A stretch of DNA of 64,000 bases. It comes from Gemmatimonadota bacterium. Its GTDB lineage: Bacteria; JAAXHH01. This document shows, piece after piece, positions 1 through 64,000 of the stretch; the first letter of the stretch is position 1; each line of letters begins with the position of its first letter. The stretch spans positions 62,001 to 126,000 of the forward strand of contig JAPPBT010000102.1 in NCBI GenBank assembly GCA_026702745.1. The letters run 5' to 3'. The translations under genes were made by a program, and so were the position numbers. The notes beneath the pieces were generated by a model. It was not told where the DNA came from and searched no databases. It saw nothing but the letters and a program-made list of their open reading frames with translations.

Positions 1-1
1 G

Positions 2-1512
<1,511 letters not shown>

Positions 1513-1515
1513 CCG

Positions 1516-3933
1516 CTAGACCGGCTTAATGGACGGCTGGGCGACGGACTGGGCGGGGAGCAGGGCGGGCACACGGGATTCCACGACCGTCATGCCCATG
1601 GTCCGCTTGAGGACTTCGTCCATGGTCGATACCGGGATGATCTCGATCCCGTCCTTCACCTCCGGCGGCACGTCCACGAGGTCCTTCCGGTTGCGGAGCG
1701 GTATCGCCACTTCCTTGATGCCGGCCCGGAGCGCGGCGATCAGCTTCTCGTTCAGTCCGCCGATGGGCAGGACGTTTCCCCGGAGCGTGATCTCGCCCGT
1801 CATGGCGATGTCGCACCGGACCGGCACGCCGGTCAGCGCCGAACAGAGCGCCGTCGCGATCGTGATGCCGGCGGAAGGCCCGTCCTTGGGGATCGCGCCT
1901 TCGGGCATATGCACGTGGATCTCGACGTTCTTGTAGAAATCCGGTTCGAGTCCCAGCGAAGGCGCCCTGGACCGGGCGTAGGTGAGTGCCGCGTGGGCCG
2001 ACTCCTGCATCACTTCCCCCAGCTGGCCGGTCAGCGTCAGTCTCCCGGCGCCGCGGCGGTTCAGGACACTGACCTCGATGGTGAGGATGTCGCCGCCCGA
2101 CTGCGTCCACGCAAGTCCCGTGGCGATTCCCACCGAGTCCTGTTTCACTACTTCGGAGTCCAGGTAGCGCGGAACGCCGAGGTAACCTGAAAGCTGGTTG
2201 CGCGTAACCTGCATCCGCTTGCCGGACTTCCCTTCCACTACCTTGCGGGCCAGTTTGCGGCAGACCGCGGCGATGTGGCGTTCCAGTCCACGGACGCCGG
2301 CCTCGCGGGTATACTCCCGGATGATGGCCAGCAGGGCGTCCTTCCTGAAGGTGACACGTTCCTTCTTCAGTCCGTGGGACGTGATCTGCTTCGGCACGAG
2401 GAACTCTTTCGCGATGGCCAGTTTCTGCGTTTCGAGATAACCGGGCAGCTCGAGGATCTCCATGCGGTCGTTCAGTGCCGGGGGGATGGTTTCGGTGGTG
2501 TTGGCCGTCGTGAGGAACAGTACCCGGGACAGGTCGTAATCCACCTCCAGGTAGTGATCGTTGAAGGCATTGTTCTGTTCGGGATCCAGCACCTCGAGCA
2601 GGGCCGACGCGGGGTCGCCGCGCACGTCCCGGCCGAGTTTGTCCACCTCGTCGAGCAGGATGACCGGATTGACCGACTTGGCGCGACGCATCGCCTGGAT
2701 GATGCGTCCGGGCATGGAACCGATGTAGGTCCGGCGGTGACCCCTGATCTCGGCCTCGTCGTGCACGCCGCCGAGGGACATGCGGACGAACTTGCGGCCC
2801 ATGGCGCGCGCGACCGAACGGCCGAGGGACGTCTTGCCCACGCCGGGCGGGCCGACCAGGCACAGGATCGGTCCCTTAAGGTGCCGCGTCAACTGGATGA
2901 CCGACAGGTACTCGAGGATATGTTCCTTGGGTTTTTCCAGCCCGTAGTGATCGGCGTCGAGCACGGACGCCACCCGGCCAATGTCCCGGCTGTCCCGCGT
3001 GCGTTTCCGCCACGGGACCTCGACGAGCCATTCCAGGTAGTTCCGGATCACCGTCGCTTCGGGTGAAGTCGGGTGCATCTGCTGGAGCTTCTCCAACTCG
3101 TTCATGGCCTTTTCGTGGGCCTCTTTGGGCATTTTCGCGTCCGCGATCTGCTGGGCCAGGCCGTCCGGGTTCTCCGGCAGGTCCTCCAGCTCGCCCAGTT
3201 CCTGCTTGATCACGCGCATCTGTTCCTGGAGAAAGAACTCCCGCTGCGACTTGGTGATGCGGTCCCGGACCTCCCCGTCGAGCTGGTTCTTGATCTCCAG
3301 GATCTCCAGCTCCGTGGCCAGGAGGGCCGCCAGTTCGTCGAGCTGCTCGATGATCGACGGCGCCTCGATGAGACGCTGCTTGACCTGGGGGCTCTGCTGG
3401 ATGAAGGCCGACATCGTATCCACCAGGCGCTGGGCGTCGTCCATGTTCTGCAGGGACAGCAGGATCTCGTCGGGCGCCTGCTGGTTCAGCTTGATATACT
3501 CCGTGAACTGGTCCACGACGGTCCGCAGTCTCGCCTGCACCTCCGCTTCGGTGTCTCCGGCCTCCTCGACCAGGGTGATCTTCACCCGCATGTAGGGTTC
3601 CGTCGACAGGAACCGGACGATCCGGGCGCGGACGATCCCCTCGACGAGCACGCGGATCAGGCCATTGGGCAGCTTCACTACCTGCAGGATACGGGCCACG
3701 ATGCCGGTCCGGTGCACGTCCCCCTTCGCGGGTTGCTCGATATCCGGGTTCCGCTGGGCGGTCAGGAAGAGCAGCCGGTCGTTGTTGACCCCGTGCTCCA
3801 GGGCCTTGATGGAGGCATCCCTGGCAATGATGAGGGGGTATTCCATGTAGGGGAACACGACCACTTCACGGAGGGGAATGAGCGGCAGCTTGTCGTCGAA
3901 GGTGATGGGTTCGTTGCGATTGAGGGTAATCAT
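1516..3933 (-). CDS. lon: ATP-dependent protease Lon
   Basis: Cytoplasmic AAA+ serine protease that degrades misfolded and regulatory proteins. At 805 residues it has the normal length. The N-terminal substrate-binding domain starts at [19 protein letters not shown]; Walker A is [15 protein letters not shown] at about 365; the C-terminal proteolytic domain carries the catalytic serine in [14 protein letters not shown] and the downstream lysine in the [15 protein letters not shown] helix. It is the last gene of the tig-clpP-clpX-lon operon, 33 bp after clpX. The Shine-Dalgarno upstream of the ATG is weak. The 3' end abuts tsaE on the other strand with no visible terminator. Confidence 0.98.
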
Positions 3934-3966
3934 GGGAAACCGTTGATGCCGCCGCGGGGTGGGGAA

Positions 3967-5292
3967 TCAGGCGCTTTGCTTGCTTTCCTTGCCTTGAACG
4001 TAGACGGGCGGCGATTTCTCAGTGACGGTCTCCCCGGTGACGATCACTTCGCTCAGGTCTTCCTGAGTAGGTGCGTTGAACATCACGTCCAGCATCACTT
4101 CCTCGAGGATGGACCGCAGCGACCGCGCGCCGGTCTTCTTGTCCATCGCCTCGTTCACCACCGCCTGGAGCGACTCGTCCGTAAAGGTCAGCTTGACGTC
4201 TTCCATTTCGAGCAGCCGCTGGTATTGCTTCACGAGGGCGTTCCTGGGCTTGAGGAGGATTTCCATGAGGGCATCGGCGTCCAGTTCGCCCAATGTGGCG
4301 ATCACCGGCAGCCGGCCGATGATCTCCGGGATGAGACCGTACTGCAGAAGGTCGTCCGGTTCGACCCGGGCGAGGAGTTCGCTCGTATTGCGGCTCGCGG
4401 AGTGCTTCGAAACGCCGCCGAATCCGATGGTCCCTTCCGCGGTCCGCCGCTCGATGATCTGGTCGAGGTCGTCGAAAGCGCCGCCGCAGATGAAGAGGAT
4501 GTTCCGCGTGTTGATCTGGACGAAGTTCTGCTCAGGGTGTTTCCGGCCGCCCTTCGGGGGCACGTTGGCGATGGTGCCTTCCAGCATTTTGAGCAGGGAC
4601 TGCTGCACCCCTTCTCCCGACACGTCGCGGGTGATGGAGGGGTTGGCCGACTTGCGCGCCACCTTGTCCACCTCGTCGATATAGACGATGCCGCTTTCGG
4701 CTTTGGGCACGTCGTAATCGGCGGCCTGAAGCAGGCGTACCAGGACGCTCTCCACGTCTTCGCCCACGTATCCGGCTTCCGTGAGCACCGTGGCGTCCGC
4801 GATGCAGAACGGAACGTGGAGCATCTTCGCCAGGGTCTGGGCCAGGAGCGTCTTGCCGGTGCCCGTGGGACCGATCAGCAAGATGTTGCTCTTCTCGAGC
4901 TCCACGTCGTCCTGACCGGCCTGGGTGGCGCCGCCGGCCTGGCCAGCGCCGCCGGCCTGGGTGGCGCCGCCGGCCTGGGCAGCGCCGTGCTGGGCAGCGC
5001 CGTGCTGTATCCGCTTGTAGTGGTTGTACACGGCCACGGAAAGCACCTTCTTGGCCTGTTCCTGGCCGATGACGTATTCGTCGAGCGCCTCCTTGATCTC
5101 CGTGGGCAACGGGAGATGTTCTACCGTCGACAGGGTGCTGCGACTCATCTCCTCCTCGAGGATCCCGTTGCACATCAGGATGCACTCGTTGCAGATGTAC
5201 ACGTTCGGGCCCGTGATGAGGCGTTCCACCTCGTCGGCGTTCCGGTTGCAGAAGGAGCAGCGCAGGTCCCGCGGTGTCGATCGCTTCTTCAT
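3967..5292 (-). CDS. clpX: ATP-dependent Clp protease ATP-binding subunit ClpX
   Basis: AAA+ unfoldase that feeds substrates to ClpP. The 441-residue product has the zinc-binding domain (Cys12, Cys15, Cys34, Cys37), Walker A GPTGTGKT at 141-148, Walker B VYIDEVDK, and the ClpP-contact IGF loop (TIGFGG). Residues about 97-127 are a Gln/Gly/Ala repeat inserted between the end of the zinc-domain linker and the first AAA+ strand, where orthologues normally have a short loop. The insert comes from four 18-bp units plus partial ones. The gene lies 9 bp downstream of clpP, as expected for partner subunits. Confidence 0.98.
4916..5002 (-). repeat. 18-bp tandem repeat in clpX
   Basis: Four consecutive 18-bp units (plus-strand consensus CCGGCCTGGGTGGCGCCG, 4916-4987) followed by a 15-bp shortened unit. 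They encode the Gln-Ala-Gly-Gly-Ala-Thr type insert just ahead of Walker A. Confidence 0.9.
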
Positions 5293-5301
5293 GATCCGAT
5301 C

Positions 5302-5925
5302 CTAGGCGGTTTTGCCGTTCAGCGACTCGGCGATGGCCCTGGAAGCGGCGGTTTCGACCACGTGGTCCACCAGCCCGTATTCCACGGCCTGTTCCGGCGA
5401 CATCCAGAAGTCCCGGTCCGTATCCGTTTCGATCTTGTCCACCGACTGTCCCGTATGGTGAGCCATGATCTCGTTCATGGTACGCTTCATGCGCAGCATT
5501 TCCTCGGCCTGGATCTCGATGTCCTTGGCCGTGCCGGCCATGTGGGGGATGGAAGGCTGATGGATCAGAATGCGCGAATAGGGCAGGGCGTAACGTTTGC
5601 CGGTCCCGCCCGCCGTGAGGAGGAAGGCCCCCATGCTGGCGGCCATGCCCAGGCAGTAGGTCTCCACGTCGGGCTGGATGAACTGCATGGTGTCGTAGAT
5701 GGCGAGCCCCGCGGTGATGCTGCCGCCGGGACTGTTGATGTACAGCTTGATGTCCTTTTCGGCGTCTTCGTACTGGAGATAGAGGAGCTGGGCGATCACC
5801 AGGTTCGCGATGGTGTCGTCGATCGGCATGCCGATGAAGACGATGCGGTTCTTCAGCAGCAGCGAGTAGATGTCGTAGGCCCGTTCCCCGCGGCCCGTCT
5901 GTTCAATCACCATCGGCACTAACAT
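5302..5925 (-). CDS. clpP: ATP-dependent Clp protease proteolytic subunit ClpP
   Basis: Serine peptidase forming the tetradecameric chamber used by ClpX. The 207-residue product contains the complete catalytic triad: Ser97 in GMAASMGAF, His122 in RILIHQPS and Asp172 in the DTDRDFWMS segment. There is little or no propeptide, since the conserved core ([16 protein letters not shown]) begins within the first ten residues. AAGGAG lies 7 nt before the ATG. It follows tig by 12 bp and precedes clpX by 9 bp, giving the usual trigger factor-ClpP-ClpX order. Confidence 0.98.
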
Positions 5926-5937
5926 GATGCGCTCCTT

Positions 5938-7185
5938 CTACTCCGTTTGTATGTCGGCGTGCTCCACGAGGAATTCAACGACTTTCTCTTCCCTGATGTC
6001 CGCTTCGATGCGGTCCAGCCTTCCGTTCTCCCGGAAAAGCCGGCGAACCTGGTCGACCGAGGCCTGCCCCCTTGCCGCGACCGCCTCCAGCCACTCGTCC
6101 AGCTCCTCCTGTTCCACTTCAAGCTCTTCCTGCTCCGCGATGGCGTCCAGGATGAGGTGGCGCATGATCTGGCTGTTCGCCACCGGCCGGTACTCCTGGC
6201 GAAGGGCGTTCTCGTCGACTTGATCCTGGTCCCGCGTCGACCGGCGCGCGTCGGCGACGACCTGGTCGAGAAAGGTCGTCATCATGGATTCGGGCACTTC
6301 GAAGTCGTGGGCGTCCACGATCTGCGTGACCAGGTCCCTGCGCAGCTCCAGGTCCGGTTCCCGCTCGATTTCCTCGCGGACAGACTGCTTCAGGGCGTCC
6401 AGGCTCTCCATCCCGATGTCCACGGCGAAATCGTCGTCCGCTTCCGGCAACTGCCTTTCCAGTACTTCGTGGACGTGCACGATGAAACAGGCCTCCTTGC
6501 CCGCCAGGTCCTCATCGGGGTAATCGGACGGCAGCGTGGTCTTCACGGTCCGGTCCTCGTCGGCCCGGACGCCGGTCAGCTGGGTGTCGAACCCCTCGCC
6601 CAGCCGTCCCGAACCGACCTGGAAGAACTGGTTCTCCTCCTTGCGTCCGATGATCGGCACCCCGCCGGCATCGGCGTGCTGAATATCGGCACGGATGAAG
6701 TGATCCTTCTCCGCTTCCCCGTCGATCCGTACCACGCTGGCGTAGCGTTCCCGCAACCGCTCGAGCCGTTCGTCCACGTCCTCGTCCGTCGCGTTCACGG
6801 TCCGCCGGGTCACCCGCAGGTCCCGGTACTGTTTCAGTTCGATGGCGGGCTTGATCTCCACGCTGGCCCGAAGTTTCAGGTCCTGCCCCTCGTCGAATTC
6901 AATCTCTTCGATCACGGGCTGGCTGATGGGCTTGATCTCCGCACTTTCGTGGGCGCTGTTCAGATACTCCGGTATCTTCTTTTCCAGCACTTCCGCGCGG
7001 ATTTCATTGCCGAGCCGCGCCTTGAGCACGCTCATGGGCACCTTGCCCCGGCGGAACCCGGGAAGGCGCACCTCTCTACTGTAACGCGCGTAGGCCTCGT
7101 TCAGTTCGGATTGAATCGCGTCGGAGGGCACTTCGATCTCCAGGACGCGTTTCCAGGGTTTGGGTTCGGAAACCGTGTAGTTCAA
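5938..7185 (-). CDS. tig: Trigger factor (ribosome-associated chaperone)
   Basis: Binds ribosomal protein uL23 near the exit tunnel and shields nascent chains. The ribosome-binding signature GFRRGKVP is at 43-50, followed by the FKBP-like middle domain and the acidic, helical C-terminal arms. I place the start at a TTG so that the protein begins LNYTVSEPKPWKR, because family members begin at this point and GGGAG lies upstream. An in-frame start 17 codons earlier (7236) is possible but would add an unconserved Gly/Ala/Lys-rich leader. It is first in the operon with clpP, clpX and lon; a good promoter lies about 150 bp upstream. Confidence 0.95.
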   Translation of the reverse strand: MNYTVSEPKPWKRVLEIEVPSDAIQSELNEAYARYSREVRLPGFRRGKVPMSVLKARLGNEIRAEVLEKKIPEYLNSAHESAEIKPISQPVIEEIEFDEGQDLKLRASVEIKPAIELKQYRDLRVTRRTVNATDEDVDERLERLRERYASVVRIDGEAEKDHFIRADIQHADAGGVPIIGRKEENQFFQVGSGRLGEGFDTQLTGVRADEDRTVKTTLPSDYPDEDLAGKEACFIVHVHEVLERQLPEADDDFAVDIGMESLDALKQSVREEIEREPDLELRRDLVTQIVDAHDFEVPESMMTTFLDQVVADARRSTRDQDQVDENALRQEYRPVANSQIMRHLILDAIAEQEELEVEQEELDEWLEAVAARGQASVDQVRRLFRENGRLDRIEADIREEKVVEFLVEHADIQTE

Positions 7186-7343
7186 GCCAATCGCTCCCTT
7201 CGCCTCGCTCCCTGCGCCTCGCTTGCTTGCCTGCATGACCGGGCTGAACCGATCGGACCAGGATGGACCTGGCGGACCGGCCGGCGCCGCGTAGACCGGC
7301 CGCGGTCCCGAAGCGTCGCGGCCGCCGTTCGTAAAGCCGTCGT

Positions 7344-7372
7344 AATTAACCGTGGAGGGGTTGGTGTGTCAA
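7344..7372 (-). promoter_or_regulatory. Predicted sigma70-type promoter for tig-clpP-clpX-lon
   Basis: On the minus strand TTGACA (7372-7367) and TTAATT (7349-7344) are separated by 17 bp. Transcription would start near 7337, giving a leader of about 150 nt before tig. No CIRCE-like inverted repeat is seen beside it. Confidence 0.6.
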
Positions 7373-7420
7373 CGGAAAAGCGCCCGGGATCCGGGGCCTT
7401 TGACAAAACACGGTGCAAGA

Positions 7421-7502
7421 TGCGAGGGGGGGGAGTCGAACCCCCATGGGTTGCCCCACTGGATCCTAAATCCAGCACGTATACCAGTTCCGCCACCCTC
7501 GC
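7421..7502 (-). tRNA. tRNA-Leu (anticodon UAG)
   Basis: An 82-nt class II tRNA. The acceptor stem GCGAGGG pairs with CCCTCGC and the discriminator is A. The anticodon arm has stem CTGGA/TCCAG around loop TTTAGGA, giving anticodon TAG. A long variable arm (TGGGGCAACCCA) and a T-arm with GGTTCGACT follow. CCA is not encoded. It lies between tig and the S41 protease gene and has no obvious promoter of its own, so it may be read through from the protease gene. Confidence 0.95.
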
Positions 7503-7554
7503 GAAGCCCGCGTACTTCGATGCCCGGGTCTCTGCCGGCGGCTTGCCGCCGCCT

Positions 7555-9237
7555 CTATTCCGCGGGATCGTCACCGAGCAGCTTCCGGTATTCCCGTTCG
7601 TCATTCAGGATCTCCAGAGACGCCCTGATCTGGGGGTCGTGCCTGGCGGCGAAGGCATAACGGCCCGCCGTACCCCAGAGTTTCGCGCTGATCTCCGTAC
7701 CGATGCGGGCCACGAGCAGGTCCCGGTGCCTGGAGTACTCCAGTTCGCGCTGACGGTTCAGTTTGCCCCGCAGGTCGGCGAGGGATGCCATCACGTCGAC
7801 AGCCGGCGCGCGGTCCCGCACGATCTCTTCCAGTTCGTCGAGCGACTGTTCCGCCACGGAGGAGTAGGTGAAGGACCGCGTCCCTACGAACCGGCGAAAG
7901 GCGTCGATCATCTCGTCCGTGACGTCGAAGTTCGACTGGTCCGCGACGGGGTTGTTCGAAACGTAGTGGATGGCGAACTTGATGAACATGCTCTGGTTGT
8001 TCAAGGCGCGGATCAGGTTGGGGTATGCGGGAACCTCGATCTCCACGTCCGGCGCGATACCGCCGCCGCCGTAGACGGTCCGCCCGATTCTCGTCTCGTA
8101 CGACGTCCTGTCGGGTTCGTCCGTCTCACCCAGCGCGGAATCCAACGCGCCGCTTTCGCCCGGACGCTCCCCGGTCTTCTGGATGAGCCTGCCACTCGGC
8201 GTGTAGTACCTCGCCGTCGTGATCTTCAGGGCCGTCCCCTGGTTCATGGGGAATATCTGCTGCACCGATGCCTTGCCGAAGGTCGGTTGGCCGGCCACGA
8301 CGCCGCGGTCCCAGTCCTGGATCGCTCCGGCGACGATTTCGGACGCGCTGGCGCTGTACCGGTCGACGAGCACCACCAGCGGCGCGTCCTCCAGCGTGTA
8401 GGATTCCGGCGCGTGGTACGACCGCTGATCCGAACCGGGCCTGCCCATTGTATACACGATGAGACGGTCCTCCGGCAGAAACTTCCCGGCTACGTCCACG
8501 GCCTGCTCCAACAAGCCCCCGGGGTTGCCCCTCAGGTCCAGCAGATAGCCGTCGGCGCCCTGCGCCTGAAGCTGCTTCAACGCCTGTTCCACCTGCATGG
8601 AGGCGTCTTCGGTAAACTGGTTCAGCTTGATGTAGCCGGTACCGCCCTCCAGCATGCCGACGTAAGGAACCACGGGTATGGTGATGATGGCCCGCGTCAC
8701 CGTGAAGTCGATGAACTCGTCTTCGCCATCCCTGCTGACCGAGATCTTCACGGAAGTCCCGGGACTTCCCCGGAGGAGGTCCGCCGCCTGCGAAACGTCG
8801 ATGTCGGCCGTGGAAGATTCCTCGATCCGCACGATGCGGTCGCCGGTCTGCAGGCCGACGTCGAAGGCCGGCGTGTCGTCAAACAGCGCGACGACGACCA
8901 GGGCGTTCTCCTGCTTCTGGATCCTGATGCCCAATCCACCGTACTTCCCCTGGATCTGCATCATTTTCATCTCGTCGCTCTGCTTTTTCTCCAGGAACTC
9001 CGTATAGGGATCAAGCGTGCCAAGCATGCCTTTGATGGCCGCGTCGATCGCTTCTCCTTCGTTCAGGTCGTCCACGTACTTGGCGCGGATGCGGTCCACG
9101 ACCTGCTGCAGCAGTTTCATGTCGTACTGCTGATCGCCGACCGCCTGTGCCCGGTCCTGCCGGATGATCCATACGGCGCCCAACAGACCGACGAACACCA
9201 GCAAGGCCAGGGTGATTTTCCTGTTTTTAGCCCACAT
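7555..9237 (-). CDS. S41-family C-terminal processing peptidase (CtpA/Prc-like)
   Basis: Periplasm-facing serine protease of the tail-specific family. The 560-residue product has an N-terminal membrane anchor (ITLALLVFVGLLGAVWII), a PDZ domain at about 95-180 (GKYGGLGIRIQ, DRIVRIEE) and the S41 domain with the Ser-Lys dyad Ser297 in YSASASE and Lys322 in PTFGKASVQQ, 25 residues apart as in known members. The start is supported by AGGAG 8 nt upstream of the ATG. About 130 C-terminal residues after the catalytic domain are helical, charged and not recognised. It is followed 50 bp later by tRNA-Leu on the same strand. Confidence 0.92.
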   Translation of the reverse strand: MWAKNRKITLALLVFVGLLGAVWIIRQDRAQAVGDQQYDMKLLQQVVDRIRAKYVDDLNEGEAIDAAIKGMLGTLDPYTEFLEKKQSDEMKMMQIQGKYGGLGIRIQKQENALVVVALFDDTPAFDVGLQTGDRIVRIEESSTADIDVSQAADLLRGSPGTSVKISVSRDGEDEFIDFTVTRAIITIPVVPYVGMLEGGTGYIKLNQFTEDASMQVEQALKQLQAQGADGYLLDLRGNPGGLLEQAVDVAGKFLPEDRLIVYTMGRPGSDQRSYHAPESYTLEDAPLVVLVDRYSASASEIVAGAIQDWDRGVVAGQPTFGKASVQQIFPMNQGTALKITTARYYTPSGRLIQKTGERPGESGALDSALGETDEPDRTSYETRIGRTVYGGGGIAPDVEIEVPAYPNLIRALNNQSMFIKFAIHYVSNNPVADQSNFDVTDEMIDAFRRFVGTRSFTYSSVAEQSLDELEEIVRDRAPAVDVMASLADLRGKLNRQRELEYSRHRDLLVARIGTEISAKLWGTAGRYAFAARHDPQIRASLEILNDEREYRKLLGDDPAE

Positions 9238-9356
9238 GAACCTAACTCCTGTGACGTTAAGCCGTCATGCTTCGCATTCGGGACCGCGTCAACGAACGAC
9301 GGTCCGTATTCCCGTATTCCCGCGCACCGGGGATTCCCCGGATCCTGGTACCTCTC

Positions 9357-9956
9357 TCACCCTTTCGATGTCCTGCGTATGTAGTACAGGCGAGTGATGG
9401 CCGTGTAATTCGACACCACGGCAATCAGGACCAGTGCGACGGGCAGGTACGTTTCCCCGAGCAGCGCGCCCAGCCCGAGACAGACGATCCGTTCGGGCCG
9501 CTGCATGAGTCCCACGGTGCATTCCTGGCCGAGTCCCTCCGCGCGGGCGCGGACGTAACTGACCATAAGGGAGCCGCTGATCGCCATCACGGACGCCAGC
9601 ACCCAGTAGGCGTTCAACGCGCTGTCTGCCGCGTTGAAGAGATAGAAGGCGATGATGCCGATGAATACGGCGATTTCAGCGTAGCGGTCCAGCGTGGAAT
9701 CGAGGAGCGCCCCGAAGGTGCTTCGGGTGCCCGTCTCCCGGGCGAGATGCCCGTCCAGCACATCGCAGCTGCCGCCGATGAACATGACCAGGCCCGCCCA
9801 CCTGAAAGCGCCGAGACCGAAGAGACAGGCCGAGACCAGGGTGATCCCGAAGCCGATCATGGTCAGCGCGTTGGGATGTATCCCGAATCGCACGGACGTA
9901 CGGACGAAGGGGCCCAGCATGTTCACGTACCATGTCTTCACTTTCGAACTCAGCAT
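9357..9956 (-). CDS. CDP-alcohol phosphatidyltransferase family membrane protein
   Basis: Integral membrane enzyme that transfers a phosphatidyl group from CDP-diacylglycerol to an alcohol. The complete family motif DxxDGxxAR(x8)GxxxDxxxD is present with Asp65, Asp68, Asp86 and Asp90, and several hydrophobic helices surround it. The acceptor (glycerol phosphate, inositol phosphate or another) cannot be told from sequence alone; the 199-residue length fits the short pgsA/inositol-phosphate type. I start at the second ATG because GGGAG lies 6 nt upstream; the first ATG (9971) has no ribosome binding site. It has its own promoter and is divergent from hrcA. Confidence 0.88.
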   Translation of the reverse strand: MLSSKVKTWYVNMLGPFVRTSVRFGIHPNALTMIGFGITLVSACLFGLGAFRWAGLVMFIGGSCDVLDGHLARETGTRSTFGALLDSTLDRYAEIAVFIGIIAFYLFNAADSALNAYWVLASVMAISGSLMVSYVRARAEGLGQECTVGLMQRPERIVCLGLGALLGETYLPVALVLIAVVSNYTAITRLYYIRRTSKG

Positions 9957-10092
9957 GGCAAACTCCCGCATCGGGCCGCGGCGCGTTCCCGCCAGCTACC
10001 GGCTCCGTCTTACTCCACCTTGCGGCGCTCCGCGCAGCCGGTCGACGGACGGAACCCGGCGAGGGTTTTCATTGCCGGATACATGTTGCGAA

Positions 10093-10121
10093 AATATAGC
10101 CGAGGCGCCCCCCGCAGTCAA
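10093..10121 (-). promoter_or_regulatory. Predicted promoter for the phosphatidyltransferase gene
   Basis: Minus strand TTGACT, 17 bp, TATATT. It sits in the roughly 390-bp divergent intergenic region and predicts a leader of about 130 nt. Confidence 0.6.
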
Positions 10122-10175
10122 GTAAAAGTCATTGCGTGCCCGGGGGAAAGGCGTCCCTTCCACCCAGCTTTTCGC

Positions 10176-10204
10176 TTGACATCGACCGGTGCGATTCGTA
10201 AATA
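10176..10204 (+). promoter_or_regulatory. Predicted promoter for the hrcA-grpE-dnaJ cluster
   Basis: TTGACA, 17 bp, TAAATA on the plus strand, about 140 bp before the hrcA ATG. No TTAGCACTC-N9-GAGTGCTAA (CIRCE) sequence is seen around it. Apart from this and the opposing promoter, the 9957-10350 region shows no gene. Confidence 0.62.
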
Positions 10205-10350
10205 AAGAATCAGTTTTTCGCGCGCGGCCGCCCGCCTTGGAACGTCGTGGGGCAGCGCAGTTCCGCCAGGCGTTCGCATGCGGTTTTCTCCGCTTCCGGA
10301 ACCGGTCCTTGACCGTCCTCCTTTCAGACCATGCTGACCACAGGATCGTA

Positions 10351-11382
10351 ATGGCATACACCCTACAGACCGACCGGGACAAGGACATACTGCGGAACCT
10401 GGTGGAACACCACGTATCCACGGGACAGCCCGTCGGCTCCCGTTCGATCGCCAGCCAGGGCCCGCTCGACGTCAGCCCGGCGACGGTGCGCAATACCATG
10501 GTGAACCTCGAGGACGCGGGCTACATCACGCGGCCCCATCCCTCCGCCGGAGGTGTGCCGACGGACAAGGGCTACCGGTATTACGTGGATGCCCTCCTCC
10601 GCATGCGGCCCATCAACAAGCGGGACCGGGAACGGATCCATCTCGAACTGGAGAACGACTGGCTCAGCGTGCAGGAGCTGCTGAGCCACACCGCGCAGAT
10701 ACTCGGCCTCGTATGCCGGGAAGTCGGCGTGGCGCTGGCGCCGAAACTGTACGACGGCAGGCTCGAACGGGTGGAGTTGATCCCGGTCGCGCGCCGCAAG
10801 GTGCTGCTGGTGCTGACCCTCGCTTCCGGAATGGTCAGGAGCATCGTCGCCGAACTCGATGCCGATATCCCCAAAGACCGGCTCGACAGCGCGAGCTGGT
10901 TCCTGAACGAGCGACTGTCCGGCTGTTCCCTCAGGGAGATCCGGGGCCAGCTCGACGAACGCCTGGAAGACGCGCCGCAGTCCAGGCGGAAGATCGTGCA
11001 GTTGTTCATCCAGTACAGCGAATATCTCTTCGATTTCGAGGAGAACGAGAAGACCCATATCGGCGGCACGACCTACATCGTGTCGCAACCGGAATTCGTG
11101 ACGGACTACACGAAACTGTCATCGCTGCTGCAGTTTCTCGAACACAAGCGGACGGTGGCACACTGGCTGAGCGAGCGCCATCACGACAACCGGATCGCCG
11201 TCACCATCGGGAGCGAGAACGGGCAGCGTGAAGTAACCTCGTGCAGCGTGGTGACTTCAACCTACAGAATCGGCGACATGACGGGCGTGATCGGGGTGAT
11301 CGGCCCGACGCGCATGCCCTACGCGCGGCTGATGTCCGTCGTCGGATACACGGCGAGATACCTGAATACGAAATTCGCATGA
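10351..11382 (+). CDS. hrcA: Heat-inducible transcription repressor HrcA
   Basis: DNA-binding repressor of class I heat-shock genes, controlled by GroEL in known systems. The 343-residue product has the N-terminal winged helix (QPVGSRSIASQGPLDVSPAT, then VRNTMVNLEDAGYI), the typical HPSAGGVPTDKGYRYYVD segment, and the C-terminal HrcA domain ending in GPTRMPYARLMSVVGYTAR. The ATG has AGGA about 7 nt upstream; reading further upstream in frame gives no conserved residues. It heads a chaperone cluster with grpE and dnaJ; dnaK is absent from this window, and no CIRCE operator is visible here. Confidence 0.96.
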   Translation: MAYTLQTDRDKDILRNLVEHHVSTGQPVGSRSIASQGPLDVSPATVRNTMVNLEDAGYITRPHPSAGGVPTDKGYRYYVDALLRMRPINKRDRERIHLELENDWLSVQELLSHTAQILGLVCREVGVALAPKLYDGRLERVELIPVARRKVLLVLTLASGMVRSIVAELDADIPKDRLDSASWFLNERLSGCSLREIRGQLDERLEDAPQSRRKIVQLFIQYSEYLFDFEENEKTHIGGTTYIVSQPEFVTDYTKLSSLLQFLEHKRTVAHWLSERHHDNRIAVTIGSENGQREVTSCSVVTSTYRIGDMTGVIGVIGPTRMPYARLMSVVGYTARYLNTKFA

Positions 11383-11474
11383 GACCCGGGGTTTTCGTAC
11401 CGGACCGGTTTACCAGCGGACGTGAGCGATCACGCCCGCTTCGTTTTGAAAAGCCGGGAAATGCCTGGCGGACC

Positions 11475-11546
11475 GGGCAGAATGGACGGTACGGGCGGAA
11501 TGGACGGACCGGGGAGAATGGACGGTACGGGCAGAACGGAAGTTAC
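11475..11546 (+). repeat. 18-bp tandem repeat x4 between hrcA and grpE
   Basis: Four units of consensus GGGCAGAATGGACGGTAC, the last diverged. They occupy a 286-bp spacer that otherwise shows no gene and no clear terminator; the rest of the spacer is purine-rich sequence leading to the grpE ribosome binding site. Confidence 0.88.
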
Positions 11547-11668
11547 GGACAGTACAGTATAGAGCGGACGCAACGGTCGAAACTAAAAACATTCGCCCGA
11601 ACTGGTCGGGCAAAACTTGTAGAACGGGCGCGCGAACTGAAATTCGGAATGGTGACAGGAGGCTTCAG

Positions 11669-12517
11669 GTGATTAAGGGCAAGGAAGAGGACGCCGCAGT
11701 CGAAACCGCGGCGTCGACGGGTGACGCAGCCGAAGTGGCCGGAACCGCGGCGTCGACGGGTGACGCAGCCGAAGTGGCCGGAACCGCGGCGGAGAATAAC
11801 GACCCCGCGGCCGGAGCGGATTCCGTGGCCGGGACGGATTCCGCGGCCGGGGCGGATTCCGTGGCCGGGACGGATTCCGCGGCCGGGGCGGATTCCGCGG
11901 CCGGAGCGGAGGATCCGTCCGGCGGACCCGCGTCCGGGACCGAAGCGGAAACCGATGAGCCATCGGATGGCGATCCGGTCGATGCGGAGGAGGATGAACA
12001 GGCCAGGCTGGCCGAGGAGGTCCTGCTTTACAAGGACCGGCTGGTACGTCTGGCCGCCGAGTTCGACAACTACAAGAAACGGACCGGCCGCGAGTTTACC
12101 GCGCTGGTAAAGAACGCGGGTGAATCGCTGATCACCGAGCTGCTGCCCATCCTCGACAACATTGAAAGGGCGCTCCAGGCTCCGCAGACCTCCGACGAGA
12201 CCCGGTCCTTCGCCCAGGGTTTCGAGATGATCCGCCAGCAGTTCCTGGAGAAACTGGAGAAGGCAGGAATGAAGGAGATCGCCGCGGAGGGAACGTCCTT
12301 CGATCCCACGCGGCACGAAGCCGTCATGGCCGTGGAGAACGAAGAACACCCGGCCGACACGGTGATCAACGTGGTCGAAAAGGGGTATACGCTTAATGAA
12401 AAGGTCCTGCGCGCGGCCAAGGTCATCGTGACGCGCGCGCCGACGAAATCGCCGGACCAGGCGGACCAGGTGGACCAGACCGACCAGGCAGAAACGGAGA
12501 ACCAGGACGGCAACTAA
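11669..12517 (+). CDS. grpE: Nucleotide exchange factor GrpE with repeat-rich N-terminus
   Basis: Releases ADP from DnaK. The conserved GrpE part starts near residue 105: long helix ([20 protein letters not shown]), then the beta domain ([39 protein letters not shown]). The 282-residue length exceeds the usual 180-220 because the first 100 residues are an Ala/Gly/Asp/Ser tract made by a 39-bp unit (2.3 copies) and an 18-bp unit (5.5 copies), and the C-terminal tail is made of 9-bp units. The GTG start is set by GGAGG 6 nt upstream. It lies 17 bp before dnaJ. Confidence 0.95.
11705..11910 (+). repeat. Two nested tandem repeats in the grpE 5' coding part
   Basis: A 39-bp unit begins at 11705 and again at 11744, with a partial third copy. 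An 18-bp unit, consensus GCCGGGRCGGATTCCGYG, runs 11810-11910. Both keep the reading frame and encode a low-complexity acidic N-terminal extension. Confidence 0.9.
12455..12490 (+). repeat. 9-bp tandem repeat x4 at grpE 3' end
   Basis: Units GACCAGGCG, GACCAGGTG, GACCAGACC, GACCAGGCA encode Asp-Gln-x repeats just before the stop. The unit matches that in ybeY and, in reverse complement, tsaE. Confidence 0.9.
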
Positions 12518-12534
12518 ACGCCGGGATCCAGTGT

Positions 12535-13689
12535 ATGATGAACAAACAAGATTACTACGACACCCTGGGCGTGGCGCGCTCGGCTTCCGAAGACGAGATC
12601 AAGAAGGCGTACCGCAAGCTGGCCATGCGGTATCATCCGGACCGGAATCCGGACGACAAGGCGGCGGAAGAGAAGTTCAAGACGGCCGCCGAAGCCTACG
12701 AGGTACTCAGCGATCCGGACAAGCGCACGCGATACGACCGGTTCGGCCACCAGGGCGTGGCGGGCGACTTCGGGTCGGGCGGCTTCCAGTGGGGGGACTT
12801 CACCCACGCCGGCGACTTCGAGGACATCCTGGGGAACCTGTTCGGGGGCGGTATTTTCGGCGACCTCTTCGGCGGACGGACCCGTGGAAGGGCAAGCAAC
12901 CGTGGCGAGGATCTGCGGGTGAACCTCAAGCTGACCCTGGAAGAACTGGCCCAGGGTGTCAGCAAGACGATTCGCATCAAGCGCTACGTGCCCTGCGAAA
13001 GCTGCGGCGGCATCGGCGCCGCCGACCGGAACAGCGTGCGGACCTGTTCCACCTGCCACGGGCAAGGCCAGGTGCAGCAGCGCGCGTCCTCCCTGTTCGG
13101 CGTCGTGATGAACGTAACGACCTGCCCGAACTGCCAGGGACAGGGGAAAATCATCGACCGGCCCTGCAGCGCGTGCGAGGGGCAGGGCCGGCAGATGAAG
13201 ACGGTTACGGTCAAGGTGGATATCCCGGCGGGTGCCGGCGACGGGAACTACATGCGCCTCCAGGGCCAGGGCCACGCGGGGATCCGCGGCGGACCGGCGG
13301 GCGACGTGCTCGTGGTCATCGAGCAGGAACCCCACGAGTTCTTCGAACGGCAGGACGACGACATCATCTACGTCATGCCGCTCAGTTTCAGCCAGTCGGC
13401 CCTGGGCGAACAAATCGAAGTCCCGACCCTCTCGGGCAAAGTCCGTCTCACCATTCCCCCCGGTACCCAGTTCGGCAAGGTGTTCCGGCTGCGCGGCAAG
13501 GGCATGCCCCATCTCAACGGGTACGGCCAGGGCGACCAGCTCGTAAAGGTCATCGTGTGGACGCCCACGGAACTCACCGGCCGCGAAAAGGAACTGTACC
13601 AGGAGTTGTCCCGTCTGCAAAGCGGGAAGACGCCAGAAAACGACCGGGGATTCTTCAACCGGATCCGGGACGAGCTGTTCGGCGACTGA
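12535..13689 (+). CDS. dnaJ: Chaperone protein DnaJ
   Basis: Hsp40 co-chaperone that stimulates DnaK ATPase activity and delivers substrates. The 384-residue product has the J domain with HPD at 34-36, a short Gly/Phe region with the acidic [10 protein letters not shown] segment, four zinc-finger CxxCxGxG-type motifs ([36 protein letters not shown]) and the C-terminal beta domains ending in a Phe-Phe-rich tail. It is therefore a full type I DnaJ. It directly follows grpE and precedes prmA by 51 bp. Confidence 0.97.
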
Positions 13690-13740
13690 AACCGCTGCAT
13701 ACATGCTAACTCCGACCCGGCTTCCACCCGATCCCTGCCT

Positions 13741-14715
13741 ATGCGCCACTGGGTTGAAGTCACATTAGACATCTCGCCGGAAACCGAAGAAGCGATCGTC
13801 AATGCCTTCTGGGAATTGGGTTCCAGCGGCGTCCTGCAATCCGGGGGCAAACCTGCCGGCGCATCCGATCGTGTGACCGGCTTCTGGCCCGACCGGCCCG
13901 AAGTGAACGAAAAGCTTGACCGGATCATCCGGCTGTGGGAAGAACTTCGCAACCTAGGCATGGCGGAAGGTCCGTGCCGGATCTCGACGCGGAAGGTTTC
14001 CGAAGACGACTGGGCCGGGAAATGGAAAGCGCAGGTGGGGCCCGTCCGGGTCTCGGAGGGGCTCATGGTCGCTCCGCCGTGGTCCGAAGCGCCCTGGTCC
14101 GAGGTGCCCTGGTCCGAGGTGCCCTGGTCCGGGCCGTCCCCGTCTGATGCGCCCCCGTCTGGTGGGCCCCCGTCTGGTAGGCACCGGGCCGGCCCACCGC
14201 TCGTGGTCCGGATCAATCCGGGCACCGGCTTCGGCACGGGCGGCCACGAGACCACGCAACTGTGCCTGCGGCAACTGGAAAAACGGGTCCGGCCGGGAGA
14301 CCGGGTACTCGACGTGGGATCGGGCTCCGGCGTGCTCGCCATCGCCGCGGTCCTCCTGGGCGCCTCCCGGGCGACGGGCATCGATATCGACCCCGAGACC
14401 CTCGGCAACGCGCGGGAGAACGCCCGGCTGAACGGAGTGGCCGGCCGGGTCGACGTACATGCTGGCCGCCTGGATCATCCCGCGGTCAGCGGCCGCTACC
14501 GGGTCGTGGTCTCCAATATCAGCGCGGCCAGCCTGACCGCCATGCTGCCCGGTTTCGCAACCTGCCTGCACCCCACAGGCGAACTGATCCTGTCCGGTCT
14601 GCTCATCGAGGAGGCCGGGGCATTCGAAGACGCCCTGGCCGGTGGCGGTTTCTCGCTGATCGAGCGGAAGACCATGGGCCTCTGGTGGGCCGGCGCGGCC
14701 GTGCTGGCGACCTGA
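13741..14715 (+). CDS. prmA: Ribosomal protein L11 methyltransferase PrmA
   Basis: SAM-dependent enzyme that methylates ribosomal protein uL11. The N-terminal substrate-recognition domain (about 1-105) ends in EDDWAGKWKAQVGPVRVSEG; the Rossmann SAM domain holds NPGTGFGTGGHETTQLCL and VLDVGSGSGVLAIAAVLLGA at about 190, then VSNISAASL in place of the usual VANILA. Between the two domains, residues about 113-147 are a Trp/Ser/Pro/Gly insert encoded by 15-bp repeats, giving 324 residues rather than about 295. PrmA following dnaJ and preceding rsmE is a common bacterial arrangement. Confidence 0.93.
   Translation: MRHWVEVTLDISPETEEAIVNAFWELGSSGVLQSGGKPAGASDRVTGFWPDRPEVNEKLDRIIRLWEELRNLGMAEGPCRISTRKVSEDDWAGKWKAQVGPVRVSEGLMVAPPWSEAPWSEVPWSEVPWSGPSPSDAPPSGGPPSGRHRAGPPLVVRINPGTGFGTGGHETTQLCLRQLEKRVRPGDRVLDVGSGSGVLAIAAVLLGASRATGIDIDPETLGNARENARLNGVAGRVDVHAGRLDHPAVSGRYRVVVSNISAASLTAMLPGFATCLHPTGELILSGLLIEEAGAFEDALAGGGFSLIERKTMGLWWAGAAVLAT
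14080..14182 (+). repeat. 15-bp tandem repeats inside prmA
   Basis: Four units like TGGTCCGAGGTGCCC (14080-14139) are followed by about three units like CCCGTCTGGTGGGCC. They encode the interdomain Pro/Ser/Trp linker. Confidence 0.88.
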
Positions 14716-14775
14716 CAGATGGCGGCCGGTCGTTGCGGCAACGAGCCGGACGGCAAGCCATGATCGGCGGAATTG

Positions 14776-15519
14776 ATGGAATACAGCTACGTGCCCCCGG
14801 AACGGATCACGGAGAATTCGGCCCTTGTTGCCGACAAGGACGAACAGCATCACCTGGCCCGCGCTTTACGGAAGAGACCGGGCGACGCCGTGCAGTTCGT
14901 GGACGGCGAAGGCTGGATCTACGACGGCGTGCTTGTCCGCATGAAACCGGAGATCGAAATCGAGATCCGGGACCGCCGGAGAGACCGTGAAACGGAATCG
15001 CCCGAAGTCACGCTCGCGCCGTCGCTGCTCAAGGGGACGCGGCTGGACACCGTCGTCGAGAAGGCGACGGAGCTGGGTGTCGCCGCCATCCTTCCCATGC
15101 GCAGCGCCCGGACGGTGGCGGGCGGCAGACCGGCCAGCGGACCGTCCGGCCAGCGGATGGAACGCTGGCGGCGCATTGCCCTGAGCGCAATGAAGCAGTC
15201 GCTGCGCGCCCGTTTGCCCCGGATCGAACCGGTCAAGAGCATGGAAGACATCGTGGGAACCGCGTCGTCTTACGATCTGGCCCTCATCGCCTGGGAAGAG
15301 GAAGGGGATAGGCGCCTGGACCTCGTGGCCGGCCTCGACGCGAAGGCCAGGCGCGTCCTGCTGATGATCGGCCCCGAGGGCGGTTTCGCCCGGGAGGAAA
15401 TTGCCATGGCCCGTGAAGCAGGCTTGGTGACGGTTTCCCTGGGACGCTCGCGTCTGCGATCCGACACGGCGGCCATCGCGGGGCTGGCCCTGCTCATGGC
15501 AGCACTGGACGCCCCGTGA
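14776..15519 (+). CDS. rsmE: 16S rRNA (uracil1498-N3)-methyltransferase RsmE
   Basis: SPOUT-fold methyltransferase acting on U1498 of 16S rRNA. The 247-residue product has the N-terminal PUA-like region (HHLARALRKRPGDAVQFVDG), KATELGVAAILPMRSART, and the C-terminal SAM-binding knot MIGPEGGFAREEI with SLGRSRLRSDTAAIAGLALL. The start is ATG; a TTG immediately before it gives the same frame. It follows prmA by 60 bp on the same strand. A 31-bp tandem repeat begins at its stop codon. Confidence 0.94.
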   Translation: MEYSYVPPERITENSALVADKDEQHHLARALRKRPGDAVQFVDGEGWIYDGVLVRMKPEIEIEIRDRRRDRETESPEVTLAPSLLKGTRLDTVVEKATELGVAAILPMRSARTVAGGRPASGPSGQRMERWRRIALSAMKQSLRARLPRIEPVKSMEDIVGTASSYDLALIAWEEEGDRRLDLVAGLDAKARRVLLMIGPEGGFAREEIAMAREAGLVTVSLGRSRLRSDTAAIAGLALLMAALDAP

Positions 15520-15607
15520 CCGAAGGTCGCCCGAAGTCACCGCCCCATGACCGAGGGTCGCCCGAAGTCACCGCCGCCTGACCACAATCGCCCGGATTCA
15601 CCGCCCT
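15517..15607 (+). repeat. 31-bp tandem repeat x3 downstream of rsmE
   Basis: Three units start at 15517, 15548 and 15579 with the core CGCCCGAAGTCACCGCC; the third is diverged. The first unit includes the rsmE stop codon. The period is not a multiple of three. Confidence 0.88.
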
Positions 15608-15667
15608 GCCCCGCACGTGCACGAAGCGCACCCGCGTCGCGCTAGAGGCGCAATGGAGGACGATAAC

Positions 15668-16012
15668 ATGCCAGAGTGTCTGTTCTGCCGGATCATCGAC
15701 GGATCGCTGCCTACCGAATTCGTCTACGAAGACGAGCACGTCGTGGCCTTCCGGGACATAAACCCCGCCGCCCCTGTGCATATCCTCGTCGTACCGCGGG
15801 CGCATATCGAAACGGTCGCCGACCTGGGCATCGATACGGCCGGGGTCATGAGCCGGCTCACGGCGGCGGCGAACCGGATCGCCCGGGAAGCCGGGGTCGA
15901 CGCCGGCGGATACCGGCTGATCGTCAACTGTGGCCGTGATGGGGGCCAGACCGTTTTCCACCTCCACATGCACCTGCTCGCAGGACGCAAGATGCCCGAA
16001 TTGGCCGCTTGA
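15668..16012 (+). CDS. HIT-family nucleotide-binding hydrolase (HinT-like)
   Basis: Small purine-nucleoside phosphoramidate/AMP-lysine hydrolase-type protein. The 114-residue product begins with CLFCRIIDGSLPTEFVYEDE, typical of HinT, and carries the histidine triad HLHMHLL near the C-terminus. The ATG chosen has GGAGG 8 nt upstream. The cellular substrate is not known from sequence. It is separated from rpsU by a promoter-containing gap. Confidence 0.93.
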   Translation: MPECLFCRIIDGSLPTEFVYEDEHVVAFRDINPAAPVHILVVPRAHIETVADLGIDTAGVMSRLTAAANRIAREAGVDAGGYRLIVNCGRDGGQTVFHLHMHLLAGRKMPELAA

Positions 16013-16065
16013 GCGGCAATGGGCGGGACGACGGGCGCCTATTGGAACCGAACGAATTAATCTCC

Positions 16066-16094
16066 TTGCCTTTTCAACCAGTCCATGGCATATT
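16066..16094 (+). promoter_or_regulatory. Possible promoter for rpsU-yqeY
   Basis: TTGCCT, 17 bp, CATATT, about 75 bp before the rpsU start, in an AT-richer patch. The match is moderate. Confidence 0.35.
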
Positions 16095-16167
16095 AGATTG
16101 GCTTGAATAGAGACGGAGAGTAAGACTTGGTTCACCCGATTCGTGTGGCATGAGAGGGGGTGTGAGG

Positions 16168-16365
16168 ATGCCAGGTATTCGTGTCAGGGAAGGAGAACCG
16201 TTCGAGAAGGCCCTGCGGCGTTTTACCAAGACTTGCGAGAAAGTCGGCATCATGTCTGAAATACGCAAGCATCAGCATTTCGAAAAGCCAAGCGCGAAAC
16301 GCAAGCGCAAGCTGAACGCGGCGAAGCGGAAGAATCAGAAGCGGCTCCAGCAGGAAAGATACTGA
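16168..16365 (+). CDS. rpsU: 30S ribosomal protein bS21
   Basis: Small basic ribosomal protein at the 30S platform, involved in initiation. The 65-residue product starts [19 protein letters not shown] and ends in the usual Lys/Arg-rich helix ([20 protein letters not shown]). The ATG is preferred over one six codons earlier because it matches the family N-terminus and has a purine-rich site upstream. It is followed 16 bp later by yqeY; the rpsU-yqeY pairing is common in bacteria. Confidence 0.95.
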
Positions 16366-16381
16366 TCGACCGGAGCGGGTC

Positions 16382-16864
16382 ATGGCGCTTAAAGAGCGTT
16401 TGTCGGATGACATGAAGACGGCACTCAGGAACCGGGAGACCGTACGCCTCGGCCTGGTCCGCATGATACGCGCACAGATCAAGAACCGGGAGATCGCCAA
16501 GGGGAGCGACCTGGAGGACGAGGAAACGGTCGAGGTGGTCTCTTCCCTGATCAAGGCCAAGAGAGAAGCGCTGGAATTCGCCGTCAAGGGAGATCGAAAG
16601 GACCTGGTCGCCCAGGCCGAAGAAGAGCTGGAGATCCTTGCGTCCTATCTTCCGGAACAGTTGTCCGAGGAAGAGATCGGATCCATCGTCCAGGAAGCCA
16701 TCGACCAGTCCGGCGCAGCGGGACCGGGAGACCTGGGCAGGGTCATGGGCGCGGTCATGCCCCGGGTAAAGGGCCGGGCGGACGGCAGGCTCGTCAACAC
16801 CATTGTGCGGGAATGCCTGGCCGGCCTGGCCACGCAGGACATGCAGTCCATGCAGACCGGATAG
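16382..16864 (+). CDS. GatB/YqeY domain-containing protein
   Basis: Small helical protein related to the tRNA-binding tail of the GatB amidotransferase subunit; its own function is unresolved. The 160-residue product shows SDDMKTALRNRETVRLGLVR at the start and ASYLPEQLSEEEIGSIVQEA in the middle, both family hallmarks. It is co-directional with and close behind rpsU. A hairpin follows before the next gene. Confidence 0.92.
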   Translation: MALKERLSDDMKTALRNRETVRLGLVRMIRAQIKNREIAKGSDLEDEETVEVVSSLIKAKREALEFAVKGDRKDLVAQAEEELEILASYLPEQLSEEEIGSIVQEAIDQSGAAGPGDLGRVMGAVMPRVKGRADGRLVNTIVRECLAGLATQDMQSMQTG

Positions 16865-16902
16865 TTCTCTCCAAATCACGGTCAGCGGCGGTCCTGATTT
16901 CG

Positions 16903-16940
16903 AAGCCTCTCCGAATCCCCGGGGAGGCTTTCCGTGTTTT
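16903..16940 (+). terminator. Hairpin with T-rich tail between yqeY and the cvpA-like gene
   Basis: AAGCCTCTCC (16903-16912) pairs with GGGGAGGCTT (16921-16930) with one G-U pair and an 8-nt loop; TTCCGTGTTTT follows. The start codon of the next gene lies only 7 nt after the tail, so it could also act as an attenuator. Confidence 0.6.
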
Positions 16941-16946
16941 GATGCC

Positions 16947-17480
16947 ATGAACTGGATCGATATAGCCATCGGGATCCTCGTTTTCTACCAGGCGGCAACC
17001 GGCTTTGGCAAGGGAATCGCCCGGAGCCTGCTCGACCTTGCGGGCATCGTCGCGGCGGTAGTCATATCCCTGACCCAGTTCGTCCTGGTGTCCGATCTCC
17101 TCGGCCGCATGACCGGCATTTCCACCGGCTGGCTGCACTGGTTCAGCCTGTTCGTCTGCCTGGTCCTGTCGCTTGCGCTGGTCAATGTCGTGACCGGCGT
17201 GGCCGGCCGATCGTTACGGGGCGCTTCAAAGTCCCTTCTCGACCGCGCGGCCGGCTTTCTGCTCGGCTGTGCGCGCGGCTGCGTCATCGCGAGCCTGCTG
17301 TTGATCCTTTACGCGTTCATGCCGTTCACCGGCACTGCGAAGACCCAGCTTGACCGGTCGTCCCTGGCGCCGGAGGCCATGTCCATCATACCGGCGATCA
17401 TCGATACCGTCATGGACCGCGTGTCACCCGGTTCCCCGTCGATCATGGAGAAACTGGAACGGTATCTGCTTACCAGGTAG
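16947..17480 (+). CDS. CvpA-family membrane protein
   Basis: Predicted inner-membrane protein of 177 residues with about four hydrophobic helices and the N-terminal CvpA signature MNWIDIAIGILVFYQAATGF followed by KGIARSLLDLAGIVAA. CvpA in enterobacteria is linked to colicin V export and bile tolerance, but in most bacteria its role is unknown. The ATG matches the family N-terminus. It precedes mutS2 by 67 bp, a frequent pairing (cvpA-mutS2) in bacteria. Confidence 0.85.
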   Translation: MNWIDIAIGILVFYQAATGFGKGIARSLLDLAGIVAAVVISLTQFVLVSDLLGRMTGISTGWLHWFSLFVCLVLSLALVNVVTGVAGRSLRGASKSLLDRAAGFLLGCARGCVIASLLLILYAFMPFTGTAKTQLDRSSLAPEAMSIIPAIIDTVMDRVSPGSPSIMEKLERYLLTR

Positions 17481-17547
17481 CCGGTCCGATGCGGGCGGCC
17501 AGTCCGAAGCGCGCAGCCGGCCGTCGGCGATTCGAGAACAACCGAAC

Positions 17548-20049
17548 ATGAAACCCGGAATACCTTCCCACACGCTGAAAGTACTGGAATTCGACGCTGT
17601 CAGGACCATGTGTTCGGAGCGGACGGTCTCCGCGCCGGGCCACCGCCGGGCCATGTCCCTGGAACCGGGCAAAGACATCGTCGTAATCCGGAACAACCTG
17701 CAGACCGTCACCGAAATGCGCGGGTTCCTGGACCAGGCCGAAACGGTTCCCCTGCGGGGCATCAAGGACATCGGCGTGGCCCTGGAACAGGTCGGCGTGG
17801 CCGGCGCAAGGCTGGAGCCCCAGGCCCTGCTCGACGTGGCCGACACCCTCCGGGTAAGCCGGCGCATGCGAGCGTTCGGCCAGAGGTTGCGGAATCGTTC
17901 CACGGCCCCCCACGTCGCGTCCCTCACGGCCGGCCTGGGAGACTTCCAGGAGATCGAGACCTCGATCGGGCAGGCCATCGACGGCGACGGCAACATACGC
18001 GACCACGCCAGTCCCGGGTTGCGGCGAATCCGCACGGACCAGCAGACCATGCGGGAGCGCGCGCGGAACTGGCTGCAGCGTTTCATACAGTCGGAAGCAG
18101 GGGCCAGAGCGCTGCAGGAGCCGGTCATCACCATGCGTGACGGGCGGTACGTAGTCCCGGTACGAATGGACCACCGCGGGCAGGTGCAGGGGGTGGTCCA
18201 CGACCAGTCGGCCAGCGGCGCCACGGTATTCATAGAACCCATCGGCGTCGTCGAATTCAACAACCGGCTGCGCGAACTGATCGTGGCGGAAGGCCGCGAG
18301 ATCGAGCGCATCCTGCTGTCCCTGACCGACCAGGTACATCAGGAGGTGGAAGCCATAACCTTATCGTACGGACTGCTGGGCCAACTCGACTTCTTTCACG
18401 CGGCCGCCGTGCTTTCCATCGACCTCCGGGCCGCGCCGCCGCGGATGAATTCAGACGGACGCATCGTCCTGCGCAACGCACGGCACCCCATCCTTCAGCT
18501 GTCTGACCAGTGCGAAACCGTCGTCCCCCTGAACCTGCTGGTCGGGGAAAGCGCGCAGACGCTCGTGATCACCGGTCCCAACATGGGCGGCAAGACAGTC
18601 GCCCTGAAATCGATCGGCATCCTGACCATGATGGCCCAGGCCGGACTGCACATACCGGCGGACGACGACACCGAAATCGCCGTGTTCGACACCGTCTTCG
18701 CGGACATCGGGGACGAGCAGTCGATCGAGGCGAACCTGAGTACCTTCTCGGCCCACCTGTTGCATATCCGGACCATACTGGAGGAGGCCGGCGACCATAC
18801 CCTGGTGCTCCTCGACGAGCTGGGCGCGGGCACGGATCCATCGGCGGGCTCGGCCATGGGCATGGCCATCCTGGAATCGCTGACCCTGCGGGGAACCGTC
18901 ACCGCGGCTACGACCCACTTCGATACGCTCAAGGCTTTCGCCACCCGGACCGAGGGAGTGGAAAACGGATCGATGATTTTCGACGTGGAAACCCTGACGC
19001 CCTCCTACCAGTTCAGGCAGGGCATCCCCGGTGCCAGCTACGCCCTGGAAATCGGCAGCCGGCTCGGTATGCCCGGTGACGTGCTCGAGCGTGCCTCCCG
19101 GTTCATGGGTACCGCCGAAAAGCGTCTGGACGAAGTCATCGTGGAAGTGGACCGGAAGCATGAACTGCTCGTTGCCGCACAGGAGCAGGCGGACCGGCTT
19201 CGCGCTGATTTGGATGGACTGAAACGGACCTACGAGGACCAGATCGCTTCCTACAGGCAAAAGGAACGCGACACGATCGCCGCCGGCCGGGAAAAGATGG
19301 ACCGGCTGATGAAAGACGCCCAGGCCGCCATCGACCAGGCGGTGGCCGCGGTCCGCCGAGAACAGGCCGCGGCCGGGGCCGTCGAGGCATCGCGCAAGAC
19401 GGTTGGGGACCAGCGCGCGCAGCTTCAACGCATGCTCGATTCCATCGATTCCGGAACCTCTTCCGATGAAGGAGACGTCGGGGAGACCGCCGGGGACACG
19501 GTGGGCACCGCCGCGGAACGCGCCGCCGCGGAACGCGCCGGGGATTCAGCCACAGATCGCGCCGGGGGTCTCACTGCGGAACCCGTCGACGAGGCCATAT
19601 CGGCGGGCGACGAGGTGTGGGTGGCGTCACTGGGACAACCGGGGAGCGTGATCCAGGACCAGGGAGACCGGCTGCGCATCCGGACCGGCAGAATGGAGAT
19701 CACGGCCCGGCGATCCGAGGTCCGTCTCCACAAACCCGACCCCGCGCCATCGAGCGGAAAACCGGCAGGCCACGTGGAAGTGCGGATGGACCGACCCCGC
19801 GCTGCTCTGACGGAACTGGACGTGCGGGGCTTCCGCGCCCGGGAGGCCATCGACGCCGTGGATCGCTACATCGACCAGACCGCCCTTGATGACCTCAACG
19901 AAATCCGTATACTTCATGGTAAGGGTACCGGGGCCCTGAGCAGCGCGATTCAGGAGTTTCTGCAACAACATCCCCTGGTCAAGTCCTCCCATTTCGCCGA
20001 ACAGCGCGACGGGGGGACCGGGGTGACCATCGTGGAGATGAAGGATTAA
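17548..20049 (+). CDS. mutS2: Endonuclease MutS2
   Basis: MutS homologue lacking the mismatch-recognition domain; it limits recombination and acts on collided ribosomes in some species. The 833-residue product has the core/lever domain, the ATPase with Walker A GPNMGGKTVALKSIG and Walker B TLVLLDELGAGTDP, a coiled-coil segment (about 535-640), and a C-terminal Smr domain (LDVRGFRAREAIDAVDRYID, HGKGTGALSSAIQEFLQ). A low-complexity Ala/Glu/Arg/Gly patch at about 650-675 separates the coiled coil from the KOW-like and Smr parts. A strong terminator overlaps the stop codon. Confidence 0.96.
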   Translation: MKPGIPSHTLKVLEFDAVRTMCSERTVSAPGHRRAMSLEPGKDIVVIRNNLQTVTEMRGFLDQAETVPLRGIKDIGVALEQVGVAGARLEPQALLDVADTLRVSRRMRAFGQRLRNRSTAPHVASLTAGLGDFQEIETSIGQAIDGDGNIRDHASPGLRRIRTDQQTMRERARNWLQRFIQSEAGARALQEPVITMRDGRYVVPVRMDHRGQVQGVVHDQSASGATVFIEPIGVVEFNNRLRELIVAEGREIERILLSLTDQVHQEVEAITLSYGLLGQLDFFHAAAVLSIDLRAAPPRMNSDGRIVLRNARHPILQLSDQCETVVPLNLLVGESAQTLVITGPNMGGKTVALKSIGILTMMAQAGLHIPADDDTEIAVFDTVFADIGDEQSIEANLSTFSAHLLHIRTILEEAGDHTLVLLDELGAGTDPSAGSAMGMAILESLTLRGTVTAATTHFDTLKAFATRTEGVENGSMIFDVETLTPSYQFRQGIPGASYALEIGSRLGMPGDVLERASRFMGTAEKRLDEVIVEVDRKHELLVAAQEQADRLRADLDGLKRTYEDQIASYRQKERDTIAAGREKMDRLMKDAQAAIDQAVAAVRREQAAAGAVEASRKTVGDQRAQLQRMLDSIDSGTSSDEGDVGETAGDTVGTAAERAAAERAGDSATDRAGGLTAEPVDEAISAGDEVWVASLGQPGSVIQDQGDRLRIRTGRMEITARRSEVRLHKPDPAPSSGKPAGHVEVRMDRPRAALTELDVRGFRAREAIDAVDRYIDQTALDDLNEIRILHGKGTGALSSAIQEFLQQHPLVKSSHFAEQRDGGTGVTIVEMKD

Positions 20050-20080
20050 GCGCGTTCGCGCGCTGACGCCGCGCTTTTTT
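20048..20080 (+). terminator. Rho-independent terminator after mutS2
   Basis: AAGCGCG (20048-20054) pairs with CGCGCTT (20070-20076), followed by a T run to 20080. The stem starts within the mutS2 stop codon. Confidence 0.75.
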
Positions 20081-20190
20081 CGCGGTAACGCCGCAAGGGC
20101 CGGTTCGGTACGGGGCGTCCGGTACAGGCCGTGGCAAACGGACGATCCATCTTCGATATCAATAAATGTGCTCGAGACAGGAGGACAATC

Positions 20191-20772
20191 ATGGCCTTTA
20201 CGCTGCAACTGGGCGAATCCGCACCGGAGTTCTCGCTGCCGGCGACGGACGGCAGGACCTACAGCCTGGACGATTTCTCGACCGCCGAGACGCTGGTGGT
20301 GTTCTTCACCTGCAACCACTGTCCCTACGTCACCGGATCCGATGAAGTGACGCGCGTTTCCGCGGAGAAATTCGGGTCCCGCGGCGTCCGGTTCGTCGGG
20401 ATCAATTCCAACAGCGAAGTCACCCATCCCGACGACGATTATGATCACATGGTCGCCCGGATGAACGTCCATCGCTTCCCGTGGGTCTACCTGCGCGACC
20501 TGAGCCAGGATACCGCGCGGGCGTACGGCGCTCTGCGGACCCCCCACTTCTACGTCTTCGACCGCGACCGCACCCTGGTCTACACCGGCCGCGGCGTCGA
20601 CAGTCCCCGGGACGCGGACGGCATAACGGTGAACGACCTGGAAGCGGCCCTCGACGACGTGACGGCGGGCCGTCCCGTGCGGACGGCGCTCACCAACCCC
20701 ATCGGGTGCAACGTCAAGTGGGAGAACCAGGACGCGCACTGGATGCCGCCCGAGGCGTGCGATCTGGTGTGA
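20191..20772 (+). CDS. Thioredoxin-family (AhpC/TSA-like) redoxin
   Basis: Thioredoxin-fold protein of 193 residues with no signal peptide, so probably cytoplasmic. The N-terminal [20 protein letters not shown] and [16 protein letters not shown] with a CxxC (Cys-Asn-His-Cys) active site define the family. RVDSPRD-type and CNVKWE segments near the C-terminus are typical of a widespread redoxin clade; the reductant and substrate are unknown. The ATG has ACAGGAGG 7 nt upstream. It is flanked by the mutS2 terminator and dnaG. Confidence 0.88.
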
Positions 20773-20823
20773 GGACCCTGAACAAGCCCGCCCCAGGCCG
20801 GCGGCAAACGCGGAGAGAGCGCC

Positions 20824-22623
20824 TTGGCGCGGATACCGGAAGACCTCGTCAATTCGATCCGGTCGCAGGCGGACATCGTGGACGTCGTGTCCGACTACGT
20901 CACGCTGCGCAGATCGGGTAAAAACTACATGGGGCTCTGTCCGTTTCACGATGAGAAGACCCCTTCCTTCAGCGTCAATCCGGAGAAACAGATCTTCCAC
21001 TGCTTCGGTTGCGGGAAGGGCGGCAGCGTGTTCACCTTCCTCATGGAGCACGAGAACGTCACGTTCGTCGAAGCGGTCCACCATATCGCCCGCCGCCTTC
21101 ATATCACCATACCCGAAACACAGGGGGAACGGGAGGCCGGCAGCGAGGCGGAAAGCCTGGCGCGCGTGACCCGGTTCGCCGCCCGGTTCTTCCACGACCG
21201 GCTGCTGAACAGCGATCGGGAATCCGTCGTCCGTCAGTACGCCGAACGGCGCGGACTGTCCGAAGAGACGATAAAGTCCTTCGGGCTCGGTTACGCGCCC
21301 GATTCCTGGAACGACTTGCTAAGCGCCGCCCGGGAAAAGGGCATCGGCGCGGACTGGCTCGTCAAGGCCGGACTGGCCAAGACGGGCGAGCAGCGTACCT
21401 ACGATGCCTTCCGGAAGCGGCTCATCTTTCCCATCCAGGCGCCGAGCGGCCGCGTGGTCGGATTCGGAGGGAGAGCGCTTTCCGACGAGGACCAGCCCAA
21501 GTACCTCAATTCACCCGAATCCCCCATCTACCGGAAGAGCCAGGTGCTCTACGGGCTGTACCAGGCCCGGGACTCGTTGCGGCGGCAGGGGCAGGCGCTG
21601 GTCGTGGAAGGATACATGGACCTGCTCGGCCTGCATGAACAGGGGATTCATGGGGTGGTCGCCCTGTGCGGAACGGCGTTGACGCGGGAACAGGCCCGGC
21701 TCCTGGCGCGGTACGGGCAACAGGCGTATCTCGTCTACGATTCGGACCAGGCCGGCGTGCGGGCGACCTGGCGCGCCATCGAGCCCCTGGTGGAAAGCGG
21801 GCTCTGGACCCGTATCGTGCGGCTGCCGGAGGACTACGATCCCGACTCCTACGTGCGGGAACACGGGCCGGACGGGTTCATGAAACTCGTCGAACAGGCC
21901 GATTCCCTGGCCGATTTCATGGGCTATCATGCCAATCTCCAGGCAGCGGGCGACCGGGACGAGGTATTCCGGACGCTGGCCGGCCTGATCCGGAAGACGA
22001 CGAACCTGGTCCACCGGGAAATGTACCGGGAAGAAGCCGAACGACGGTTCCCGGCGCTTCAGGGCCTGCTGGCCTCTGAACTGCGGCGCCCAAGCGGTCC
22101 GGGCGGTCCGGACGGATCGGGCGGTTCGGGCGCCGGGGGGCGTGATCGCCAGGCGACCTCAACCGCCGCGGCGCGGGACGGCGACGAACGGGTGGAACGG
22201 GACCTGGTCCAGCTCATGCTCAGCGACCGGTCCATCGCCGAACTCGTCGAAGGCCAGCTAGAGCCGCAGGATTTCAAGTACCCCCTCTACCGCCGGATCG
22301 TCGAACAGTGTCTCTTCGGACTGGGCGGCGGATCCCACGACCTTTCCGGCCTGGTCGATACCATCGGTGACGAAGAGGCCGCGCGGGTGATCACGGAACT
22401 GATCAACACGTCGGACTCCGGCGTTCACCTGGAGCAAAGAGCCCGGGACCATATCGTCCGGATCAAGCAGAAACGGCTCAAGGAAAGCATGGCCCGCCTG
22501 ATGGAACAGATCAAGCAGATGGAAACGGGGGGGCGAAGCAGCGAATTGAACGACGCCATGGCCACCTACATGGAACTCAAGCAACAGGAAAAAGTCCTGC
22601 TGAGATCAGCCCGCGGCGATTGA
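20824..22623 (+). CDS. dnaG: DNA primase DnaG
   Basis: Synthesises RNA primers for replication. The 599-residue product has the N-terminal zinc finger (CPFHDEKTPSF then HCFGCGKGG), the catalytic core with ERRGLSEETIKSFGLGYAP, the TOPRIM motif (VVEGYMDLLGLHEQG, and YDSDQAGVRAT) and a C-terminal helicase-interaction domain. The start is TTG with GGAGAG 7 nt upstream; no ATG fits the family N-terminus MARIPEDLVNSIRSQADIVD. A Gly/Pro/Ser insert at about 425-438 is coded by 9-bp repeats in the linker before the helicase-binding domain. No rpoD follows; tRNA genes do. Confidence 0.96.
   Translation: MARIPEDLVNSIRSQADIVDVVSDYVTLRRSGKNYMGLCPFHDEKTPSFSVNPEKQIFHCFGCGKGGSVFTFLMEHENVTFVEAVHHIARRLHITIPETQGEREAGSEAESLARVTRFAARFFHDRLLNSDRESVVRQYAERRGLSEETIKSFGLGYAPDSWNDLLSAAREKGIGADWLVKAGLAKTGEQRTYDAFRKRLIFPIQAPSGRVVGFGGRALSDEDQPKYLNSPESPIYRKSQVLYGLYQARDSLRRQGQALVVEGYMDLLGLHEQGIHGVVALCGTALTREQARLLARYGQQAYLVYDSDQAGVRATWRAIEPLVESGLWTRIVRLPEDYDPDSYVREHGPDGFMKLVEQADSLADFMGYHANLQAAGDRDEVFRTLAGLIRKTTNLVHREMYREEAERRFPALQGLLASELRRPSGPGGPDGSGGSGAGGRDRQATSTAAARDGDERVERDLVQLMLSDRSIAELVEGQLEPQDFKYPLYRRIVEQCLFGLGGGSHDLSGLVDTIGDEEAARVITELINTSDSGVHLEQRARDHIVRIKQKRLKESMARLMEQIKQMETGGRSSELNDAMATYMELKQQEKVLLRSARGD
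22096..22131 (+). repeat. 9-bp tandem repeat x4 inside dnaG
   Basis: Units GGTCCGGGC, GGTCCGGAC, GGATCGGGC, GGTTCGGGC in frame, coding Gly-Pro/Ser-Gly in the linker between the TOPRIM core and the C-terminal domain. Confidence 0.85.
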
Positions 22624-22642
22624 AAAGCCCCCCATCTTTTGC

Positions 22643-22671
22643 TTGACGATGACCGGCCGTTCGCCTATATT
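22643..22671 (+). promoter_or_regulatory. Predicted promoter for the two tRNA genes
   Basis: TTGACG, 17 bp, TATATT, starting 20 bp after dnaG. Predicted transcription start is about 30-35 nt upstream of the first tRNA. Confidence 0.68.
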
Positions 22672-22711
22672 GATTCCGCTTGTCGGGCATGCTGAACTGG
22701 GCGTCAACCAT

Positions 22712-22785
22712 GGGCCTGTAGCTCAGTTGGTTAGAGCATCCGACTCATAATCGGACGGTCCCAGGTTCGAGTCCTGGCGGGCCCA
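22712..22785 (+). tRNA. tRNA with CAU anticodon (elongator Met or Ile2)
   Basis: A 74-nt cloverleaf: acceptor GGGCCTG pairs with CGGGCCC (one G-U), anticodon stem TCCGA/TCGGA around loop CTCATAA, T-arm CCAGGTTCGAGTCCTGG. The anticodon is CAT. Sequence alone leaves open whether it reads AUG or, after lysidine modification of C34, AUA. CCA is not encoded. Confidence 0.93.
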
Positions 22786-22791
22786 TTTGCC

Positions 22792-22865
22792 GGGCGCTTA
22801 GCTCAGCCGGTTAGAGTGCCACGCTCACATCGTGGAGGTCAGTGGTTCGAGTCCACTAGCGCCCA
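22792..22865 (+). tRNA. tRNA-Val (anticodon CAC)
   Basis: A 74-nt cloverleaf 6 nt after the previous tRNA. Acceptor GGGCGCT pairs with AGCGCCC; anticodon stem CCACG/CGTGG encloses CTCACAT, giving CAC. CCA is not encoded. Probably co-transcribed with the upstream tRNA. Confidence 0.94.
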
Positions 22866-22888
22866 TCGATTGAAAAGGTTTACGACGG

Positions 22889-22923
22889 AAAACGGAGGCT
22901 TTTCTGAAGTCTCCGTTTTTTAA
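22889..22923 (+). terminator. Rho-independent terminator after the tRNA pair
   Basis: AACGGAGGCTT and AAGTCTCCGTT form an imperfect stem with loop TTCTG, followed by a T run ending near 22922. The HAD gene start is 12 nt later. Confidence 0.78.
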
Positions 22924-22934
22924 TTGGGTCTGTC

Positions 22935-23762
22935 ATGTATCGCCTACTCGCCCTGGACATCGACGGCACGCTGCTGGACGGCAGGCGGGAAATGTCCGAG
23001 GCCACGGTCGACGCCGTTCGCCACGCGGCAGGCCGAGGCGTCCGCGTCACGGTGTGTACCGGGCGAAGCCTGCCCTCCGCCGAGGAGGCCGTGGGGCATC
23101 TGCCGTTGAACGCCCCCTACGTACTGAACAATGGCGCGATGATCTACGACGCCCCCGTTCATCGCGCCAGGTATCTGCGAAATCTTCCGAACCATCTTGC
23201 GAAGGATGCCGTCGGGGTCTTTCGCGGCATCGGGTTTCATCCCATCGTGTACGGCCCCTTGCCCGAAGTGCAGTACTTCTACTACGACTCCTTCGATCCG
23301 GACAACCACGCGTTTATAGACTACGCCGAGCAGAACGCCGACCGCGTTCACCGGGTGGACGACGTGTGCGCGTTTCTCCGGCAGGACGTTGCCTGCATTA
23401 CGGTCGCCGAACGCAACGAACGGGTCAAGTCCCGGGAACCACACATAAAGGCCCGGCTTCGCGATGCGGGGGTGGTCTTCGAAATCAGTCCGTGGGACCC
23501 TGGCTACCACGTCATCACGGTCATGCCGCCCGGCGTGTCCAAGGGCGACGGGCTGCGCAGGCTGGCCCGGCTTCTCGGGATCAGTCTCTCCGAGGTCATG
23601 GCCGTGGGGGACAACCTGAACGACCTGGAAATGCTCGACGTCGCGGGCCTGGGGGTGGCCATGGGCAACGGACCGCCTGAAATCCGCGACCGGGCGGACC
23701 ATGTCACGGCTTCAGTGGACGACGAGGGCGTCGCCCGGGCCATCGAGCGCTTCATAGACTGA
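22935..23762 (+). CDS. HAD-superfamily hydrolase, Cof type (first of a tandem pair)
   Basis: Probable sugar-phosphate or nucleotide phosphatase of the Cof/YbiV group. The 275-residue product shows motif I LALDIDGTLLDGRR (nucleophile and acid/base Asp), motif II CTGRS, the conserved lysine in PPGVSKGDGLRRLARLLG, and motif IV VGDNLNDLEMLDVAGLGVAM. A C2-type cap lies between motifs II and III. The substrate cannot be deduced. The next gene is a close-in-kind paralogue, and the last 21 bp of this gene are repeated directly after its stop. Confidence 0.9.
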   Translation: MYRLLALDIDGTLLDGRREMSEATVDAVRHAAGRGVRVTVCTGRSLPSAEEAVGHLPLNAPYVLNNGAMIYDAPVHRARYLRNLPNHLAKDAVGVFRGIGFHPIVYGPLPEVQYFYYDSFDPDNHAFIDYAEQNADRVHRVDDVCAFLRQDVACITVAERNERVKSREPHIKARLRDAGVVFEISPWDPGYHVITVMPPGVSKGDGLRRLARLLGISLSEVMAVGDNLNDLEMLDVAGLGVAMGNGPPEIRDRADHVTASVDDEGVARAIERFID

Positions 23763-23783
23763 ATCGAGCGCTTCATAAACTGA
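23742..23783 (+). repeat. 21-bp direct repeat at the junction of the two HAD genes
   Basis: ATCGAGCGCTTCATARACTGA occurs twice back to back with one mismatch: the first copy ends the upstream gene including its stop codon, the second fills the spacer. Confidence 0.9.
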
Positions 23784-23801
23784 TTGGAAAGCACCGCAGG
23801 C

Positions 23802-24632
23802 ATGATCTACGACCTGATCGCCATCGACATCGACGGCACATTGCTCACGTCGCGCCGCGAGGTATCCCCGGTGACGCGCGAGGCGCTTCAAAGGGCCGTC
23901 TCGGCCGGGAAGCGCGTGGCGCTCTGTACCGGGCGAAGCCTGAACTCCGGCCGGGCCGCGGCAGAGCAGGTGCCGTCCTCCACGATGCTGGTCTTCCACA
24001 GCGGCGCGCTCATACTCGAGCACCTGGACGGCCCGCTGCTCAGGGCGGTAAACCTGCCCAGGGACCTGGCGACCGACCTGGTCGATTTCTGCCGACGACG
24101 CGGTCACGACCCGCTCGTGTACGAACCGGTCCCTCAAAGCCGGTACATCTGGTTCGAGCACCCCCGTTCGGCGAACGGCTGGCGGGAACGCTACCTGGAG
24201 GCCAATGCGGACAAGGCCTTTCAGGTGGACAGCCTGGAAGCAGTATTGGGCCGGGACCCGGCGCAGATCGCGGTGGCCGGCAAGGGTTCGTCCATGCATG
24301 AACTGAAGGCGGAGCTGGCGGAATACGGCGACCGTATCGGCGTCATACTGTCGCGCAGCACCCTGGTGGGCGACTACTGGTGCATGGAAATCGTACCGGC
24401 CGGCGTATCCAAGGCGAAGGCCCTCGCATTCCTGGGTGAACGCTACGGGATCGGAGCGGAGCGGATGATCGGCATCGGCGACAATTTCAATGACCTGGAC
24501 ATGATCGAATACGCCGGCCTCGGCGTGGCCATGGGGAACGCGCCCGACGCCGTGCGGCGCGCGGCGGACCTGGTCGCGCCGGACAACGACGCCGACGGGG
24601 TCGCCCACGTCATCGACACCTGTCTGCTGTGA
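23802..24632 (+). CDS. HAD-superfamily hydrolase, Cof type (second of a tandem pair)
   Basis: Paralogue of the preceding gene, 276 residues, with motif I LIAIDIDGTLLTSRR, motif II CTGRSLN, the lysine in PAGVSKAKALAFLG and motif IV GIGDNFNDLDMIEYAGLGVA. I start at ATG giving MIYDLIAIDIDG, aligned with the upstream paralogue; a TTG six codons earlier is possible. Same catalytic class, substrate unknown. Tandem duplication followed by divergence is likely. Confidence 0.9.
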   Translation: MIYDLIAIDIDGTLLTSRREVSPVTREALQRAVSAGKRVALCTGRSLNSGRAAAEQVPSSTMLVFHSGALILEHLDGPLLRAVNLPRDLATDLVDFCRRRGHDPLVYEPVPQSRYIWFEHPRSANGWRERYLEANADKAFQVDSLEAVLGRDPAQIAVAGKGSSMHELKAELAEYGDRIGVILSRSTLVGDYWCMEIVPAGVSKAKALAFLGERYGIGAERMIGIGDNFNDLDMIEYAGLGVAMGNAPDAVRRAADLVAPDNDADGVAHVIDTCLL

Positions 24633-24700
24633 GCGCCACCCCGGTCCGGCCGGACCGGGGAGAATCATTTGATTTTTTAACGGATTCCCCTATCTTCCTG

Positions 24701-24706
24701 TATAAT
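24701..24706 (+). promoter_or_regulatory. Possible -10 element for the globin-like gene
   Basis: A perfect TATAAT preceded by TG lies 88 bp before the start codon in an AT-rich patch. I see no convincing -35. Confidence 0.35.
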
Positions 24707-24793
24707 CCTGTTGACGCAGACGACGAGACAAGGCGAGAGATGGAGTCTGTACCGAAACAACGCGACCCGAACCGGGACAAGGAGATTATCAAA

Positions 24794-25534
24794 ATGACTC
24801 GTATGGCTATGGCTACTGCGGCGCTTTCCGCGTTGCTGCTGATCGGAACCGCCGCACCCGTGCATGCCCAGCATGACGATCCGAACATGGAATGGGTGAT
24901 GGACGGTCCCCTGTATGACCGCCTGGGCGGCGAAGAAATGATTATGGGCGTGATCGACGACTTCGTTGCCGCGGCCGTGGAAGAGGAACCGTTGAAGGGT
25001 CATCTCGAAGGGGTCGACCAGGATGCGTGGAAGGAGACCCTGCTGGCCCAGTTCACTTTCGTCTCCGGCGGTGAAATCGAATACGAAGGCAGCAGTTTCA
25101 AGGAAAGCCTGGCGGAAATGGGTATAGAGGAAGCATCCATGGAGACCGTCGCCGATCAACTGACGATCGCGCTGGAACTGAACGAGGCCTGGCCGGAAGA
25201 CGTGGATGAACTGCTGGTCGCCCTGGAATTGAAAGAAGCCGAATTGACCGAAGAGGAGATGGCGGAAGAGGGGATGACCGACGGGGAGATGGAAGCAGGA
25301 AGCGGCCAGGACAGTGAGGCCGGGAACACTGGTGGGGAAGCGACCGCGGACAGTGAAGAAGGGAACGCGGGCGTCGAAACCATGGAAGCTGGTGAGGCCG
25401 GGGAAGCCGCCGTGGAGGCCGAAGCCAGTGAAGCCAGTGAAGCCAGCGACACCAGCGACACCGGGGATGTGAGCGGCGACGCCGGAACAAGTGAAACCGG
25501 AGATGCCGCGGCGGACGGCGGCACACGCGAATAA
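24794..25534 (+). CDS. Secreted globin-like protein without haem-ligand residues, acidic tail
   Basis: A 246-residue exported protein: signal peptide MTRMAMATAALSALLLIGTA ending near PVHAQ, a domain at about 38-145 that resembles group I truncated haemoglobins (PLYDRLGGEEMIMGVIDDFV, TFVSGGEIEYEGSSFKESL), then about 100 residues of Glu/Ala/Ser/Gly low-complexity tail. Aligned by eye with Mycobacterium TrHbN, the proximal histidine position is Leu106 and the B10 tyrosine and CD1 phenylalanine are also missing, so haem binding is doubtful. GGAG 9 nt upstream supports the ATG. Function unknown. It stands alone between the HAD genes and a hairpin. Confidence 0.7.
   Translation: MTRMAMATAALSALLLIGTAAPVHAQHDDPNMEWVMDGPLYDRLGGEEMIMGVIDDFVAAAVEEEPLKGHLEGVDQDAWKETLLAQFTFVSGGEIEYEGSSFKESLAEMGIEEASMETVADQLTIALELNEAWPEDVDELLVALELKEAELTEEEMAEEGMTDGEMEAGSGQDSEAGNTGGEATADSEEGNAGVETMEAGEAGEAAVEAEASEASEASDTSDTGDVSGDAGTSETGDAAADGGTRE
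25421..25465 (+). repeat. 9-bp tandem repeat x5 in the acidic tail
   Basis: Units GAAGCCAGT, GAAGCCAGT, GAAGCCAGC, GACACCAGC, GACACCGGG, coding Glu/Asp-Ala/Thr-Ser. Confidence 0.85.
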
Positions 25535-25586
25535 GGCGACGGCGGCCTCCGCAAATTGCAGGAACCGCTTTTTTCAGTCGATTCTC

Positions 25587-25625
25587 ATGACCGGACGATA
25601 GCACGGTGATCGTCCGGTCATTTAT
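25587..25625 (+). terminator. Perfect 13-bp hairpin before larC
   Basis: ATGACCGGACGAT and ATCGTCCGGTCAT pair perfectly around a 9-nt loop; TTATATAT follows. It probably ends transcription of the globin-like gene, though the U tract is interrupted. The larC ribosome binding site begins a few nt later. Confidence 0.6.
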
Positions 25626-25640
25626 ATATGGAGCGGATGG

Positions 25641-26417
25641 ATGGCCATTGCGTACTTCGACTGCTTCTCCGGCATCAGCGGCGACATGATTCTCGGCGCG
25701 CTGGTGGACGCCGGCCTGGATTTCGATACGCTGAACAGCGAACTGAAGAAACTCCCCGTGGACAGTTTCCGGCTCACCCGAAAGACGGTGACCCGGCAGC
25801 TAATCGCGGGAACCAAGATCGATGTTATCGTTCGGACCGCCGAGGGCCGTGAGATCATCGAAGGACCCGGTGAATCCGGACCCTTCCACGACCACGGGGA
25901 AGCGAGGCACCTGGACGATTTGACCTCCGTCATCGAAGGCAGCACGCTCGACGGGGCCGTCAGAAGCCGGGCCATCGAGGTGTTTGACCACCTGGCGACG
26001 GCGGAAAGCAAGGTGCACGGCATCTCGAAACAGGAGGTACACCTGCACGAAGTCAGCGGGGTGGACGCCGTCGTGGACGTCGTGGGCGCATGCATCGGCC
26101 TGGCCCTGCTCGACATAGACCGGGTTTACGCGTCGGCGCTGCCGGTGGGGCGGGGCTTTATCCACTGCGCGCACGGCCGGATGCCCGTCCCCGCCCCGGG
26201 CGCGCTTGAACTGATGCGCGACATGCCGGTTTACCACACCGGGATCGAAGGTGAACTGGTCACGCCGACCGGCGCCGCGTTCCTTAAAGCCACGGCCAAC
26301 GGGCACGGGGTCCTGCCAAGGATGATATTGAGGAAGATCGGCTATGGCGCGGGTACGAAGGATCTCCCGGAACACCCGAACCTGCTCCGGGTTTATATTG
26401 GCGACGGTGTGGACTGA
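25641..26417 (+). CDS. LarC-type nickel-pincer cofactor protein, N-terminal half only
   Basis: LarC inserts nickel into the pincer pyridinium cofactor of lactate racemase-type enzymes. The 258-residue product matches the N-terminal half: YFDCFSGISGDMILGALVDAG, a His-rich segment (FHDHGEARH), VHLHEVSGVDAVVDVVGACI, GRMPVPAPGALELM and ELVTPTGAAFL. Full-length LarC is about 400 residues; the C-terminal LarC2 region is not found here in any frame after the stop. Lactobacillus LarC is made by programmed frameshifting between two such halves, but no second half follows here. It sits 52 bp ahead of hexulose-phosphate synthase, on the same strand. Confidence 0.85.
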   Translation: MAIAYFDCFSGISGDMILGALVDAGLDFDTLNSELKKLPVDSFRLTRKTVTRQLIAGTKIDVIVRTAEGREIIEGPGESGPFHDHGEARHLDDLTSVIEGSTLDGAVRSRAIEVFDHLATAESKVHGISKQEVHLHEVSGVDAVVDVVGACIGLALLDIDRVYASALPVGRGFIHCAHGRMPVPAPGALELMRDMPVYHTGIEGELVTPTGAAFLKATANGHGVLPRMILRKIGYGAGTKDLPEHPNLLRVYIGDGVD

Positions 26418-26469
26418 CCGGGTCGAAGCGGACCCGTTGCCCACCGCTGCTTAAGCGGACACGGCCATC

Positions 26470-27192
26470 ATGCTGCTTCAACTCGCCCTGGACATGCCGC
26501 ACGCGGGTACGGTTCGCCGCCTGTTGGACGAGACCGCCGGCGACGTAGACATCATCGAACTCGGTACACCCCTGCTGATCCGTTACGGGGTCGACATCAT
26601 CGCCGGGATCAGGCGGGACCATGCCGACAGAAAAATCCTGGCGGATCTCAAGATCGCCGATGCCGGTGCCGTGGAATCGGGCCTTGCCTTCGATGCGGGA
26701 GCGGACATCGTAACCGTGCTCGGGACGGCCCACCCGGCCACGCTTCGGGAAGCGGTCGAGCGGGCGAAGCGGTCCGGCGGCCAGGTCATGGCCGACCTGA
26801 TCACCATCCGCGAAGTGGACGAGGCGGTCTCCCTGGCCCGGCGGCTGGATCGGTCCGGGCTGGATTTCATCTGTATGCACACCGCTTTCGACGCCCGGGG
26901 GCAGGGCGGGCCAGACGCCCAGAGGCCGGGCGGACCGGGCGGGCAGGACGGGCCAGGCGGACTGGACGATTCAGCGTGGACCCTGGAAGGCATCGGCCGG
27001 GTCGGCGCGGTGGTCGAACGGGCCGGGTTGGCCGTCGCGGGCGGCCTGGACCCCGTCTTGATCGAGCGTCTGATTCCGTACGGCCCGGACATTGTGGTCG
27101 TCGGCGGTTACATCACAGGAAACGCCGATCCCGTACGCGCGGTACGTGCGGTCCGGCAGACCATGGAGTCCGCGCATCGAACTGATGGATAA
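26470..27192 (+). CDS. 3-hexulose-6-phosphate synthase (OMP decarboxylase fold)
   Basis: Condenses formaldehyde with ribulose 5-phosphate, or runs in reverse to supply ribulose 5-phosphate. The 240-residue TIM barrel starts LLQLALDMPHAGTVRRLLDE and has VDIIELGTPLLIRYGVDIIA, ILADLKIADAGAVESGLAF (the Asp-x-Lys-x-x-Asp catalytic motif), GADIVTVLGTAH and VVVGGYITGNADPVRAVRAV, typical of HPS rather than pyrF. A Gly/Pro/Gln insert at about 142-165 lies in a loop and is low in complexity. The end overlaps the isomerase start by 8 nt, so the two pathway enzymes are coupled. Confidence 0.9.
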   Translation: MLLQLALDMPHAGTVRRLLDETAGDVDIIELGTPLLIRYGVDIIAGIRRDHADRKILADLKIADAGAVESGLAFDAGADIVTVLGTAHPATLREAVERAKRSGGQVMADLITIREVDEAVSLARRLDRSGLDFICMHTAFDARGQGGPDAQRPGGPGGQDGPGGLDDSAWTLEGIGRVGAVVERAGLAVAGGLDPVLIERLIPYGPDIVVVGGYITGNADPVRAVRAVRQTMESAHRTDG

Positions 27193-27775
27193 CGAGAAAA
27201 ACACTCCCCCATTTGATGTAATCGCCCAGTCCATCCTGGACGAACTCCGGCGGACGCTGAACCAGATCTCATGCGATGAAGTCGAAGCGCTGGTACGGGA
27301 AGTCACTGGGGCACGGCGGGTTTTCGTTGCCGGCGCGGGACGTTCCGGGCTGGTCATGCGCAGCTTCGCCATGCGGCTTGCGCAGCTCGGTCTGCCGGTC
27401 CACGTAGTGGGCGAAACGATCTCGCCACCTATCCGGCCGGGCGATCTACTGCTGATCGGATCGGGATCGGGCGTGACGGACCGCCTGGTCCACTATGCGG
27501 GGAAAGCCGCCGAGGCCGGCGCGCGCGTTGCGGCGGCCACCGCCGTCCCGGACTCTCCGACCGCCCGGTGGGCGGGCGTTGTCGTCGTGATACCCGCGCC
27601 CACTCCGAAATCATCGAAAGAAACCGGCGAACAGGAACAACGGTCGGGCCAGCCGATGGGCACCCTCTTCGAACAGAGCCTCGGGGTAATGCTCGATGCC
27701 TGCGTCATGCTGCTCATGGCGCGGCTCGATGAATCCGGGCAGAGCATGTTCGCCCGCCACGCCAATCTGGAGTAG
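27185..27775 (+). CDS. 6-phospho-3-hexuloisomerase (SIS domain)
   Basis: Converts 3-hexulose 6-phosphate to fructose 6-phosphate, the second step of the ribulose monophosphate pathway. The 196-residue SIS domain shows VFVAGAGRSGLVMRSFAMRL, VHVVGETISPPIRPGDLLLI, IGSGSGVTD, AVPDSPTAR, VVVIPAPTP and PMGTLFEQSLGVMLDACVML, all characteristic of this isomerase. It overlaps the HPS gene by 8 nt. A 19-bp repeat array starts at its stop codon. Confidence 0.92.
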   Translation: MDNEKNTPPFDVIAQSILDELRRTLNQISCDEVEALVREVTGARRVFVAGAGRSGLVMRSFAMRLAQLGLPVHVVGETISPPIRPGDLLLIGSGSGVTDRLVHYAGKAAEAGARVAAATAVPDSPTARWAGVVVVIPAPTPKSSKETGEQEQRSGQPMGTLFEQSLGVMLDACVMLLMARLDESGQSMFARHANLE

Positions 27776-27888
27776 GCGCCGGCCATTCCGGTAGACGCCG
27801 GTCGTTCCGTTAAGCGCCGGCCATTCCAGTATGCGCCGGTCGTTCCGTTAGGCGCCGACCATTCCGGTAGGCGCCGGTCGTTCCTGCG
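27775..27888 (+). repeat. 19-bp tandem repeat x6 after the hexuloisomerase gene
   Basis: Six units of 19 bp alternate between two types, GGCGCCGGCCATTCCGGTA and GACGCCGGTCGTTCCGTTA, so the higher-order period is 38 bp. No gene is seen in the array. Confidence 0.92.
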
Positions 27889-27952
27889 TATGCTGCGGAC
27901 CCGGCCGCGGTTCCGGTCCTCGGCTGCTGGCAACGGCCCAGGTCCTTGGCTG

Positions 27953-29572
27953 CTATGCCTTCGACAGGCGCTTGAGCACTTCCCGGTTCAGGACGGCCTT
28001 CAGGAATCCACGCCAGTGGCCGTTGGGGTCTCTGTCCGCCGACCGATAGGGATCGGTGCCCATGTACAGGGCGCCGCCGTCCTTGTGCGGCTTCAGGATC
28101 ACCGCGGCCGTACCATCGCCCCACCGTCCGATGATGCGCACGTCGTCTTCGATTTCCGCCGGTCGGACCCGCCACTGGTGCGCGTCGAGCGCGGCGCCTT
28201 CGGGCAGATCGGGCCAGCCGGCGGTCAGCAGGATCCGGTCCGGATCGTTGAGGACGGACTCCGCTTGTATGCCGAGCAGGCGTGCCCGCGCGTCGCCGGG
28301 ACGCATCCCCTCGTCCAGGCTGAAGTCGTCGGCCGAACCCACGATCCATCCGCCTGCCCGCATGTAGCGGATCAACCGTTCGACGACCGCGTCTTTGACC
28401 GCTGGACAGGGCGTGCAGCAGAGCCATTCACACCCGGAGAGTTTGTCTCCGTCCGATACCTGGTGATCGGACGCGTACCCGATTTCCTGCCCGGTGCTCT
28501 CTTCGAGGATGGCATGGGGCGTCCATACGTCCAGCGCCGGCACGCGGCTCGCGAAGGAATCGTACGAAAGCAGGCATCGGTATCCCGTGGAAGGCGCATC
28601 CGTACGTTCCTTCTCCGTCACCGATCGGCTCAGTGCGGAAATCGCCGCCCACTGCTCCGGATTCGATTCCGACAGGGCTCTGCCTCGTATGGCCCGGCCA
28701 TCCCACCAGGCGGTATCGTCCCAGTTATGCCAGCCAACGGCCGATACCCCCGGCGCGCAGGCCGCACCCGTCCATTCCCGCAGCTCCCGCAGCGTGGCCT
28801 GGTACCTGCCCCGCATCATCTGCGAACCAACGACCATCCAGACGTCCTTCTCCGCTAGAGACCCGGCCGCGCGCGCCGCCCAGCGGATCAGTCGACCGGA
28901 ATCCGTCGCGTACTGAACCGGCGGGGATCCCGGATCGATGATGACGAAGTCCAGCGCGCGGGCTGTCTGTTGAAAGTGGACCAGCGTTTCGGCGGGCAGG
29001 AGGGCGTCGAGATGGAATGCCATCGTCGTCTTCAGGTTCGATTTCACCTTCTTCACGGCCCGGACCACCTCCGCCGTAAACAGCGCATGCTGTTCCATCT
29101 GCCAGATCCTGCGCCCATGCCGGTATCCGTCTTCGGTCATTTCCATCGTCAACAGGCGGCCTTCGACGGACTCCATCACCGGTTGCCAGCGATCCTCCGG
29201 GTACTCGCTGCCGCCCGTGGGCGCGTCCTCCAGCTGCAGCGCGTACAATCCCTTGCAGGACCCGAACACTTCCGACACGCGCCGTACATAGTCGAGGCGC
29301 CACGCCCGGGTGTCGGGCAAAAGGTACAGGGCCTTCGGGTTGCCGATGTGCAGGATGGACCGGATGCCCGCGTCCGCCGCTGCGCCGATCATTTCTTTCA
29401 CCCGGTCCGTCTGGTCCTCCGAGGCCAGCTGGTTTCTCAGGTCGAATCCGTCTCTGAAGACGACGTATTGAAATCCGCCGGCCTTGAGCTCGGCGAAGTC
29501 GTCGCGCCATCGGTCCGCGCGGTCAAACTCGTTATAGTATGTGAAAGCCTGCATTCTCGATTTGGCGAACAT
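27953..29572 (-). CDS. Hypothetical protein, glycoside hydrolase-like barrel with GATase-like domain
   Basis: A 539-residue protein without signal peptide. The N-terminal part looks like a TIM-barrel glycosidase: DDFAELKAGGFQYVVFRDGF, AADAGIRSILHIGNPKALYL, LYALQLEDAPTGGSEYPEDR with acidic residues at a strand end, ALDFVIIDPGSPPVQYAT, and VSAVGWHNWDDTAWWDGRAI. The C-terminal third (about 330-470) resembles the beta-galactosidase trimerisation or GATase-like fold (RYMRAGGWIVGSADDF). I would not name a substrate. AGGGAG precedes the ATG. It lies 117 bp after tamA on the same strand; the gap holds a 12-bp direct repeat (GATTGAAATCGC twice). Confidence 0.55.
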   Translation of the reverse strand: MFAKSRMQAFTYYNEFDRADRWRDDFAELKAGGFQYVVFRDGFDLRNQLASEDQTDRVKEMIGAAADAGIRSILHIGNPKALYLLPDTRAWRLDYVRRVSEVFGSCKGLYALQLEDAPTGGSEYPEDRWQPVMESVEGRLLTMEMTEDGYRHGRRIWQMEQHALFTAEVVRAVKKVKSNLKTTMAFHLDALLPAETLVHFQQTARALDFVIIDPGSPPVQYATDSGRLIRWAARAAGSLAEKDVWMVVGSQMMRGRYQATLRELREWTGAACAPGVSAVGWHNWDDTAWWDGRAIRGRALSESNPEQWAAISALSRSVTEKERTDAPSTGYRCLLSYDSFASRVPALDVWTPHAILEESTGQEIGYASDHQVSDGDKLSGCEWLCCTPCPAVKDAVVERLIRYMRAGGWIVGSADDFSLDEGMRPGDARARLLGIQAESVLNDPDRILLTAGWPDLPEGAALDAHQWRVRPAEIEDDVRIIGRWGDGTAAVILKPHKDGGALYMGTDPYRSADRDPNGHWRGFLKAVLNREVLKRLSKA

Positions 29573-29689
29573 GTCTCCCTATCCCGGCATGAATCCGTGA
29601 TTGAAATCGCGATTGAAATCGCGTCGCTTATTGGGTGAATAGGTTTATGGGTGAATGAAGGTACGCGGTAAGGCGCCGTCCGGTCGAAA

Positions 29690-31579
29690 TCAAAATGCCT
29701 GTCCGAGACCGAAGTAGAAGAAGGTCCGGTCGTACTTCCTCGAATTGGGCGGGTCGATCTTGCTTTGATTGTGGAAGCCCACGTCGCCCCGAATCAGCCC
29801 GATTGGCGAATTCACACGGACTCCCGCCCCGTAACCGAGCAGGAGATCTCCGAAACCGAAAGAACCCACCGTCTTCCCTACCCCGCCCCAGTCCGCGAAT
29901 ACGGCCAGGTCAAACCGGGAGAAGGGTATCTGGACTTCATGCTGCGCGCTGATGGCGATCAGTCCGCCGTCGGGCTGGCCGATCCGGTTTATGCCGAACC
30001 CCCGCACCGATCGGTCGCCTCCGATGAACAGTCTGCTGTCGAGAGGTACGCGGTTTTCATTCAGCGCCCTCACGTAGGCGAACGAGACCGCAGTGGAAAA
30101 ATCCGGCGCGTTGGGAAAGGACAGGTATTTACGGGCTATGGCCCTCACCGTTAGTATCGAGTTCCGGTTGAGCGAGGAACTGCCGAGCAGGGGGCTGGCC
30201 ACGCTGCTCTGGAATTGACTGTAGAATCCCGTCTTCGGGTTCAGGATATCATCCCGCGTGTCGTACGTCACAAGCCCGGTCAGACTGCCTTCGCGCCTGG
30301 ACCGGAGGCTGTCGACTTCCGAGCCGCTTTGCAGGAGTTCGGCCAGTTCGTCGCTGAGCGAAGACACCTCGATGTTCTTCAGCGTATAGGTCAGTTGACT
30401 GCGGTAGGTGCGGGAGAGTTCGCGGTTGACCGCCACGGACACGCCCGCTTCCTGCTCGGTATGGCTGATACGGTCCTCGCGACGGAAGAACGCGCGCAAG
30501 ATGCCCGTCGTCCTGGTCCGGAACAACCACGGCTGCGTGACCCCCGACTCGACGTGCTGGAAGAGCGTACTGATCTGACCGTTGGCGCCAATGGTGATCC
30601 CCCGGCCCAGCAAATTTCGGTAGGCGACACTGAAGCTGCCCCTGAAGCGTTCGGCCGTGGCGTACCCGGCGCCGAAGCTCACCTCGCCCCCGGGCAGTTC
30701 GGTGACCTCCACCACCAGGTCCCGCACCGTGGCTGAGGTGTCGCTCCTCAGGGGAGACAGGCGCACGCTGCGGAACAGGCCCGTCTGGAAAAGCCGGGTC
30801 TGGCTCAACGATATCTTCGCGTTGTCGTAGAGTTCTCCCGGTTGGATCTCCAGTTCGCGGATCACTACGTTTCTGTGGGTCTTCCGCAGTCCCCGGACCT
30901 GTATCGCACCCACGCTGACGGGATGCCCTTCGATAACACGGAAGTTTACGGTAACGGAATGGTCCTCCTCGTGCACTACGAATTTCGAGTCCACGACCAC
31001 GTCCAGCAGCGCCCGGCGATCGGCGAGACGCTGGATGTAGCGTTTGTCCGTCGCGGCGGAGAGTCGGAAGAATACCTGGCCTTCCCGCGTGATCAGGTTC
31101 TGCCGGATCTCGTCTTCGGACAGATATCCGAAGCCGTTCAGATTGACCGCGCGCACGGTGTACCGCGGACCTTCGTCGATGACGATCCTGAGCGCGACTC
31201 GATCCGTGTCAATCTCTTCGCGAACGTGCCGGACCCTTGCATCCAGGAAACCGCTGTTCCTGTAGAAACTCTCTATCGCCGACAGGTCGGTCCGCCAGGT
31301 GGCGTTGTTTATTCGTCTGCGTTGCCAGAATCTGGGCCTTAGAAAACTGTCCGTCCTGGTTTCGATCAGACTGAGAATACGGTCCTCGGCGATGGACGCG
31401 TTGCCATCGACGACGATGCGATCGACGATATGGGACTGCTGGGCGTCAGCGGGGAAAGCGTACAGGATCGCCAGGAGAAACAGCGTCCGGATCGTTACGG
31501 GATACCGCGTCCGGGATGAACCGATACGACCCGATTCGGCAACGGTTGGCTTCGAAGGAAGCCTCATTCCCTTTACCAT
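29690..31579 (-). CDS. tamA: Omp85-family outer-membrane protein (TamA/BamA-like)
   Basis: Outer-membrane beta-barrel of the Omp85 superfamily, partner of TamB in autotransporter and lipid transport. It has a signal peptide (TIRTLFLLAILYAFPADAQQ), POTRA domains (IVVDGNASIAEDRILSLIET; AVNLNGFGYLSEDEIRQNL; AIQVRGLRKTHRNVVIRELE with FQTGLFRSV) and a 16-strand-type barrel with the VRGFGINRIG loop-6 motif and a C-terminal FYFGLGQAF ending in Phe. Placing the start at 31579 gives about 629 residues; an ATG at 31567 is also possible and upstream starts would overlap tamB. Adjacency to tamB makes TamA more likely than BamA. Confidence 0.88.
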   Translation of the reverse strand: MVKGMRLPSKPTVAESGRIGSSRTRYPVTIRTLFLLAILYAFPADAQQSHIVDRIVVDGNASIAEDRILSLIETRTDSFLRPRFWQRRRINNATWRTDLSAIESFYRNSGFLDARVRHVREEIDTDRVALRIVIDEGPRYTVRAVNLNGFGYLSEDEIRQNLITREGQVFFRLSAATDKRYIQRLADRRALLDVVVDSKFVVHEEDHSVTVNFRVIEGHPVSVGAIQVRGLRKTHRNVVIRELEIQPGELYDNAKISLSQTRLFQTGLFRSVRLSPLRSDTSATVRDLVVEVTELPGGEVSFGAGYATAERFRGSFSVAYRNLLGRGITIGANGQISTLFQHVESGVTQPWLFRTRTTGILRAFFRREDRISHTEQEAGVSVAVNRELSRTYRSQLTYTLKNIEVSSLSDELAELLQSGSEVDSLRSRREGSLTGLVTYDTRDDILNPKTGFYSQFQSSVASPLLGSSSLNRNSILTVRAIARKYLSFPNAPDFSTAVSFAYVRALNENRVPLDSRLFIGGDRSVRGFGINRIGQPDGGLIAISAQHEVQIPFSRFDLAVFADWGGVGKTVGSFGFGDLLLGYGAGVRVNSPIGLIRGDVGFHNQSKIDPPNSRKYDRTFFYFGLGQAF

Positions 31580-31634
31580 GTGAAATGCCTGACCGTTTGG
31601 TCCCCTGTCGTCCTTACATGCAAAGGCGCTCAGC

Positions 31635-34600
31635 TTACCGAAACCGGAATTTGACCCGGAGGTCGATTCCATTCTGGGGAAGTTCGCCCGATTGATCGGA
31701 AAACGTCTCGATATACAGGAAATCGGTCAGTTGGTAACCGACCCGCAACGAGTATTCCGAAGATTGGAACAGTCGGGTAAAGCTGACCCGGGCGCGACGG
31801 TTGATCCGCTTGCTGAGGGTAAGTTGAACCGGCGATCCGGCTTGAATGGCGCTGTTCATCGAGAAAGGATCGCCCTCGACCTGGACTTCGTCGAGATTCA
31901 GCAAAGCCTCTGCGAGTGCTTCACCGGTCATCAAAAAGGCCCTGTTTCTCATGCCGGCGTATTCATCGGGCGTGCCCAGGCTGGTGAGTCCGGCCGTGCC
32001 GAAAGTCAGCAGGGAGACGACCTCGGGACCGTAGATAACCTCGGGGCCGGCAAGCGACCGGGAACCTGAAGCCAGAATCTCCGTTGCGTTGTCGTCGCGC
32101 GGCGCCGCACGCAACTGGGGCGTCACCGTCGACACCGGTCCGGACGCGAGCAGTTCCACTTCGTAATAGGTATCGTGAATGTCGCGCACGCGGGGCGCCC
32201 AGGCCTGTATGTTCAGGACCGGGTCGAGCTGCGCCACCGGGTACTCGATCAACGCGGTGAAGCTCTCCAAAGGTACGCGCCTGGTCAGGTCGATCCGTCC
32301 GGTTTCCAGTTCGAAGGTTGCGCCCAGGTACCTGATCACGCCGTCTTCCTCGGCGACGGCGTTTCCGGTCAACAGGGGATTCTGCACCGTATTGCCGAGG
32401 GCCACACCGCCCTCGACGGTCAGTTGGGCGATATTGTTCTCGACAGCCAGATCGGTCACGTCCACGGCGACGTCCAGCGCGATGCTTTCCAGGAACGGGT
32501 CCGGCGTGTCCTGCGGACGTATGATCGCGTTGTCGAGGAGCAGTTCGCCTATATCCAGCGAATGCGTGACCACGCCGGTCACGACGATCGGATCGGCTAC
32601 ATTGTAAATCCGCGAAAGGTCTCTGTTGCCGGTCCACGCAAGCGATCCGTCGATTACAAGCATGGCCGAACCGAGCCGTTCCACTTCAGCCTGGTTGAAA
32701 CCGGCATAGGCTTCGATTTCGGCGAAGGACAGGTTGTCTGTCAAGAGGTCGCCGGAAACCTGGACCGTGCCGTCCCCGGCGCGGAACGCTGTGGGTTTTA
32801 GCGCGAAGGCGCCTCCATCGACGTCGACCTGCAGCACGTCTGCCCGGAACATCGGTTCGAACTCACGGAAACGCAACGCCGCGTCCCGAACGGTGACCTG
32901 ACCGACCGACCGGGGTGAAGCGGGTGTTCCTCCGATGGACAGGCGGATGTCGGCCTTCCCCTCGATGCGTTCGAGATCGTACACGACGCCGCTCAGGAAA
33001 GACAGGTCGATGTCGTCTCCTTCGACGGTCAGGGCGATATCTTCCACACCGGTCGCATCGCCGGTCCTTTCAGTACGGGCCGGGTCATAGGGTATGGAGC
33101 CGTGAGCGGTTATGGTATCGCCGCCTTTGCGAATCCTCAGGTCCCGGATGGCGATTTCCCTGCCGCTATACACCATGTGGGCGGCGAGGCTGTCCAGGGA
33201 GGCTTGATTGTATCTCGGTTGATCCATGGAAACGCGGGCGTCTATGACCCGGGCGGAGGCCGGACCGGTGACTTCGATCCGGGTATTCACGTTACCGCCC
33301 AGGGGAAGGTCGAGATTCGCCAGTGCCATTACGGCGTCCATCCTGATCTGCTCACCCAGGATGACGAAATCGGACGCGCCCGCCTCCGTTCCGCCATCGA
33401 CGTACGCCAGGCGGCCGTGCATCGAAAGCCGGCCCCGCTCGTCACCGGGTTGGTTGATGCGGCGAAACGTGGCGGACATGGATTCCATATGGATGTGGGC
33501 CCCGTCGAAATGCAGCCTGACGGGTTCCGTATTCACCAGCTCGTTCTGGAGACCGAACAGTTTCAGCGAGTCCAGCGCCATGACTCCGTCGACGTCGCTG
33601 CGGTCCCGGACCGAACCGTTCACGTCGATCCTGCCCCGGATGTACCCGTCCAGATCGGCGGGAACCACCTCGAAGAACTCCCGCAGGGGCGCCACGGCCA
33701 GATTGTTCACGACCATGGACGCCGTGTATCTTTCGCCGGACGGAAGCGACTCCGGTTGGACCTCCGTCGCCCATCGCAGATCGACCGGATAGACAAGATC
33801 GATCTCCGATCGTCCCACCGGACTCTGCACGGATAGCATGGGAACCCGCAGCAACCGGTCTTCGTAAAGCGCCGATGCGGCCACCGTGCCAAGCAGGTTG
33901 GTTCTGTTTCCTAGTGTATAGCTCACGTTCGATACGGTCAGCTGGCTGTTCATCCTGGGATCCTCCGGCGTGCCCTCCAGGGAGATCACGCCGTCCATGG
34001 CGCCGCTGAACGTGCCGGCCGACACCAGGAAAGGCGAGAAGAACTCCAGCTGCACGCCTTCCAGGACGGTTTCAAGGTCGACCGGTCCGTCCGCGGCGAG
34101 ACTCGCCGTACCGTCGACCGTTACGCGCCCGAAATCGCCCGCCAGTCTGAATTCGTCCACGGTAATGACCTGGTTCTCCAGCTTCACGGTGGAGGGAGCC
34201 GCGGAATGCAGTATCCGATCGTTCATCAATACATCCAGCGAATCAAGGGAGACCGTTATGGTGGACAGGTCCGGATACCCGGCCAGTCCCACGGCGTGTA
34301 CGCTCCCGCTGAACGTGCCGGTGCCGCCTTCGACCGGTCTCTTGGAGAGAATGGAAAGCAGCGGAGACAGCGAAGTCTGCAGCAGATCGACCCGCAGATC
34401 GTAGGGGTACTGCCCGGTCAGTTCGAGGGATCCTTCCGCGCGCACGGTGGGACCCGGCACCCGGTTCAGGATAAACGCCAGGCGGTCCGTGTCGATCGTC
34501 ATTTCCAGATCGGTGTCGCCCAGGTCTTCGTTTTGAATCGCCAGGTTCCGGACGGTGCCCTTCCCCGTTGCGGACGGCTGTTGTATGGTGCCGGAAATCT

Positions 34601-36428
34601 CCCCCTGCATGCGGAGGATGGCATCCAGCCCCCACCAGGATTCGCTTTGGAGGTAGTCTCCAAGTCTGAGGTCATGCACGTTGAAGTATCCGGACACAGC
34701 CCGGTCGCCGGCCAGGTTCGTCCTCGCCCGGAGCTCCAGCCTGTCCAGTACGGCATTGATCTTCAGGTTGCGTCGCTCGTCCAGAAAACCTTCGACTTTC
34801 GTTTCGCCGAGGAGGACATCGCCATAGGCCAGATCGCTGACCCAGCCACCGAGCCGAACGGTCGGCCGCCGGAGCGTGCCCAGCAGGTAGAGATCCAGGT
34901 CGCCCGAACCGCGGAGTTCTTCGAAATCCAGCGGCGGGGGCAGCTTTCCGACGTCTTGCACGTCGACCGAACCGGTCAGCTGAAGGTTCCCGTCCGTGCC
35001 GAGTTGTCCCTCGGTGTTAACCTGGAAAGACGCTTCCCGGAGGTCGGTCCGCAGCAAACCGCGCCGGTACGCGGCCGTCGCCGTTACCTCCCGCAACGGC
35101 AGGCCGCTTATGCTCACCAGGGCGGAAGAAGCGCTCAGATCGGCCCTGCGGGGCGCGTCGTCGAAGCCGTCGCCTTCCATTTCGAAGGCCAATTCCACCT
35201 CGCCCTCCAGTTCGCTTTCGTCGCCGACGAGGACCGTCGGCAGGGCGGGGAGCGCGATCCCGGGCGACTCCAGCTGCAGGCGGTATCCGGTAGATTCTCC
35301 ACTGAAATCGAGCCGGCCCCGTCCCGATATCCATCCGGCCTCATGCCTGCCCCGAAACCGGTTGACCGTGAGCACGTCCCGCGCATAGGCCATATCCAAT
35401 GCGGCCAGGTCGAAGGCGCCGTACTCCGATCGTACCACCGGCGACGTGAACCTGGCCTCGATGGCCGGATCGGACAGGCTGTTGCGCAGCGACCCGGTCA
35501 TGGTGAAGATCCCCGGCATGGTGTTTTCGAAACCGATGATCCGCAGTATGGCGCCGACTTGTCCGTTCGCGGCGAAATCCAGCGTGGCCGGGTTCTCGTC
35601 CGCGGTCGATATCTCGCCGGTCACGTGGTATCTGATCGGGGGGCCGTGGGCGGATTCCATGGTCAGGTCGTGCACCGTAAGGTCGTCCCCTTCGAAATAC
35701 ACGTCCGCGCGCATATTCGTTGCCGCGTCTTCATAGCCCGCAATACGGTAAGCCACGTGCCCCGCGTCGATCTCGCCTTCCACCGTGAAAGGCCGGAGCA
35801 CGGAGCCGCTGAAACCGACTTCCCCGGCGCTCACCGCCGTGGAATCCCCGGGATCGAAATAGCGGAACGTGCCGTTCCGGATCCGCAGGTCGCGCAGGTC
35901 GAAGGGCAGGCCGGACGTTCCCTCATCCGATGCCACGGTCGCTTCCCCGTCCTGCGCCGACTGCCGGTCCTGCGCCGATGCCCCGTCCTGCGCCGATGCC
36001 CCGTCCTGCGCCGGGCCTTCAAACAGCAGATCCAGGGAATTCGCCCCGCTGCCGGCGGCGTTTTCGATGTAGGCCATGCGGAATCCGTCTATCCCTACGC
36101 TGTAGAGGGGTGCATCGCCCACCGCGGCGTCCCAGATGCTGAAGTCTATCCTGATTTCGTCCGCACCCGCGACTTCCATACCACCCTGGACGTCAGCCAG
36201 GCGCAAGGATACGCCCTGCATCGCCAGGTGCGTCCGCAAACCGGTTTCGACGCTTTCGATCGTTACCTGTCCGTTGAGCCGCTCCTGGACGGTCCGCACC
36301 ACGGCGCGGCGGATCAGGTCATTGCCCCAGCCGGTACCCAGCAGGACGAGAACGGCCAGGCTCGCTGCCAGCGTCAACGCGGCGAGCAGGCCCAGTCCCA
36401 TGGTCCATATGTTCAGCTGTAGTTTCAT
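31635..36428 (-). CDS. tamB: Translocation and assembly module protein TamB (DUF490)
   Basis: Very long periplasm-spanning protein anchored in the inner membrane. The 1597-residue product has one N-terminal membrane helix (LGLLAALTLAASLAVLVLLG), an extended beta-rich region with repeated AsmA-like strands, and the conserved C-terminal DUF490 domain (NPLLTGNAVAEEDGVIRYLG, FELETGRIDL, and the final strands LRVGYQLTDFLYIETFSDQS). A repeat Ala-Gln-Asp-Gly-x-Ser insert at about 138-160 is encoded by 18-bp units. It directly precedes tamA, 55 bp apart, forming the expected pair. Confidence 0.9.
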   Translation of the reverse strand: MKLQLNIWTMGLGLLAALTLAASLAVLVLLGTGWGNDLIRRAVVRTVQERLNGQVTIESVETGLRTHLAMQGVSLRLADVQGGMEVAGADEIRIDFSIWDAAVGDAPLYSVGIDGFRMAYIENAAGSGANSLDLLFEGPAQDGASAQDGASAQDRQSAQDGEATVASDEGTSGLPFDLRDLRIRNGTFRYFDPGDSTAVSAGEVGFSGSVLRPFTVEGEIDAGHVAYRIAGYEDAATNMRADVYFEGDDLTVHDLTMESAHGPPIRYHVTGEISTADENPATLDFAANGQVGAILRIIGFENTMPGIFTMTGSLRNSLSDPAIEARFTSPVVRSEYGAFDLAALDMAYARDVLTVNRFRGRHEAGWISGRGRLDFSGESTGYRLQLESPGIALPALPTVLVGDESELEGEVELAFEMEGDGFDDAPRRADLSASSALVSISGLPLREVTATAAYRRGLLRTDLREASFQVNTEGQLGTDGNLQLTGSVDVQDVGKLPPPLDFEELRGSGDLDLYLLGTLRRPTVRLGGWVSDLAYGDVLLGETKVEGFLDERRNLKINAVLDRLELRARTNLAGDRAVSGYFNVHDLRLGDYLQSESWWGLDAILRMQGEISGTIQQPSATGKGTVRNLAIQNEDLGDTDLEMTIDTDRLAFILNRVPGPTVRAEGSLELTGQYPYDLRVDLLQTSLSPLLSILSKRPVEGGTGTFSGSVHAVGLAGYPDLSTITVSLDSLDVLMNDRILHSAAPSTVKLENQVITVDEFRLAGDFGRVTVDGTASLAADGPVDLETVLEGVQLEFFSPFLVSAGTFSGAMDGVISLEGTPEDPRMNSQLTVSNVSYTLGNRTNLLGTVAASALYEDRLLRVPMLSVQSPVGRSEIDLVYPVDLRWATEVQPESLPSGERYTASMVVNNLAVAPLREFFEVVPADLDGYIRGRIDVNGSVRDRSDVDGVMALDSLKLFGLQNELVNTEPVRLHFDGAHIHMESMSATFRRINQPGDERGRLSMHGRLAYVDGGTEAGASDFVILGEQIRMDAVMALANLDLPLGGNVNTRIEVTGPASARVIDARVSMDQPRYNQASLDSLAAHMVYSGREIAIRDLRIRKGGDTITAHGSIPYDPARTERTGDATGVEDIALTVEGDDIDLSFLSGVVYDLERIEGKADIRLSIGGTPASPRSVGQVTVRDAALRFREFEPMFRADVLQVDVDGGAFALKPTAFRAGDGTVQVSGDLLTDNLSFAEIEAYAGFNQAEVERLGSAMLVIDGSLAWTGNRDLSRIYNVADPIVVTGVVTHSLDIGELLLDNAIIRPQDTPDPFLESIALDVAVDVTDLAVENNIAQLTVEGGVALGNTVQNPLLTGNAVAEEDGVIRYLGATFELETGRIDLTRRVPLESFTALIEYPVAQLDPVLNIQAWAPRVRDIHDTYYEVELLASGPVSTVTPQLRAAPRDDNATEILASGSRSLAGPEVIYGPEVVSLLTFGTAGLTSLGTPDEYAGMRNRAFLMTGEALAEALLNLDEVQVEGDPFSMNSAIQAGSPVQLTLSKRINRRARVSFTRLFQSSEYSLRVGYQLTDFLYIETFSDQSGELPQNGIDLRVKFRFR
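35949..36015 (-). repeat. 18-bp tandem repeat in tamB
   Basis: Plus-strand units GTCCTGCGCCGATGCCCC, three full and one partial, in frame; they code the Ala-Gln-Asp repeat near the TamB N-terminus. Confidence 0.88.
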
Positions 36429-36530
36429 CGTGCCATACCGAAATGTGAAGTCCGAAGCCGCCAGTCCGAAGCCGCCAGTCGAGAACCACCGGCCAGAGGT
36501 TTCCAGCCTGAAGCCGCCGACCCGAAACCG

Positions 36531-38837
36531 TCAGTCGAACAGCTTGTGGACGAAACGGGTCCTCAGCGCCCTGGCCGCCCATTCCATGTTCCGTTCTATG
36601 TCCCGCCGCAGTTGCTCGTCCGGTCCCGCGCCGTCTCCCTCCTCGTATCCCAGGCGACGGGCAAGGAACAGAAACTCCTGGGAAGGCCAATCCGGAAGGA
36701 CAAGGTCCCGGGCGTTGCCGCGTACCATGCGCAGGGCGTTGATCAGCCGGACGAGGAACCGGTATGCCCGGTCCAGCATGCCGCGCTCTTCGTCTGAAAG
36801 GAGTCCGGCCCGGTTGAGGGCTTCCATGGCCTCCAACGTGTTCGGTCCGCGGACGGAGTCGTTCCGGGCGCCGTAGAGGATCTGCAGGTCCTGCACGAAG
36901 TACTCGATGTCGATCAGGCCGCCGTAGCTGTATTTGACGTTAATGGCGCCGGTTTCGACCAGTTCGTCGTTCTGCCGCTCGCGAAGATGGGCCCACGACC
37001 TGCCGTCGACCGGGACTTCGTGGTATACAAAGGCGTCGCGGGCGGCCTCGACGTTACCACCCAGGAGCGGATCGCCCCCGATGGCGCGCAGCTTGATCAG
37101 TGCATGGCGCTCGTAGGGCAGGGCGCCGCCCTTTTCGTTGAAATACGCGTTGAACTTCTCCAGGGACGAGGCCAAGGCCCCTTTTTCGCCGTAGGGCCGG
37201 AGCCGCAGGTCGATCTCGAACAGGCCTTCTCTCCGGGATTCGATGGTGCTGCAGATCATGCGCACGAGCCGCTCGTAGTACTCCGAATTGAGCACGACGT
37301 GGGATCCGCTCGTACTGCCCTGTCCGGCGTAGACGAACATCAGTTCGATGTCCGAGGCCCAGCCCAGTTCCCGGCCGCCGCACTTTCCCAGCGCGCAGAT
37401 ACTGAAGACACAGGGCTCGCCGGAGGGCAGCGTGGGCTCGCCGTATTGCCGGCGCTGCTCCTGGTCGCAGATGTCGTACGCAGATTCGATAACCACCTCC
37501 GCCAGCGTGGTGAGTTCGCGGGAGAAGGCCTGGATGTCCTGCTTCTTCTCCAGGATCTGGCGCATGCTGATCCGGAGCATCTCCTTGTCCTTGTACCGGT
37601 TCAGCAACTCTTTACGGCGGGCGTAACTTCCGACCTTCGACAGCCGCGCGGCCAGTTCTCCTTCCATCTGCTCCCGCGACCTGACGATACCGACCACTTT
37701 GATGTCCTGCAGCACGGGGAACAGGTTCTTGTACTGCATCCTGAGAAAATCCTTCCACAGGAAATCGCTCGTGCCGAAGAGGGTTGCCATCGCGCTGATC
37801 ACTTCCTGTTTCTCCAGCTGGTCGAACATCTCCTCCATCGCCCGTCCGGGCGGTACGTTAGCCAGGACCTGGTCGATCAAATGGTTGAAGTGTTCCAGGG
37901 CCTGGGCGGGATTCGGCGCCCGGGTCAGCAGATGGGTAAACTGCTTGATGAGCGTGATCACGAACCGCAGTTCATGGAGTTTCCTCGGATCGGTTATCTT
38001 TCCGCCGCGCCGGTCGGTCACCTCGAGCGTGTCCTGCACCTCGACCCCGGCGGCCGCGATATCGATCCTTCGGATGTTGATGTCGCGCAGTGCCAGGGCG
38101 GTCGAAAGGGCGTACAGGAACGCAGGGGTGTCCTGGCCCGTGATGTCCAGGCGGGTCGCCCCGGTCCCGTTGTCGTTGTCGATCGCCACGCGCACCGGGA
38201 ACATGGAGGAACGCCCCGCGTCCTCCTCGTGACGAAGGTAGTCCACGACGCGCTCGTTGATCCTTCGCTGCAGCGCCCCCGCGCTGTTCATCCGCAGGCT
38301 GTGCATGGCATCCTTGATCTCCCGCGTAATGGCGGACCAGTCCGGAGGTGCCTCCGACGACGCGCGCACGCGGAAGACATCCACGATTTTCCGCTGCGTC
38401 CTCAGCGACGCCGAGGTGATGTCCGGCGGCGCGGCCGGCATACCCGGACGTATGCGGCGGCGCCGTCTCGGCCGCAATGACCGCTTGCGCCCTTCAACCG
38501 CAGGCGACGCGTCGGCGTAGGTGAACACGTCACCCCGCCTTATGCTCAGTCCATTAGACGCCATAAGGCCGGAAAGGATCGAGATTACCGACAGGTTGTC
38601 GAAAGCCACGACGGTAAGCCGCCACGTGGAGTCGTCCAGGGGCTCCACGTCGATCTCCGCAGCGCTGTCCGGACCCAGCCCGTTGATCATTTCGATGTGT
38701 CGCCGAACCACTCCGGGCTCGTATCGCTCGAAGTAGGCCGGCTCCAACCGGTCGAGATGATCCCTGATCAACGTATCCGGCAGATCGCTGCCCTTGAGAT
38801 GCGCCGATAGTTCCGCGAAGGGTATCGTATTCGTCAT
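36531..38837 (-). CDS. ACT-domain protein with a single GlnE-type nucleotidyltransferase
   Basis: Resembles a hybrid of the nitrogen regulators GlnD and GlnE. Of 768 residues, the first part has two ACT-like units (LTVVAFDNLSVISILSGLMA at about 74; LDITGQDTPAFLYALSTALA at about 235). The C-terminal part has the GlnE nucleotidyltransferase motif ALGKCGGRELGWASDIEL (about 475) with Asp-x-Glu instead of Asp-x-Asp, then DLRLRPYGEKGALASSLEKF and the helical GlnE/GlnD tail (YSYGGLIDIEYFVQDLQILY). E. coli GlnE is about 946 residues with two such catalytic domains; only one is here. It may modify glutamine synthetase or a PII-like protein, with amino acids sensed by ACT; this is inference. Confidence 0.75.
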   Translation of the reverse strand: MTNTIPFAELSAHLKGSDLPDTLIRDHLDRLEPAYFERYEPGVVRRHIEMINGLGPDSAAEIDVEPLDDSTWRLTVVAFDNLSVISILSGLMASNGLSIRRGDVFTYADASPAVEGRKRSLRPRRRRRIRPGMPAAPPDITSASLRTQRKIVDVFRVRASSEAPPDWSAITREIKDAMHSLRMNSAGALQRRINERVVDYLRHEEDAGRSSMFPVRVAIDNDNGTGATRLDITGQDTPAFLYALSTALALRDINIRRIDIAAAGVEVQDTLEVTDRRGGKITDPRKLHELRFVITLIKQFTHLLTRAPNPAQALEHFNHLIDQVLANVPPGRAMEEMFDQLEKQEVISAMATLFGTSDFLWKDFLRMQYKNLFPVLQDIKVVGIVRSREQMEGELAARLSKVGSYARRKELLNRYKDKEMLRISMRQILEKKQDIQAFSRELTTLAEVVIESAYDICDQEQRRQYGEPTLPSGEPCVFSICALGKCGGRELGWASDIELMFVYAGQGSTSGSHVVLNSEYYERLVRMICSTIESRREGLFEIDLRLRPYGEKGALASSLEKFNAYFNEKGGALPYERHALIKLRAIGGDPLLGGNVEAARDAFVYHEVPVDGRSWAHLRERQNDELVETGAINVKYSYGGLIDIEYFVQDLQILYGARNDSVRGPNTLEAMEALNRAGLLSDEERGMLDRAYRFLVRLINALRMVRGNARDLVLPDWPSQEFLFLARRLGYEEGDGAGPDEQLRRDIERNMEWAARALRTRFVHKLFD

Positions 38838-39170
38838 GCCGAGGTTCCGGGCTTATGGTCAAGGGCACAAAACGCCTAACATACATAATATATCCAACCT
38901 TACCGTAAACACAACCACGGAACACATTTAGGTACACGCGCCCGGGCGTGCGCGTGCATGCGTGAGAGGGCGGGACAGGGCAGAACAAGGCGGGCAGTCG
39001 CAGCCAGGAGGGACCGGGAGCGACTAGGCCGGGCCGAGAGGGCGGAAGCAGGCGTGCGCGGGGGCGATATGGCACGGCCATGCGGGATCCGGTGAGACCT
39101 GGGTGTGAGCAGGCGACCAGGTGAGGCCGGGCGGGACCACTGATAAATTGGCGGAATGTCCACTTTTTTC
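38838..39170 (+). other. Intergenic region, no gene seen
   Basis: Divergent spacer. The part near the nucleotidyltransferase gene is AT-rich (CATACATAATATATCC) and may hold its promoter, though I could not fit a good -35. From about 38930 it is GC-rich with an alternating CG/TG tract and a purine-rich stretch up to 39110. No ORF with family features is seen. Confidence 0.5.
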
Positions 39171-39198
39171 TTGACAGTCCCACGAAAGGTTTTATTAT
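39171..39198 (+). promoter_or_regulatory. Predicted promoter for the DtxR-type regulator / iron locus
   Basis: TTGACA, 16 bp, TATTAT, preceded by a T-rich stretch. Predicted start near 39205, about 70 nt upstream of the regulator ATG. Confidence 0.68.
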
Positions 39199-39209
39199 TC
39201 GATGGCATA

Positions 39210-39256
39210 TTTGACAAGCCAAACTTTTTATTGCGCTGGCAACACGATGGTTGCCA
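39210..39256 (+). promoter_or_regulatory. Candidate operator region: TTTG-N6-CAAA and a 7-bp inverted repeat
   Basis: Just downstream of the predicted transcription start are TTTGACAAGCCAAA (39210-39223), similar in outline to metal-regulator boxes, and TGGCAAC-N6-GTTGCCA (39237-39256), a perfect inverted repeat. Either could be an autoregulatory site of the DtxR-type protein. The assignment is inference. Confidence 0.45.
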
Positions 39257-39275
39257 TAACGAATCGGACAGTGAG

Positions 39276-39806
39276 ATGGATGTCTGGAGAGAATTCGAGC
39301 ACAACGAGATCACGCACAGTGGCGCGCACTACCTGATGACAGTTCAGCAGTTGATCGAAGAACAGGGATATGCGCGGGTTTCGGACGTGGCCCGGGAGAT
39401 GCATATCACGCCCGGCAGCGCGTCGATCATGATCAAGTCGCTGCGGGAAAAGGGATACCTTGAAGAGGACAGGAACCGGTTTTTGCTGCTGTCGGACGAT
39501 GGAAACCGACTGGCGCAGTCGGTATGGTCACACCGCCAGATCCTTATCGCCTTTCTCAAGGGCGTCCTGCATATCGACGCGGAACAGGCGGAAATCGACG
39601 CGTGCAAGATCGAGCACCTGATCAGCACGAAGACGGGGGAACGGTTGCTGCTCTTCCTGCAGTTCCTTCTGTCGGACGACCCCGACGGCAAGGCGTTCCT
39701 GAAGTCCTACTGGGATGCCAACGTGCTGTCGATCTGCGATTTCGAGTCCTGCGCGGTGTGCGAGGAAGTGGGCGAATGCCTGGTCATCCGATCGGAGTCG
39801 GCGTGA
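39276..39806 (+). CDS. DtxR/MntR-family metal-dependent transcriptional regulator
   Basis: Metal-sensing repressor, here most likely iron-responsive. The 176-residue product has a winged helix (ARVSDVAREMHITPGSASIM, IKSLREKGYL) and the dimerisation/metal domain with WSHRQILIAFL and EIDACKIEHLIS. The Cys-x-x-Glu-His of the latter matches iron-type DtxR, where MntR has Glu in place of Cys. The C-terminus has four cysteines in a C-x4-C-x2-C-x5-C pattern (CDFESCAVCEEVGEC) instead of an SH3/FeoA domain. The ATG fits the helical start EFEHNEITHSGAHYLM. It opens the porin-ApbE-FMN-FeoA-FeoB locus, supporting an iron role. Confidence 0.88.
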   Translation: MDVWREFEHNEITHSGAHYLMTVQQLIEEQGYARVSDVAREMHITPGSASIMIKSLREKGYLEEDRNRFLLLSDDGNRLAQSVWSHRQILIAFLKGVLHIDAEQAEIDACKIEHLISTKTGERLLLFLQFLLSDDPDGKAFLKSYWDANVLSICDFESCAVCEEVGECLVIRSESA

Positions 39807-39860
39807 GGGAAGTGGAAGCATTCGGTGTCCTGGCGGCGGAACGCGTGCTGCCAGTAAATG

Positions 39861-39906
39861 AAAAGGGACTATCGCGACATGGCCCGGCAAGCCCGGCGAT
39901 AGTCCC
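39861..39906 (+). repeat. Long-stem hairpin element, copy 1 (upstream of porin)
   Basis: GGGACTATCG (39865-39874) pairs with CGATAGTCCC (39897-39906); the 22-nt loop can itself fold (CCGG/CCGG). AAAA precedes it, so on the minus strand it ends in TTTT. The stem sequence recurs in copy 2 before the PepSY gene. ACGTACGCG and a TATAAT-like box (39966-39971) follow, as in copy 2 in outline. Confidence 0.8.
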
Positions 39907-39965
39907 TGGCAGGACTTGTGTTACAGTCCCTGAGGGCGGTACGGACGTACGCGACCCTCTTACTC

Positions 39966-39971
39966 TATAAT
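39966..39971 (+). promoter_or_regulatory. Possible -10 element for the porin operon
   Basis: A perfect TATAAT in the AT-rich tract 53 bp before the porin ATG. No good -35; activation or read-through from the regulator gene is possible. Confidence 0.35.
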
Positions 39972-40023
39972 ATACATTGGCCGCTCGAACGGGTCAATGC
40001 ATAAGTCGAAAGGACTCCATTAG

Positions 40024-41295
40024 ATGTACTGTCGTATACTGATCGCCGTGATCGGCCTGATAATCCTTCCCTACATGGCGTTCGCGCAGGACGACACGAA
40101 GGATGAATCCGAGGAAATCAAGCGGCGTATCGACGCGCTTGCCCAGGAGATTGAACAATTGAGACTGGGCGAAGCGCTGGTGGAGGCCGATCAGATGCGC
40201 TTCGGCTTCGGACCTGCTGCATCAAAGATCTACCGGACCGAACGCGGCGTGTCCATCGGCGGTTACGGCGAGGCTGTGTATTTCAATTACGCCGGCGAAA
40301 AAGACGACGGCTCGAGCGGCAAGGCGGACGTGACCGACCTGTTGCGCGCCATCGTGTACGTCGGATACAAATTCAACAGCAATTGGCTCCTCAACACCGA
40401 ATTCGAATTCGAACACGGCTCGACGGGCGTGGGCGGCAGCGTCTCAGCCGAGTTCATCCACCTGGAATATACCCACAGTCCCGCCTTCAACATGCGCTTC
40501 GGCCTGTTGCTCGTTCCCATGGGACTGGTCAACGAACTGCACGAACCGACGGTCTACATGGGCGCGAACCGGCCGGACGTCGAGAAATCCATCATACCCA
40601 GTACGTGGCGGGAAAACGGGATGGGTATCTACGGCGACACGGGCAAATTCTCCTACAGGGCCTACATCGTCAACGGGCTCAGAGGCTCCAAGTTCTCGTC
40701 GGGTGGCCTGCGCGGCGGCCGGCAGAAAGGCGGCAGAGCGGTAAGCGACCATTTCGCGCTGGTTGGACGGGTGGACGTCACGCCGCAGCCCGGATTCCTC
40801 TTCGGCGGGTCATTCTACTATGGCAACTCGGGCCAGGATCTGGCACGGGAAAATACCAACGTCAAGGTCCCGACGGGCATCTACGAAGGCCATGTCGACA
40901 TTCGCCATTCGGGACTGTGGCTGAGCGCCCTCGCCGCCTACGCGAAACTGGGTGACGTGGCGGCGTTGAACGATGCACTCGGCTATACCGATAACGGTTC
41001 CGTGGGTGAATCGTTGAATGGATTCTACGTCCAGGCCGGATACGACCTGTTGCACCGCTCCAGCTACGTCGGCCAGTCCTTCATGCCGTACCTGCGATAC
41101 GAGCGCGTGAACACGCAGACCTCCGTGCCTTCGGGTTACGCATCAAACCCGGTAAACGACAAGGGCAGCATAACGTTTGGCGCCGCCTATCAGCCCGAAC
41201 CCAGGATCGTGTTCAAGGTAGATTACAAGAACAACACCAACGAAGCGGACTCGGGACTCGATCAGTTCAACTTACAGGTCGGATACGTCTTCTAG
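40024..41295 (+). CDS. Outer-membrane porin-like beta-barrel protein
   Basis: A 423-residue exported protein: signal peptide (ILIAVIGLIILPYMAFAQ), a short helical/coiled segment at about 28-55 (EEIKRRIDALAQEIEQLRLG), then repeated amphipathic strands (GYGEAVYFNYAG, AEFIHLEYTHSPAFNMRFGL) and a C-terminal strand ending NLQVGYVF with a terminal Phe. This fits a phosphate/anion-selective-type porin. The ligand is unknown. It sits three bases ahead of the ApbE gene, so it is probably part of the iron operon and may admit iron complexes. Confidence 0.82.
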   Translation: MYCRILIAVIGLIILPYMAFAQDDTKDESEEIKRRIDALAQEIEQLRLGEALVEADQMRFGFGPAASKIYRTERGVSIGGYGEAVYFNYAGEKDDGSSGKADVTDLLRAIVYVGYKFNSNWLLNTEFEFEHGSTGVGGSVSAEFIHLEYTHSPAFNMRFGLLLVPMGLVNELHEPTVYMGANRPDVEKSIIPSTWRENGMGIYGDTGKFSYRAYIVNGLRGSKFSSGGLRGGRQKGGRAVSDHFALVGRVDVTPQPGFLFGGSFYYGNSGQDLARENTNVKVPTGIYEGHVDIRHSGLWLSALAAYAKLGDVAALNDALGYTDNGSVGESLNGFYVQAGYDLLHRSSYVGQSFMPYLRYERVNTQTSVPSGYASNPVNDKGSITFGAAYQPEPRIVFKVDYKNNTNEADSGLDQFNLQVGYVF

Positions 41296-41298
41296 CTC

Positions 41299-42309
41299 AT
41301 GATCATCAGCCTGTTACTCATACCCTGGTTAACCCTGCTGCCCGAAGACCGGCCGGACCCCGTGCGCATCGAGCGTCATCTGACCCTGATGGGTACTACG
41401 CTGGTGATCTCGGTCGAAGCTCGGGATCGGGCCACGGCCCTTGATGCGAGCGAAAAAGCGCTGGCGGTGCTGCATCAGGCGGAGCGGAGACTGTCGACCT
41501 GGACGAACGATTCCGAACTGTCTCGATTGAACGAAGCCGAGGTGGGGCGGACGGTGAGCCTGTCCCCCGAACTGGCTGCGGATCTGACCGAAGCCCGGCG
41601 GTGGTGGATCGCGACCGGCGGTGCTTTCGATCCCGGGATCGGGAAGCTCACGGAGATATGGGGCCTGCGGAGCGGCGGGAAGAAACCTACCCGCGCGCTG
41701 CTCGACCGGACGGCGGACTTGCCGGGGTTGGAGGCGCTGGAAATGGACGGGCCTACCGCCGCTCGGCGGCATGCCGACTTGCGCATTGACGAAGGTGGAT
41801 TCGGTAAAGGCGCCGGCCTGGACGACGCCGTACGAAAACTGAAGGAGACGGATGCGACGGTCGCCATGATCAACCTGGGCGGACAGGTAGCCCTTTTCGG
41901 TTCCGGCGAATCCGTTCGTTTCGAGGTGGCGGATCCTTCGGACCGTCAACGCGTCGCCCTGACACTGACCATCGACCGGGGAGCACTGGCCACATCGGGG
42001 AACAGCGAGAGAGGTCTCGTGATCGGCGATCGGACCTATAGCCATATCCTTGACCCGAACAGCGGGATGCCCGTGCCGGATTTCGGTTCGCTGACCGTGT
42101 GGGCCGATGACGCCTTAGCGGCGGACTGCCTTTCGACCGGCCTTTACGTGCTCGGACCGGAGAAAGCCCTGGACTGGGCGGCGGAATACACAGGGATTGA
42201 AGTACTCGTCCTGGAATCTACAGATGATGGTCTGAACGCCCGCGCGACAACCGGATTCAGGGGCCGAATCGATTCAGGAGGATCGGATGTCGTCCTGTCC
42301 TTCCGCTAA
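41299..42309 (+). CDS. apbE: FAD:protein FMN transferase ApbE
   Basis: Transfers FMN from FAD to a Thr/Ser of periplasmic flavoproteins. The 336-residue product has an N-terminal hydrophobic segment (MIISLLLIPWLTLLPED) and the ApbE core: LMGTTLVISVEA, ERRLSTWTNDSELSRLNEA, GAFDPGIGKLTEIWG, GGFGKGAGLDDAV, MINLGGQVALFG, ALATSGNSERG and YSHILDPNSGMPV. It starts 3 bp after the porin stop and its end overlaps the start of the FMN-binding protein gene, its likely substrate. Confidence 0.95.
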   Translation: MIISLLLIPWLTLLPEDRPDPVRIERHLTLMGTTLVISVEARDRATALDASEKALAVLHQAERRLSTWTNDSELSRLNEAEVGRTVSLSPELAADLTEARRWWIATGGAFDPGIGKLTEIWGLRSGGKKPTRALLDRTADLPGLEALEMDGPTAARRHADLRIDEGGFGKGAGLDDAVRKLKETDATVAMINLGGQVALFGSGESVRFEVADPSDRQRVALTLTIDRGALATSGNSERGLVIGDRTYSHILDPNSGMPVPDFGSLTVWADDALAADCLSTGLYVLGPEKALDWAAEYTGIEVLVLESTDDGLNARATTGFRGRIDSGGSDVVLSFR

Positions 42310-42886
42310 TTGCGAATCGTCACGGCCGGACTTGCAGTCGGCATTTCGGTTCGGCTCATGGTTGCTTGCGGCTGTAGCACTGATAGCGATACCGGCCACT
42401 GCGTCCGCCAACGTTTATCTTACGGTTGGCGAAGCGCTCGAAATGGCATTCCCGGAATGCGAAATAGAGCGGCGGACGATTTACCTGACGAAGCAGCAGA
42501 CAACCGATGCCGGCGGAATGGCACGGGTGGAACTGAACAGTGCAATCATTTACCCCTACGTGGCGTTGAAGGAAGGCCGTATCGCCGGTGTCGCGTATTT
42601 CGACAATCATATCGTGCGGACACTGGATGAGACGATTATGGTGGCCATTGATCCGGACGACAGGGTGCATCGCGTGGAACTGCTGGTGTTCAATGAACCG
42701 CCCGAGTACATACCGCCGGATGCCTGGTATCGTTTGTTCCCGGGTCAGCGATTGGACGACCACCTCGCCGTGAACCGGGGAATACGCGGCATACTGGGTG
42801 CAACCTTAACGACGCGCAGCACCACCGACGCGGTACGGCGCATGCTGGCGATTCATCATGTTATCAAGGATCAACTGGAACGTTGA
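42287..42886 (+). CDS. Exported FMN-binding-domain protein (ApbE substrate)
   Basis: Predicted extracytosolic electron carrier with covalently bound FMN. The 199-residue product has a signal/anchor (SWLLAAVALIAIPATASA), then a compact FMN-binding domain (ALKEGRIAGVAYFDNHIVRT, IAIDPDD-type strand) ending in ILGATLTTRSTTDAVRRML. GATLT is the flavinylation motif, with Thr175 the expected acceptor; the residue before Gly is Leu rather than the usual Ser/Thr. It overlaps apbE by 23 nt and the cytochrome-like gene by 4 nt (TTGA), so the three are translationally coupled. Confidence 0.88.
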   Translation: MSSCPSANCESSRPDLQSAFRFGSWLLAAVALIAIPATASANVYLTVGEALEMAFPECEIERRTIYLTKQQTTDAGGMARVELNSAIIYPYVALKEGRIAGVAYFDNHIVRTLDETIMVAIDPDDRVHRVELLVFNEPPEYIPPDAWYRLFPGQRLDDHLAVNRGIRGILGATLTTRSTTDAVRRMLAIHHVIKDQLER

Positions 42887-43377
42887 ACAGAATCGAAGCC
42901 TGGTTCGTGCATATCTCGACGATCCTCGTCGGGGTCACCGGGGTGATTTATGCCGTCATGCGGTACCTGATGGAACCCGTGGATACATATTCCGTGGTCA
43001 GCCACCCGTGGCAGCCCGGCGTACAATATCTCCATATCGTGGTCGCCCCGTTCGCGGTGTTCGCCATCGGGCTGATCTGGAAAAACCATATCTACGACCA
43101 CTATCGACGCAGACTGACGACCGGACGGCGCAGTGGAATAAGTCTGATACTGACCATGGCGCCAATGGTCGTATCCGGATACCTGATACAGGTGTCGGTC
43201 GGCGAATCCTGGCGCATCGTCTGGATCGTCGTCCATTGCATTACGTCATTCCTATGGATAACCGGTTACCTTGTACACCAGGTGACCCATCTTCGTAAAA
43301 AGGGGACACTGCCTATTCGAAAAACACCTTTCAGTTCCGTAGCAAGTACCAGCATAGGACCCTCTGACACGAGATAA
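42883..43377 (+). CDS. Four-helix cytochrome b-like membrane protein
   Basis: A 164-residue integral membrane protein with four predicted helices (about 5-29, 46-66, 86-106, 110-135). Histidines sit in or near helices at 10, 51, 118 and 132, suggesting two b haems, with further histidines at membrane edges (41, 69, 73, 136). It would pass electrons from the quinone pool to the FMN-binding partner. It resembles small cytochromes found with flavinylated domains; I could not assign a named family. The start is TTG overlapping the previous stop; feoA starts 3 bp after. Confidence 0.7.
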   Translation: MNRIEAWFVHISTILVGVTGVIYAVMRYLMEPVDTYSVVSHPWQPGVQYLHIVVAPFAVFAIGLIWKNHIYDHYRRRLTTGRRSGISLILTMAPMVVSGYLIQVSVGESWRIVWIVVHCITSFLWITGYLVHQVTHLRKKGTLPIRKTPFSSVASTSIGPSDTR

Positions 43378-43380
43378 CCC

Positions 43381-43644
43381 ATGCACTCTGAACTCTTTAC
43401 CAATACAACGGCGCAAACGATTCGCCTGGATGAACTGAAGCCCGGTGAAAAAGGAACGATCCGACAGATCAAGGGTACGGCGGGGGAAGAAGTTCACCTG
43501 ATGGAACTGGGGCTGCTTCCCGGCACAACCGTCGAACTGATCAAACGTGCACCCATGGGCGACCCGATCGAGATTCGCGTACGGAGCTACCACCTGTCTA
43601 TTCGTTGCTCGGAAGCCCGTTCGGTCATGGTGGAAAGAGGCTGA
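43381..43644 (+). CDS. feoA: Ferrous iron transport protein FeoA
   Basis: Small SH3-like cytoplasmic partner of FeoB. The 87-residue product shows LDELKPGEKGTIRQIKG, HLMELGLLPGTTVELIKRAP and DPIEIRVRSYHLSIRCSEAR, the standard FeoA pattern. It follows the cytochrome-like gene by 3 bp, tying the flavin redox genes to ferrous iron uptake. feoB itself lies 1.9 kb downstream, beyond the PepSY gene. Confidence 0.94.
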   Translation: MHSELFTNTTAQTIRLDELKPGEKGTIRQIKGTAGEEVHLMELGLLPGTTVELIKRAPMGDPIEIRVRSYHLSIRCSEARSVMVERG

Positions 43645-43656
43645 ACTGAAGGTTAC

Positions 43657-43703
43657 AAAAAAAGGACTATCGGTTCGGCTGGCCAGCTCTCCCCGATAGT
43701 CCC
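43657..43703 (+). repeat. Long-stem hairpin element, copy 2 (upstream of PepSY gene)
   Basis: GGACTATCGG (43664-43673) pairs with CCGATAGTCC (43693-43702), loop 19 nt with its own GGCTGGCC self-pairing. Seven A residues precede it, so on the minus strand it looks like an intrinsic terminator (TTTTTTT tail). CCTGG directly follows the stem in both copies, then ACGTACGCG (43718-43726). Confidence 0.8.
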
Positions 43704-43816
43704 TGGACCAGGGGGATACGTACGCGTTTAGGGTACAATCCGATCCCGGCCTGTATTATTGAATATATGCCCCCTGGTGCTCGGTGTCAAATTCATCGGA
43801 TCACTGTGGGGCTTAC

Positions 43817-45022
43817 ATGTTTCGCAAAACCATTTTCTGGATCCATCTCTCCTCGGGTGTCGTCGCCGGCGTGGTCATTCTGATCATGTCCGTCACCGGC
43901 GTGCTGCTCACCTTCCAAAGCCAGATCGTCGACTTCGCCAACCGGGATTACTCCACGGTCCGCCCACCCCATTCGGGCGCGGAGCGCATGGATCTCGATG
44001 CGGTGCTGTCGGCGGTCCGGAACGTCGAAACCGTAACGGAACCCACCTCCGTCACCATCCGTCCCGATCCGGACGAGGCGTACGTCGTGCGATTCGGCCG
44101 AGCGAAAACCGTCTTCGTCGATCCTTATAACGGGGAGGTCCGGGGCGAAGGAAACATCGCCGTCCGCGATTTCCTGCGCGAGATTGTGTACTGGCACCGC
44201 TGGTTCGCCGCGGAGGACGAGAACAGGGCAGTCGCCCGCGCGGTTACGGGCGCCTGCAACCTGGCGTTCTTCTTCCTGACCATCACGGGACTTTACATCT
44301 GGTGGCCCCGCAGGTGGACCTTCGCTGCTTTTAAGGCGGTCTTCCTTCCAAACTTCAAAGTCAAGGGAAAGACCAGGGATTTCAACTGGCACAATTCCTT
44401 CGGCATCTGGTGCCTTCCCGCCCTCTTCCTGATCTCACTGAGCGGCGTGGTCATATCCTATCGTTGGGCCGGCAACCTGGTCTACACGCTCACGGGAACG
44501 GAACCCCCGCAACGGACTTCACAGGCCGCCGCGGAACCGGAATACCCGGAGGAGGAATCCGCGCCGTCCCCTTTCGCGCCGTCCGAGTCCTTTCTGGATG
44601 CGGCGCGGAAGCAGGTTCCAGAATGGGCGTACATCACCCTGAACCTGCAGAAAGAAGGCGCGGTAACCACCACACTGACCGTATCTGAAATGGACAATCG
44701 CATTCCGCTGACCCGATCGACCCTTACCGTATCTACGAGCGATGCGGAATTAGTCGAATGGGTACCCTTCACCAGCCTGAACATGGGACGGCAGATCCGC
44801 ACATGGCTGCGCTGGATTCATACGGGCGAAGCGGCCGGTTGGTTCGGCCAGCTCATCGCAGGCGTGGCGTCGGCCGGCGCCGTGGTCCTGGTCTGGACGG
44901 GGCTTTCGCTGGCATGGCGGCGATTACGAAGGTTCAACAGAACCCGGCAAGACAGGGCATACACTACGAAGGATATACCAGGAGAATCCGATGAAGAACC
45001 ACACTTTGCTCGCACAGGATGA
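43817..45022 (+). CDS. PepSY-associated transmembrane protein (putative ferric reductase)
   Basis: Inner-membrane protein of the PepSY_TM/PiuB type, 401 residues. It opens FRKTIFWIHLSSGVVAGVVI, and further membrane helices carry conserved histidines: VYWHRWFA, FNWHNSFGIW and LRWIHTGEAAG. PepSY-like extracytosolic regions lie between helices 1-2 and 3-4. Members reduce siderophore-bound or free ferric iron or carry electrons across the membrane. GGGG lies 7 nt before the ATG. The end overlaps the next small gene by 32 nt. Placement between feoA and feoB supports an iron role. Confidence 0.87.
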   Translation: MFRKTIFWIHLSSGVVAGVVILIMSVTGVLLTFQSQIVDFANRDYSTVRPPHSGAERMDLDAVLSAVRNVETVTEPTSVTIRPDPDEAYVVRFGRAKTVFVDPYNGEVRGEGNIAVRDFLREIVYWHRWFAAEDENRAVARAVTGACNLAFFFLTITGLYIWWPRRWTFAAFKAVFLPNFKVKGKTRDFNWHNSFGIWCLPALFLISLSGVVISYRWAGNLVYTLTGTEPPQRTSQAAAEPEYPEEESAPSPFAPSESFLDAARKQVPEWAYITLNLQKEGAVTTTLTVSEMDNRIPLTRSTLTVSTSDAELVEWVPFTSLNMGRQIRTWLRWIHTGEAAGWFGQLIAGVASAGAVVLVWTGLSLAWRRLRRFNRTRQDRAYTTKDIPGESDEEPHFARTG

Positions 45023-45389
45023 AGAGAACCTGACCCGGGTTTACCGATGCCACTCCGGTCATATACATGTCATCTATCGGCGCATCAACATCGCCCTGTC
45101 GACGGGCGAGTTCCGCGAACTCCTGGACTGCGTCGTACAGACCTTCGAGTACATTCAGAAACAAAGCCCGGAGAGCATGGCATCGAAACACATCGACGTG
45201 ACGTTCGACGACACTGTCGTTAAAATGCCCCTGCCCGCCTTCAGCATGTTCGTGCATGTCCTCAGACGGGCTATGACAAGTTTTCAGCGACTTTTTTCCG
45301 ACAATCCCGAACAACCGGTCGAATCAGGGCAGCAACGCACGGCCAAGCTCATCCCCTTTGCACCGTGCAGATACAGCCACCTGAATTGA
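44991..45389 (+). CDS. Small conserved-looking hypothetical protein in the feo locus
   Basis: A 132-residue soluble protein. The N-terminal half has a pattern RVYRCHSGHIHVIYRRINIA, then LSTGEFRELLDCVVQTFEYI, reminiscent of small FCB-group proteins found near iron genes (DUF6686-like), with Cys and His close together. The middle strand KHIDVTFDDTVVKMPL is followed by an amphipathic helix. I do not know its function; a metal-handling or regulatory role is possible from context. It overlaps the PepSY gene end and is probably translationally coupled. Confidence 0.65.
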   Translation: MKNHTLLAQDEENLTRVYRCHSGHIHVIYRRINIALSTGEFRELLDCVVQTFEYIQKQSPESMASKHIDVTFDDTVVKMPLPAFSMFVHVLRRAMTSFQRLFSDNPEQPVESGQQRTAKLIPFAPCRYSHLN

Positions 45390-45391
45390 GC

Positions 45392-45436
45392 GGCCAGGCG
45401 GGGCAAGGCCAGACGGGGCAAGGCCAGGCGGGGCAA
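45392..45436 (+). repeat. 15-bp tandem repeat x3 upstream of feoB
   Basis: Units GGCCAGGCGGGGCAA, GGCCAGACGGGGCAA, GGCCAGGCGGGGCAA back to back in the intergenic spacer. Confidence 0.92.
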
Positions 45437-45513
45437 GGTATGGTCAGCCCGGACATCCCATGCGCTTCGCTTTTTATTCCCTTATGTGATGTATTTAGTT
45501 ATATTGTTTCGAT

Positions 45514-45543
45514 CCGGGCTTGACGGTTTTCCGGCCCGGTTTT
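45514..45543 (+). terminator. Possible attenuator hairpin before feoB
   Basis: CCGGGC (45514-45519) can pair with GCCCGG (45534-45539), followed by TTTT. An AT-rich tract with TATATT (45500-45505) lies just upstream and may be the feoB promoter -10. Confidence 0.35.
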
Positions 45544-45576
45544 GATCCCGATCCCATTCAAGAATCAACCGGTGAC

Positions 45577-47787
45577 ATGGCCGAAACAACCAATACATAC
45601 ACGGCACGGGAATCCGTGTACGATGTACTCCTCGTCGGCAACCCGAATACCGGCAAGACGTCCGTATTCAATTCGTTGACCGGGCTCCGTCAGAAAACGG
45701 GCAACTATCCCGGCGTGACCGTGGAGAAGAAAACGGGCACCGTGACGGGTCCGGACGGCGGCACGCTTCGCCTGCACGACATGCCGGGGATGTACAGCCT
45801 TACCCCGAAGTCCCTCGACGACTCCATCGCCCGGGAGGTGCTGATCGGGGAGGCGGACGAGGAGCTGGACATCCGCCTCATCGTGGTCGTGGCGGACGCT
45901 TCGAACCTCAACCGGAACCTCTACCTGGTCACCCAGCTCATCGACCTCGGCATCCCCGTCGCCGTGGCCATGAACATGATGGACAACGCCGTCAGCAGCG
46001 GCATCCACATCGACCTGGACGCGCTTTCCGAACAACTGCAGGTCCCGATCGTTCCCGTGGTCGCTTCCCGCCAACAGGGCATAGACGAACTGAGACGGAT
46101 GATGTTCGACCAGATCGGTCCGGTGGATCGGGATGCACGGACGGACGGTTCGACGGAGTCAGCCAGGGACGCGGTTTCCTTCGCCGAACGGTTTCCGCGG
46201 AGGCGGCTGCTGGGTGGTTTGCTCGACGAAGCGCTCGCCCCTGCGGCGGCGTGGTTCGGAGAACATACGAATCTGAACGAGGTGGCGCAGGCGTCGGAAG
46301 CGCTGCGCGTGACCTCGAGCGACCAGGCGCTGCAGACGTGGATGGAAGGCCGCCAGGATCCCTCTTGCAAGGAAGACCTGAAACGCATCGTGGAGCAGAC
46401 GCGGGGCAGGCTGGACGAAATGCAGGTCCCGTGGCGCATGCTGGAGACCATCCTGCGGTATGACCAGATCGACGATCTCTATTCCAGGGTCGTGCGGGAG
46501 GATCGGGATGTCCAGGACAGCCTGAGTGTCCGGCTGGACCGCGCTTTCACCCACCGGATTGCCGGTCCGGTCATCGTCCTGGCCGTGTTCGCGCTGGTCT
46601 TCCAGTCCATATTTTCCTGGGCCGAAGCGCCCATGACGCTTATCGAGGACGGGATCGCCGCCCTGGGTGCCTTCGTCTACCAGTTTCTGCCCGCCGGCAT
46701 GCTGCGGGACCTGCTCGTGGATGGCGTCATCGCCGGCGTGGGCGCCGTGCTGGTCTTCCTCCCCCAGATCCTCTTCCTCTTCTTCTTCCTGGCGCTGCTC
46801 GAAGACACGGGCTACATGGCCCGCGTCGCCTTCATTATGGACCGGTTCATGAAGAGCATGGGCCTGTCCGGCCACTCGGTCATGCCGCTGCTTTCGTCAT
46901 TTGCCTGTGCGATTCCCGGCATCATGGCGACCCGTACGATCAAGAACTGGAAAGACCGCCTCATCACCATCATGATCGCGCCGTTGATGAGCTGCAGCGC
47001 CCGTCTGCCTGTTTACATCCTGCTGATCGGCGCGTTCTTTCCGTCCATGACGATTCTGGGCGTGTTCACGCTGCAGGGGCTCATGCTGTTTTCCATGTAC
47101 ATATTCGGGATCGTCGTCGCCATCGGCGCCGCACTGGTCTTCAAGCGGTTATTCATGAAGGACGCCGTTCCCACGAGTTTCGTCATGGAACTGCCGCCCT
47201 ACCGGCGTCCGTCCCTGAAGTGGGTGCTCCTGCAGATGTACGAACGGGCGAAGGTCTTCGTTACAGAAGCGGGCCAGATCATCCTTGCCATATCGGTCGT
47301 CCTCTGGTTTCTCGCCTCGTACCCGCAGCCCGACGACTATGAAGCCATGTCGTCTCGATCGCGCATACAGCAGAGCTACGCCGGACAGCTCGGCCAGTTG
47401 ATCGAACCGGCCATCGAGCCGCTCGGGTTCGACTGGAAGGTGGGCATCGGCCTGATCACCTCCTTCGTCGCCCGGGAAGTGCTGGTGAGCACCATGGCCA
47501 CGATCTACAATGTGGAGGAGGCCGACGAGACCTCGGTAGATCTCCGGTCATCGCTTCAGGACGATGTGGACCCGGAGACGGGCGAGCGGTTGTATACGCC
47601 ACTGGTGGCGGTCGCGCTCATGGTCTTCTTCGCCCTGGCTTGCCAGTGCATGGCCACGGTCGCCATAGTGAAGCGGGAGACCAACGGCTGGAAATGGCCC
47701 ATCGTCATGGTCCTGTACATGACGGCCCTGGCCTATGTGGGATCCTTCGTCGTTTACCAGGGGGGACGGCTCCTGGGATTCGGATAA
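45577..47787 (+). CDS. feoB: Ferrous iron transporter FeoB
   Basis: Inner-membrane Fe(II) permease with an N-terminal G domain. The 736-residue product has G1 GNPNTGKTS (21-29), the G2/switch region KTGNYPGVTVEKKTG, G3 HDMPGMYSL, G4 NMMD, a helical linker, then about eight to ten membrane helices including the gate motif SFACAIPGIMATR and ISVVLWFLASYPQP. The ATG giving MAETTNTYTARESVYD is preferred to an upstream TTG. Feo core with accessory reductase genes upstream and a FeoB-associated peptide downstream. Confidence 0.97.
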   Translation: MAETTNTYTARESVYDVLLVGNPNTGKTSVFNSLTGLRQKTGNYPGVTVEKKTGTVTGPDGGTLRLHDMPGMYSLTPKSLDDSIAREVLIGEADEELDIRLIVVVADASNLNRNLYLVTQLIDLGIPVAVAMNMMDNAVSSGIHIDLDALSEQLQVPIVPVVASRQQGIDELRRMMFDQIGPVDRDARTDGSTESARDAVSFAERFPRRRLLGGLLDEALAPAAAWFGEHTNLNEVAQASEALRVTSSDQALQTWMEGRQDPSCKEDLKRIVEQTRGRLDEMQVPWRMLETILRYDQIDDLYSRVVREDRDVQDSLSVRLDRAFTHRIAGPVIVLAVFALVFQSIFSWAEAPMTLIEDGIAALGAFVYQFLPAGMLRDLLVDGVIAGVGAVLVFLPQILFLFFFLALLEDTGYMARVAFIMDRFMKSMGLSGHSVMPLLSSFACAIPGIMATRTIKNWKDRLITIMIAPLMSCSARLPVYILLIGAFFPSMTILGVFTLQGLMLFSMYIFGIVVAIGAALVFKRLFMKDAVPTSFVMELPPYRRPSLKWVLLQMYERAKVFVTEAGQIILAISVVLWFLASYPQPDDYEAMSSRSRIQQSYAGQLGQLIEPAIEPLGFDWKVGIGLITSFVAREVLVSTMATIYNVEEADETSVDLRSSLQDDVDPETGERLYTPLVAVALMVFFALACQCMATVAIVKRETNGWKWPIVMVLYMTALAYVGSFVVYQGGRLLGFG

Positions 47788-47792
47788 GCGTC

Positions 47793-47887
47793 GTCGGACT
47801 GTCTAGCAGCCGTCGGACCGCCTGGTAGCTGTCGGACCGCCTGGTAGCTGTCGGACCACTTGGCAGCCGCCGGACCGCTTGGCTTTT
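47793..47887 (+). repeat. 19-bp tandem repeat x5 after feoB
   Basis: Five units of consensus GTCGGACCGCCTGGTAGCT starting at 47793, 47812, 47831, 47850 and 47869; the second and third are identical. Same period as the array at 27775 but different sequence. Confidence 0.92.
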
Positions 47888-47913
47888 AACCCGTCCGCCA
47901 TTATCTTGCTATC

Positions 47914-48180
47914 ATGGACCTTCAAACTCTGATCGTCGCCATAGTCGTGGGGGTCGCGGCCGCGTCTGTCTTGCGCACCTTCACCCGGCAGTTCACCTCC
48001 CGGGACCGGAAGGGATGCGGAAGCTGCGCTCACGGCGGCTCGGTGCTGACCGGGCTGACCGGGCTGACCGGACAGACCGGGCAGTCCAGGCTGACCAGCG
48101 CATCGCGGGACGACGAGCTGATCCAGGTGGAGTTGATCCAGGTGAAGCCGATCCAGGTGGATGAGTCCGTCCGGGAATAG
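47914..48180 (+). CDS. FeoB-associated Cys-rich small membrane protein
   Basis: An 88-residue single-span protein: helix LQTLIVAIVVGVAAASVLR, then the motif RKGCGSCAHGGS typical of the FeoB_associated family that follows feoB in many bacteria. Its role in Feo is not settled; the cysteines may handle Fe(II) or a cluster. The C-terminal half is not family-like: it is made of Leu-Thr-Gly repeats (9-bp units) and Ile-Gln-Val repeats (15-bp units), so the true functional peptide may be only the first 43 residues. No clear Shine-Dalgarno. Confidence 0.75.
   Translation: MDLQTLIVAIVVGVAAASVLRTFTRQFTSRDRKGCGSCAHGGSVLTGLTGLTGQTGQSRLTSASRDDELIQVELIQVKPIQVDESVRE
48046..48162 (+). repeat. 9-bp and 15-bp tandem repeats in the FeoB-associated gene
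   Basis: Six 9-bp units like CTGACCGGG (48046-48099) and three 15-bp units like CTGATCCAGGTGGAG (48118-48162), all in frame. Confidence 0.9.
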
Positions 48181-48215
48181 CTTACGCCTTAGAGGCAACG
48201 GTCGACTTCAATCAA

Positions 48216-48782
48216 ATGTCCATACTCGATACGATCCGGAACAGAAGGTCGATTTACGAATTCAAGCCGGAACCGGTCCCCCGGGAAGTGATCGCCCGCG
48301 TGCTCGAAACCGCCGTTTGGGCGCCGAACCACAAGCTGACGGAACCGTGGCGCTTCCTGGTCGTCACCGGGAAGACCAAGGAAACCCTGGCGAAAATCTA
48401 CTGCAGGATCCAGCGGGAAAAGACGAAATCGGACGATTCCGGCATCCTGCGGAAGGCGACGGAGAAGGGCTATGCCAAGATCATGTCCAAGCCCGTGATC
48501 ATCGGCGTGGTCTGCAGGAAGGACGCGGACGCCTTCCGAGCGCGGGAGGATTACGCGGCCACCTGCTGCGCCATACACAATATCGCCCTGGCCGCCTGGG
48601 AAGAAGGCATCGGCATGCAGTGGAGCACGGGAGGGCTGATCCGGGATCCCGATACGCTGGAACTGCTTAAAATCAACGACAGGGAAGAAGAGATCGTAGG
48701 ATTCCTCTACACCGGCTATCCCGCGCAGGTTCCCGCCCAGAAGAGAGTGCCGGCCGCCGAACGGACCGAGTGGTTCACCTGA
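48216..48782 (+). CDS. Nitroreductase-family flavoprotein
   Basis: FMN-dependent NAD(P)H oxidoreductase fold. The 188-residue product starts ILDTIRNRRSIYEFKPEPVP (Arg-Arg-Ser FMN-phosphate motif), with AVWAPNHKLTEPWRFLVVTG and HNIALAAWEEGIGMQWSTGG, all typical. Likely cytoplasmic; substrate unknown. It lies 35 bp after the FeoB-associated gene on the same strand and might be part of the same transcript, but the family is too broad to link it to iron reduction. The spacer after it carries imperfect TCAACCCGTC repeats. Confidence 0.9.
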   Translation: MSILDTIRNRRSIYEFKPEPVPREVIARVLETAVWAPNHKLTEPWRFLVVTGKTKETLAKIYCRIQREKTKSDDSGILRKATEKGYAKIMSKPVIIGVVCRKDADAFRAREDYAATCCAIHNIALAAWEEGIGMQWSTGGLIRDPDTLELLKINDREEEIVGFLYTGYPAQVPAQKRVPAAERTEWFT

Positions 48783-48863
48783 CCGATTTGTCAACCCGTC
48801 CCGGGCCGATCAACCCATCCCGTCAACCCGTCTAAATCAACCTCGAAACAGCCTGGAGACACC

Positions 48864-49391
48864 ATGTCCGTAGTTTCCGAAAAACGATTCGAATCGGGAT
48901 TCCTGTGGGACGACTACATGGGGAACAGCGAGAAGAATCTCGAGCGATTCCATGATAATTACGACAAGTTCAATCTGGAAGGGGAGGACGCCAGCTTCTT
49001 CGCCGCCATCGGAACGCCCCTGAAGGTGCTGATCCTCGCGGAGGACTGGTGCGGCGACGTGGTGCAGAGCCTCCCGCCCATCGTCCGCATGCTGGAGGCC
49101 AGTCCATCCGTTTCTTACCGCATCTTCCGCCGGGACGAGAACCCGGACATCATGGACCGGTATCTCACCGACGGCTCGAAGGCCATTCCCTACCTGGTCT
49201 TCATGGACGCCGGCCGGAACGAACTGGCCCGGTGGGGACCGCGGCCCGAGGCGTGCCAGGCGATCATGCGGGACAACAAGGGCAGGATCCCCATGGATGA
49301 GATTTACCCGCGTATCCGCACCTGGTACCGGCAGAACGGAAACGGTCCCCTCGTCACGGAGATCCGGGACGTCCTCGAACGGATCACATAG
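48864..49391 (+). CDS. Thioredoxin-fold protein with single-cysteine WCGD site
   Basis: A 175-residue thioredoxin-like protein (Thioredoxin_9 type) with VLILAEDWCGDVVQSLPPIV at the active site; the second cysteine of the usual CxxC is valine, so classical dithiol exchange is unlikely. The cis-Pro region IPYLVFMD is conserved. The N-terminal helical part (FLWDDYMGNSEKNLERFHDN) fits this clade. No signal peptide. Function unknown. It is followed 26 bp later by the DUF402 gene. Confidence 0.8.
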   Translation: MSVVSEKRFESGFLWDDYMGNSEKNLERFHDNYDKFNLEGEDASFFAAIGTPLKVLILAEDWCGDVVQSLPPIVRMLEASPSVSYRIFRRDENPDIMDRYLTDGSKAIPYLVFMDAGRNELARWGPRPEACQAIMRDNKGRIPMDEIYPRIRTWYRQNGNGPLVTEIRDVLERIT

Positions 49392-49417
49392 CTCTTCTCG
49401 GATCGCGTAGCCCTTCC

Positions 49418-49924
49418 ATGGCCGCCACCATTACGGAAATCAAGCACAACCCGGGCAAGCCCGATCAGTCCTTCCAGTGCGGCCTGCTGCACCACGGCGG
49501 CAGCCGCATGGTCATCTCCTACCGGTCCGACCGGCCGTACAGCCAGGGCGACATCCGGATCCCTGCCGGCACGCTGACCCTGGCGTACTACGAGGTGGGG
49601 CTTCCGTACATTCTCTGGAAAATGATCGGATCCGGCGGCCGCCTCGTCGGACATTACGTGCACCTGTGCGACCGGGTGCGGATCGGACCGGACCGCGTGG
49701 AATACGACGACCAGTTGCTGGACCTGTGGTTCTTCCCGGACGGCGGCTGCCGCGTGCTGGATGAGGACGAGTTGAAGCAGGCCAGCGACGACGGACTGAT
49801 CGACGGGCAGACGGCGGATCGCATCAGGACGTCCGCCGCGGAAGTCCAGCGCGGCATACACCGGATCATGAGGGATTTCGACGCATTGCTCGCCGACCTT
49901 GGGATCGTAGTGCATTCCGGCTGA
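49418..49924 (+). CDS. DUF402-domain protein (FomD-like fold)
   Basis: A 168-residue protein of the DUF402 family, whose known members are nucleoside phosphate hydrolases such as FomD. YYEVGLPYILWKMIGSGGR, GHYVHLCDRVRIGPDRVEYD and DDQLLDLWFFPDGGCRVLDE, with Asp/Glu metal ligands, match the domain. The C-terminal helix is extended. The actual substrate here is unknown. It lies just upstream of the phoH promoter. Confidence 0.8.
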   Translation: MAATITEIKHNPGKPDQSFQCGLLHHGGSRMVISYRSDRPYSQGDIRIPAGTLTLAYYEVGLPYILWKMIGSGGRLVGHYVHLCDRVRIGPDRVEYDDQLLDLWFFPDGGCRVLDEDELKQASDDGLIDGQTADRIRTSAAEVQRGIHRIMRDFDALLADLGIVVHSG

Positions 49925-49965
49925 CCCCGGCCCATGCGGCCGCGTAGGCAGCATTCGGAATACGC

Positions 49966-49994
49966 TTGACACGGACCGGCTTTAGCCTTAGATT
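49966..49994 (+). promoter_or_regulatory. Predicted promoter for phoH-ybeY operon
   Basis: TTGACA, 17 bp, TAGATT. Predicted start near 50001, about 85 nt before the phoH ATG used here. Confidence 0.62.
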
Positions 49995-50086
49995 TTACTT
50001 ACGGGAAACGTGGCGAAAGCGTGGCCTGTCCGGACAATCGGAACAGGTCGGCGAATCGCACCGTACAAGCATCGACCTTCCACTAT

Positions 50087-51052
50087 ATGCCATCATTGAA
50101 AAACACGGTTACGCAACGCCTGTCGGCCAAGGGCATCGATCCCCTCGCGCTCTACGGCCAGTTTGACTCCAGGCTGCGCGCCATCGAAAGCGAATTCGAC
50201 GCCAAAATCACCGCCCGGGGCGAAGAGGTCGTGATCACGGGCAAGGCGGAAGAGGTAAGGCAGATCACCCGTGTGCTGCGCGAAATGATCAAGTCCGTCC
50301 AGCAGGGCCGGGCGAAGGAAGTGGATGACATCATCCGGGCAACGCGAACCGGGACGAAAAGCGGCGAAGACCAGGGATCGGGTTACGGCGAGTCCATCGA
50401 CGTGCTCTCCCGGCGGGAACGGATCCGGGCTCGGAGTCCCAATCAGCAGAATTACGTGGATCAGGTCCGCAAGTGCGATATCGTCTTCTCCATCGGACCT
50501 GCCGGCACGGGGAAGACCTACCTGGCCGTCGCCATGGCCATCTCGGCCCTCCGCCACGGTGAAGTCGACCGGATCGTGCTGGCGCGGCCGGCCGTTGAAG
50601 CGGGAGAGAGTCTCGGCTTTCTGCCCGGCGATCCGCGGGAAAAAGTGGACCCGTACCTGAAGCCGCTCTACGACGCGCTGCACGACATGATCCCGAACCA
50701 CAAGGCCGGGCGGCTCATCGAGGACGGGACCATTGAAATCATCGCCATGGCGTACATGCGCGGCCGTACGCTGAACAACGCCTTCGTCATACTCGACGAG
50801 GCCCAGAACACGACGACCGCGCAGATGAAGATGTTCCTGACCCGCCTGGGCGCGAACTCCAAGGCGATCATCACGGGGGACATCACCCAGATCGACTTGC
50901 CCGAGGAGAAGGTTTCCGGACTGGTGCACGTGCAGGATGTGCTCGCGGACATCCGCGGGATCTCCTTCGTGTACCTGACGGAGACGGACGTGGTCCGGCA
51001 CCGGCTCGTCCAGGACATCATCAAGGCCTATGAACGCCATGAAAACCCGTAA
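50087..51052 (+). CDS. PhoH-family P-loop ATPase
   Basis: Putative RNA-linked ATPase commonly paired with YbeY. The product has a KH-like N-terminal region (ARGEEVVITGKAEEVRQITR) and the PhoH domain: Walker A FSIGPAGTGKTYLAVAMAIS, ARPAVEAGESLGFLPGD, Walker B FVILDEAQNTTTAQMKMFLT, GDITQIDLP and YLTETDVVRHRLVQDIIKAY. The start is uncertain: ATG (321 residues) is used, but a GTG at 50021 also fits and has a purine stretch upstream. Followed 18 bp later by ybeY, as in many bacteria. Confidence 0.93.
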   Translation: MPSLKNTVTQRLSAKGIDPLALYGQFDSRLRAIESEFDAKITARGEEVVITGKAEEVRQITRVLREMIKSVQQGRAKEVDDIIRATRTGTKSGEDQGSGYGESIDVLSRRERIRARSPNQQNYVDQVRKCDIVFSIGPAGTGKTYLAVAMAISALRHGEVDRIVLARPAVEAGESLGFLPGDPREKVDPYLKPLYDALHDMIPNHKAGRLIEDGTIEIIAMAYMRGRTLNNAFVILDEAQNTTTAQMKMFLTRLGANSKAIITGDITQIDLPEEKVSGLVHVQDVLADIRGISFVYLTETDVVRHRLVQDIIKAYERHENP

Positions 51053-51070
51053 TTCCACCCGCGTCGACAC

Positions 51071-51613
51071 TTGAATATCGAGATCGAGACCGTCCTGCCC
51101 GCGCCGGACATCCCGCGCGAGGCGCTATGGACCGCAGTCTGCCGGGTACTCCGGGGCGAAGGCCGGGACCATGCGGCCGTGACCGTGGTGCTGGTCGATG
51201 ACCCCTATATCCGGAAGTTGAATCACAAGTACCGCCATCTGGATCGCGCGACGGACGTGCTGTCGTTCGGAATGGAAGACGATCCCGGATCCGAAGGGGA
51301 AATCCTGGGCGACGTATACGTATCCGTCGACCGGGCCCGGGATCAGGCCGCCCGTCATCACGTGTCCATGGACGACGAGTTGCACCGGCTCGTGGTCCAT
51401 GGGTGCCTGCACCTGCTGGGATATGACCACCACACCGCTTCACAGCGCAAAGTGATGCGGGAAAAGGAACAGGTCTATTCGGCGAATGCGGCAGGCCAGA
51501 TCGACCAGGCCGACGTGACCGCACGGGCTGACCAGGCTGGCCAGGCTGACCAGGCTGGCCAGGCTGACCACGGGATTCCGGAAGGTAAAGTGGGAGAAAA
51601 AAGTTTTGGATGA
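51071..51613 (+). CDS. ybeY: Endoribonuclease YbeY
   Basis: Zinc-dependent RNase for 16S rRNA 3'-end maturation and ribosome quality control. LNHKYRHLDRATDVLSFGME and the zinc motif HGCLHLLGYDHH (His-x3-His-x5-His) are present. The TTG start is used because the conserved protein begins directly after it. The family is usually about 150 residues; the extra 35 or so C-terminal residues (Asp-Gln-Ala-Gly-Gln-Ala type) are encoded by 9-bp repeats. The end overlaps the CorC-type gene by 8 nt. Confidence 0.94.
   Translation: MNIEIETVLPAPDIPREALWTAVCRVLRGEGRDHAAVTVVLVDDPYIRKLNHKYRHLDRATDVLSFGMEDDPGSEGEILGDVYVSVDRARDQAARHHVSMDDELHRLVVHGCLHLLGYDHHTASQRKVMREKEQVYSANAAGQIDQADVTARADQAGQADQAGQADHGIPEGKVGEKSFG
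51530..51570 (+). repeat. 9-bp tandem repeat x4.5 at ybeY 3' end
   Basis: Alternating units GACCAGGCT and GGCCAGGCT, effectively an 18-bp higher-order repeat. Same unit as in grpE and, inverted, tsaE. Confidence 0.92.
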
Positions 51614-52928
51614 CGACATTCCCCTATTGGTCGAGTGGCTAGTCCTCATTGGATGCACCCTCTACGCCATGCTCCTGACCGGAGCGGAATCCGCGTTTTC
51701 CAGCCTGCCCAAAACCACGCTCCAGGAACTCAAGGCCGCCCACGAGGGCGGACAGTCCAGCCGCGTTACCCGGTGGCTGGACAACCAGGAGCGCCTCTTC
51801 ACCACCCTGCTGATCGGGAAGATCATCACCACGGCCGGCGTCGTGATCTCCGTGGTGGCGCTGTTCCTTACCCCGCCGCTCACCGACTGGTTCGGTTCGA
51901 CCCTGACCCTGACCCTTTCCGGACTGTTCGCCATCGGGCTCCTGCTGGTGCTTATCGAATGGCTGCCCAGGTTGCTCGTGTCGCACTACTCCGACCTGAC
52001 CGTCCGCGTCTCCGCCGTGCTCGTGCTCATCAGCTACTGGCTGTTCTGGCCGCTGATCACGCCGCTGTTGCTCGTCAACCGGCGCATGGCGCGCGCTGGG
52101 CTCTTCAGCAGCGGACGCAATCCATACTGGCTCGACGACGAACTGCACCGGGTGCTCGAACTGGAAGAAACCCACGAACTGAAACCCGACGACAAGGAGA
52201 TGATCAGCAGCATCATTGAAATGCACGACACCAACGTGCGCGAAGTGATGGTCCCGAGAGTGGACATGGTGTGCGCCGAGCGATCCAGGCCCATTCCCGA
52301 ACTGCTGGAGCTCATCCGCGAGATGGGACATTCCCGGATTCCGATCTACGGCGATTCCGTCGACGATATCGTAGGCGTCGTCTATGCCAAGGACCTGCTC
52401 CAGCTGAGCGAAGACCCGGATGAGGAGAAGGACCTGGACGGACTGCTTCGCCCGCCCTATGTCGTACCGGAGACCAAGAAAGCCGCCGAGCTGCTGAAAG
52501 AGTTCCAGCAGGAGAAGATCCACCTGGCCATCGTCGTGGATGAACACGGGACCACCGCGGGACTGGTGACCCTGGAGGACCTGCTCGAAGAGATCGTCGG
52601 CGAGATACAGGACGAGTACGACGACGAGGATCCCATGTACGAAGCGACGCCCGGCGGCTCGTACATCGTCCACGCCCGGCTTAATATCGATACGCTGAAT
52701 GACATCCTGGACCTCGATATCACGCCCGACGGGTTCGAAACCGTTGGCGGCCTGATCTTCAATGAACTCGGCCGGGTGCCCGAACCCGGAGAGGATGTGC
52801 CGTTCCCGAACGCCCGGATCGTGGTGCGCGAAGTCGAAGGGCAACGCATCATCAAGGCGGAGGTGACCCGGCTGCATCCCCGGTCCGAAGAGGACGGCGA
52901 CGGCGCGATGGAGGACCGCGTTGCCTAA
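51606..52928 (+). CDS. CNNM/CorC-type membrane protein (DUF21, CBS pair, CorC_HlyC)
   Basis: Putative magnesium/cobalt efflux-type transporter of 440 residues. The N-terminal DUF21 membrane domain has three to four helices (LLVEWLVLIGCTLYAMLLTG, with GAESAFSSLPKTTLQELKA), then a CBS pair (MVPRVDMVCAERSRPIPELL; LAIVVDEHGTTAGLVTLEDL then LLEEIVGEIQDEYD) and the C-terminal transporter-associated domain (IDTLNDILDLDITPDGFETV). Calling it a haemolysin is historical. TTG start overlapping ybeY by 8 nt; ybeY-corC linkage is common. Its stop overlaps the sulfatase start. Confidence 0.9.
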   Translation: MDDDIPLLVEWLVLIGCTLYAMLLTGAESAFSSLPKTTLQELKAAHEGGQSSRVTRWLDNQERLFTTLLIGKIITTAGVVISVVALFLTPPLTDWFGSTLTLTLSGLFAIGLLLVLIEWLPRLLVSHYSDLTVRVSAVLVLISYWLFWPLITPLLLVNRRMARAGLFSSGRNPYWLDDELHRVLELEETHELKPDDKEMISSIIEMHDTNVREVMVPRVDMVCAERSRPIPELLELIREMGHSRIPIYGDSVDDIVGVVYAKDLLQLSEDPDEEKDLDGLLRPPYVVPETKKAAELLKEFQQEKIHLAIVVDEHGTTAGLVTLEDLLEEIVGEIQDEYDDEDPMYEATPGGSYIVHARLNIDTLNDILDLDITPDGFETVGGLIFNELGRVPEPGEDVPFPNARIVVREVEGQRIIKAEVTRLHPRSEEDGDGAMEDRVA

Positions 52929-54489
52929 CCCTCCTGGCCCGCCTGGTCCGGACCGCCCGTCTGGCTCGAATAGCCCGTCTGGCTCGACTAGCCCTCCTGG
53001 TCCGGACCGCCCCAACATCATCCTCATCATGACGGACCAGCAGCGCATCGACACGATCCGCGGCTGGGACCATCCCCACATGGTCACCCCGGCCCACGAC
53101 CGGCTGGTCGCCGAAGGGGTTTCCTTCCGGCAGGCCTACTGTCCGGGCGCCACCTGCGTGGCCTCGCGGGCCGCCGTATTCACCGGCATGTACCCCCACA
53201 ACACGGGCGTCTACAGTTTCCAGCCCTGGGGCCTCCACCGCAACTGGGTGCAGGACCTGGCGGAAAACGGCTACTGGTGCGCCAGCATCGGCAAGATGCA
53301 TTTCATGCCCCGGGACATCCCCGGCGGGTTCCACGAGCGGGTCGTCGTCGAGAATCCAACCGGGATGAGCCTGGCCGGCGGCGGCGCGGACGACGACTGG
53401 GGCCGGTACATGACCTTCCACGGCGTGGAGCGGCCCAACGACCGTCACCTGACCGACCCCGACTGGTGGACCAGACTGCAGGGCGTGCCCTGGCACGAGG
53501 AGGAGCGCTTCCACAGCGACGTCTTCATCGGAAACTCGGCGCTCAACTGGATCCGCAGCCACCGCGGCGACAAGCCCTTCTTCCTCGAAATCGGATTTAC
53601 GGGTCCCCACGAGCCCTGGGATCCGCTCCCTCGTCACCTGAGCCTGTACGACGATGTCGAGATACCCATGACGGTAACCAGGGATAACGAACTGGAGGAA
53701 AAGCCGCCCCAGCAGGAAGCGCTGAAGAAGATGTTCTCCACGGCCGGTCACGAATCCGGCATCAACATGTACCTGGCCAACGACGAACGCATCGACCGCA
53801 TGCGCCGGCACTACTACGCCAAGGTGACCACGGTGGACGAAAAGATGGGAGAGATCCTGGTCGCCCTGGAGGAACGGGGCTACCTGGAAAACACCCTGGT
53901 CATCTTCTGCTCGGACCACGGCGAGAACCTGGGCGACCACGCCCTGGCCTACAAGTGGCTGATGTACGACACCATCACCCATATTCCGCTCATCATCCGC
54001 TACCCGGACCGCCGGCGCCGGGGCGACCACGTAAGCGACCTGGTCTCCCTCATGGACCTGGGTCCCACCATCCTCGAGGCGGCCGGCGTGCCGGTCCCCA
54101 CCTACCTGGAAGGGCGCTCTCTCCTGCCCTACGCCGACCCGGATGGAGAGGTCGTTCCGCGTGACTACGTCTTCTGCGAGGACAACTACCAGATCATGAT
54201 GCGCAGCCCGGTCCACAAGATGGTATATTACATCGGCCAGGAGGAGGGCGAGCTGTACGACCTGGAAGCCGATCCCGGCGAACTGTGGAACAGGTGGGAC
54301 GACGATGCTTATGCGGGGATCAAGGCGAAGATGAAGGAAGACCTGCTGGAATGGCTGGCGGCCAGCAACTACTGGCACGCCGGATACAAGCGGGACCGCT
54401 CCGCGCACTACAATGTGCGGTGGCCCACCGGGGAGAACGTCAATCTCCAGGGGCCGCCCGCGGAGGATGCGGAGAAGCCGGGGTTGTAG
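52921..54489 (+). CDS. Sulfatase (formylglycine-dependent, type I)
   Basis: Hydrolyses sulfate esters after conversion of an active-site cysteine to formylglycine. The 522-residue product has the metal site NIILIMTDQQRIDTI, the modification motif CVASR (Cys79) in a Cys-x-Ala-Ser-Arg form followed by AAVFTGMYPHNTG, GYWCASIGKMHF, and the second metal site FCSDHGENLGDH. No signal peptide is visible, so it may be cytoplasmic. The first 30 residues are a Pro/Ser/Gly repeat before the conserved domain. The TTG start overlaps the CorC-type gene by 8 nt. Its C-terminal codons recur downstream as a remnant. Confidence 0.9.
   Translation: MPNPPGPPGPDRPSGSNSPSGSTSPPGPDRPNIILIMTDQQRIDTIRGWDHPHMVTPAHDRLVAEGVSFRQAYCPGATCVASRAAVFTGMYPHNTGVYSFQPWGLHRNWVQDLAENGYWCASIGKMHFMPRDIPGGFHERVVVENPTGMSLAGGGADDDWGRYMTFHGVERPNDRHLTDPDWWTRLQGVPWHEEERFHSDVFIGNSALNWIRSHRGDKPFFLEIGFTGPHEPWDPLPRHLSLYDDVEIPMTVTRDNELEEKPPQQEALKKMFSTAGHESGINMYLANDERIDRMRRHYYAKVTTVDEKMGEILVALEERGYLENTLVIFCSDHGENLGDHALAYKWLMYDTITHIPLIIRYPDRRRRGDHVSDLVSLMDLGPTILEAAGVPVPTYLEGRSLLPYADPDGEVVPRDYVFCEDNYQIMMRSPVHKMVYYIGQEEGELYDLEADPGELWNRWDDDAYAGIKAKMKEDLLEWLAASNYWHAGYKRDRSAHYNVRWPTGENVNLQGPPAEDAEKPGL
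52932..53013 (+). repeat. Tandem repeat coding the sulfatase N-terminal extension
   Basis: Two 18-bp units CCCGTCTGGCTCGAMTAG (52956-52991) are flanked by two copies of CCTGGTCCGGACCGCCC. In frame; related to the CCCGTCTGG units in prmA. Confidence 0.85.
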
Positions 54490-55633
54490 GTGTGAAGAGC
54501 CCGGAGCCTTTGATATGTGAAAGGGGCGTTACGGTTATGTCCCTTCCGATTGCATAGGTCTTGCAACCGGGATAGACGACGTACAGATGATCCAGGGCCA
54601 GATCCTCCAGTGCAACACGCATGGAACGGGTCACGCGCGGCGCGTCCTGCCGTTTGCACTCCACGCCGATCCTCAGGCCGTCCCTGATCAGATAAAGGTC
54701 CAGTTCGGCGCCATTGTGGGTCGCCCAGAAACAGGCCTCATCAGGCTTGAAGGCAGACAGAACCTCCTCGACGACGTACCCTTCCCACGAAGCCCCGGAC
54801 TTCGGATGCGACATCAGGTCCCTTTCCGATCGTATGCCCAGAAGCGCATGAAGCAGACCGCTGTCCCGGACGTATATTCTGGGCGACCTGACCTGCCGCT
54901 TCTTCAGGTTGGCGAACCATGGATTCAGCCGCCTGACCATGAACAGTCCTTCAAGCACGTCGAGATAGCGGCGGGTCGTGGTTTCGGCGACACCGAGTGA
55001 CCTTGCCGATTCGGCCGCGTTCCATACCTGGCCATGATAGTGGGCCAGCATGGTCCAGAACCGAAACAGCGTGGCGGCCGGCAGACGCAGACCGAGTTGC
55101 GGCACGTCTCTTTCGACCACCGTTTGCATGAATTCCCTGCGCCAAACGGCGCTATCCACCTCCGTCGCGGCGAGGTACGACCTCGGAAATCCCCCGCGCA
55201 GCCAGTGCTTCCGCTGGTGGGCGACTTCTACCTCGGATAAGCTGAATCCCCGCATCGTGATGCGTTCCACGCGACCGGCCAGCGATTCCGACGCGTGACG
55301 CATCAGGTCCGAAGAAGCGCTGCCCAGGATCAGGAACCGTGCTGGCGATGGCGTACGGTCGACCAGTACGCGCAGAATTGGGAACAACTCTTGCCGACGT
55401 TGTATCTCGTCGATGACCACGAGACCCTCGAGCGGATCGAGCGCCGTCATAGGCTCATCCAGCCTCGCCAGACTTGCCGGGTCTTCGAGGTCGAAGTAGT
55501 TCAGGTGGTCATATGGCACCAGTTGCCGGGCCAGGGTCGTTTTTCCGCACTGCCGAGGCCCCAGAAGCAGGGCGACGGGACTGCGCGAGAGGGCTGTCGA
55601 GATCGACGTCAAGAGGTCGGGTCGGGGTACCAT
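54440..55633 (-). CDS. AAA_14/DUF4143 ATPase
   Basis: P-loop ATPase with a C-terminal DUF4143 nuclease-like domain, 397 residues; a family frequent in horizontally moving and accessory regions, function mostly unknown. Walker A GPRQCGKTT (25-33), Walker B GLVVIDEIQ, sensor FLILGSASSDLM, a winged-helix middle (LGVAETTTRRYLDVLEGLFM) and DUF4143 ending in ASWEGYVVEEVL, NGAELDLYLI and GVECKRQDAP (restriction-enzyme-like Glu-x-Lys). The last 17 codons run antisense through the sulfatase 3' end. A strong promoter sits 7 bp upstream. It appears to be a later insertion next to the sulfatase. Confidence 0.88.
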   Translation of the reverse strand: MVPRPDLLTSISTALSRSPVALLLGPRQCGKTTLARQLVPYDHLNYFDLEDPASLARLDEPMTALDPLEGLVVIDEIQRRQELFPILRVLVDRTPSPARFLILGSASSDLMRHASESLAGRVERITMRGFSLSEVEVAHQRKHWLRGGFPRSYLAATEVDSAVWRREFMQTVVERDVPQLGLRLPAATLFRFWTMLAHYHGQVWNAAESARSLGVAETTTRRYLDVLEGLFMVRRLNPWFANLKKRQVRSPRIYVRDSGLLHALLGIRSERDLMSHPKSGASWEGYVVEEVLSAFKPDEACFWATHNGAELDLYLIRDGLRIGVECKRQDAPRVTRSMRVALEDLALDHLYVVYPGCKTYAIGRDITVTPLSHIKGSGLFTPTTPASPHPPRAAPGD

Positions 55634-55639
55634 ACGATG

Positions 55640-55667
55640 AATATACCATGATAATCGAGCATGTCAA
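55640..55667 (-). promoter_or_regulatory. Promoter of the AAA_14 ATPase, predicting a leaderless mRNA
   Basis: Minus strand TTGACA, 16 bp, TATATT. The ATG lies 7 nt after the -10 box, so the transcript should begin at or next to the start codon, without a ribosome binding site. Confidence 0.68.
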
Positions 55668-55691
55668 GGTGGATTTTCATGGAATATGGTT

Positions 55692-55728
55692 GCCGCCCGC
55701 TGAAGACGCGGAGAAACCGGGGTTGTAG
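55692..55728 (+). pseudogene. Remnant of a second sulfatase 3' end
   Basis: 37 bp match the last 37 bp of the sulfatase gene (54453-54489) with four differences. Read in the same frame, both give PPAEDAEKPGL and a stop, and all four differences are synonymous third-position changes. Upstream sequence is unrelated. This is best explained as the tail of a former neighbouring sulfatase paralogue, the rest of which is gone. Confidence 0.7.
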
Positions 55729-55731
55729 CCC

Positions 55732-58125
55732 CTAGCCCTGCACCACGATGAAATCGACCGTCTTCGTGTCCTGCTGTCCGGTATGGAGATCCGTGACGGT
55801 CAGCGTCATGGTATAGGTCCCGGGATCCAGGTCCGCCGTTTCGATCGAGGTGTATTTGAAATCGTCCGGCGACGTGCCGCTGTCTTCGAAGGTCACATAG
55901 GCCGTCTGGTCGTCGGACCGTTGGCTGACCATGCGTCCCAGGGCGGTGAGGAATCTGAGGACGACATTGCGCTGGGGTTCCCTGGCGGCTATCTCCAGCT
56001 CCGTACGGAAGCCCGTCCGGCCTTCGGCATCCCGCTCCAGGTTGTAGATCTCGTAGTAGATGAACACCGGCGTCGCACTGGAATAGAGGCGTGCGGGGTG
56101 GGGCGTGATGAACAGGCCGTTGCGGACGAGCAGTCCTGCCGCGTCGGTGGGCACGATGGATGCGGCGAGCTTTACATCGCTCAGCTGTATCCGGTCCGCA
56201 CTGTAATCCGAAATCTGGAGCGGCGCGGTAAAGATCCCGTACTTCTGCGACAGCGAATCCCGCAGGGAAACCGCGGACCGGTACGCCCCGGGCCGCGCAC
56301 TGAAGCGGAAAGCGCCCGTAGAAAGCTGCAGATTGTCGTGCTCAGATGCGGGACGGCGAAGCGGTCCCATCCTGAAGGGCATAGCCTGTACGTAGTTGAA
56401 GTCCATGTCCTGAAGGGCGATTCGGCCGGACAGCCAGGTCCTTTCCCCGAGCCCGTCTTCCACGTTGCCCAGTTGGGCCGCGGGAAGGCTGTAGGCCACT
56501 TCCACGTCGGCCCGGTCGCCGGCGCCCTTGAAAGAGGCCAACTGGTAAACGAACGAGAGCGGCTCTCCGCCGTAGTCGTGCCGGTGGGCTTCGGGTACTT
56601 TCCGGATGAGTTCTTCGGCCTGTTTCCTTGGCGTATTCAAGAAGCTGTACGCGAGTCGGTCCGTCGTGCCGAAGTTGGTCGACTGGCCGGGAAGATCAAT
56701 CACCTCAAGCGGGTAGTCGAACACCTTCGAGTTCCTCTGATCCGTAAAGAAGATCTCCAGACCGAAGGGGACGTAGACCCAACTTTCCGTTGGGAATGCG
56801 ACCGATTTTGTCACGCGCCCGGCCCGTGCGCTGAATTCGCCGAAATCCTGGATCGGCGCTCCGGTGCTGACTTGCATATCGAATCGCTGCCGGCTGGTCT
56901 CGCGGATCATGTCCACGGCCCGAAGCCCCGTCGGGAAAATCGCGTTGACCACGTCCTCCCCGGATTTCAGGATGAACTGCTGACGGTCGTCCGGATGACC
57001 GTACCGGACATAGATCTCGCCGCGGCGGTCCCAAGGGTCCTTGCCCGTTGAAAAATGCAGCATGGAGAAGATCAAACGCCGGTAATGTTCCACCAGCCGT
57101 TCGTTGATCCGCGTCGTGGGATCGGGGTCTCGGGCCGTCCAGTAAGTTCGCCACAACGCCATCCTTTCCTCTTCCGTTGCTTCGAGAAACGCATCGGCTT
57201 CCTTCGAGGAGGCTACGATGGTGAGATCCTTGTACAGAGCGACTCGATCCGGGTTGATTTCCGACAGGACCGCGACGTATCGCCTCATGGCCCGGTATGC
57301 GCGTTCGTGCTGGTCCATGGAATGGTAATGGAACGCTTCGAGTTGTGCCGCCAGTCCGTCGATCAGGGGAATGACCGCCGAATCCTGTGCCGCGGCGATC
57401 TGCTGCAGCTGTGCGTATCCCTTCTGGTACTCCCCTGATTCAATGGAGCACGAGGCCAGGCGATTAATCGCATCGTCGTGCGCCGGATTAACGGTTGCCT
57501 GCTTGAAGTACCAGTCCATCGCGGATTCCGGATCGTCCTGGATCTCCTCGATGACGTATCCCAGTTGAAAGAAGGCATCGGGATGTCTCGGGTCCAACGC
57601 GATGGCGCGCCTGTAGGACGCGTCCTGGATCTTGTATTCCCTTTCGGCCGCACGGGGCCTGAACAGCGCCATCCGGATCTTCCCGTACGTGCGGCCACGG
57701 TAGTAGTAAATGTCCGCGGTGTCCGGCGCCAGTTTCTCGGCCTCGTCCAGGACCTCCCGCGCGTCCTTTTTCTTGTCTTTGAGGATGTAGACCCGTGCCA
57801 GTTGTATGAGAGTTGCCGGGGATGCGCTGTCAGTCTTCAGCGCTTCCTTTGCGGCGCGCTCGGCCTCGTCATACCTTCCCTGCCGGTCCAGCGCGCGACT
57901 CAGCCACAGGAAGGCCGCAGGCGAACCGGGCTGCCGTTCGAGCAGACTTCTCAGCGCGGATTCCGCCCTCCGGTATTCGCCCTGGTCGTACATCGCCCTG
58001 GCCTGGTCCAGGAGGGACTCCGCTTCCTGGGCGGCGGGTTCCGCTTCCTGGGCGGCGGCGGGCGGCGGCCAGCTGAAGTGCAACAGCAGGACTGCAAGTG
58101 CGGGTAGTATGCTCAGGTTCGACAT
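55732..58125 (-). CDS. GWxTD-domain protein with TPR repeats (downstream paralogue)
   Basis: A 797-residue exported protein: signal peptide (ILPALAVLLLHFSWPPPAAA), TPR-like helical repeats at about 35-270 (MYDQGEYRRAESALRSLLER, DEAERAAKEALK), then the GWxTD domain (WTARDPDPTTRINERLVEHY, KDPWDRRGEIYVRYGHPDDR; here Asp-Pro-Trp-Asp in place of Gly-Trp-x-Thr-Asp) and C-terminal beta-sandwich regions. Its role is unknown; such proteins occur in FCB bacteria. The Gln-Glu-Ala repeat after the signal comes from a 21-bp duplication. Second of two paralogues in a minus-strand operon. Confidence 0.78.
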   Translation of the reverse strand: MSNLSILPALAVLLLHFSWPPPAAAQEAEPAAQEAESLLDQARAMYDQGEYRRAESALRSLLERQPGSPAAFLWLSRALDRQGRYDEAERAAKEALKTDSASPATLIQLARVYILKDKKKDAREVLDEAEKLAPDTADIYYYRGRTYGKIRMALFRPRAAEREYKIQDASYRRAIALDPRHPDAFFQLGYVIEEIQDDPESAMDWYFKQATVNPAHDDAINRLASCSIESGEYQKGYAQLQQIAAAQDSAVIPLIDGLAAQLEAFHYHSMDQHERAYRAMRRYVAVLSEINPDRVALYKDLTIVASSKEADAFLEATEEERMALWRTYWTARDPDPTTRINERLVEHYRRLIFSMLHFSTGKDPWDRRGEIYVRYGHPDDRQQFILKSGEDVVNAIFPTGLRAVDMIRETSRQRFDMQVSTGAPIQDFGEFSARAGRVTKSVAFPTESWVYVPFGLEIFFTDQRNSKVFDYPLEVIDLPGQSTNFGTTDRLAYSFLNTPRKQAEELIRKVPEAHRHDYGGEPLSFVYQLASFKGAGDRADVEVAYSLPAAQLGNVEDGLGERTWLSGRIALQDMDFNYVQAMPFRMGPLRRPASEHDNLQLSTGAFRFSARPGAYRSAVSLRDSLSQKYGIFTAPLQISDYSADRIQLSDVKLAASIVPTDAAGLLVRNGLFITPHPARLYSSATPVFIYYEIYNLERDAEGRTGFRTELEIAAREPQRNVVLRFLTALGRMVSQRSDDQTAYVTFEDSGTSPDDFKYTSIETADLDPGTYTMTLTVTDLHTGQQDTKTVDFIVVQG

Positions 58126-58161
58126 GTTGCGCCGTCCTTCAGCGCGGGCGTAAGCGGGAAG

Positions 58162-60753
58162 TTAATCCGTGTCTGGCCTGAATTCCGCGACCCGGTCATT
58201 GGTCACGACGAAGACTTTCTGCCGCGTGGCGGTTTCTCCGGAATGCAGGTCGGTGACGCGAACCGTCATCTCGTAGGCGCCGGTGGGTGTGTTCCCGGTA
58301 TCGATGGAAGTGTAACTGTACTCGTCCGAACGATTTCCTTCGTTTTCGAATACCATGAGCACGGACTGTTCGCTGTCCGTACGCCGTATCAGCCGGTCAA
58401 TGCCCTTCAGCACACGCCAGAAGAGGTTCCTCGGCCGGTCCATGTCCTTCACTTCCAGTTCCACCTGGTACGAGGATCGACCGGATTCGTCCAGGACGAG
58501 GTTGTAGATCTCGTAGTAGAAGTGAACGGGGTCGGTGCGCTGGTACATACGTGCCGGATTGGGTACGATTTCAAGTCCGTTGCGTACGAAGGAACTGTGG
58601 GTTGAATCGGCCGGCGCAATGGACACGGCCAGCTTGATATCGCTCAACACCAAAGCGTCTCCGGCGTAATCGGGCACGGCATAGTCCTGTTCGTAAATGC
58701 CGATGCGCCGGGTGGTCTCGTCCTGAACCTCTATGGCAGCGTGGAAGCTGCCGGGCGGCGCTTCCATCTCCATCATGCCCATATGAAGTTCGATACCCGG
58801 TTCGCTCCCTGATACCGATACGAGTGGCCGGTCGATGGGACCGATACGCCTGGATGTCTGGGCTACACGGTTGTAGTCGTCATCATGAAACACCATGTGA
58901 CCATCCAGCCAGGTGTGCAATCCCTGCCCGTCCTTCACCGTTTCCAGTTGTTCGGCCGGGACCATGTAAGCGGTTTCCACTTCGGCCAGGCCGTCCTTAC
59001 CCTTGTAGGACACGATGTCGTACATGAACCGAAGCAGTCCGCCGCCGTAGTCGAACTCGTAGGACTCTGGAGTCTTCTCCATCAGCGCGGCCACGATACG
59101 CCTGGGATGATACTTGTCCTGGACGACGGATTCGGCGATGTTCGTCTCGTGCACCTGCAATGGATAGTCAAATTTGCCGACCCCGACCTGGTCGACGAAG
59201 AACAGCTCCAGGTCGTGCTCGAGGTATACCCAGCTTTCGGCGAGGAAGCCCAGTGATTGTGCCTTGTCGGAGATGGCCGGAAAGGAGGCTGTGTTGGCGG
59301 CTTCCTTTCCCGTTACCGCAGACAAAAGGGTATTTGAGTAGGCATCCTGGAGTGCTTCCAACTCGGGCAGATAGTCCCCCGCATCGGGATCGCGGGTGCC
59401 GCGCGTTGACGGGTCGCTCCACGTCGTGCCGGAGTTATCGACCTTCAGGCGGTACCGCAATATGAAGTTGCGCTCCCGGATCGCATCGATACGGGCGTCG
59501 CCGGTCGGCTGGTAGTTCTTCATGGCGTTCTCGCCGGTCTGCATAATGAAATGCTGCAGATCGTCCGGTTCGCCGTATCGTATGTAGATCCCGCCGCGGC
59601 GATCCCATGGTTGCTGGCCCCGGGAGAAATGCTCCCGCGCGTGCATGACCCGCCGATAGTGTTCCACGAGCCGCTCGTTCACGGCGGTGGCCGGCTTCGG
59701 ATCGCGCGTCGCCCAGAACCTGCGTCTGAACTCCGCTTTCGCGTCTTCCGTTTCCAGCGCCAGGTACTGCCGGAATTCGTCTTCGGATGTCACGTAGGCC
59801 AAATCCATGTAGTGCACGCGTTCCTCCGGCGCCGCGCCGGCCAGGAATGCTTCGTAGGCCTGGTCCGCTTCGGCGTAACGGCTCTGGGACTGCAGCGACG
59901 TAGCCCTTAGCTTGTTGATCAACGTATGCACGTAGTCCGGTACGGCGTTCCCGTGGACTTCGACCACCTGCGTCAGAAGGTCGATGCCTTCCTCGAACCT
60001 TTTGAGCATGTAACTGCATCGCTCCAGGTGGTAGAGCGCATCCCGGTGATCCGGTTTTACCATCAACTGCCGGTAGAAGAGGGCCAGTGCCCTTTGGTAA
60101 TCGCGAGAGGGGTTTTCGTAGGACAGCCCCAGTCGGTAGAAGGCATCCGGGTGCAGGGGATTCGCCGCCGCCGCCCTGCCGAAGGATTTTCGGGCCTGCA
60201 TCACGTAGAGCGGAGCCGCGGGATCTCTCTCGCTCTGCGCCATGTACGAGACGCCCAGGTAGTAGTGCACTTCGGAGTGTTCCGGATCGTACCGGAGGGC
60301 CTGCTTGAGGCTCTTTCGCGCGTCGACCATGCGGTTCTTCATGCGCATGTATGTCCGGCCCAGGGCGAGGTGCGCATCCGGGTTCTTCCGGTCGTGCCGT
60401 ACGGCGATTCGCAGTTGTTTCGCCGCTTCCCGGTATTCCCCGAGTTCATAATGGCTGACGCCCAGCCAGTACCGGGCTTCCCCGGACCTGGACTTGAGGC
60501 GGACCGCCTTCTCGAAGATCGTTTTCGCTTCCTCGAATTTCCGCTGATCGAAGAGGGATATGCCTTCCGCCAGCAGGGCATCCAGCGATGCGGTCTGCAT
60601 GGCCGGCATGGCCGGACCGGCCGGATCGGCAAGCCCGGGTTCGGGACGCGCGTTCGATGCCGCCGCGTCCGCGATGGAACTCACCAGGCAGCAGGTCAGC
60701 AGGAACCTGGCCAGGGTACGACAAAGGAGCGGTCTAGGGGACAGGACGGACAT
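58162..60753 (-). CDS. GWxTD-domain protein with TPR repeats (upstream paralogue)
   Basis: Paralogue of the downstream gene, 863 residues from the ATG used. Signal peptide (LARFLLTCCLVSSIADA), TPR-like repeats at about 45-280 (ISLFDQRKFEEAKTIFEKAV, RYWLGVSHYELGEYREAAKQ), the GWxTD domain (FWATRDPKPATAVNERLVEH, QQPWDRRGGIYIRYGEPDD) and C-terminal beta-sandwich domains. A TTG 12 codons earlier would also be in frame. It is followed by its paralogue after 36 bp; together with the lipoprotein and the 217-residue protein upstream it forms a four-gene envelope operon. Confidence 0.78.
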   Translation of the reverse strand: MSVLSPRPLLCRTLARFLLTCCLVSSIADAAASNARPEPGLADPAGPAMPAMQTASLDALLAEGISLFDQRKFEEAKTIFEKAVRLKSRSGEARYWLGVSHYELGEYREAAKQLRIAVRHDRKNPDAHLALGRTYMRMKNRMVDARKSLKQALRYDPEHSEVHYYLGVSYMAQSERDPAAPLYVMQARKSFGRAAAANPLHPDAFYRLGLSYENPSRDYQRALALFYRQLMVKPDHRDALYHLERCSYMLKRFEEGIDLLTQVVEVHGNAVPDYVHTLINKLRATSLQSQSRYAEADQAYEAFLAGAAPEERVHYMDLAYVTSEDEFRQYLALETEDAKAEFRRRFWATRDPKPATAVNERLVEHYRRVMHAREHFSRGQQPWDRRGGIYIRYGEPDDLQHFIMQTGENAMKNYQPTGDARIDAIRERNFILRYRLKVDNSGTTWSDPSTRGTRDPDAGDYLPELEALQDAYSNTLLSAVTGKEAANTASFPAISDKAQSLGFLAESWVYLEHDLELFFVDQVGVGKFDYPLQVHETNIAESVVQDKYHPRRIVAALMEKTPESYEFDYGGGLLRFMYDIVSYKGKDGLAEVETAYMVPAEQLETVKDGQGLHTWLDGHMVFHDDDYNRVAQTSRRIGPIDRPLVSVSGSEPGIELHMGMMEMEAPPGSFHAAIEVQDETTRRIGIYEQDYAVPDYAGDALVLSDIKLAVSIAPADSTHSSFVRNGLEIVPNPARMYQRTDPVHFYYEIYNLVLDESGRSSYQVELEVKDMDRPRNLFWRVLKGIDRLIRRTDSEQSVLMVFENEGNRSDEYSYTSIDTGNTPTGAYEMTVRVTDLHSGETATRQKVFVVTNDRVAEFRPDTD

Positions 60754-60867
60754 AAGATCAGCTGGGGGATCGATTTGGTTGGATGACAAGCCGTTCCCGG
60801 TCGCACGGGATTCGGAAGGCTTGTCCAGACCTGCTTCAATATCCCGGCCAAAGGGCCTGGTGTCAAG

Positions 60868-61521
60868 TTAAATCCGGGGATGAGACGCGGGGCGGGCGAC
60901 GGCCTGAACGACACGCAGCATGCGCGCATACGGTGAGTCATCGGAAGATCTATCGGTCCCGGCAGACGTCGGGTCGGACCGGGCCGGATCCGCAATGTTT
61001 CCCGGTTCGGCGCCGTTTCCGTCCTCGTCATGGTTTTCCGCAAGGAGGACCCGCACGTTGAACACGCGCCCCCGTTGCGGATCGTCCAGGCACAGGCGAA
61101 TCCTCGCACCGATTCTCTGGCAAAGTACGGCGGGCAGCAGTTCCGCGCATGGATTCAGATCGACGGCCAGGTTGAGTTCCGCTTCCGACAACCGGTCGAC
61201 GATCCCGAAGGAGGGCAGGCCGAACCACCATCGGGCGCTCCGGTCCAGCGGCACCACGGTGATGCGTCCATCCGCCGGGTCGCAGAACTCGACGGATCGC
61301 GGTTCGCCGACCACGAAAACGACCTTTGCGTCCAGACACGCAACCAGTTCGGGGATAACCTCGGCCGCTCTACGGGCTTCTTCGGGACTCGAAGGGAGGC
61401 AGATCAATAGCCGTACCGGCCGGTTGCGGATATCGGAAAGGTTGAACGCCGCGTTGCGATATCGGCCCCACCAGGTATGCAAGCCGTAAATCCAGCGGTC
61501 TCTGCGGGACATCCCTGCCAT
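60868..61521 (-). CDS. Hypothetical protein of the GWxTD operon
   Basis: A 217-residue protein with no signal peptide. It has an alternating strand/helix pattern (RLLICLPSSPEEARRAAEVI, ACLDAKVVFVVGEPRS, ELNLAVDLNPCAELLPAVLC, QRIGARIRLCLDDPQRG), reminiscent of a Rossmann-like or glycosyltransferase-like half domain, and an unstructured C-terminal tail. I do not recognise the family. AGGA 6 nt before the ATG overlaps the end of the lipoprotein gene, so the two are translationally linked. Confidence 0.6.
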   Translation of the reverse strand: MAGMSRRDRWIYGLHTWWGRYRNAAFNLSDIRNRPVRLLICLPSSPEEARRAAEVIPELVACLDAKVVFVVGEPRSVEFCDPADGRITVVPLDRSARWWFGLPSFGIVDRLSEAELNLAVDLNPCAELLPAVLCQRIGARIRLCLDDPQRGRVFNVRVLLAENHDEDGNGAEPGNIADPARSDPTSAGTDRSSDDSPYARMLRVVQAVARPASHPRI

Positions 61522-61523
61522 TG

Positions 61524-62153
61524 CTATTCCTGCTCGTCGCCCATCTTTCGGATATCGTAGTTGCCGTGCATCTGACGGACCATGTCGTTGCTCAGGTTTA
61601 CAATGGCACTTTCGACCGATGCGGCATATTCTCTCTGGCCTCTGCTAAAGAACCCGATTCTCTCGGAAGCGATTCCGATGCCGGAAGCCATGACGGATGT
61701 GTACTGGATCATCTCCGCGTCATAGAACATCAGTTCGACCGTGATCGCCGTGTTTCCCCGGGCGTCGTCCTGAAACGGACCTTCTTCCTTGTTCAGCGTT
61801 ACCATGGCCGCGGTCACCCTGGGAATCATGACGAGATCGAGTGCGCTTTCCTCGATCACTGCGCCCGTGGGCTGCGCATCCAGTATCGTTACCCGCGAGA
61901 AAACGCGGTTCGCTGATTTCGTGATGACCGACTCAAGGGACTCACCGATTTCAAAGATGTATTTGTCGAGATCTGATCTGTCATCGATGACGAACTGGCT
62001 GACGTCCGGAGGAACATACACTCCGACGTGCAAGTCCACGGGCCGGGCGATATTGGCCGAAGGGCCGATGTTGGGATTCAACTGGATGCTGTGGGTGCAT
62101 CCCGCCAAAAGGACGATCGCCACCAGTCCAGCCGCTGTTTTCAGTACATGCAT
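61524..62153 (-). CDS. Predicted lipoprotein
   Basis: A 209-residue protein with a lipoprotein signal: AGLVAIVLLAGC, lipobox Leu-Ala-Gly-Cys at residues 15-18. The mature part shows DLHVGVYVPPDVSQF, ESLESVITKSANRVFSRVTI and a beta-rich second half, similar in outline to small periplasm-facing lipoproteins of unknown function. The ATG is favoured by AGGGAGGA 8 nt upstream and by the signal peptide. First gene of the operon that continues into the hypothetical and the two GWxTD genes. Confidence 0.75.
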   Translation of the reverse strand: MHVLKTAAGLVAIVLLAGCTHSIQLNPNIGPSANIARPVDLHVGVYVPPDVSQFVIDDRSDLDKYIFEIGESLESVITKSANRVFSRVTILDAQPTGAVIEESALDLVMIPRVTAAMVTLNKEEGPFQDDARGNTAITVELMFYDAEMIQYTSVMASGIGIASERIGFFSRGQREYAASVESAIVNLSNDMVRQMHGNYDIRKMGDEQE

Positions 62154-62259
62154 GTGCCGTTCCTCCCTGGTACGTCCATCCGCTCCGGGCAAGTTTGTAC
62201 CTGTACCCCCGGCAAACGTCTTGAAAGCGTGCTCGCGCATACCATTTCAAGTCACATGA

Positions 62260-62288
62260 AAACTACGGATTCCCGAACGAAAAGTCAA
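62260..62288 (-). promoter_or_regulatory. Predicted promoter for the lipoprotein-GWxTD operon
   Basis: Minus strand TTGACT, 17 bp, TAGTTT, giving a leader of about 100 nt. It lies in the 319-bp divergent spacer, which otherwise holds only the opposing iscS promoter. Confidence 0.55.
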
Positions 62289-62343
62289 GCGGCTACGGCG
62301 AATATCCACCGGCTGCGCGAGCGCCGCGAAACCCCGATGGCAC

Positions 62344-62372
62344 TTGACATTTCAATGGATTATCTCTAATTT
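62344..62372 (+). promoter_or_regulatory. Predicted promoter for iscS-iscU
   Basis: TTGACA with TAATTT after 17 bp (or TCTAAT after 15 bp). About 100 bp upstream of the iscS ATG. No Rrf2/IscR-type palindrome was recognised. Confidence 0.5.
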
Positions 62373-62472
62373 CAAAGACCGTTGACGCGACGGAAGAGGC
62401 CGTTTTCAGATCGTATTGATTTTTTGATGAACGGGGCAGGATTTCACCCCTTTCCCGGAGACCGCGCTCCTC

Positions 62473-63636
62473 ATGGCGAGCATTTACCTGGATCATAACG
62501 CGACCACGCCGGTCCGGTCCGAAGTCTTCGATGCCATGGAACCCTTCTTCAGGGATCGGTTCGGCAACGCATCGAGCATCCACCGGTACGGACAGGATGC
62601 CCGCGCGGCCGTGGAAGAGGCGCGGGCCCGGGTGGCCGGCCTGGTGAACGCAAGGCCCGGCGAGATCTACTTCACCAGCGGCGGCACCGAGTCCGACAAC
62701 CTGGCGATCAAGGGCGCCGCCTACGCACGCAGGGCTTACGGACGTCATCTGATCACGACGAACATCGAACATTCGGCCGTGCTGAACAGCTGCGCTTTTC
62801 TCGAGCGGGAGGGTTTTGATGTAACCTACCTTCCCGTGGACGAATACGGCCGGGTCGATCCCGGTCAGGTGGAGGACGCCCTTACCAGCCAGACGATCCT
62901 GGTCAGTATCATGCACGCGAACAACGAGATCGGCACGGTCCAGCCCGTGGGTGAAATAGGCAGGATCACCCGGACTCGCGGCGTGTGCTTCCATACGGAC
63001 GCAGTGCAGTCCGCCGGCAAACTGACGGTCGACGTGGAAGCGATGCGCGCGGACCTCCTTTCGCTTTCGGGCCACAAGATCTACGGACCCAAGGGCGTAG
63101 GGGCCATCTACATCCGGAAGGGCGTCGAGATCGAACCCACGGCCCACGGCGGCCATCATGAAAATGACGTGCGGTCCGGCACGGAGAACACCGTGGGCAT
63201 TGTGGGCCTGGGCAAGGCCGCCGAACTGGCCGCCGAGGAGCGGGAAAGCGAGTACCGTCACCTGTCCGAAATGCGCGATGTCCTGGAAGCGCGCATCCGG
63301 GTCGAGATCGAGGGCGTGCGGGTGAACGGGCATCCGGAACAGCGCCTGCCCGGCACGTCGAACGTGTCCTTCCCCGGCGCGGAAGGCGAATCGCTGATCA
63401 TGAGCCTTGATCTCGCGGGCATCGCCGTGTCCACCGGTTCGGCCTGCACATCGGGCGCCATAGAACCGTCCCACGTGCTGCTGGCGCTGGGCAGGGACCC
63501 GCGCACCGCCCTCGGTTCGGTCCGGTTCAGCTTCGGGCGAGACAATTCGATGGGGGACGTGGACAGCGTCATGGACAGGCTGCCCGGCATCGTAGCCCGC
63601 CTCCGCGAGGTTTCCGCCGCGCAGGTACCCGGTTGA
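62473..63636 (+). CDS. iscS: Cysteine desulfurase (IscS/NifS type)
   Basis: PLP enzyme that takes sulfur from cysteine for iron-sulfur cluster building. The 387-residue product has YLDHNATTPVRSEVFDAM, TSGGTESDNLAIKGAA, the PLP histidine in NIEHSAVLNSC, the PLP lysine in SLSGHKIYGPKGVGAIYIRK, and the sulfur-carrying cysteine in VSTGSACTSGAIEPSHVL. It is of group I (IscS/NifS) by the long loop. It precedes the scaffold gene by 10 bp. Confidence 0.95.
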   Translation: MASIYLDHNATTPVRSEVFDAMEPFFRDRFGNASSIHRYGQDARAAVEEARARVAGLVNARPGEIYFTSGGTESDNLAIKGAAYARRAYGRHLITTNIEHSAVLNSCAFLEREGFDVTYLPVDEYGRVDPGQVEDALTSQTILVSIMHANNEIGTVQPVGEIGRITRTRGVCFHTDAVQSAGKLTVDVEAMRADLLSLSGHKIYGPKGVGAIYIRKGVEIEPTAHGGHHENDVRSGTENTVGIVGLGKAAELAAEERESEYRHLSEMRDVLEARIRVEIEGVRVNGHPEQRLPGTSNVSFPGAEGESLIMSLDLAGIAVSTGSACTSGAIEPSHVLLALGRDPRTALGSVRFSFGRDNSMGDVDSVMDRLPGIVARLREVSAAQVPG

Positions 63637-63646
63637 GGCGCGTTTC

Positions 63647-64000
63647 ATGTACTCATCCACTGTAATGGACCACTTTCACTCACCCCGCAACGTGGGGGAT
63701 CTTGCCGATGCGGACGGCGTGGGCAACGCCGGAAACCCCATCAGCGGGAATACCATCGCACTTTACTTACGGATCGCGGACGGGACCGTCACGGACGCGA
63801 AGTTCAGGACCTTCGGCTGCGCGGCGTCTATCGCGGCGAGCAGCATGGTCACCGAATGGGTGATCGGAAGGACGACCGAAGAGGCCGCGTCCATCGAAAA
63901 CCATACGATCGCGGATGCCCTGGGCGGTCTTCCGCCAACCAAGATGCACTGCTCCGCCATGGCCGCGGACGGCGTGCGGGCGGCGATCGAGGATTACCGG
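63647..64000 (+). CDS. IscU/NifU-type Fe-S scaffold, variant first ligand (3' end outside window)
   Basis: Scaffold on which clusters are built with the desulfurase upstream. 118 residues are visible: MYSSTVMDHFHSPRNVGDLA, KFRTFGCAASIAASSMVTEW (Cys58) and LPPTKMHCSAMAADGV (His101, Cys102). At the position of the first ligand the usual Cys-Gly-Asp is Ser-Gly-Asn (Ser33, Asn35). The other two cysteines and the histidine are intact. Gene is open at the window edge, so length and any C-terminal domain are unknown. Confidence 0.88.
   Translation, partial: MYSSTVMDHFHSPRNVGDLADADGVGNAGNPISGNTIALYLRIADGTVTDAKFRTFGCAASIAASSMVTEWVIGRTTEEAASIENHTIADALGGLPPTKMHCSAMAADGVRAAIEDYR

Follow-up and report, generated by a model that had tools for sequence, protein, structure and literature searches.

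FeoB imports Fe(II), iron under oxic conditions is present as Fe(III), and the source of the electrons needed in between is unexplained for most Feo systems. This question is raised by a ten-gene Feo locus of an uncultured bacterium, in which two different candidate reductases lie beside one FeoB and for which relatives lacking one or the other represent natural knock-outs. The genes encode, in order, a DtxR-family regulator, a porin-like protein, ApbE, an FMN-binding protein (Fmn), a four-helix membrane protein (CytB), FeoA, a PepSY protein, a conserved protein designated Unk8, FeoB, and a Cys-rich peptide. Positions refer to the 64-kb stretch of DNA analyzed (the window), and families were assigned by Pfam and NCBIfam profile matches relative to cut-offs; the porin-like protein, CytB, and Unk8 matched no Pfam or NCBIfam family. 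We consider it reasonably likely, for the explanation as a whole, that the locus is a Feo Fe(II) importer with two separable electron-delivery modules and two tuning small RNAs.

The gene order given in a preliminary description of this DNA was borne out, with all ten genes found on the plus strand, and its account of tight spacing held in part. Within the run from the porin-like gene to feoA the genes are nearly contiguous (porin-apbE, +3 bases; apbE-fmn, -23; fmn-cytb, -4; cytb-feoA, +3), and PepSY and unk8 are similarly close, but approximately 130-220 bases separate dtxR from the porin-like gene, feoA from PepSY, unk8 from feoB, and feoB from the peptide gene. The order is not unique to this genome, and the outcome that the preliminary description had set as a refutation was, thus, not encountered: the core porin-apbE-fmn-cytb-feoA-feoB was found again in several genera of two families, and the flanks are conserved in related genomes, with glnE upstream and nitroreductase...phoH downstream. 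Since the order recurs with conserved flanks, it is regarded as more than chance.

Regarding the importer itself, FeoA (43381-43644, plus strand; PF04023) and FeoB with its GTPase and Gate domains are both present, which identifies a Feo system. FeoB (45577-47787, plus strand) matched TIGR00437 with 525 bits and contains FeoB_N, Gate, and FeoB_C. Its reading frame is open from a TTG at 45520, and 45577 is the most likely start because same-genus alignments mostly start from residues 14-20. The FeoB-associated Cys-rich membrane peptide (47914-48180, plus strand) scored 22.8 bits against PF12669, below the cut-off of 27, and is conserved beside FeoB.

The regulator (39276-39806, plus strand; 176 aa) belongs to the DtxR/MntR family, both the N- and C-terminal Pfam domains (PF01325 and PF02742) being present above the cut-off. 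It carries a C-terminal CX4CX2CX5C cluster that is conserved except in one relative, G001. Position 39171, which had been taken as the beginning of the gene block, is the -35 box of a promoter-like site of dtxR (TTGACA-16-TATTAT, 39171-39198, plus strand; 11/12 positions) conserved in same-genus relatives, and the conserved start of dtxR is the ATG at 39276. The dtxR leader contains a GGCAAC-N6-GTTGCC palindrome that was not seen at other promoters, and inspection of the aligned spacers by eye revealed no DtxR operator. The probable role of this MntR-like protein is repression of the locus when cells are replete with metal.

The nearest solved structures to this regulator are MntR proteins, which are manganese sensors, and the locus might accordingly be read as one in which an MntR-type regulator controls an FeoB importing Mn(II). 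FeoB1 of Porphyromonas gingivalis has been described as a manganese transporter, with a DtxR-family regulator within its upregulated cluster (PMC10434189), and a second, split FeoB system, which was present in every genome examined, is also compatible with such a role. On the other hand, FeoA, the FeoB-associated peptide, and a PepSY protein of the siderophore-reductase type are iron-type companions. In the alignment, moreover, the position of MntR Glu99 is occupied by Cys, as in DtxR/IdeR, a residue that we take to discriminate DtxR/IdeR from MntR. A manganese locus is, thus, considered very improbable.

The first candidate route for electrons to ferric iron comprises the porin-like protein, ApbE, Fmn, and CytB. 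ApbE (41299-42309, plus strand; PF02424, 207 bits) is an FAD:protein FMN transferase, and Fmn (42287-42886, plus strand) is an exported RnfG/NqrC-like FMN-binding protein. The PF04205 (FMN_bind) score of the latter is marginal (22.7 bits against a cut-off of 22); its profile also matched RnfG (9eri_G, E 0.0014), RnfG/NqrC were the top Foldseek matches, and a GATLT motif at residues 171-175 is invariant. Matches to ubiquitin in the profile searches of Fmn and PepSY were dismissed as chance. The site of flavinylation had been placed on Thr175; however, it is Thr173 (codon 42803-42805) that aligns with the flavinylated Thr of RnfG/NqrC. GAT (residues 171-173) is invariant in seven Fmn sequences aligned with the RnfG site, and the usual Dxx(s/t)GAT motif is altered, with Arg in place of Asp in 7/7 and Leu, Ala, or Thr at the s/t position. 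Fmn shares with RnfG/NqrC the FMN_bind fold, the GAT motif, and an N-terminal signal or anchor, whereas there is no Rnf or Nqr operon here and the partner is a small cytochrome-like protein.

This genome contains one ApbE and one FMN_bind protein, encoded by adjacent genes, and no RnfG/NqrC-type gene elsewhere. Since each is single-copy and the two are adjacent, ApbE has one recognizable client, which would make this a clean flavinylation system. The numbers of ApbE and FMN_bind proteins were equal in 16/16 genomes of the phylum, with the paired genes within approximately 3 kb of each other, and this one-to-one association is in line with an ApbE-flavinylated extracytosolic electron-transfer system; the second pairs found in G001 and G014 sit in Nqr and Rnf operons. 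This part of the preliminary description, in which a Feo locus encoding a DtxR-family regulator also houses a flavinylation unit and its ApbE, was supported.

CytB (42883-43377, plus strand) is a candidate diheme cytochrome b with four transmembrane peaks and seven invariant His (10, 41, 51, 69, 73, 118, and 132), of which H51 and H118 are predicted by the positive-inside rule to lie towards the periplasm and H10, H69, H73, and H132 towards the cytoplasm. No Pfam, NCBIfam, or PDB relative and no homologue with a known function was detected, a profile comparison with PepSY gave no match, and the structure model was too poor for use (mean pLDDT of 52.5). DUF4405/FezC cytochromes are similarly small, His-rich membrane proteins tied to flavinylation or iron (mSystems 2024, PMC11334425), whereas CytB did not match PF14358. 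The porin-like protein (40024-41295, plus strand; 423 aa) has a signal peptide and the C-terminal Phe of an outer-membrane barrel, and its gene is orthologous in relatives carrying the flavin module. In the mechanism we propose, ApbE would attach FMN to Thr173 of the exported protein, CytB may move electrons, with quinol as the probable donor, over the inner membrane via two bis-His hemes, the flavoprotein would reduce ferric iron in the periplasm, and the porin-like barrel may admit the ferric complex.

The second candidate route is represented by PepSY (43817-45022, plus strand), a PepSY_TM protein of the FoxB/FsrB/PiuB type (PF03929, 182 bits). Four His (10, 127, 192, and 335) are invariant among 12 aligned sequences from several phyla, and the PF03929 domain together with these two pairs of candidate heme His places it with FoxB/FsrB; its profile also matched FoxB (7abw_A, E 1.5e-4). 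Unk8 (44991-45389, plus strand; 132 aa), a conserved protein to which no function is assigned, occurs only beside this type of PepSY. The studied members FsrB, FoxB, and HiuB are PepSY_TM siderophore reductases that reduce ferric complexes in the periplasm (PMC10760861, PMC12424826; FoxB structure 7ABW), and siderophore iron reduced by FsrB is then imported by FeoAB (PMC10760861). The present protein shares their family and four conserved His and differs in that its gene forms part of a feo operon and has a small, conserved partner; among more distant relatives outside the phylum, those inspected sit outside Feo loci. PepSY and Unk8 may form a diheme membrane reductase of the FoxB/FsrB type that acts on ferric chelates by itself, and the Fe(II) produced by either module would pass to FeoAB. 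An electron-transfer role for PepSY, as claimed previously, is in line with its family.

A single dedicated chain had been proposed, and its flavinylation unit was found in the Feo locus, whereas the joint action of CytB, Fmn, and PepSY was not supported in the form proposed. If the quinone pool, CytB, and the flavinylated carrier, joined by PepSY as an additional carrier, formed one obligatory path to ferric iron, the occurrence of both modules with all genes oriented alike in this genome and its close relatives G010 and RHO3 would be understandable. However, at the orthologous locus, the flavin block was found without PepSY-unk8 in G002, G005, G013, and G014 and PepSY without the flavin block in G003, G004, G006, G008, G009, G011, and G012. 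The porin-apbE-fmn-cytb block was lost as one unit in seven relatives, in which a remnant was left, and also in G001, and the flank-gene tree requires at least four changes of the flavin block and at least three of PepSY. We therefore regard an obligatory serial path as improbable. Because each occurs without the other, the two modules are separable and, as judged from gene content, look like ferric reductases that probably work in parallel and supply one FeoB; gene loss demonstrates their separability and says nothing on what either reduces. The notion that no genome can dispense with both reductase modules at once found no significant support: 12/12 same-genus loci comply, but the chance of this with fixed counts is approximately 15% (hand calculation), and G001 is without both at this locus.

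Regarding the acceptor, PepSY_TM and flavinylated proteins serve several substrates, a PepSY_TM protein having been proposed as a copper reductase (PMC13038864), and the flavin module may have another acceptor or run in reverse, for example, in Fe(II) oxidation or with another metal, so that its placement would reflect shared regulation only. We consider this unlikely: the block ends 3 bases from feoA (stop to start) and this position is kept in two families, while PepSY-like and MsrQ-like flavinylation clusters with the ferrous-iron transporter VIT1 have already been proposed to function in assimilatory ferric reduction (eLife 2021, PMC8238504). Both those clusters and the present locus contain genes for ApbE and for an exported protein as its flavinylation target, a predicted one here, and both pair a membrane electron carrier, here a candidate, with a transporter of ferrous iron. 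In contrast, the transporter here is FeoAB, the flavoprotein is RnfG/NqrC-like and not DUF2271, the four-helix carrier is unclassified, and PepSY is separable. FeoB is not mentioned in the text of that study, and no protein of the locus gave Pfam matches of its PepSY cluster type (PepSY with a DUF2271 substrate and DUF4198).

The preliminary description had missed two small-RNA-like genes on the minus strand of the spacers, which are previously undescribed. The two long spacers each contain a structured element; the elements are paralogous and, on this strand, are candidate small RNA genes of approximately 100 nt: E1 (39858-39963, minus strand), with three hairpins, the last of which (GGGACTATCG...CGATAGTCCC) is followed by TTTT, and its paralogue E2 (43655-43756, minus strand). 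Their promoters are TTGACC-17-TATATT (39969-39997, minus strand) and TTGACA-17-TATATT (43762-43790, minus strand), respectively. The conserved arrangement consists of a promoter (TTGAC-N18-TATA[TC]T), hairpins, and a hairpin plus U-tract terminator. The terminator hairpin was confined to this locus in the 14 genomes searched, and a held-out copy in G013 was recovered by the element model (E 0.001). No Rfam family matched E1 or E2, near-matches at E 3-6 being attributed to chance.

E1 and E2 immediately precede the two modules, the plus strand of E1 also folds well, and its P3 was independently predicted in three genera; these features would suit plus-strand cis-acting elements, such as riboswitch-like leaders, or DtxR operators, a reading to which we assign a minor yet appreciable probability. 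Against it, 21/22 elements have, upstream on the minus strand, a promoter with a 17-base spacer, the P1 hairpin is followed by a U-tract on this strand in 22/22, and the promoter pattern occurs four times in the 64-kb window against 0.01 expected, one of the other occurrences being located just upstream of two tRNA genes. Minus-strand folds are stable (z -2.6 to -6.2), and this strand gives E2 a clearly better fold, while folding alone left the strand of E1 undecided. E1 and its promoter also persist where the flavin module has been deleted, and arm spacing, which varies between 20 and 23 bases, is a poor fit for an operator. With promoter, structured element, terminator, and conservation all present at the sequence level, E1 and E2 are probably two paralogous minus-strand small RNAs, which probably tune the locus or other iron-related mRNAs.

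The small RNAs PrrF1/PrrF2 and RyhB function in iron control, PrrF being a Fur-regulated paralogous pair. The candidates resemble them in their probable link to iron control and, in the case of PrrF, in pairing, and differ in lying inside a Feo operon on the opposite strand, in having DtxR and not Fur as the local regulator, and in their unrelated sequence. If real, they would be small RNAs linked to iron from an uncultured lineage for which none has been described. More tentatively, the Feo operon of this sponge-type lineage may contain a new type of ferric reductase, an unclassified diheme cytochrome b with a dedicated flavinylated RnfG-like protein, that is exchangeable with a PepSY reductase; control of the operon would then run through a pair of paralogous, iron-responsive small RNAs encoded on the minus strand of its spacers, under a DtxR-family regulator that bears an FeoC-like cysteine cluster.

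All ten genes of the preliminary description were present on the plus strand in the order stated there, namely, dtxR, a porin-like gene, apbE, the FMN_bind gene, cytb (a four-helix protein), feoA, the PepSY gene, unk8 (a 132-residue protein), feoB, and the gene for a Cys-rich peptide. Position 39171, previously regarded as the beginning of the locus, is the -35 box of dtxR, the gene itself starting at 39276. The leader between them contains the palindrome GGCAACACGATGGTTGCC (39237-39256), which is conserved across most of the genus and is a possible autoregulatory operator. The regulator belongs to the DtxR family and is nearest to MntR; its C terminus carries a conserved CX4CX2CX5C cluster (39735-39780), deleted in the relative G001, with a spacing presumably similar to the one in the Fe-S protein FeoC. 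Many short tandem repeats with periods of 9-39, often 9, 15, 18, or 19, were found at gene ends and in spacers (45392-45438, 47792-47883, 48045-48161, 51526-51570, and others), some of which are coding and give rise to peptide repeats, LTGLTGQTGQ of the FeoB-associated peptide being one example.

Among the core proteins, ApbE, FeoA, PepSY_TM, and FeoB were firmly assigned, and family searches with the porin-like, four-helix, and 132-residue proteins matched none. The FMN-binding protein barely exceeded the Pfam cut-off (22.7 bits vs 22). Its profile from seven relatives matched the Acetobacterium woodii RnfG (9eri_G, E 0.0014) and aligned GATLT to the RnfG flavinylation site, and RnfG and NqrC ranked first in a Foldseek search (probability 0.95, E 0.019) with its predicted model of moderate confidence (pLDDT 64.5). 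The GATLT motif described earlier was present, and the likely flavinylated residue is Thr173, not Thr175. Proteins of the Nqr, Rnf, and other pairs have an Asp ahead of the motif (DG[LI][ST]GAT); this residue was Arg in 7/7 module proteins, because of which flavinylation is not to be assumed.

The gene order was not unique to this genome. In our phylum sample of 16 genomes and the further close relative RHO3, the complete order was found in G000 (this genome), G010 (contig L013), and RHO3 (L014); the close relatives, labelled Gemmatimonadota or Latescibacterota, look like sponge-derived MAGs from their names. The flavin block (porin-apbE-fmn-cytb) with feoA and feoB also occurred in two more genera (G013 and G014), one in another family, with protein identities of about 50-66%. 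Since the flanking genes (glnE upstream; nitroreductase, two ORFs, and phoH downstream) were conserved where contigs extended that far, the loci occupy orthologous places. At these places, G002, G005, G013, and G014 had the flavin block without PepSY, and G003, G004, G006, G008, G009, G011, and G012 had PepSY without the flavin block. The block-less states are losses, as evidenced by final cytb codons surviving alone beside feoA in G008, G009, G011, and G012, a more eroded, still alignable trace of the cytb 3' end in G003, G004, and G006, and a porin start fused to a cytb fragment in G001. The flank-gene tree required at least four changes for the flavin block and at least three for PepSY, and the feoA sequences disagreed with this tree, which suggests recombinational exchange inside the locus. 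Because each module occurs without the other and changed repeatedly, a single obligatory chain through both modules, as in the reading proposed earlier (from quinone through cytochrome b to a flavinylated carrier that reduces ferric iron and hands Fe(II) to FeoB), does not fit the distribution, and two putative parallel reductases do.

We infer every electron-transfer step at the locus. Seven His are invariant in the four-helix protein. From hydropathy and charges, they are predicted to form two layers, with H51/H118 on the periplasmic side and H10/H69/H73/H132 on the cytoplasmic side, an arrangement expected for a diheme transmembrane cytochrome b. Such a protein would transfer electrons, in the simplest case taken from quinol, to the exported flavoprotein, and the latter would then reduce Fe(III). 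The PepSY protein, with four invariant His over several phyla, matched FoxB by profile. In Bradyrhizobium, iron from siderophores is reduced by FsrB, a member of the FoxB family, before its import by FeoAB (PMC10760861). HiuB acts together with HiuC, a small membrane protein (PMC12424826); unk8 may play a comparable part, although it lacks an obvious membrane segment. A second PepSY_TM protein is encoded elsewhere in the genome (G000:C26:28265-29866, L087, 605-codon open frame).

PepSY reductases serving Feo are already known from experiments, and gene clusters for flavinylation that include PepSY, MsrQ, and VIT1, an iron transporter, have been interpreted as assimilatory iron reductases (PMC8238504). 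A full-text literature search, weak owing to its partial coverage, returned no paper combining FMN-binding, ApbE, and FeoB. What is new is the unclassified candidate cytochrome, the exchange of reductase modules beside a single FeoB, and the pair of putative RNAs described below.

ApbE and FMN_bind proteins were equal in number (0, 1, or 2) in 16/16 genomes, with exactly one of each, as neighbours, in G000. Six of the seven same-genus genomes with PepSY and no flavin block lacked any ApbE (G003, G004, G006, G008, G011, and G012), and the ApbE of the seventh, G009, belonged to another pair; so here ApbE would serve this single FMN_bind client. Second pairs were part of the Nqr operon in G001 and the Rnf operon in G014. 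Those of G005 and G009 (L093 5483-7198 and L094 5787-7529; motif DGITGAT) lay beside a MacB-like ABC-type permease.

Two paralogous small-RNA-like elements, E1 in the dtxR-porin spacer (39858-39997 with its promoter) and E2 in the feoA-PepSY spacer (43655-43790 with its promoter), both read here on the minus strand, share the hairpin GGGACTATCG-(20-23 nt)-CGATAGTCCC. The exact pattern was confined to the feo locus, at one or two copies per genome in 13 genomes (reversed-pattern control, 0), and with one position relaxed to the feo locus of 14 genomes (control, 1, in G013). The promoter TTGAC[ACT]-17-TATA[TC]T preceded 21/22 copies; for most E1 copies, the script reported an overlapping site with 19-base spacing, and the one with 17-base spacing can be seen in the sequence. 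Past the promoter, approximately 100 nt of hairpins end in the GGGACTATCG/CGATAGTCCC hairpin and a U-tract, as a candidate terminator. The strict pattern TTGAC-N18-TATA[TC]T occurred four times in the window (0.01 expected), two being the E1 and E2 promoters and a third lying 41 bases upstream of a tRNA gene pair, which is a useful internal control. The fourth was at 10093-10121 (minus strand), near an HrcA-like gene.

Minus-strand folds exceeded those of shuffled sequences in stability (z -2.6 to -6.2), E2 folding clearly better on this strand and E1 about equally on both. A covariance model built without G013 recovered the G013 copy as its only hit there (E 0.001), and pairing in hairpin P3 was kept despite differing sequences among three genera. 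E1 and its promoter persist in G008, G009, and G011, in which the genes after E1 have been lost, and E2 lacks a promoter in G005, which has lost PepSY. An Rfam search with E1 and E2 matched no family. On these features, E1 and E2 are more likely to be small RNAs than a plus-strand leader or an operator.

A second Feo system (G000:C20:90600-94625, L080) comprises two DtxR-family/FeoA-domain proteins and, after them, an FeoB whose GTPase and membrane parts are encoded by separate genes, with FeoB counterparts at approximately 30% identity in 16/16 genomes. In G015, which lacks the FeoB of the present locus, a distant porin homologue near the second system (L081 4010-7008) adjoins Rieske-type and cytochrome c-like proteins.

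Follow-up and report, generated by a model that had tools for sequence, protein, structure and literature searches.

Several small RNAs (sRNAs) linked to iron have been described in bacteria. The PrrF sRNAs form a pair, and ryhB or prrF is duplicated in some species, as stated in an excerpt of PMC9410917. MrsI, an iron sRNA of ~106 nt, belongs to Mycobacterium tuberculosis, a bacterium that lacks Hfq, and has a binding site for IdeR, the functional homologue of DtxR (excerpts of PMC8628891 and PMC9410917). FsrA of Bacillus and IsrR of Staphylococcus are iron-regulated and pair with Shine-Dalgarno sequences through C-rich stretches, again according to the excerpted text of PMC9410917. For the bacterial group considered here (Latescibacter), the PMC open-licence literature yielded no sRNA paper, and no record whose title or abstract start we searched describes a comparable sRNA locus near feoB/DtxR. 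Here we analyze a 64-kb stretch of DNA from this group (hereafter the window) that carries two hairpins in an iron locus, each of which is likely the 3' end of a minus-strand gene for a small non-coding RNA. These twin hairpin RNAs, hereafter called sRNA1 and sRNA2, look like a new family within a known kind of sRNA.

The host group is little studied and, judging by isolate names, probably sponge-associated. The genome gave one FUR-family match and two DtxR-family matches. The iron locus runs dtxR, an ORF termed 'porin' in the initial annotation, apbE, an FMN-binding protein gene, a 164-aa ORF, feoA, a PepSY gene, a 132-aa ORF and feoB. The main genes and the predicted RNA elements are as follows.

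39276..39806, plus strand: dtxR, DtxR-family iron-dependent regulator (PF01325, PF02742)
39861..39907, minus strand: intrinsic terminator of sRNA1, the copy 1 hairpin followed by TTTT
39911..39930, minus strand: stem-loop 2 of sRNA1, containing the AGTCCC of the alternative fold
39932..39959, minus strand: stem-loop 1 of sRNA1, 4 of 11 pairs changed on both sides
39962-39861, minus strand: sRNA1, predicted RNA of 102 nt with three stem-loops (start +/- 2 nt)
39969..39974, minus strand: -10 box of sRNA1, TATATT, 17-nt spacer
39992..39997, minus strand: -35 box of sRNA1, TTGACC, invariant in 8 of 8 same-genus copies
39977..40005, plus strand: candidate promoter of the 40024 ORF, TTGGCC-N17-CATAAG, read from the sequence, overlapping the sRNA1 promoter
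40024..41295, plus strand: 'porin' ORF, no Pfam match
43381..43644, plus strand: feoA (PF04023)
43657..43704, minus strand: intrinsic terminator of sRNA2, the copy 2 hairpin followed by T7
43706..43751, minus strand: stem-loop 1 of sRNA2, with the invariant AUCCCCCUGGUCC
43755-43657, minus strand: sRNA2, predicted RNA of 99 nt
43762..43767, minus strand: -10 box of sRNA2, TATATT, 17-nt spacer
43785..43790, minus strand: -35 box of sRNA2, TTGACA, invariant in 11 of 11 promoter-bearing copies
43817..45022, plus strand: PepSY-TM protein (PF03929)
45520..47787, plus strand: feoB (PF02421, PF07670, PF07664)

Both hairpins described in the initial annotation are present at their sites. The annotation gave each a 10-bp stem, which is correct for copy 2 (43664-43673/43693-43702), whereas the arms of copy 1 are 12 bp long (39864-39875 and 39896-39907). 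The two copies do share one stem: an exact search for the pair GGACTATCG...CGATAGTCC returns two sites in the window, where shuffles predict 0.00, and no more than these two in the whole 3.88-Mb genome. We also recovered the other shared features that had been listed, namely CCCTGG in both copies, a downstream ACGTACGCG (39945-39953 and 43718-43726) and A-runs ahead of both stems, as well as the alternative pairing strand AGTCCC of copy 1 (39925-39930). The AT-rich stretch described as promoter-like is in both copies best read as a promoter of the minus strand.

At both sites the minus strand carries a complete unit, in which a promoter is followed by a body and then by a hairpin with T4 or T7. 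The promoters are of near-consensus sigma-70 type (TTGACC/TTGACA, N17, TATATT) and lie 59–63 nt ahead of the stem in the window. Scoring as promoter-like any N17-spaced site in which 10 or more of the 12 positions match, and counting a unit only where a strong terminator comes after it, we found six promoter-like sites on the two strands of the window. A strong terminator follows just two of them, the sRNA1 and sRNA2 sites; five block-shuffled windows contained zero units. Shuffled 150-nt stretches matched the promoter score in 8 of 2000 cases for copy 1 and 0 of 2000 for copy 2. The exact pattern TTGAC-N18-TATAYT appears four times in the window against 0.01 expected. We infer that both RNAs are transcribed.

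Two observations concern neighboring promoters. One further TTGAC-N18-TATAYT site sits immediately ahead of two tRNA genes. In copy 1, a weaker candidate promoter of the plus strand overlaps that of the minus strand: the plus-strand -35 candidate TTGGCC faces the minus-strand -35 TTGACC within one inverted repeat, so that the two promoters, if both are real, would be physically mutually exclusive.

The twin hairpins are shared by close relatives and stay with the iron genes. Of 16 genomes of the phylum, 13 carry the stem pattern: all 12 of the same genus and one of the two others of the family. The remaining family member, G013, has a stem variant with G-C replacing A-U on both arms, a double change of the stem-preserving sort that the initial annotation anticipated in homologues. 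Its expectation that the element is tied to iron genes instead of being spread genome-wide also held: every copy lies in the dtxR-feo locus, copy 1 after dtxR and copy 2 after feoA (15 genomes, G000-G014). A promoter stands 57–64 nt from the stem in 19 of the 20 stem-found copies, the exception being the sRNA2 of G005, and all copies have a terminator of stem plus T-run. An additional genome (L079) has both copies with promoters, and a contig-cut sRNA1 in G007 retains its promoter.

Searches with structure models gave a similar picture. Nine sRNA1 copies went into model R1, with G001 kept but G013 and the G007 sRNA1 left out, and 11 sRNA2 copies into model R2, with G001, G013 and the G005 sRNA2 left out. 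R1 matched 9 and R2 matched 11 of the 16 genomes, once each, and neither revealed a further paralogue in these genomes (the first pass scored 150 candidates per genome). Among 68 loci of other phyla with more distant DtxR relatives (L084-L151), together with L083 (a contig of G014), there was neither an sRNA1-model match nor a promoter-terminator unit. All 13 of 13 same-genus genomes keep at least one promoter-bearing copy. Chance predicts about the same outcome (loss of both copies was seen 0 times against about 0.6 expected, not significant), and we therefore make no use of an argument from redundancy.

We compared conservation within the genus, leaving out the two genomes of other genera (G001 and G013), the cut G007 sRNA1 and the promoterless G005 sRNA2. 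The -35 and -10 boxes are 100% and 91% identical in copy 1 and 100% and 100% in copy 2, against 51% (copy 1) and 73% (copy 2) for the promoter spacer. The RNA bodies reach 90% (sRNA1) and 86% (sRNA2), the terminators 98% in both copies, and the flanks 53–76%. In these alignments, conservation tracks the predicted minus-strand transcription unit.

Covariation supports an RNA structure for sRNA1. Eight of its pairs are changed on both sides, against a shuffle mean of 1.2; none of 500 shuffles reached 8, and slid versions of the structure gave 0–2 pairs. The compensatory changes fall in all three stem-loops, and stem-loop 1, which the inverted repeat originally noted does not include, holds four of the eight pairs. 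In the structure model, from which G013 was left out before being aligned back with it, 98.3% of cells are paired. Because only two lineages, G001 and G013, supply the double changes (the window adds one further pair), and because the sequences were aligned by fitting them to the model, we regard the covariation as good but not deep evidence. The sRNA2 copies, too uniform for covariation, have no pair changed on both sides. Sequence comparison thus shows a promoter-body-terminator anatomy, its conservation and, in sRNA1, covarying stem-loops.

Natural deletions separate the RNAs from the plus-strand genes. G008, G009 and G011 have lost the genes from 'porin' up to and including most of the 164-aa ORF, of which a C-terminal scar remains; sRNA1 and its minus-strand boxes are kept, while the plus-strand TTGG is lost. 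The promoter end of the G007 sRNA1 likewise keeps the minus-strand boxes and has lost the plus-strand TTGG. In G005, PepSY and the copy 2 promoter are gone, and the promoterless sRNA2 shows small deletions, both in its stem region and within the CCCCC that is invariant elsewhere; it scores 62.8 bits against 111–118 for the other copies. Both the 40024-ORF deletions and the decay in G005 fit selection on a minus-strand RNA.

The hairpins could instead be guard terminators. The minus-strand transcripts would then be by-products of divergent promoters, and selection would maintain a strong terminator against antisense transcription into dtxR and feoA. It is consistent with this that the terminator is the most conserved part, above the body, that both terminators stand directly 3' of a plus-strand gene, and that G005 retains the sRNA2 terminator despite promoter loss. 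The idea does not account for minus-strand -35 and -10 boxes conserved against a variable spacer, nor for a body ahead of the terminator that is 86–90% conserved and covaries across genera. Moreover, the loops are conserved per copy, and plain terminators require no fixed stem sequence common to two sites. We consider guard terminators unlikely. A hairpin-ended transcript that has a conserved promoter to itself, and whose body is both conserved and covarying, is what a small RNA gene would look like. We therefore favor sRNA genes, and think it likely that sRNA1 and sRNA2 are real genes whose function lies in the RNA.

An attenuator is considerably less probable. Stem-loops 1 and 2 would sense a signal and control terminator read-through, and an open terminator would let antisense RNA extend over dtxR or feoA. 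A structured leader does precede the terminator, its orientation is antisense to dtxR and feoA, and CCUGG...CCAGG beside the terminator base could, on a reading of the sequence, compete with the terminator. However, this alternative pairing is short compared with a terminator stem of 10–12 bp. Few unpaired positions are invariant, as a ligand pocket would need, and Rfam 15 returned no family match for either RNA, riboswitches included, at gathering threshold or at E up to 1.

Of the three interpretations that the initial annotation offered, the antisense-transcript terminator was the right part, as the hairpins are best read as minus-strand terminators; the other two, a paired protein site and a cis-regulatory RNA, fared poorly. 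As a DNA operator, the inverted repeat would be a widely spaced regulator binding site spanning about three helical turns. The two sites have identical arms, which recur in 13 of 16 genomes, the symmetry of the repeat is preserved in G013, and a regulator gene adjoins. Yet the repeat lies ~60 nt away from the promoters, and the evidence is of an RNA type: covariation extends beyond the repeat into stem-loop 1, a U-run adjoins the stem, G-U pairs are meaningless in DNA, and the best fold is that of a minus-strand RNA. Folding z-scores against shuffles are -5.0 on the minus strand versus -3.6 on the plus strand for sRNA1, and -3.4 versus -2.0 for sRNA2, and many minus-strand G-U pairs become A-C mismatches if read as plus strand. 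We rate an operator as slightly less probable still than an attenuator. A cis-regulatory leader of the plus-strand porin and PepSY mRNAs has practically no chance of being correct: the elements do lie ahead of both genes and the plus strand folds too, but the copy 1 hairpin is upstream of the inferred plus-strand promoter, the plus-strand folds are weaker and forfeit the G-U pairs, sRNA1 is kept where the downstream gene is deleted, and the minus-strand RNA runs towards plus-strand genes, as a riboswitch or mRNA leader would not.

How might two such RNA genes act? RNA polymerase would start at a strong sigma-70 promoter overlapping the upstream region of the neighboring plus-strand gene, transcribe ~100 nt towards dtxR (sRNA1) or feoA (sRNA2), and stop at the hairpin and U-run. 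Both RNAs may share an iron response with the divergent iron genes, and may trim iron-using proteins or balance uptake, like PrrF1/2 or MrsI. With overlapping promoters shared in this way, we propose that one regulator could control both the uptake genes and an iron-sparing RNA encoded back to back with them. Three features suggest an iron riboregulator: the DtxR/feoA/feoB/PepSY neighborhood, the occurrence of the genes as a pair, and the invariant C-rich stretch in sRNA2. sRNA1 and sRNA2 are probably functionally related trans-acting riboregulators in iron homeostasis; that they are full iron-responsive, trans-acting riboregulators is possible and somewhat doubtful.

Searches for the parts of such a circuit were less informative. 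The dtxR promoter carries a DtxR-like palindrome, from which we took the operator query TTTGRNWANSCCAAAC. With 3 mismatches allowed it matched 9 sites where 12.3 were expected, and the sRNA1 and sRNA2 promoters were not among them; because the palindrome does not recur there, it is the location that argues for iron control. A search for hfq gave 0 matches in the genome (96% complete), while 5 of 14 control genomes were positive. sRNAs without Hfq exist. It also counts against our reading that both RNAs are tightly folded, with few conserved stretches left single-stranded.

Crude base-pairing searches gave no convincing target for either RNA. When both RNAs were scored by duplex energy against 12 start regions in the locus, only long, unspecific pairings emerged (z -1.7 to -2.4), and for that reason we use them for nothing. 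The complement of the sRNA2 C-rich stretch occurs ahead of an ATG 19 times in the genome versus 4 for the reversed control. At most of these 19 sites the ATG opens no convincing gene; two, judged by eye, look like the starts of ribF and folK, which do not make up an iron set. A similar search with the invariant sRNA1 stretch gave few, inconsistent matches. Seed-based targets were rejected.

Two odd hairpins become two defined genes with testable ends, and paired, partly deleted copies in a dozen genomes make their function directly comparable. In its fullest form our proposal, offered tentatively, is of an undescribed twin sRNA family that parallels PrrF and MrsI but evolved independently of them, in an Hfq-less candidate phylum. 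The promoter of each copy would overlap that of an iron-uptake or iron-reduction operon, and one regulator would switch both.

Set beside the described systems, sRNA1 and sRNA2 have partial likenesses. As excerpted accounts present them, PrrF1/PrrF2 of Pseudomonas and RyhB are small trans-acting sRNAs linked to iron, as sRNA1 and sRNA2 may be, given their location. Unlike the present pair, whose genome yielded no hfq, they depend on Hfq and Fur, and they share no sequence, synteny or Rfam match with it. MrsI differs in that no DtxR-like site is found at the present promoters; its homology was compared through Rfam only. Like FsrA and IsrR, judging by the excerpted description of these RNAs, sRNA2 has a C-rich stretch, the invariant AUCCCCCUGGUCC, but this is predicted to be paired in stem-loop 1 and has no convincing target. 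PrrF, RyhB, MrsI, FsrA and IsrR are thus at most functional analogues. If sRNA1 and sRNA2 are iron-linked, sRNA-based iron control would have arisen independently once more, in this case with no Hfq and next to a DtxR-type regulator.

DtxR likely regulates its own gene through a predicted palindromic site in the dtxR promoter, since a conserved DtxR-like palindrome sits just past the -10 element. Sequence comparison shows that this palindrome reads TTTGATAAGCCAAA across the genus and TTTGGCTACCCAAA in two related genomes (G013 and G014). Promoter-associated features in the window are as follows:

39209-39225, conserved DtxR-like palindrome, directly 3' of the -10 of the dtxR promoter
39977-40005, two predicted promoters in opposite directions, ahead of the 40024 ('porin') ORF, that have a single inverted repeat in common, TTGRCC...GGYCAA
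10093-10121 (-), exact TTGAC-N18-TATAYT site
22643-22671 (+), exact TTGAC-N18-TATAYT site

Searches of the whole genome found a second, distant DtxR-family protein (contig C20), a single FUR-family match (contig C35) and no match to Hfq.

Among the relatives compared, the plus-strand half of the inverted repeat is missing where the 40024 ORF is deleted. At five of their dtxR loci (L056, L064, L065, L067 and L068), the dtxR-feoA interval bears gene-loss scars, C-terminal remnants of the 164-aa ORF; the L056 scar retains pieces of both this ORF and the 'porin' ORF. The PepSY gene of G008 (L064:6204-7407) matches in two pieces broken around residue 311, perhaps through a frameshift or assembly error.

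Scanning the window for exact TTGAC-N18-TATAYT matches returned, besides the two sRNA promoters, only the two further sites listed. One precedes two tRNA genes at 22712, and the other an ORF resembling a CDP-alcohol phosphatidyltransferase.
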